Assembly (NCBI GenBank): GCA_934456315.1
Contig: CAKSHG010000046.1
Span: 1 to 12,122, forward strand
DNA from: an uncultured Oscillospiraceae bacterium
Lineage (GTDB): Bacteria; Bacillota; Clostridia; Oscillospirales; Ruminococcaceae
Reading direction: 5' to 3'
DNA length: 12,122 bases
Shown here: in pieces, positions 1 through 12,122 of the stretch
Layout of the letters: each line of letters opens with the position of its first letter
Numbering within the stretch: the first letter of the stretch is position 1
Notes under the pieces: generated by a model
What the model saw: the letters and a program-made list of their open reading frames with translations, nothing else
What the model was told of the DNA's origin: nothing
The model's database searches: none
Translations under genes and position numbers: made by a program

Positions 1-960
1 CAGATAAGCTACGAGCCGGGTCTGTACCTCACGGAAAGTATCGTCAGCGAGGATTCCATAATCAGGCTGATAACCTCGAAGAAGAGCGTTGCGGCTTATT
101 ACACTGTGGTTGACGGCGATTCGCCCTACGGCATACTCGACAAGCTTGGCATGACCGAGGAGGAGATAGCCCAGCTGAATCCGGGATTCTCTATGGACAG
201 CTCGCTGTTCATCGGCGACAAGATACTGATAAATCAGGAGGAACCGTTCCTGGCGGTATCCGTGACGAGAACGGAAACATACGACGAGCGCACGGCGTTC
301 GACACCACCTACACTGAGGACCCGACCCATTACGAGGGCACCTCCACGATAGTGACCGATGGCGTAAAGGGAACGGAGCGCGTAACAGCAAACGTATCCT
401 ACATCAACGGCATAGAAACCCGCAGAAAGGTCATCAGCCGCGTCACCATCGAGGAGCCTACCACGCAGGTCATCTCCATGGGTACAAAGGCTAAGCCTGC
501 GGGAGTTACCGCCTCGATACCGGAAAACATGCCGGTGGGACAGTTCCTGTGGCCGGTCGGCGGCAGCGACGGCGGTCAGATATCCGAGATGATGTACGGC
601 TACGGCGGTTATTACGGTCATAGCGGTATAGATATCACAGCGCCCTACGGCACGCCTATCTACGCGGCGGAATCCGGTACGGTAATTCTGGCGTCGTGGT
701 ATTACGGCTACGGAAACTGCGTAATGATACAGCATGATAACGGCATGGTCACGGTTTACGGTCACGCAAGCTACCTGCACGTTTACGTCGGTCAGCAGGT
801 AACGATGGGCGAGATCATCGCGGACGTAGGCTCCACCGGACAGTCCACCGGCAACCACTGCCACTTTGAGGTAAGACTGAACGGAATGAACGGCGCACGC
901 CTGAATCCGATAAACTACCTCCCGTGGCACAAGAGAGCTTCCTGGTGCGTTGAATACTGA
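1..960 (+). CDS. LysM-G5-M23 cell-wall metallopeptidase (5' partial)
   Basis: The frame is open from base 1, so the true start lies outside the window; a GTG at 106 falls inside the LysM domain and is not the start. In order the protein shows a LysM peptidoglycan-binding domain (about bases 97-231, from YYTVVDGDS to GDKILI), a G5 domain (about 244-490) and a C-terminal M23 (LytM-type) zinc endopeptidase domain (about 540-930). The zinc and catalytic residues are visible: GHSGIDI (His at 619, Asp at 631), YGH (His at 763) and HCHFE (His at 856 and 862). Family members cut peptide cross-links in peptidoglycan outside the membrane, and LysM and G5 modules anchor them to the wall. All catalytic residues are present, so the enzyme is probably active. 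Any signal peptide is upstream. It stops at TGA 958-960 and is followed by a hairpin. Function is confident; the cellular role (growth, division or sporulation) cannot be told. Confidence 0.93.
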   Translation, partial: QISYEPGLYLTESIVSEDSIIRLITSKKSVAAYYTVVDGDSPYGILDKLGMTEEEIAQLNPGFSMDSSLFIGDKILINQEEPFLAVSVTRTETYDERTAFDTTYTEDPTHYEGTSTIVTDGVKGTERVTANVSYINGIETRRKVISRVTIEEPTTQVISMGTKAKPAGVTASIPENMPVGQFLWPVGGSDGGQISEMMYGYGGYYGHSGIDITAPYGTPIYAAESGTVILASWYYGYGNCVMIQHDNGMVTVYGHASYLHVYVGQQVTMGEIIADVGSTGQSTGNHCHFEVRLNGMNGARLNPINYLPWHKRASWCVEY

Positions 961-1010
961 TGGTCACCTTGTTTGAGTGAAAATGTGTATAGCACACCGA
1001 CTGCTTCTTC

Positions 1011-1050
1011 AAGCCTCCTCGTAAGGCATACAGCCTTACGAGGAGGCTTT
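1011..1050 (+). terminator. Hairpin downstream of M23 peptidase
   Basis: A perfect 17-base-pair inverted repeat (1011-1027 with 1033-1049) has a five-base loop. It lies 50 bases after the peptidase stop. Only three T follow it, so it is a strong hairpin with a poor T tract. It may work as a terminator or as a 3' stabilising structure. Confidence 0.55.
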
Positions 1051-1121
1051 CATCGCGTTCGGCGCACTCTACCCATTTTCCCTTTTCAAACCGGTTTTTA
1101 GAGGTTCCCTGATAATATTGT

Positions 1122-1158
1122 TCCGGGTCTGCATGTTTTGCAGATCCGGATTTTTTTT
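1122..1158 (+). terminator. Strong rho-independent terminator
   Basis: A 12-base-pair stem (1122-1133 with 1139-1150, one G-T pair) with loop TGTTT is followed directly by eight T (1151-1158). This is the textbook intrinsic form. It lies 70 bases after the previous hairpin and 70 bases before the lipoprotein start. It is either the real terminator of the peptidase operon or an attenuator of the next gene. Confidence 0.8.
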
Positions 1159-1227
1159 ATAACTGCAACCTTTTCCCGTCATGCCCGGTATTATATACAA
1201 ATGCCCCCTGAAAGGAGTCTGGTAATT

Positions 1228-2895
1228 ATGAAAAGACGTTATTTATCATCGATATCTGCGGTAATTGCGGCTGCCGTGCTGCTTACCGGCTGTTCCTCCG
1301 GGAATTCCGGCGTGAACGCCGTTAATGACGCTCTGCCGGAAAGTTCCGCTGCTGCGCATGGCTCTGTAAGCTCTGTAGGCTCTGTAAGTTCAGCAGGTTC
1401 AGCAGGAGTTTCCGGTACCGCTTCGTATCATGGGAGCGGCGCGGAAACAGCTCCGGCTGCTTCTGAAAGCGGCGTTTCCGGAAGCGCTGGTGTACCTGGC
1501 GCGACCGGCACAGCTGTAACGTCCGGCTCGTCTGGCGTTTCCGGAGCTGAAACTTCAGGCTCGTCTGCACCGGAGGGACCCGGGAGTGCGGCGGCTGACG
1601 TTCCGGTTTCGACGACTGCACCGTCGACTACCGCAGCACCCTATCTTCCCACCGACATAGGCGGGACCGGGCGAACGGCCGATGATGGGATCGGCGAAGA
1701 AATAGCATACGATGACGCGTATATAGATGCCGATGCAGACGCAGCCTACCCGGAGTCTGCCATAAAAACCGACGGTATTGCGGCGGGCGGCATGGTGGAA
1801 TGCCCCGGGCCGGTAGACCCGTTAGAGCCCATTGACCCGATAGACCCTATTGACCCGATCGAACCCATCGAGCCATGGATAGACCCGCAGGCAGGGCTGC
1901 TGACCGGAGGCGAGTGGAACGACAACGACCACTGGGACTTCTGGAACAGCCTGTATTCCAGCAACAACTACGGCGTTGACTGGGCGGGATACCTGCAAAC
2001 CTGGCGTACCGGAATGCAGTACCGTGCGGCTGTGACGGTAAGCGACAGCTCCGGCGCTCCGGTTTCCGGCGCGAAGGTGACCGGAATGGGGTACAGCGCA
2101 GTCACCGACAACAAGGGCAGGGCATACCTGTTCTTTGAGGATAAGCAGTTTGTTAACGGACCGTCGGAGTTTACCGTGGTATACAATGGCGGCACACAGA
2201 AGTTCAGCGAGGTCGTAAGCGGCGACTGCGAGCTTGATTTCACCCTGGAAAGCGCCGCAAAGCCCTCATCAAAGACTCTCGACCTGATGATAATGTGCGA
2301 CACCACAGGCTCGATGGGCGACGAACTGGAATACCTCAAGGCAGAGCTGGAGGACGTTGTGACGCGTATCCGTAAGGACAACGCGAACCTCCCGACCAGG
2401 ATAAGCGTGAATTTCTACCGCGACGAGGGGGACGAGTACGTCGTGCGGGAATACCCGTTCACTACCGACCTCGACTCTGCGGTGAACGCTATCGCGGAGC
2501 AGTGCGCAGACGGCGGCGGGGACACTCCCGAGGCGGTGCACACAGCGCTTAAGAGCGCGGTTTCCCACGACTGGGACGAGAGTTCCGTCAAAGTGATGTT
2601 CCTGGTTCTGGATGCTCCTCCCCATGAGGATCCGCAGATAATCGACGAGGTCGTAAAGTGCACGAAGGCGGCTGCGGAAAAAGGTATCCGTATAGTTCCG
2701 GTGGCGGCGAGCGGCGTTGACAAGCCCTGCGAGTACCTGCTGCGCAGTATGGCGGCGATGACAGGCGGTACCTACACGTTCCTGACCGACGACAGCGGTA
2801 TCGGCTACGGTCACATGGAACCCACCATCGGCAGCTACGATGTCGAAAAGCTGAATGATATGATGGTGCGTATAGTTAGCGGTTATCTGGAATAA
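1228..2895 (+). CDS. VWA-domain lipoprotein with low-complexity stalk
   Basis: 555 residues. The ATG at 1228 is chosen because AAAGGAG (1211-1217) lies just upstream and the protein then begins with a lipoprotein signal peptide: KRR, a hydrophobic run and lipobox LTGC with Cys22. The frame is open upstream to 1138 but that part crosses a terminator. After Cys22 come about 150 residues rich in Ser, Gly, Ala and Thr, then seven tripeptides of type I-D/E-P (residues 196-216), a CnaB- or carboxypeptidase-regulatory-like beta domain (about 265-345), and a VWA domain (about 351-550). The metal site has the variant DTTGSM (Asp358) with GGDTPEA (Thr433) and LDAPP (Asp462), as in VWA proteins of the DxTGSM subgroup rather than the usual DxSxS. 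The protein is probably anchored to the outer face of the membrane and presents a metal-dependent binding domain on a flexible stalk. The ligand is unknown. No clear promoter was seen between the terminator at 1158 and the start; a TATTAT at 1189 lacks a good -35. Confidence 0.88.
   Translation: MKRRYLSSISAVIAAAVLLTGCSSGNSGVNAVNDALPESSAAAHGSVSSVGSVSSAGSAGVSGTASYHGSGAETAPAASESGVSGSAGVPGATGTAVTSGSSGVSGAETSGSSAPEGPGSAAADVPVSTTAPSTTAAPYLPTDIGGTGRTADDGIGEEIAYDDAYIDADADAAYPESAIKTDGIAAGGMVECPGPVDPLEPIDPIDPIDPIEPIEPWIDPQAGLLTGGEWNDNDHWDFWNSLYSSNNYGVDWAGYLQTWRTGMQYRAAVTVSDSSGAPVSGAKVTGMGYSAVTDNKGRAYLFFEDKQFVNGPSEFTVVYNGGTQKFSEVVSGDCELDFTLESAAKPSSKTLDLMIMCDTTGSMGDELEYLKAELEDVVTRIRKDNANLPTRISVNFYRDEGDEYVVREYPFTTDLDSAVNAIAEQCADGGGDTPEAVHTALKSAVSHDWDESSVKVMFLVLDAPPHEDPQIIDEVVKCTKAAAEKGIRIVPVAASGVDKPCEYLLRSMAAMTGGTYTFLTDDSGIGYGHMEPTIGSYDVEKLNDMMVRIVSGYLE
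1813..1875 (+). repeat. Tandem I-D-P / I-E-P tripeptide repeat
   Basis: Seven consecutive 9-base units encode VDP, LEP, IDP, IDP, IDP, IEP, IEP, followed by WIDP. Codons vary between units (ATT/ATA/ATC, CCG/CCT/CCC), so the protein pattern is kept while the DNA is not a perfect repeat. The segment would form an extended, rigid, acidic spacer between the Ser/Gly/Ala stalk and the folded domains. Confidence 0.85.
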
Positions 2896-2930
2896 AGCTG
2901 CTGTTTTTGCAGCAAATCAGCAGCCCTGCA

Positions 2931-2973
2931 TGCACGGGCAGAGTGGATTTCCCTCTGCTCGTGCACATTTTTT
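2931..2973 (+). terminator. Rho-independent terminator of the VWA gene
   Basis: A 13-base-pair stem (2931-2943 with 2953-2965, one G-T pair) and a nine-base loop are followed by six T (2968-2973). It lies 36 bases after the TAA of the VWA gene and before the next promoter. Confidence 0.85.
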
Positions 2974-3036
2974 GTGAATAAAAGGGAAAAATATCCTGTA
3001 CTGGTGCGCGATTTATAAAAGATTTTTCAAAACCAC

Positions 3037-3065
3037 TTGCAAAAAATATTCAGATGGTGTATGAT
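3037..3065 (+). promoter_or_regulatory. SigA-type promoter for rpiR-like operon
   Basis: -35 TTGCAA (3037-3042), a 17-base spacer and -10 TATGAT (3060-3065). The predicted start is near 3072, about 55 bases before the RpiR ATG. Spacing and position fit a vegetative promoter; the -35 is only a partial match. Confidence 0.7.
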
Positions 3066-3127
3066 ATAGATAGGAGCGGTTTCTCTAACGGGAAATCGCA
3101 TGATTGTTTTTAAAAAGAGGTGCAGGA

Positions 3128-3988
3128 ATGAAGGAAGATCTCCTCCAGCAGATAGAACAGATGATGCCGACTTTCTCAAAAAGTCAGAAGCTCATCGCAA
3201 ATTATATTCTCAACCACTACGAAAAGGCGGCGTACATGACCGCGCTCAAGCTCGGCAACGCCGTTAATGTCAGCGAATCCACCGTTGTGCGTTTCGCAAT
3301 AGAGCTGGGCTTTGAGGGTTATCCGCAGTTACAGCGTTCGCTCCAGAGCCACATCAAGAACCGATTGACCTCCATACAGCGTATGGACGTCACCCGCAGC
3401 CGTATCGGCGACCTTGACCCCATCGAGGGCGTCCTCACCCAGGATATGGATAAGATCCGCCACACTCTCGAGAATATCGACCGCGAGGCGTTCGACAACG
3501 CGGTAAACACCATCGTTGACGCGCGCCATATCTACATTCAGGGCGCAATGAGCTCCGGCATACTTGCAAGCTTCATGCATTACTATTTAAGGCTCATTTT
3601 TGACAAGGTGACGCTCATCGGCTCGGTCGCTACCAGCGAAATTTATCAGCAGATGATACACATCGGCGAGGGCGACGTATTCATCGGGCTTTCTTTCCCG
3701 AGATACGCAAAGAGCACCATAAACGCCTGCAAGTTCGCGCACGACTGCGGCTCGCAGATAATCGCCATCACTGACAGCGAGAATTCCCCGCTGGCGCAGT
3801 ACGCGCATACTACGCTGTGCGCTTACTCTGACATGGTCAGCTTCGTGGACAGCCTGGTCGCTCCGATGAGCCTGCTCAACGCGCTTATCGTAGCCGTTTC
3901 CAACCGCAACCGCTGCCGCGTGGAGCAGACCTTCCGCAAGCTGGAAACTCTCTGGGACAACAACGACGTTTACAAGAAAGATGTTTGA
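3128..3988 (+). CDS. RpiR/MurR family transcriptional regulator
   Basis: 286 residues. The ATG at 3128 has AGAGG (3116-3120) at a good distance; a TTG at 3104 in frame has no such site. The N-terminal part (about 1-77) is the RpiR-type helix-turn-helix, with SKSQKLIANYIL and the recognition-helix pattern NVSESTVVRFAIELGFEGYPQLQ. The C-terminal part (about 115-255) is a SIS sugar-phosphate-binding domain, with IYIQGAMSSG and GLSFPRYAKSTINACKFA. Such regulators sense phosphosugars or amino-sugar phosphates and control the matching catabolic genes, but no sugar gene lies beside it here. The stop overlaps the start of the next gene by 8 bases, so the two are translated from one message. The effector cannot be named from sequence. 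Confidence 0.92.
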   Translation: MKEDLLQQIEQMMPTFSKSQKLIANYILNHYEKAAYMTALKLGNAVNVSESTVVRFAIELGFEGYPQLQRSLQSHIKNRLTSIQRMDVTRSRIGDLDPIEGVLTQDMDKIRHTLENIDREAFDNAVNTIVDARHIYIQGAMSSGILASFMHYYLRLIFDKVTLIGSVATSEIYQQMIHIGEGDVFIGLSFPRYAKSTINACKFAHDCGSQIIAITDSENSPLAQYAHTTLCAYSDMVSFVDSLVAPMSLLNALIVAVSNRNRCRVEQTFRKLETLWDNNDVYKKDV

Positions 3989-5207
3989 TATACTTATAAT
4001 CGGGGGCGGAGCAGCCGGAATGTACTGCGCCGCCCACGCTGCTGATATGGGACTGAAAGCCGCCGTAGCGGAGCACGGTAAGTCCCTCGGGCGGAAGCTC
4101 GGCATAACCGGAAAGGGCCGCTGCAACGTCACCAACGACTGCGACCCGGAAACGGTGCTGAAAAACGTTCCGCGCAACCCGCGCTTCCTCTACAGCGCGC
4201 TTTCAAAGTGCTCCCCGGCGGACGTCATGACGTACTTCGAGGGACTGGGAGTTCCGCTCAAGACCGAGCGCGGACAGCGCGTTTTCCCGGTTTCCGACAG
4301 GGCGGGGGACGTCGTGAACGCACTGGAGAAGCAGCTCCGCAGGCTGAACGTGGAAGTGATACGCGGGAACTGCACCAGCCTTCTCATCGAGGACGGAAAG
4401 TGCGTCGGCGCGGTGATTTCCGGCAGTGGGGTACGCGCCCGGGCGGTGGTGCTCGCGACGGGGGGACTGTCCTATCCGCTGACCGGCTCAGACGGCTCCG
4501 GATACGCACTTGCGAAACAGGCAGGGCATACCGTCACGGAGTGCGCTCCATCGCTTATCCCGATGGAAACGGAGGAGCGCTGGGTTAGCCGCGCGGCGGG
4601 ACTTGACCTTCGTAATATCTCGATGAAGCTCATGTGCGGCGGCAAAGTCGTTTACGAGGATTTCGGGGAGCTGCTGTTCACGGCTTACGGCGTCGGCGGT
4701 CCTACGATTTTAAGCGCGTCGGCGCACATTCCGAAGATGGAACCGGGAAAATACTCGGTTGTTATCGACCTCAAGCCAGCGCTGGCCGAAAAGCAGCTGG
4801 ACGCGCGTATCCTGCGGGATTTCGGCGAACGTAAGGGAATGCGATTTGCGGACAGCCTGCGCGGACTCCTTCCGGCGCAGCTCGCTCCGGTGGTAGCGGA
4901 GCTTTCCGGCATTCCCGGTGACAAAAAGGTCGACGAGATAACCAAGGAGCAGCGCCGGGAGCTCGGGCGGCTGCTCAAGGGGCTGACTGTCCATATCCGC
5001 GGATCCCGCCCGATAGACGAGGCGATAATTACCCGGGGCGGCGTTTCCGTAAAGGAAATAAACCCCAATACGATGGAGAGCCGCATGTGTCCGGGGCTGT
5101 ACTTTGCGGGGGAAATAATCGACTGCGACGGCTACACCGGGGGCTTCAACCTCCAGATTGCGTTCGCTACGGCTTATTCGGCGGCGCTCGCCGTTTCAAA
5201 GATGTGA
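3981..5207 (+). CDS. HI0933/BaiN-type NAD(P)/FAD-dependent oxidoreductase
   Basis: 408 residues, the usual length of the HI0933-like flavoprotein family (also annotated BaiN-like or aminoacetone-oxidase-like). The N-terminus carries the dinucleotide-binding motif IIGGGAAGMYCA (GxGxxG at 8-13) followed by the family signature GRKLGITGKGRCNVTN. The C-terminus has the second FAD signature: ITRGGVSVKEINPNTMES, then FAGEIIDCDGYTGGFNLQIAFATA. The start overlaps the end of the RpiR gene (ATG inside ...AAGATGTTTGA). The physiological substrate of most members is unknown, so a BaiN (bile acid) role should not be read from the family name. In many Clostridia this gene sits directly before cmk, as here, but in this window a promoter and weak terminator separate them. 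Confidence 0.92.
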   Translation: MFDILIIGGGAAGMYCAAHAADMGLKAAVAEHGKSLGRKLGITGKGRCNVTNDCDPETVLKNVPRNPRFLYSALSKCSPADVMTYFEGLGVPLKTERGQRVFPVSDRAGDVVNALEKQLRRLNVEVIRGNCTSLLIEDGKCVGAVISGSGVRARAVVLATGGLSYPLTGSDGSGYALAKQAGHTVTECAPSLIPMETEERWVSRAAGLDLRNISMKLMCGGKVVYEDFGELLFTAYGVGGPTILSASAHIPKMEPGKYSVVIDLKPALAEKQLDARILRDFGERKGMRFADSLRGLLPAQLAPVVAELSGIPGDKKVDEITKEQRRELGRLLKGLTVHIRGSRPIDEAIITRGGVSVKEINPNTMESRMCPGLYFAGEIIDCDGYTGGFNLQIAFATAYSAALAVSKM

Positions 5208-5216
5208 AAATCCCCG

Positions 5217-5245
5217 CGCAAATCAGCACTTGCGACAGTTTTTTT
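5217..5245 (+). terminator. Weak terminator candidate after flavoprotein gene
   Basis: A short stem CGCAA/TTGCG (5217-5221 with 5230-5234) is followed four bases later by seven T (5239-5245). Its position ten bases after the stop fits a terminator, but five base pairs is weak, so read-through into cmk is likely. Confidence 0.35.
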
Positions 5246-5286
5246 CAGTTTTTGCGTGAAATTTCAATGAAATTGCAAAAAAACAC

Positions 5287-5315
5287 TTGCATTTTTATTT
5301 GAGGTGTGCTATAAT
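5287..5315 (+). promoter_or_regulatory. SigA-type promoter for cmk-plsC-ispH/S1
   Basis: -35 TTGCAT (5287-5292), a 17-base spacer and a perfect -10 TATAAT (5310-5315). The expected start is near 5322, giving a leader of about 80 bases before cmk. Confidence 0.8.
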
Positions 5316-5324
5316 AAATTGAAT

Positions 5325-5360
5325 AAATGTAGGGGGTAGTTTCGCCTATTTACATTTTTT
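5325..5360 (+). promoter_or_regulatory. AT-rich hairpin with T run in the cmk leader
   Basis: AAATGTA (5325-5331) pairs with TACATTT (5351-5357), with possible GG/CC extension, and T6 covers 5355-5360. It sits at the very start of the predicted transcript and could be an attenuator, but the stem is weak. A second hairpin CCACT/AGTGG (5371-5385) lies just before the ribosome binding site. Confidence 0.3.
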
Positions 5361-5403
5361 CACATTTCAGCCACTTGTATAGTGGTACGTTCAGGTGATG
5401 TTT

Positions 5404-6078
5404 ATGCCGGAAAAGCATATAGCGGCGGCTATCGACGGTCCCGTTGGAGCTGGAAAAAGCAGCATAGCGCGGGAGGCGGCGAAGAAACTCGGGTTCATCT
5501 ATGTGGATACCGGGGCGCTCTACAGAGCGGTCGGGCTGTACTGTACAAGGTGCGGCGCGGATATGAAAGACCCTGCCGATATAGCGTCCAGGCTGCCGGG
5601 CATCAAGCCGGAGATACGGCTCTGCGACGGCGTTCAGCATATCTACCTTAACGGCGAGGACGTTTCCTTGGAGATAAGGCTGCCGGAGATATCCATGGCG
5701 GCTTCCGCGGTGTCCGCAGTGCCGGAGGTGCGTGCAGCCCTGTTGGGCATGCAACGCGGGATAGCGGCTGAAAACAACGTCATAATGGACGGACGCGACA
5801 TCGGAACGGTGGTCCTTCCGGACGCGCAGGTGAAGATATTCCTCACCGCTGCGCCGGAGATAAGGGCGAAGCGCCGTTACGACGAGCTTTGCGCAAAGGG
5901 CGTGCAGACCACCTTTGAGGAGGTTCTCGCAGACCTGAACAAGCGCGACTACGACGATTCCCACAGGGCAGTCGCTCCGCTGAAGCAGGCGGACGACGCG
6001 GTGCTTGCGGATACCTCGGGGCTGGATTTTGAGCAGTCCTGCGAGCTTGTGTGCAGCATCATAAAGGAGAAGCTCTGA
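5404..6078 (+). CDS. cmk: Cytidylate kinase (CMP/dCMP kinase)
   Basis: 224 residues, normal for the family. It phosphorylates CMP and dCMP with ATP in the cytoplasm. Visible motifs are the P-loop GPVGAGKSS near the N-terminus, the nucleotide-monophosphate-binding segment FIYVDTGALYRAVGLY, the core DGRDIGTVVLPDAQVKIFLTA and the LID/Arg region RDYDDSHRAVAPL near the end. I chose the ATG at 5404 because AGGTGAT (5393-5399) is the downstream half of an extended Shine-Dalgarno sequence; ATG 5398 and GTG 5395 in the same frame overlap that site and are less likely. The stop TGA shares one base with the plsC start (TGATG), so translation is coupled. First gene of the cmk-plsC-ispH/S1 block. Confidence 0.95.
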   Translation: MPEKHIAAAIDGPVGAGKSSIAREAAKKLGFIYVDTGALYRAVGLYCTRCGADMKDPADIASRLPGIKPEIRLCDGVQHIYLNGEDVSLEIRLPEISMAASAVSAVPEVRAALLGMQRGIAAENNVIMDGRDIGTVVLPDAQVKIFLTAAPEIRAKRRYDELCAKGVQTTFEEVLADLNKRDYDDSHRAVAPLKQADDAVLADTSGLDFEQSCELVCSIIKEKL

Positions 6079-6683
6079 TGTTCTATTCGTTTCTCCGCAA
6101 CTGTGCAAGGCTGTTTTACATCATCGTCTATCACATTCACGTCATCGGCGGGGAGAATATCCCCAAAGAAAAGGGCGGCTACATAATCGCGAGCAACCAT
6201 GTGTCCAACAATGACCCACCTGTCGTGGGCATTACTTTCAAGGGAAAGTATACGTTCATGGCAAAGGAAGAGCTCTTTGAGAAGAACGCGATATTCACCT
6301 GGCTCATAACGAAGCTCGGCGCTTTCCCGGTAAGGCGCGGCGCAAAGGACAATTCCGCTATAGAAAAGGCACTGGAAAGCCTGAAAGATGGACGTATCTT
6401 CGTTATCTTCCCGGAGGGGACACGCTCGAAGGACGGCACGCTCGGGCGGGCGAAAAGCGGCGTTACGCTTATCGCAGCGCAGGCTAAGGTACCGGTGGTG
6501 CCGGTGTTCATAAAGTACGGCAGGAAGAAATTCCGCCGGAACATCTACATCTCCATAGGCGAGAAGATCCCCGCGGAGCATTTCGATGTTGACATAAGCG
6601 ACAGGAAGATGCTCAAACAGGTCAGCGCAACGATAATGGACGAGATAGCCAAGCTCCAGGAGAACATGCCCGATGTTGATTGA
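6078..6683 (+). CDS. plsC: 1-acyl-sn-glycerol-3-phosphate acyltransferase
   Basis: 201 residues. It transfers a fatty acyl chain to lysophosphatidic acid to make phosphatidic acid at the inner membrane face. The protein opens with a hydrophobic segment (LFYIIVYHIHVIGG), then has the acyltransferase motif NHVSNNDP (catalytic His41 and Asp46, HX4D) and the glycerol-phosphate-binding motif FPEGTRSKDG (Glu113, Gly114), then a VPVVPVFI motif. The start ATG overlaps the cmk stop by one base and has AAGGAG at 6064-6069. It overlaps the next gene by 11 bases. Acyl-CoA versus acyl-ACP use cannot be read from the sequence. Confidence 0.94.
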   Translation: MFYSFLRNCARLFYIIVYHIHVIGGENIPKEKGGYIIASNHVSNNDPPVVGITFKGKYTFMAKEELFEKNAIFTWLITKLGAFPVRRGAKDNSAIEKALESLKDGRIFVIFPEGTRSKDGTLGRAKSGVTLIAAQAKVPVVPVFIKYGRKKFRRNIYISIGEKIPAEHFDVDISDRKMLKQVSATIMDEIAKLQENMPDVD

Positions 6684-8613
6684 GATAGCGGACAAGTCCG
6701 GGTTCTGCTTCGGCGTTCAGCGCGCGATAGACCTGACTGAACAGGCGGCGGATAAGTACAGCGAGGTTTACACGCTGGGTCCGCTGATCCATAACACGAT
6801 AGTTACCGATTCCCTCGAAAAGAGGGGAGTTCATATAGCCGCAGACGTGCAGGACGCCGCCGGGAAGCCCCTGGTGATACGTTCACACGGAGTCGGCAGG
6901 GATACAGAGGAAAGGGCGCAGGCGGCATGCTCCGTGCTGCTGGACGCGACCTGTCCGTTTGTGAAGCGTATCCACAATATAGTTGCGGAGCAGCCCGCAG
7001 ATTCCACGGTGGTTATCCTCGGCGACGGGGAGCACCCGGAGGTGCAGGGCATAATGGGTCATGCGAGCTGTAAGGCGGTCGCATGCATGACGCTCGATGA
7101 AGTCCGGAGCGTGCTCGATGGAGTCAGGACTTCCGGCGGGGAGGCAGTCCTCGTTGTACAGACCACCTTCGACCGCAGCAGATTCCTGGAATATTCCGCA
7201 AGGATCCGGGAAGAATATAGTTGCGTGAAGATATATGACACGATATGCAACGCCACCTCGGAGCGCCAGGCTAATGCGGAGGAGCTTGCAAAACGGGCTG
7301 ACCTTATGCTGGTTGTCGGAGGAAGGCACAGCTCAAATACCGGAAAGTTAGCTGAAATCTGTTCGAGATATTGCCGCACAGTGTTCATCGAGAGTGCCTC
7401 AGAACTTTCCCCGCAGATCATTATGGGTCTGCACTCCGATAGTATTATCGGAATAACGGCTGGAGCTTCAACTCCCGCCTATACAATAAAGGAGGTTCAT
7501 TTAAAAATGAGCGAGATCATCAACAATAATGAAAATGAGGAGAGCTTTGCAGCACTGTTCGAGCAGTCCGAGAGCAAGAGATTATATAACGGCGCCAAAG
7601 TTAAGGCAACAGTTGTAAGCGTTAAGCCGAACGAGGCTGTTGTAGAGCTGGGTACAAAGCACACGGGTTACATACCCCTCGACGAGCTGACCAACGACCC
7701 CAACGCTAAGGTTGAGGACATCGTTAAGGTAGGCGACGAGATCGACGCTATCGTTACCAAGGTAGACGATTCTCAGGGTGTTGTATTCCTCTCCAAGAAG
7801 AGAGTAGATTCCGCGCTGGGCATGGAGAAGATCGCCGCAGCCAAGGAAGCTAACGAAACTCTCGAGGGCGTAGTTACACAGGCAGTCAAGGGCGGCGTGA
7901 TCGTCGTAACTAACGGCACCAGAGTATTTATCCCCGCGTCCCAGACCGGCGTTCCGAGAAGCGGCAAGCTTGAGGACCTGGTTAAGAAGACAGTACAGTT
8001 CAAGGTCATCGAGATCAACGAGCAGCGCAACAGAGTCGTTGGTTCTATCCGTCAGGCTACCAGAGAGGTCCGCGACGCTGAGAGAGCTAAGTTCTGGGAG
8101 AGCATTCAGGTTGGTCAGAAGTTCGAGGGCGAGGTTCGCTCCATCGAGGACTACGGTGTATTTGTTGACATCGGTCCGGTTGACGGTCTGGTTAGAACCA
8201 GCGAGCTGACCTGGAACAGAGTTGGTCACCCCAAGGATATCGTTAAGGAAGGCGACAAGATCACCGTTATCGTTAAGTCCTTCGATCCTGAGAAGAAGAG
8301 AGTTTCCCTCTCCGCTAAGGATCCCGACGAGAATCCCTGGACCAAGTTCGTTGAGGAGTACCAGATCGGCGACGTTATCAAGGCTACTATCGTTAGCATC
8401 ACCGAGTTCGGTGCTTTCGCACAGATCATTCCCGGCGTTGATGGTCTGATCCACATTTCTCAGATCTCCACCGAGAGAGTTACCAACATCAACAACGTTC
8501 TGGCAGTAGGTCAGGAAGTCGAGGCTAAGATCATCGACATCGACACCGAGAAGAGCAGAGTTTCTCTTTCCATCAAGGCACTCATGGAGGACAACGCTGC
8601 TGACGCTGAGTAA
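6673..8613 (+). CDS. ispH: Fused 4-hydroxy-3-methylbut-2-enyl diphosphate reductase (IspH) and S1 protein
   Basis: 646 residues in one frame. Residues 1-278 are IspH, the last enzyme of the MEP isoprenoid pathway, a [4Fe-4S] reductase giving IPP and DMAPP. The cluster cysteines Cys12, Cys94 and Cys192 are present, as are His40, His72, the EHPEV motif (His121, Glu123), QTTF (164-165) and HSSN. Residues 279-646 hold four S1 RNA-binding domains (about 307-376, 394-466, 481-550, 566-636), like a shortened ribosomal protein S1. This IspH-S1 fusion is well known in Clostridia. The start overlaps plsC by 11 bases and has AGGAG at 6658-6662. Codon use changes sharply at residue 279: Arg is mixed CGN/AGG before and mostly AGA after, with GTT, AAG and GAC strongly preferred. 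A full Shine-Dalgarno sequence and ATG lie at that junction. A strong terminator follows at 8649. Confidence 0.95.
   Translation: MLIEIADKSGFCFGVQRAIDLTEQAADKYSEVYTLGPLIHNTIVTDSLEKRGVHIAADVQDAAGKPLVIRSHGVGRDTEERAQAACSVLLDATCPFVKRIHNIVAEQPADSTVVILGDGEHPEVQGIMGHASCKAVACMTLDEVRSVLDGVRTSGGEAVLVVQTTFDRSRFLEYSARIREEYSCVKIYDTICNATSERQANAEELAKRADLMLVVGGRHSSNTGKLAEICSRYCRTVFIESASELSPQIIMGLHSDSIIGITAGASTPAYTIKEVHLKMSEIINNNENEESFAALFEQSESKRLYNGAKVKATVVSVKPNEAVVELGTKHTGYIPLDELTNDPNAKVEDIVKVGDEIDAIVTKVDDSQGVVFLSKKRVDSALGMEKIAAAKEANETLEGVVTQAVKGGVIVVTNGTRVFIPASQTGVPRSGKLEDLVKKTVQFKVIEINEQRNRVVGSIRQATREVRDAERAKFWESIQVGQKFEGEVRSIEDYGVFVDIGPVDGLVRTSELTWNRVGHPKDIVKEGDKITVIVKSFDPEKKRVSLSAKDPDENPWTKFVEEYQIGDVIKATIVSITEFGAFAQIIPGVDGLIHISQISTERVTNINNVLAVGQEVEAKIIDIDTEKSRVSLSIKALMEDNAADAE
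7488..7509 (+). promoter_or_regulatory. Internal ribosome binding site and start codon for S1 part
   Basis: AAAGGAGGT (7488-7496) is a full Shine-Dalgarno match, 11 bases before an in-frame ATG (7507-7509) that begins the S1 half (MSEIINNN). Free-standing S1 of 368 residues could be made from here. Caution: AAG GAG GTT also encodes the IspH C-terminal IKEV, so part of the match may be coding coincidence. The codon-use switch at this ATG supports real initiation. Confidence 0.6.
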
Positions 8614-8648
8614 TTTTACTCCGGTGTTAGAGGATATGTTGTAATATG

Positions 8649-8678
8649 CACCCCGCAGTTTCTGCGGGGTGTTTTTTT
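8649..8678 (+). terminator. Strong rho-independent terminator of ispH/S1
   Basis: A perfect 10-base-pair GC-rich stem (8649-8658 with 8662-8671) has a TTT loop and is followed by seven T (8672-8678). It closes the cmk-plsC-ispH/S1 transcript. Confidence 0.95.
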
Positions 8679-8714
8679 GCTTCAAAAAAAGCGCAAATAA
8701 TCCCGAAAAAGCAC

Positions 8715-8743
8715 TTGACAAAATAATGCAAAAGTAGTATAAT
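8715..8743 (+). promoter_or_regulatory. Perfect consensus SigA promoter
   Basis: -35 TTGACA (8715-8720), a 17-base spacer and -10 TATAAT (8738-8743), all at consensus. The start is expected near 8750, about 200 bases before the next gene, so a long 5' leader is made at high rate. Confidence 0.9.
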
Positions 8744-8749
8744 ACCGAT

Positions 8750-8951
8750 TACCGCTTTAAAAATATCGTGATTATTTGTTTATCCGACCCGCTCCTGAAC
8801 TGAACGGAGGCTTTTCATTGTGGGCGGACAGCAAGCCGCATGAGCAAAGGCTCATGCAGGGACGATCATATTTCTCAGGAACACTTTAAACACGACTGGT
8901 AGGGCATGCCGCACAGGGACTGTGCGTGCCGCCCTGAAATGGAGGGCTGTT
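8750..8951 (+). promoter_or_regulatory. Structured 5' leader of sigma-like gene
   Basis: About 200 bases between a consensus promoter and the gene. Three stems are visible. The first is TCCG-A-CCC (8783-8790) with GGGCGGA (8822-8828), enclosing CTCC/GGAG (8792-8795 with 8806-8809). The second is a perfect 8-base-pair hairpin GCATGAGC/GCTCATGC (8838-8845 with 8850-8857, loop AAAG). The third is CGCACAG/CTGTGCG (8910-8916 with 8920-8926, loop GGA) extended by AGGGC/GCCCT (8901-8905 with 8931-8935), ending six bases before the ribosome binding site. There is no T tract, so control would be at translation or message stability. I recognise no known riboswitch. Bases 8614-8749 hold only the terminator and promoter. 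Confidence 0.55.
8818..8889 (+). CDS. Possible 23-residue upstream leader peptide
   Basis: A TTG at 8818 lies seven bases after CGGAGG (8805-8810) and opens a 23-codon frame ending with TAA at 8887-8889. The peptide starts MWADSKPHEQRL and shows no run of one amino acid that would mark an attenuation peptide. The second leader hairpin (8838-8857) lies inside it. A good ribosome binding site is the main support; a non-ATG start and short length make it uncertain. Confidence 0.3.
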   Translation: MWADSKPHEQRLMQGRSYFSGTL

Positions 8952-9782
8952 ATGAGCAACATTAGCTTTGGCACCAGGACTATCCAGCAGTACATTAAGG
9001 AACTTGAGAGCTGCGATATATGCAGCGCCGCCGAGGCGTCATCGGCAGCTGCAACGGCGTCGCAGCGTGGACTGGACGCGCTGCCTGCTGAACAGCGCGA
9101 GAGATTCGTGAACTACTGCACGCTTGTCACCGCCAGGCGGGTGCGTGCTGTTACAGCAAAGATGTCTGCCGCGGCGGAGCTTGATCCCTGCGAATGGGTC
9201 AACGAATTCCACATCAGGCTTGAGGATACGCTCCGGCGATATGAGCCGGAGCGTTCAAGCCTGACGACTTTCCTGTCGAATTCGGTTGACAACTTCATGC
9301 GGAGCTATTCCGCGAACAACGACTCCCGCGGGCGCTACTACAACGCCACGGTGAGCCAGCTCCGCCGTGCCCGGGAGAAGCTCTCAAGGCAGAACAGCTG
9401 CGAGCCGACGGACGACGAGCTGATGAGCGAGCTGAAGTGGGGAATGCTCCGCCTCAGCAACGCCCGCAGAGCCGAGGCGGAGGGAGGCAGCGTTTCCCTT
9501 AGCGAGCCGGTGGACGCAGACGGAGAACTGACTATCGCGGACACGCTGGTTTCGGACGAGCCCAGCGTAGAGGAAGCCGCCGAGCAGAAGATAATGCTCG
9601 GCAGAATGCGCGAGTGTCTGGCGCAGCTCCCTGATGACAGGAGCAAGTACGCCACGATCAATTGCATAGCTCTTGGAAAGAGCTACGGCAAGGTCGGCGA
9701 GGAGCTCGGCGCCTCCAAGGAGGGCGTCAGGAAGATGGTCAACAGGACGCTTGACCTGCTGCGCACGATGCTGTGCGGCTGA
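8952..9782 (+). CDS. Divergent sigma-70-like protein
   Basis: 276 residues. ATG 8952 is chosen because GGAGGG (8941-8946) is five bases upstream; a GTG at 8922 lies inside a leader hairpin. The middle (about 55-160) resembles sigma region 2 into 3: a helix with LDPCEWVNEFHIRLEDTL, then RYEPERSSLTTFLSNSVDNFMRSY, which matches the pattern of the core-binding and -10-recognising part, then a PTDDELMSEL segment like region 3. A linker SLSEPVDADGELTIADTLVSDEP matches the typical bridge to region 4. The C-terminus (about 217-274) is a region-4-like helix-turn-helix: MRECLAQLPDDR, then YGKVGEELGASKEGVRKMVNRTLDLLR. The N-terminal 50 residues are Ala/Ser rich and unlike housekeeping sigma. It could be an alternative sigma factor or a sigma-derived DNA-binding regulator. 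It is alone in its transcript, with no anti-sigma gene nearby. The long structured leader suggests post-transcriptional control. Confidence 0.75.
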   Translation: MSNISFGTRTIQQYIKELESCDICSAAEASSAAATASQRGLDALPAEQRERFVNYCTLVTARRVRAVTAKMSAAAELDPCEWVNEFHIRLEDTLRRYEPERSSLTTFLSNSVDNFMRSYSANNDSRGRYYNATVSQLRRAREKLSRQNSCEPTDDELMSELKWGMLRLSNARRAEAEGGSVSLSEPVDADGELTIADTLVSDEPSVEEAAEQKIMLGRMRECLAQLPDDRSKYATINCIALGKSYGKVGEELGASKEGVRKMVNRTLDLLRTMLCG

Positions 9783-9794
9783 CGAAATACACCA

Positions 9795-9820
9795 AAGGGA
9801 CTGCGAAAACGCAGTCCCTT
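9795..9820. terminator. Hairpin between convergent genes
   Basis: A perfect 11-base-pair stem (9795-9805 with 9810-9820) with loop AAAA lies 12 bases after the sigma-like gene and 14 bases after the minus-strand small gene. T tracts on both sides are weak. Its position between two convergent stops suggests a shared, two-way terminator. Confidence 0.65.
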
Positions 9821-9834
9821 CAGTTATTTATCGC

Positions 9835-9996
9835 TCAAATCGCGTCCATGAGGGCTCCGAGCATGCGGAACACCTTTGCGGTGCTGCGGCGCTTCATGGT
9901 GTGGCGGCTTAGTGTGTTCACCGCCATGAATGCAAGACCTCCTGCAATCAGCCCGGCTGCGCTGCTCTTTATATAAGCTTCCGTCTTTCTGGACAT
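9835..9996 (-). CDS. 53-residue membrane-anchored small protein
   Basis: Read on the minus strand from ATG at 9996-9994 to TGA at 9837-9835. A clear AAGGAG (complement of 10006-10011) lies about nine bases before the start. The protein opens with MSRKTEAYIK, has one hydrophobic Gly/Ala-rich segment (about residues 11-28, SSAAGLIAGGLAFMAV) and ends in a basic tail (RHTMKRRSTAKVFRMLG...DAI). One membrane span with a charged tail is likely. The layout resembles short YtxH-like or Ruminococcaceae small membrane proteins, but I cannot assign a family. It converges with the sigma-like gene and shares the hairpin at 9795. Function is unknown. The upstream region shows no promoter I would defend. Confidence 0.75.
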   Translation of the reverse strand: MSRKTEAYIKSSAAGLIAGGLAFMAVNTLSRHTMKRRSTAKVFRMLGALMDAI

Positions 9997-10255
9997 AGTG
10001 ATCAGCTCCTTTTTGAAAGTTTACGTCAGTATTTTTTGCAATTTGCAGGTTTCTATTCAGAAACGCACTCTGATAAATCATTCCAGACGACCGGGAAATG
10101 TCCGGAAAAATGTGCTCCAATTGAAAAAAGTGCCTGTTTTCAGCCCTGTATTTGTGCTTTTTGTAATGTTTGCATATATAACGCTGCTGTTTTGACCCAA
10201 GTATCCGTCAATGTGCCAAAATGCAATTCCTGATATAAAAACTTGCAAAAACTGC
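9997..10255. other. Intergenic region with no assigned gene
   Basis: AT-richer DNA between the divergent small gene and the amt promoter. Apart from the small gene's ribosome binding site (10006-10011) I see no convincing gene, repeat or terminator. The promoter of the minus-strand gene should be here but no clear -35/-10 pair was found. Confidence 0.6.
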
Positions 10256-10284
10256 TTGACAAAATTCCTTGTTTGGTGTATAAT
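10256..10284 (+). promoter_or_regulatory. Perfect consensus SigA promoter of amt
   Basis: -35 TTGACA (10256-10261), a 17-base spacer and -10 TATAAT (10279-10284). The start is expected near 10291, right at the first leader hairpin. A consensus promoter on a nitrogen-scavenging transporter suggests that control acts after initiation. Confidence 0.92.
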
Positions 10285-10289
10285 CAGAC

Positions 10290-10354
10290 CATAGCAAAGG
10301 GGCTATGACAGACAGACTTCAATGGCGAAGCCTGCCGGTCATAGCCCCGCTTTG
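10290..10354 (+). promoter_or_regulatory. Dual hexaloop hairpin leader, candidate ANTAR antitermination site
   Basis: Hairpin P1 is CATAGC/GCTATG (10290-10295 with 10302-10307) with six-base loop AAAGGG. Five bases later, hairpin P2 is CAG-A-CTTC / GAAG-C-CTG (10313-10320 with 10327-10334) with six-base loop AATGGC. Both loops have A at position 1 and G at position 4, the rule for ANTAR-protein RNA targets. The 3' arm of P1 is also part of a competing long stem, GGGGCTATGAC (10299-10309) with GTCATAGCCCC (10338-10348), followed by GCTTTGTT. P1 and that stem cannot coexist. The T tail is weak for a terminator, and the predicted transcript start is so close that the outermost P1 pair may be lost. 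Confidence 0.6.
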
Positions 10355-10384
10355 TTAAAGCGACAAGCAATCACAAGTCAATAC

Positions 10385-10450
10385 AAACCGACGCCGGGTC
10401 ATATGCGGGACATAAAGGCGGACGGTTTCAAAAACAGAAAGGGGACGGTT
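10385..10450 (+). promoter_or_regulatory. Hairpin and direct repeat before the amt ribosome binding site
   Basis: AAACCG (10385-10390) pairs with CGGTTT (10423-10428), extended by CGCC/GGCG (10392-10395 with 10417-10420). The octamer GGACGGTT occurs twice, at 10420-10427 and at 10443-10450, the second overlapping the AGGGG ribosome binding site. The upstream AACCG could pair with either copy. Confidence 0.4.
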
Positions 10451-10455
10451 CTTAA

Positions 10456-12122
10456 ATGAACACACTATTGACTTTATTGTCCGAGGCTGGAACGGTATTC
10501 ACCCCGGATCAGAATGCAGCGATCCAGGCTGTCGTTGACGAAACGATGTACAGCGGCAGCGATGTAAACGGTATATGGTACCTCATAGGTGCCGCCTGGG
10601 TATTCTTCATGCAGTGCGGTTTCGCGATGGTCGAAACCGGTATGACCCGCTCGAAGAACGCTGGCAACATCATCATGAAGAACCTCATGGACTTCTGCAT
10701 AGGCACTGTAGTATTCATTCTTCTTGGCTTCGGACTCCTGCTCGGCGAGGACACCCTGTTCGGTCTGGTCGGTATCCCGAACCTTGATATCCTTGGCAGC
10801 TTCTCGGACTTCAACAGATGTGCCGAGTTCGTATTCAACCTTGTATTCTGCGCGACCGCCGCGACTATCGTTTCCGGTGCGATGGCAGAACGTACAAAGT
10901 TCCTTAGCTACTGCATCTACTCCGGCGTTATCAGCGCCATCGTTTACCCGATCGAGGCTCACTGGATCTGGGGCGGCGGCTGGCTGGCTCAGATGGGCTT
11001 CGTTGATTTCGCTGGTTCTACATGTATCCACATGGTCGGCGGTCTTTGCGCACTCATCGGTGCGAAGATGGTAGGTCCCCGTATCGGCAAGTTCGGCAAG
11101 GACGGCAAGCCTAACGCGATCCTCGGTCACTCCATGACCCTCGGCGCTCTCGGCGTATTCATTCTCTGGTTCGGTTGGTACGGATTCAACGGCGCTGCCG
11201 CTTCCGATACCCACTACCTTGCAAATATCTTCCTTACTACAACAGTAGCCCCCGCAGTGGCAACCTGCACAACCATGGTTTACACCTGGATAAGACACGG
11301 CAAGCCTGATGTTTCCATGTGCCTTAACGCTTCCCTTGCAGGTCTTGTAGCTATCACGGCTCCCTGCGCTGATACAGACTGCCTCGGCGCTGCTATCATC
11401 GGTCTGGTTTCCGGCTTCCTGGTTTGCTTCGGCGTTTGGCTCCTCGATTACAAGCTGCACATCGACGACCCGGTCGGCGCAGTTGCAGTACACTTCTTCA
11501 ACGGTATCTGGGGTACCATCGCAGTTGGTCTTTTCTCTAACGGCAACGGTCAGAACGGCGGCGTAGCTGCTGTAAACGGTACCGGCGAGCATGCTGTGGG
11601 TCTGTTCTACGGCGGCGGTTTCGCACAGCTTGGCGTACAGCTCCTCGGCATGGTTTCCGTACTTGCATGGACTGGCGTTACCATTACTATCACATTCCTT
11701 ATCATCAAGAAAACTGTCGGTCTTAGAGTTTCCCGCCACGAGGAGATCGTTGGTCTGGACGCTACGGAGCACGGTCTGCCTTCCTCCTATGCAGACTTCG
11801 TTCCTGCAATGCATGTAGAGCTTTCCACCTCCGGCAAGGAGAAGGAAGTAGAAACCGTAAAGCTCGGCTCTGCGCCTGTTGAGGCTGCCGTTCCTGTTGC
11901 GTACAAGAGCGCTAAGCCCTCTGACGGCACAAAGATGAGCAAGGTCGTTATCCTTGCAAAGCAGGAGAAGTTCGAAGCTCTCAAGCATGCGATGTCCGAG
12001 ATCGGCGTAACTGGTATGACAGTCACCAATGTACTTGGCTGCGGCATGCAGAAGGGCGCTACCGAGTTCTACCGCGGCGTTAAGGTCGAAACGACCCTCC
12101 TGCCTAAGATCAAGGTCGAGAT
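10456..12122 (+). CDS. amt: Ammonium transporter (Amt) fused to P-II domain (3' partial)
   Basis: 555 codons seen; it runs off the window. ATG 10456 follows AGGGG (10440-10444). Residues about 38-430 form the Amt/Rh channel, with about 11 membrane spans that conduct ammonium across the cell membrane. The channel twin histidines are His192 (CIHMVGG) and His346 (VHFFNGIWG). Other marks are VETGMTRSKNAGNI near the N-terminus and WFGWYGFNGAAA. An Ala/Lys/Val linker (about 435-493) leads to a P-II signal-protein domain from residue 494, with IGVTGMTVTNVLGCGMQKG and LPKIKVE. By position, Tyr46 (E. coli GlnB numbering) is kept (Tyr539), but the uridylylation site Tyr51 is Val544, Arg38 is Met and His42 is Ala; Lys58 is kept. 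The fused P-II may gate its own channel by ATP/ADP/2-oxoglutarate without uridylylation. Codon use is strongly biased, as in S1, implying high expression. Confidence 0.96.
   Translation, partial: MNTLLTLLSEAGTVFTPDQNAAIQAVVDETMYSGSDVNGIWYLIGAAWVFFMQCGFAMVETGMTRSKNAGNIIMKNLMDFCIGTVVFILLGFGLLLGEDTLFGLVGIPNLDILGSFSDFNRCAEFVFNLVFCATAATIVSGAMAERTKFLSYCIYSGVISAIVYPIEAHWIWGGGWLAQMGFVDFAGSTCIHMVGGLCALIGAKMVGPRIGKFGKDGKPNAILGHSMTLGALGVFILWFGWYGFNGAAASDTHYLANIFLTTTVAPAVATCTTMVYTWIRHGKPDVSMCLNASLAGLVAITAPCADTDCLGAAIIGLVSGFLVCFGVWLLDYKLHIDDPVGAVAVHFFNGIWGTIAVGLFSNGNGQNGGVAAVNGTGEHAVGLFYGGGFAQLGVQLLGMVSVLAWTGVTITITFLIIKKTVGLRVSRHEEIVGLDATEHGLPSSYADFVPAMHVELSTSGKEKEVETVKLGSAPVEAAVPVAYKSAKPSDGTKMSKVVILAKQEKFEALKHAMSEIGVTGMTVTNVLGCGMQKGATEFYRGVKVETTLLPKIKVE

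Follow-up and report, generated by a model that had tools for sequence, protein, structure and literature searches.

The window analysed here, that is, the whole stretch of 12,122 nucleotides, ends within the gene amt, whose product was identified as an ammonium transporter by PF00909 (E 1.2e-118) and TIGR00836 (over cut-off), in agreement with the initial annotation. A P-II domain (PF00543, E 5.8e-10) is located C-terminally in the same polypeptide as Amt (window positions 10456–12122). Upstream of amt, the following features were found on the basis of sequence, fold and comparison with relatives:

10222..10249, + strand: palindrome TGCAA-N16-TTGCAAA, 5′ of the −35 box; candidate operator or UP element (genus conservation)
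10256..10284, + strand: consensus promoter TTGACA-17-TATAAT (12/12 consensus matches)
10290..10307, + strand: P1, a hexaloop hairpin composed of 5′ arm CATAGC (10290–10295), loop AAAGGG (10296–10301) and 3′ arm GCTATG (10302–10307); proposed ANTAR site and antiterminator (sequence, fold, conservation)
10299..10309, + strand: 5′ arm of the terminator, GGGGCTATGAC, covering the P1 loop and 3′ arm (sequence, fold)
10313..10334, + strand: P2, a nested hexaloop hairpin that fits both states (fold, genus comparison); its core (10317–10330) is CTTC (10317–10320), loop AATGGC (10321–10326) and GAAG (10327–10330)
10338..10348, + strand: 3′ arm of the terminator, GTCATAGCCCC (sequence, fold)
10349..10356, + strand: weak U-rich tail, GCTTTGTT (sequence, fold)
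10456..12122, + strand: amt, ammonium transporter fused to a P-II domain, truncated by the window end (PF00909, PF00543, TIGR00836)

Farther upstream, a sigma-factor-like protein (8922–9782) with a Sigma70_r3 match below threshold precedes terminator-like sites that occur on both strands (9791–9824), and a possible divergent gene of 53 codons lies on the minus strand (9835–9996), with a ribosome-binding-like AAAAAGGAGCT seen by eye upstream of it.

The loops of P1 and P2 are both hexaloops with A at position 1 and G at position 4 (A1/G4), and both are closed by a C-G pair. Beyond an A-C mismatch, the P2 stem can be extended by CAG/CTG (10313–10315/10332–10334); the P1–P2 linker is 9 nt (10308–10316), or 5 nt when this extension forms. 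In the competing stem, GGGGCTATGAC (10299–10309) pairs with GTCATAGCCCC (10338–10348) over 11 bp, with P2 inside, and some bases of the tail are able to pair with the P1 region. The leader thus has two features of classical dual-hexaloop antitermination, neighbouring A1/G4 hexaloops and a linker within 5–12 nt, but its terminator does not exclude P2: it consumes the loop and 3′ arm of P1 while P2 stays folded. In the wider sense of an ANTAR attenuator, an A1/G4 hexaloop is mutually exclusive with an intrinsic terminator, whose T tail is weak in the window. All Rfam matches in the window were under the gathering score, and no family matched at the gathering threshold in nine related loci.

The 74-nt leader folded at −34 kcal/mol (z −5.89), and none of 200 shuffles was as good. 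The terminator stem gave −30.4 kcal/mol (z −5.6) and P1 alone −6.0 kcal/mol (z −5.3), that is to say, without help the terminator fold beats the P1 fold. When truncated 5′ of the terminator 3′ arm, the leader folded as P1 plus P2. P2 alone gave −5.2 kcal/mol; since its z was only −1.9, the P2 fold by itself is within chance in the window sequence, and it is the relatives that make P2 convincing.

The promoter ends five bases upstream of P1. Among 38 genus leaders picked by a promoter-like pattern (L158 is not among them), the −35 box is TTGACA in 37, the −10 box is TATAAT in 36 and the spacer is 17 in all. The palindrome lies at a constant spacing from the promoter in 35 of the 38, and its strict form occurs in exactly one copy in 29 of 43 genus genomes (28 at the amt match and one at the site of L231), compared with none for the reversed pattern. 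It is a candidate operator for a DNA-binding regulator, or an UP element; because it is conserved upstream of the −35 box, the amt promoter may be regulated as well. Of the proposal in the initial annotation that amt is controlled by antitermination after a constitutive consensus promoter, the perfect and conserved consensus stands and antitermination gains support from the ANTAR genes in relatives (below), while the word constitutive is doubtful.

The genus sample comprised 43 genomes (the genus of relative G002), 39 of which have an Amt match. The sister species (G100) is 88.5–89.7% identical to the window in DNA over the amt region and 100% identical at the Amt N-terminus. P1 follows the −10 box in 36 of 40 genus amt leaders (the 39 and the window), namely 33 by the main count, L192 and L193 with TATACT, and L145 with a three-pair stem; the other four amt copies (L194, L195, L196 and L198) have no P1. 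An extra site behind such a promoter was found at a contig end (L231), before apparently the same gene start. In another leader (L154, genome G110, which has no ANTAR match), the P1 loop is AGAGAG, altered at position 2 with A1 and G4 kept.

For P2, 36 of 37 genus leaders were folded (L231 included, the P1-bearing L156 missed, and the four copies lacking P1 left out); in L139, L146, L150 and L191 (energies of −5.8 to −18.4) the wrong 3′ arm was probably taken. A hexaloop caps the minimum-energy terminator in 18 of the 36. Sixteen of these 18 have A1 and G4, all C-G closed, against an expected 1 in 16; the binomial value of 7e-18 is overstated because the species are related. Loop positions other than 1 and 4 differ between leaders, as do the stems. 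No hexaloop caps the terminator in the remaining 18 folded leaders, and in L132, L140, L149 and L153 among them a P2-like sequence is present but folds with a tetraloop. Because A1/G4 hexaloops cap many different stems, P2 is a conserved second site in the genus; that P2 is a chance hairpin, a reading suggested by wide relatives without it, was rejected on these leaders. The initial annotation had regarded as odd that P2 stays folded inside the competing stem while only P1 is destroyed; this property is conserved in the genus and is the normal design. It had also called the T tail weak, which GCTTTGTT bears out: one to three bases intervene between the stem and the T run in the window, L131, L132, L192 and L193, and for this reason the tail is weaker in the window lineage.

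A wider set of 80 relatives was gathered by Amt protein, and 79 were used, the sequence upstream in L063 being too short. Our strict detector requires a hairpin with an AANGRN hexaloop and, downstream, a terminator stem that reuses the loop or arms of this hairpin. It found this unit of P1 and terminator in 46 of the 79 amt leaders; after dinucleotide shuffling, five sets of 79 leaders gave 0, 1, 0, 0 and 0. When a six-base loop of any sequence was allowed, 57 of 79 leaders were positive (overlapping registers counted); loops of the form A..G.. gave 48, compared with 0 to 4 when position 1 or position 4 held a different base. A looser detector gave 51 of 81 sequences, with poor cases among them (for example L041 and L072), and the strict detector is the one counted here. 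Outside the amt leaders, the strict detector had 56 matches (+ strand, 28 upstream and 8 downstream; − strand, 20), many of which by eye are the leader of a GSIII gene before amt, and some of which are chance-like.

Pairing was also assessed at sites chosen without regard to it. These C-AANGRN-G sites numbered 110 and came from 63 of 80 leaders, the window counted among them. Stem position 2 is paired at 98 of the sites, position 3 at 93 and position 4 at 88. All three are paired at 71 of the 110, compared with 84 of 813 sites elsewhere in the same loci, although the 813 contain some real units upstream of other genes. For 31 units selected for having both helices, the covariation scores were 0.738 for P1 (0.270 shuffled) and 0.714 for the terminator (0.283 shuffled). 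A covariance model, R1, scores terminator pairing and leaves P1 pairing unscored. Among 40 later R1 matches, 37 have the loop motif, and positions 2–4 are paired in 30 of these; permuted 3′ arms gave a mean of 13.3, and none of 2000 permutations matched the observed total. At L207 the unit lies upstream of a PurF-like gene, and at L226 and L312 no detector unit was found at the R1 match. The two A1/G4 hexaloop hairpins of the initial annotation are borne out by the sequence and by genus conservation with changing stems, the mutual exclusion of P1 and the 11-bp stem holds by sequence, alternative folds and covariation, and the compensatory stem changes it proposed to look for in related leaders were found in both the P1 and terminator helices.

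Forty-six leaders that have a C-G-closed unit (genus leaders L001–L003 included) were searched, each at its first unit, for a second hexaloop. No C-G-closed A1/G4 hexaloop was found inside the terminator in 44 of the 46, and none in the 45 nt upstream, where the promoter lies, in 45; one hexaloop stands alone in the tested unit in 43. The two-hairpin form, as far as these leader sequences go, is a minority in the wider clostridial set, and the single form is the rule outside the genus; that the two-hairpin form is a minority had been missed by the initial annotation. A −10-like box ends 2–14 nt 5′ of the hairpin in 38 of the 46, and hexamers with 5 or 6 of the 6 TATAAT letters number 39 at gaps of 2–14 and 13 at gaps of 16–54. 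A −10 box so close to the hairpin leaves little transcript space for an upstream P1. The 46 leaders hold 59 units, some leaders having tandem units. In L007, L011, L015, L049, L050, L052, L077 and L078, the starts of the tandem units before amt are 58–71 nt apart, and these are possibly two independent attenuators in series. No published description of single-hexaloop clostridial leaders was found among the open-access papers searched, the supplementary tables of Ramesh 2012 aside.

ANTAR regulators near nitrogen genes, which the initial annotation proposed to search for, occur in the relatives, often beside the genes for glutamate or glutamine synthase. ANTAR (PF03861) was found in 72 of the 79 searched genomes with a related amt (35/40 and 37/39) and in 38 of the 43 genus genomes, sister species G100 included, every one of these 38 having a single match, which in one case is a fragment. 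In the genus, the ANTAR gene follows a gene for a GXGXG-domain glutamate synthase in 13 of 29 motif-flagged loci (L161–L189), an antisense frame masking the gene in others; the same order occurs in L084 (Pfam) and L091. Among the other loci (L081–L130), a glutamine synthetase motif lies near the ANTAR gene in 9 of 50, with more by eye. In the glnA-glnR pair of Clostridium saccharobutylicum, an ANTAR regulator gene likewise adjoins that of glutamine synthetase. The phospho-acceptor column has Asp in only 4 of 79 aligned ANTAR proteins, so that most of them are pseudo-receivers, and the phospho-acceptor of a two-component, EutV-type regulator is missing from 75; Pfam found no receiver domain in the one ANTAR protein tested. 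The positions aligned with the EutV RNA-contact residues Lys149, Glu160 and Met172 are invariant in all 79, with the EutV chain shifted by two to fit the residues named in PMC8934654. The position of EutV Tyr164, which is described as stacking on loop G4 (PMC8934654), is His in 75 of 79, a difference from EutV that counts against the ANTAR reading; AmiR likewise has His there.

The unit co-occurs with ANTAR genes. In a class sample of 196 Clostridia, of which 99 had an ANTAR match above cut-off and 97 had none, R1 matched at E ≤ 1e-5 in 38 ANTAR-positive and 3 ANTAR-negative genomes, at 1e-6 in 22 and 0, and at 1e-3 in 66 and 21; one ANTAR-positive genome (G007) had supplied an R1 training sequence. 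In the other 61 ANTAR-positive genomes, no match at E ≤ 1e-5 was found among the 30 candidates scored per genome. ANTAR-less genomes with a match number 3 at 1e-5 (G131, G158 and G235), 8 at 1e-4 and 21 at 1e-3. Units without an ANTAR match in the genome were also seen in G001, G031 and G055 (amt leaders L001, L031 and L055), in G070 (elsewhere in L071) and in G110 (L154); incomplete assemblies could explain some of these genomes.

The genes downstream of R1 matches were inspected in three sets. (i) In 20 genomes, R1 gave 95 matches at E ≤ 0.05, and 30 of these were examined as loci, 27 from ANTAR-positive and three from ANTAR-less genomes. The 27 loci, several of which were R1 training sequences, precede amt (8), GSIII (4), GOGAT (2), CTP synthase (2), asparagine synthase (2), a PurF-like gene (1) and an NAD-synthetase-like gene (1); the other 7 comprise an aminotransferase, a periplasmic binding protein, a circularly permuted ATP-grasp, RelA/SpoT, an ABC ATPase and two loci at which no nitrogen gene is evident, with L212 (gene 658 nt away) and L215 (no gene) being weak. 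A detector unit is present at the R1 match in 21 of the 27 and absent in 6. The three ANTAR-less loci precede a LytR-family gene, a transposase-like fragment and phosphoglycerate kinase; the locus before the LytR-family gene (L216) has a detector unit, which counts against specificity, and L217 and L219 have none. (ii) Twenty class loci, mostly best matches plus three from ANTAR-less genomes (before amt, GSIII and AnfO), precede GSIII (9), amt (5), AnfO (1), a NifB-like radical SAM gene (1) and other or no genes (4). The site before the iron-only nitrogenase accessory gene AnfO (L256) belongs to G235, which has no ANTAR match, and that before the NifB-like gene (L273) to G212. (iii) Twenty genus loci precede GSIII (7), a circularly permuted ATP-grasp gene (9) or none (4). 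A nitrogen gene (amt, GSIII, GOGAT, glutamine amidotransferase or nitrogenase-related) lies downstream in 20 of the 27 loci and 16 of the 20 class loci, called by Pfam for 17/27 and 11/20 and otherwise by eye. The hexaloop–terminator units probably form a clostridial nitrogen regulon. The ATP-grasp gene (PF14403) lies downstream of sites in L303–L308, L313, L318 and L321 of the genus and in L212 of Butyrivibrio; the P1 stem is short in L307, L313 and L318, and the L212 gene is 658 nt off. These positions suggest that it has a place in nitrogen metabolism.

ANTAR control of amt has already been published as a prediction. Ramesh 2012 (PMC3369931) predicted ANTAR regulons, for example in Desulfotomaculum acetoxidans, upstream of genes for ammonium transporters, P-II, glutamine synthase and glutamate synthase. 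As described, that search was built on a two-hairpin model and looked for terminators that overlap P2, so that it does not cover units with a single hexaloop or with P1 in the overlap (PMC3369931). The eut leaders of Enterococcus faecalis, read by EutV/EutW, resemble the window in having A1/G4 hexaloops mutually exclusive with an intrinsic terminator, conserved closing pairs, an ANTAR protein (predicted here) and a short P1–P2 linker, which is 5–12 nt in the accounts cited (PMC3369931, PMC8934654). Three differences stand out: (i) in eut, it is P2 that overlaps the terminator, with P1 external to both, whereas in the window P1 overlaps and P2 is nested within the terminator; (ii) EutV has a phosphorylated receiver, whereas the phospho-acceptor Asp is kept in only 4 of the 79 aligned proteins here; and (iii) EutV needs two hairpins for antitermination, whereas most tested clostridial leaders show one (PMC3369931, PMC8934654). 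By analogy, the third of these counts against a one-hairpin mechanism. The NasR/nasF and AmiR/amiE systems share with the window a terminator leader RNA, A1/G4 loops and nitrogen genes, and AmiR has a non-phosphorylated pseudo-receiver, as most ANTAR proteins of the relatives do; by contrast, in these leaders the terminator overlap falls on P2, P1 lying outside, and the inputs are a NIT domain and AmiC (PMC3369936). Judged from the sequences compared, the architecture in the window departs from the published ANTAR model in that P1 and P2 have swapped roles, and it probably represents a variant form of ANTAR attenuation.

We consider, with a probability of about 0.8, that the window leader is an ANTAR-controlled transcription attenuator. 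It is quite unlikely that it works instead by classical dual-hexaloop antitermination that needs both P1 and P2, with the one-hairpin relatives having a differently formed second hairpin or pairing their tandem units. P2 is an A1/G4 hexaloop in 16 of the 36 folded genus leaders, the linker of 9 nt (or 5) is within the eut range, and with 59 units in 46 leaders some leaders do have two, all of which this reading would accommodate. Yet P2 in the window does not overlap the terminator, the wider leaders show no second A1/G4 hexaloop in the terminator (44/46) or in the 45 nt upstream (45/46), and a 20-nt linker extension abolished EutV antitermination (PMC8934654), which puts tandem units 58–71 nt apart beyond the allowed spacing. 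Another reading goes further than an attenuator: the single 5′-terminal hexaloop would be a complete clostridial ANTAR switch, and the terminated leader of the genus, which keeps P2, would act as an ANTAR decoy that damps the amt response. The aborted leader of about 65 nt (10290 to about 10356) would keep a bindable A1/G4 loop, in analogy with the EutX/Rli55 RNAs. We regard this combined proposal as speculative and rather unlikely.

That the alternative folds are real but are recognised by a different factor, not an ANTAR protein, or operate by folding kinetics alone, would fit the few genomes that have the unit but no detected ANTAR gene and the strong preference of folding alone for the terminator. 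We think it very improbable, given that the invariant A1/G4 loops are the published ANTAR signature, that the unit co-occurs with ANTAR genes and that no Rfam family reached the gathering threshold in nine such loci. Chance hairpins next to an ordinary terminator can be practically dismissed: P2 alone is only 1.9 sd better than shuffles and the T tail is weak, but the unit is present in 46 of 79 real leaders compared with 0 to 1 of 79 shuffled ones, and the helices covary.

For the ANTAR-controlled attenuator, we propose the following course of events. Transcription would start at or just before P1, as the position of the −10 box indicates, and P1 would be the first to fold as the RNA emerges. 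The 3′ arm at 10338–10348 would then invade P1, capturing its loop and 3′ arm and hiding its G4 side; the terminator would form, and polymerase would halt upstream of amt. Under nitrogen shortage, presumably, a pseudo-receiver ANTAR protein, as a dimer, would grip the P1 hexaloop and keep P1 closed, allowing read-through into amt; binding to P1 is predicted from the sequence comparison. The ANTAR gene adjoins glutamate synthase in the genus and often glutamine synthetase elsewhere; a partner would presumably sense nitrogen for the ANTAR protein. P2 would serve as a second site in both states, probably raising the local protein concentration or assisting a hand-over between hairpins. The unit without P2 would be the common clostridial form controlling the nitrogen regulon.

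Nitrogen sensing in gut and rumen bacteria of the Lachnospirales and Oscillospirales is poorly known. A pseudo-receiver ANTAR protein and a minimal RNA switch may govern GSIII, amt, GOGAT, CTP synthase, asparagine synthase and other genes. Walshe 2022 described one hexaloop as the minimal binding site, with two still required for antitermination, and left the role of single-hexaloop sites to be explored (PMC8934654). The natural single-hexaloop leaders and the inverted dual-hexaloop leaders reported here bear on that question.
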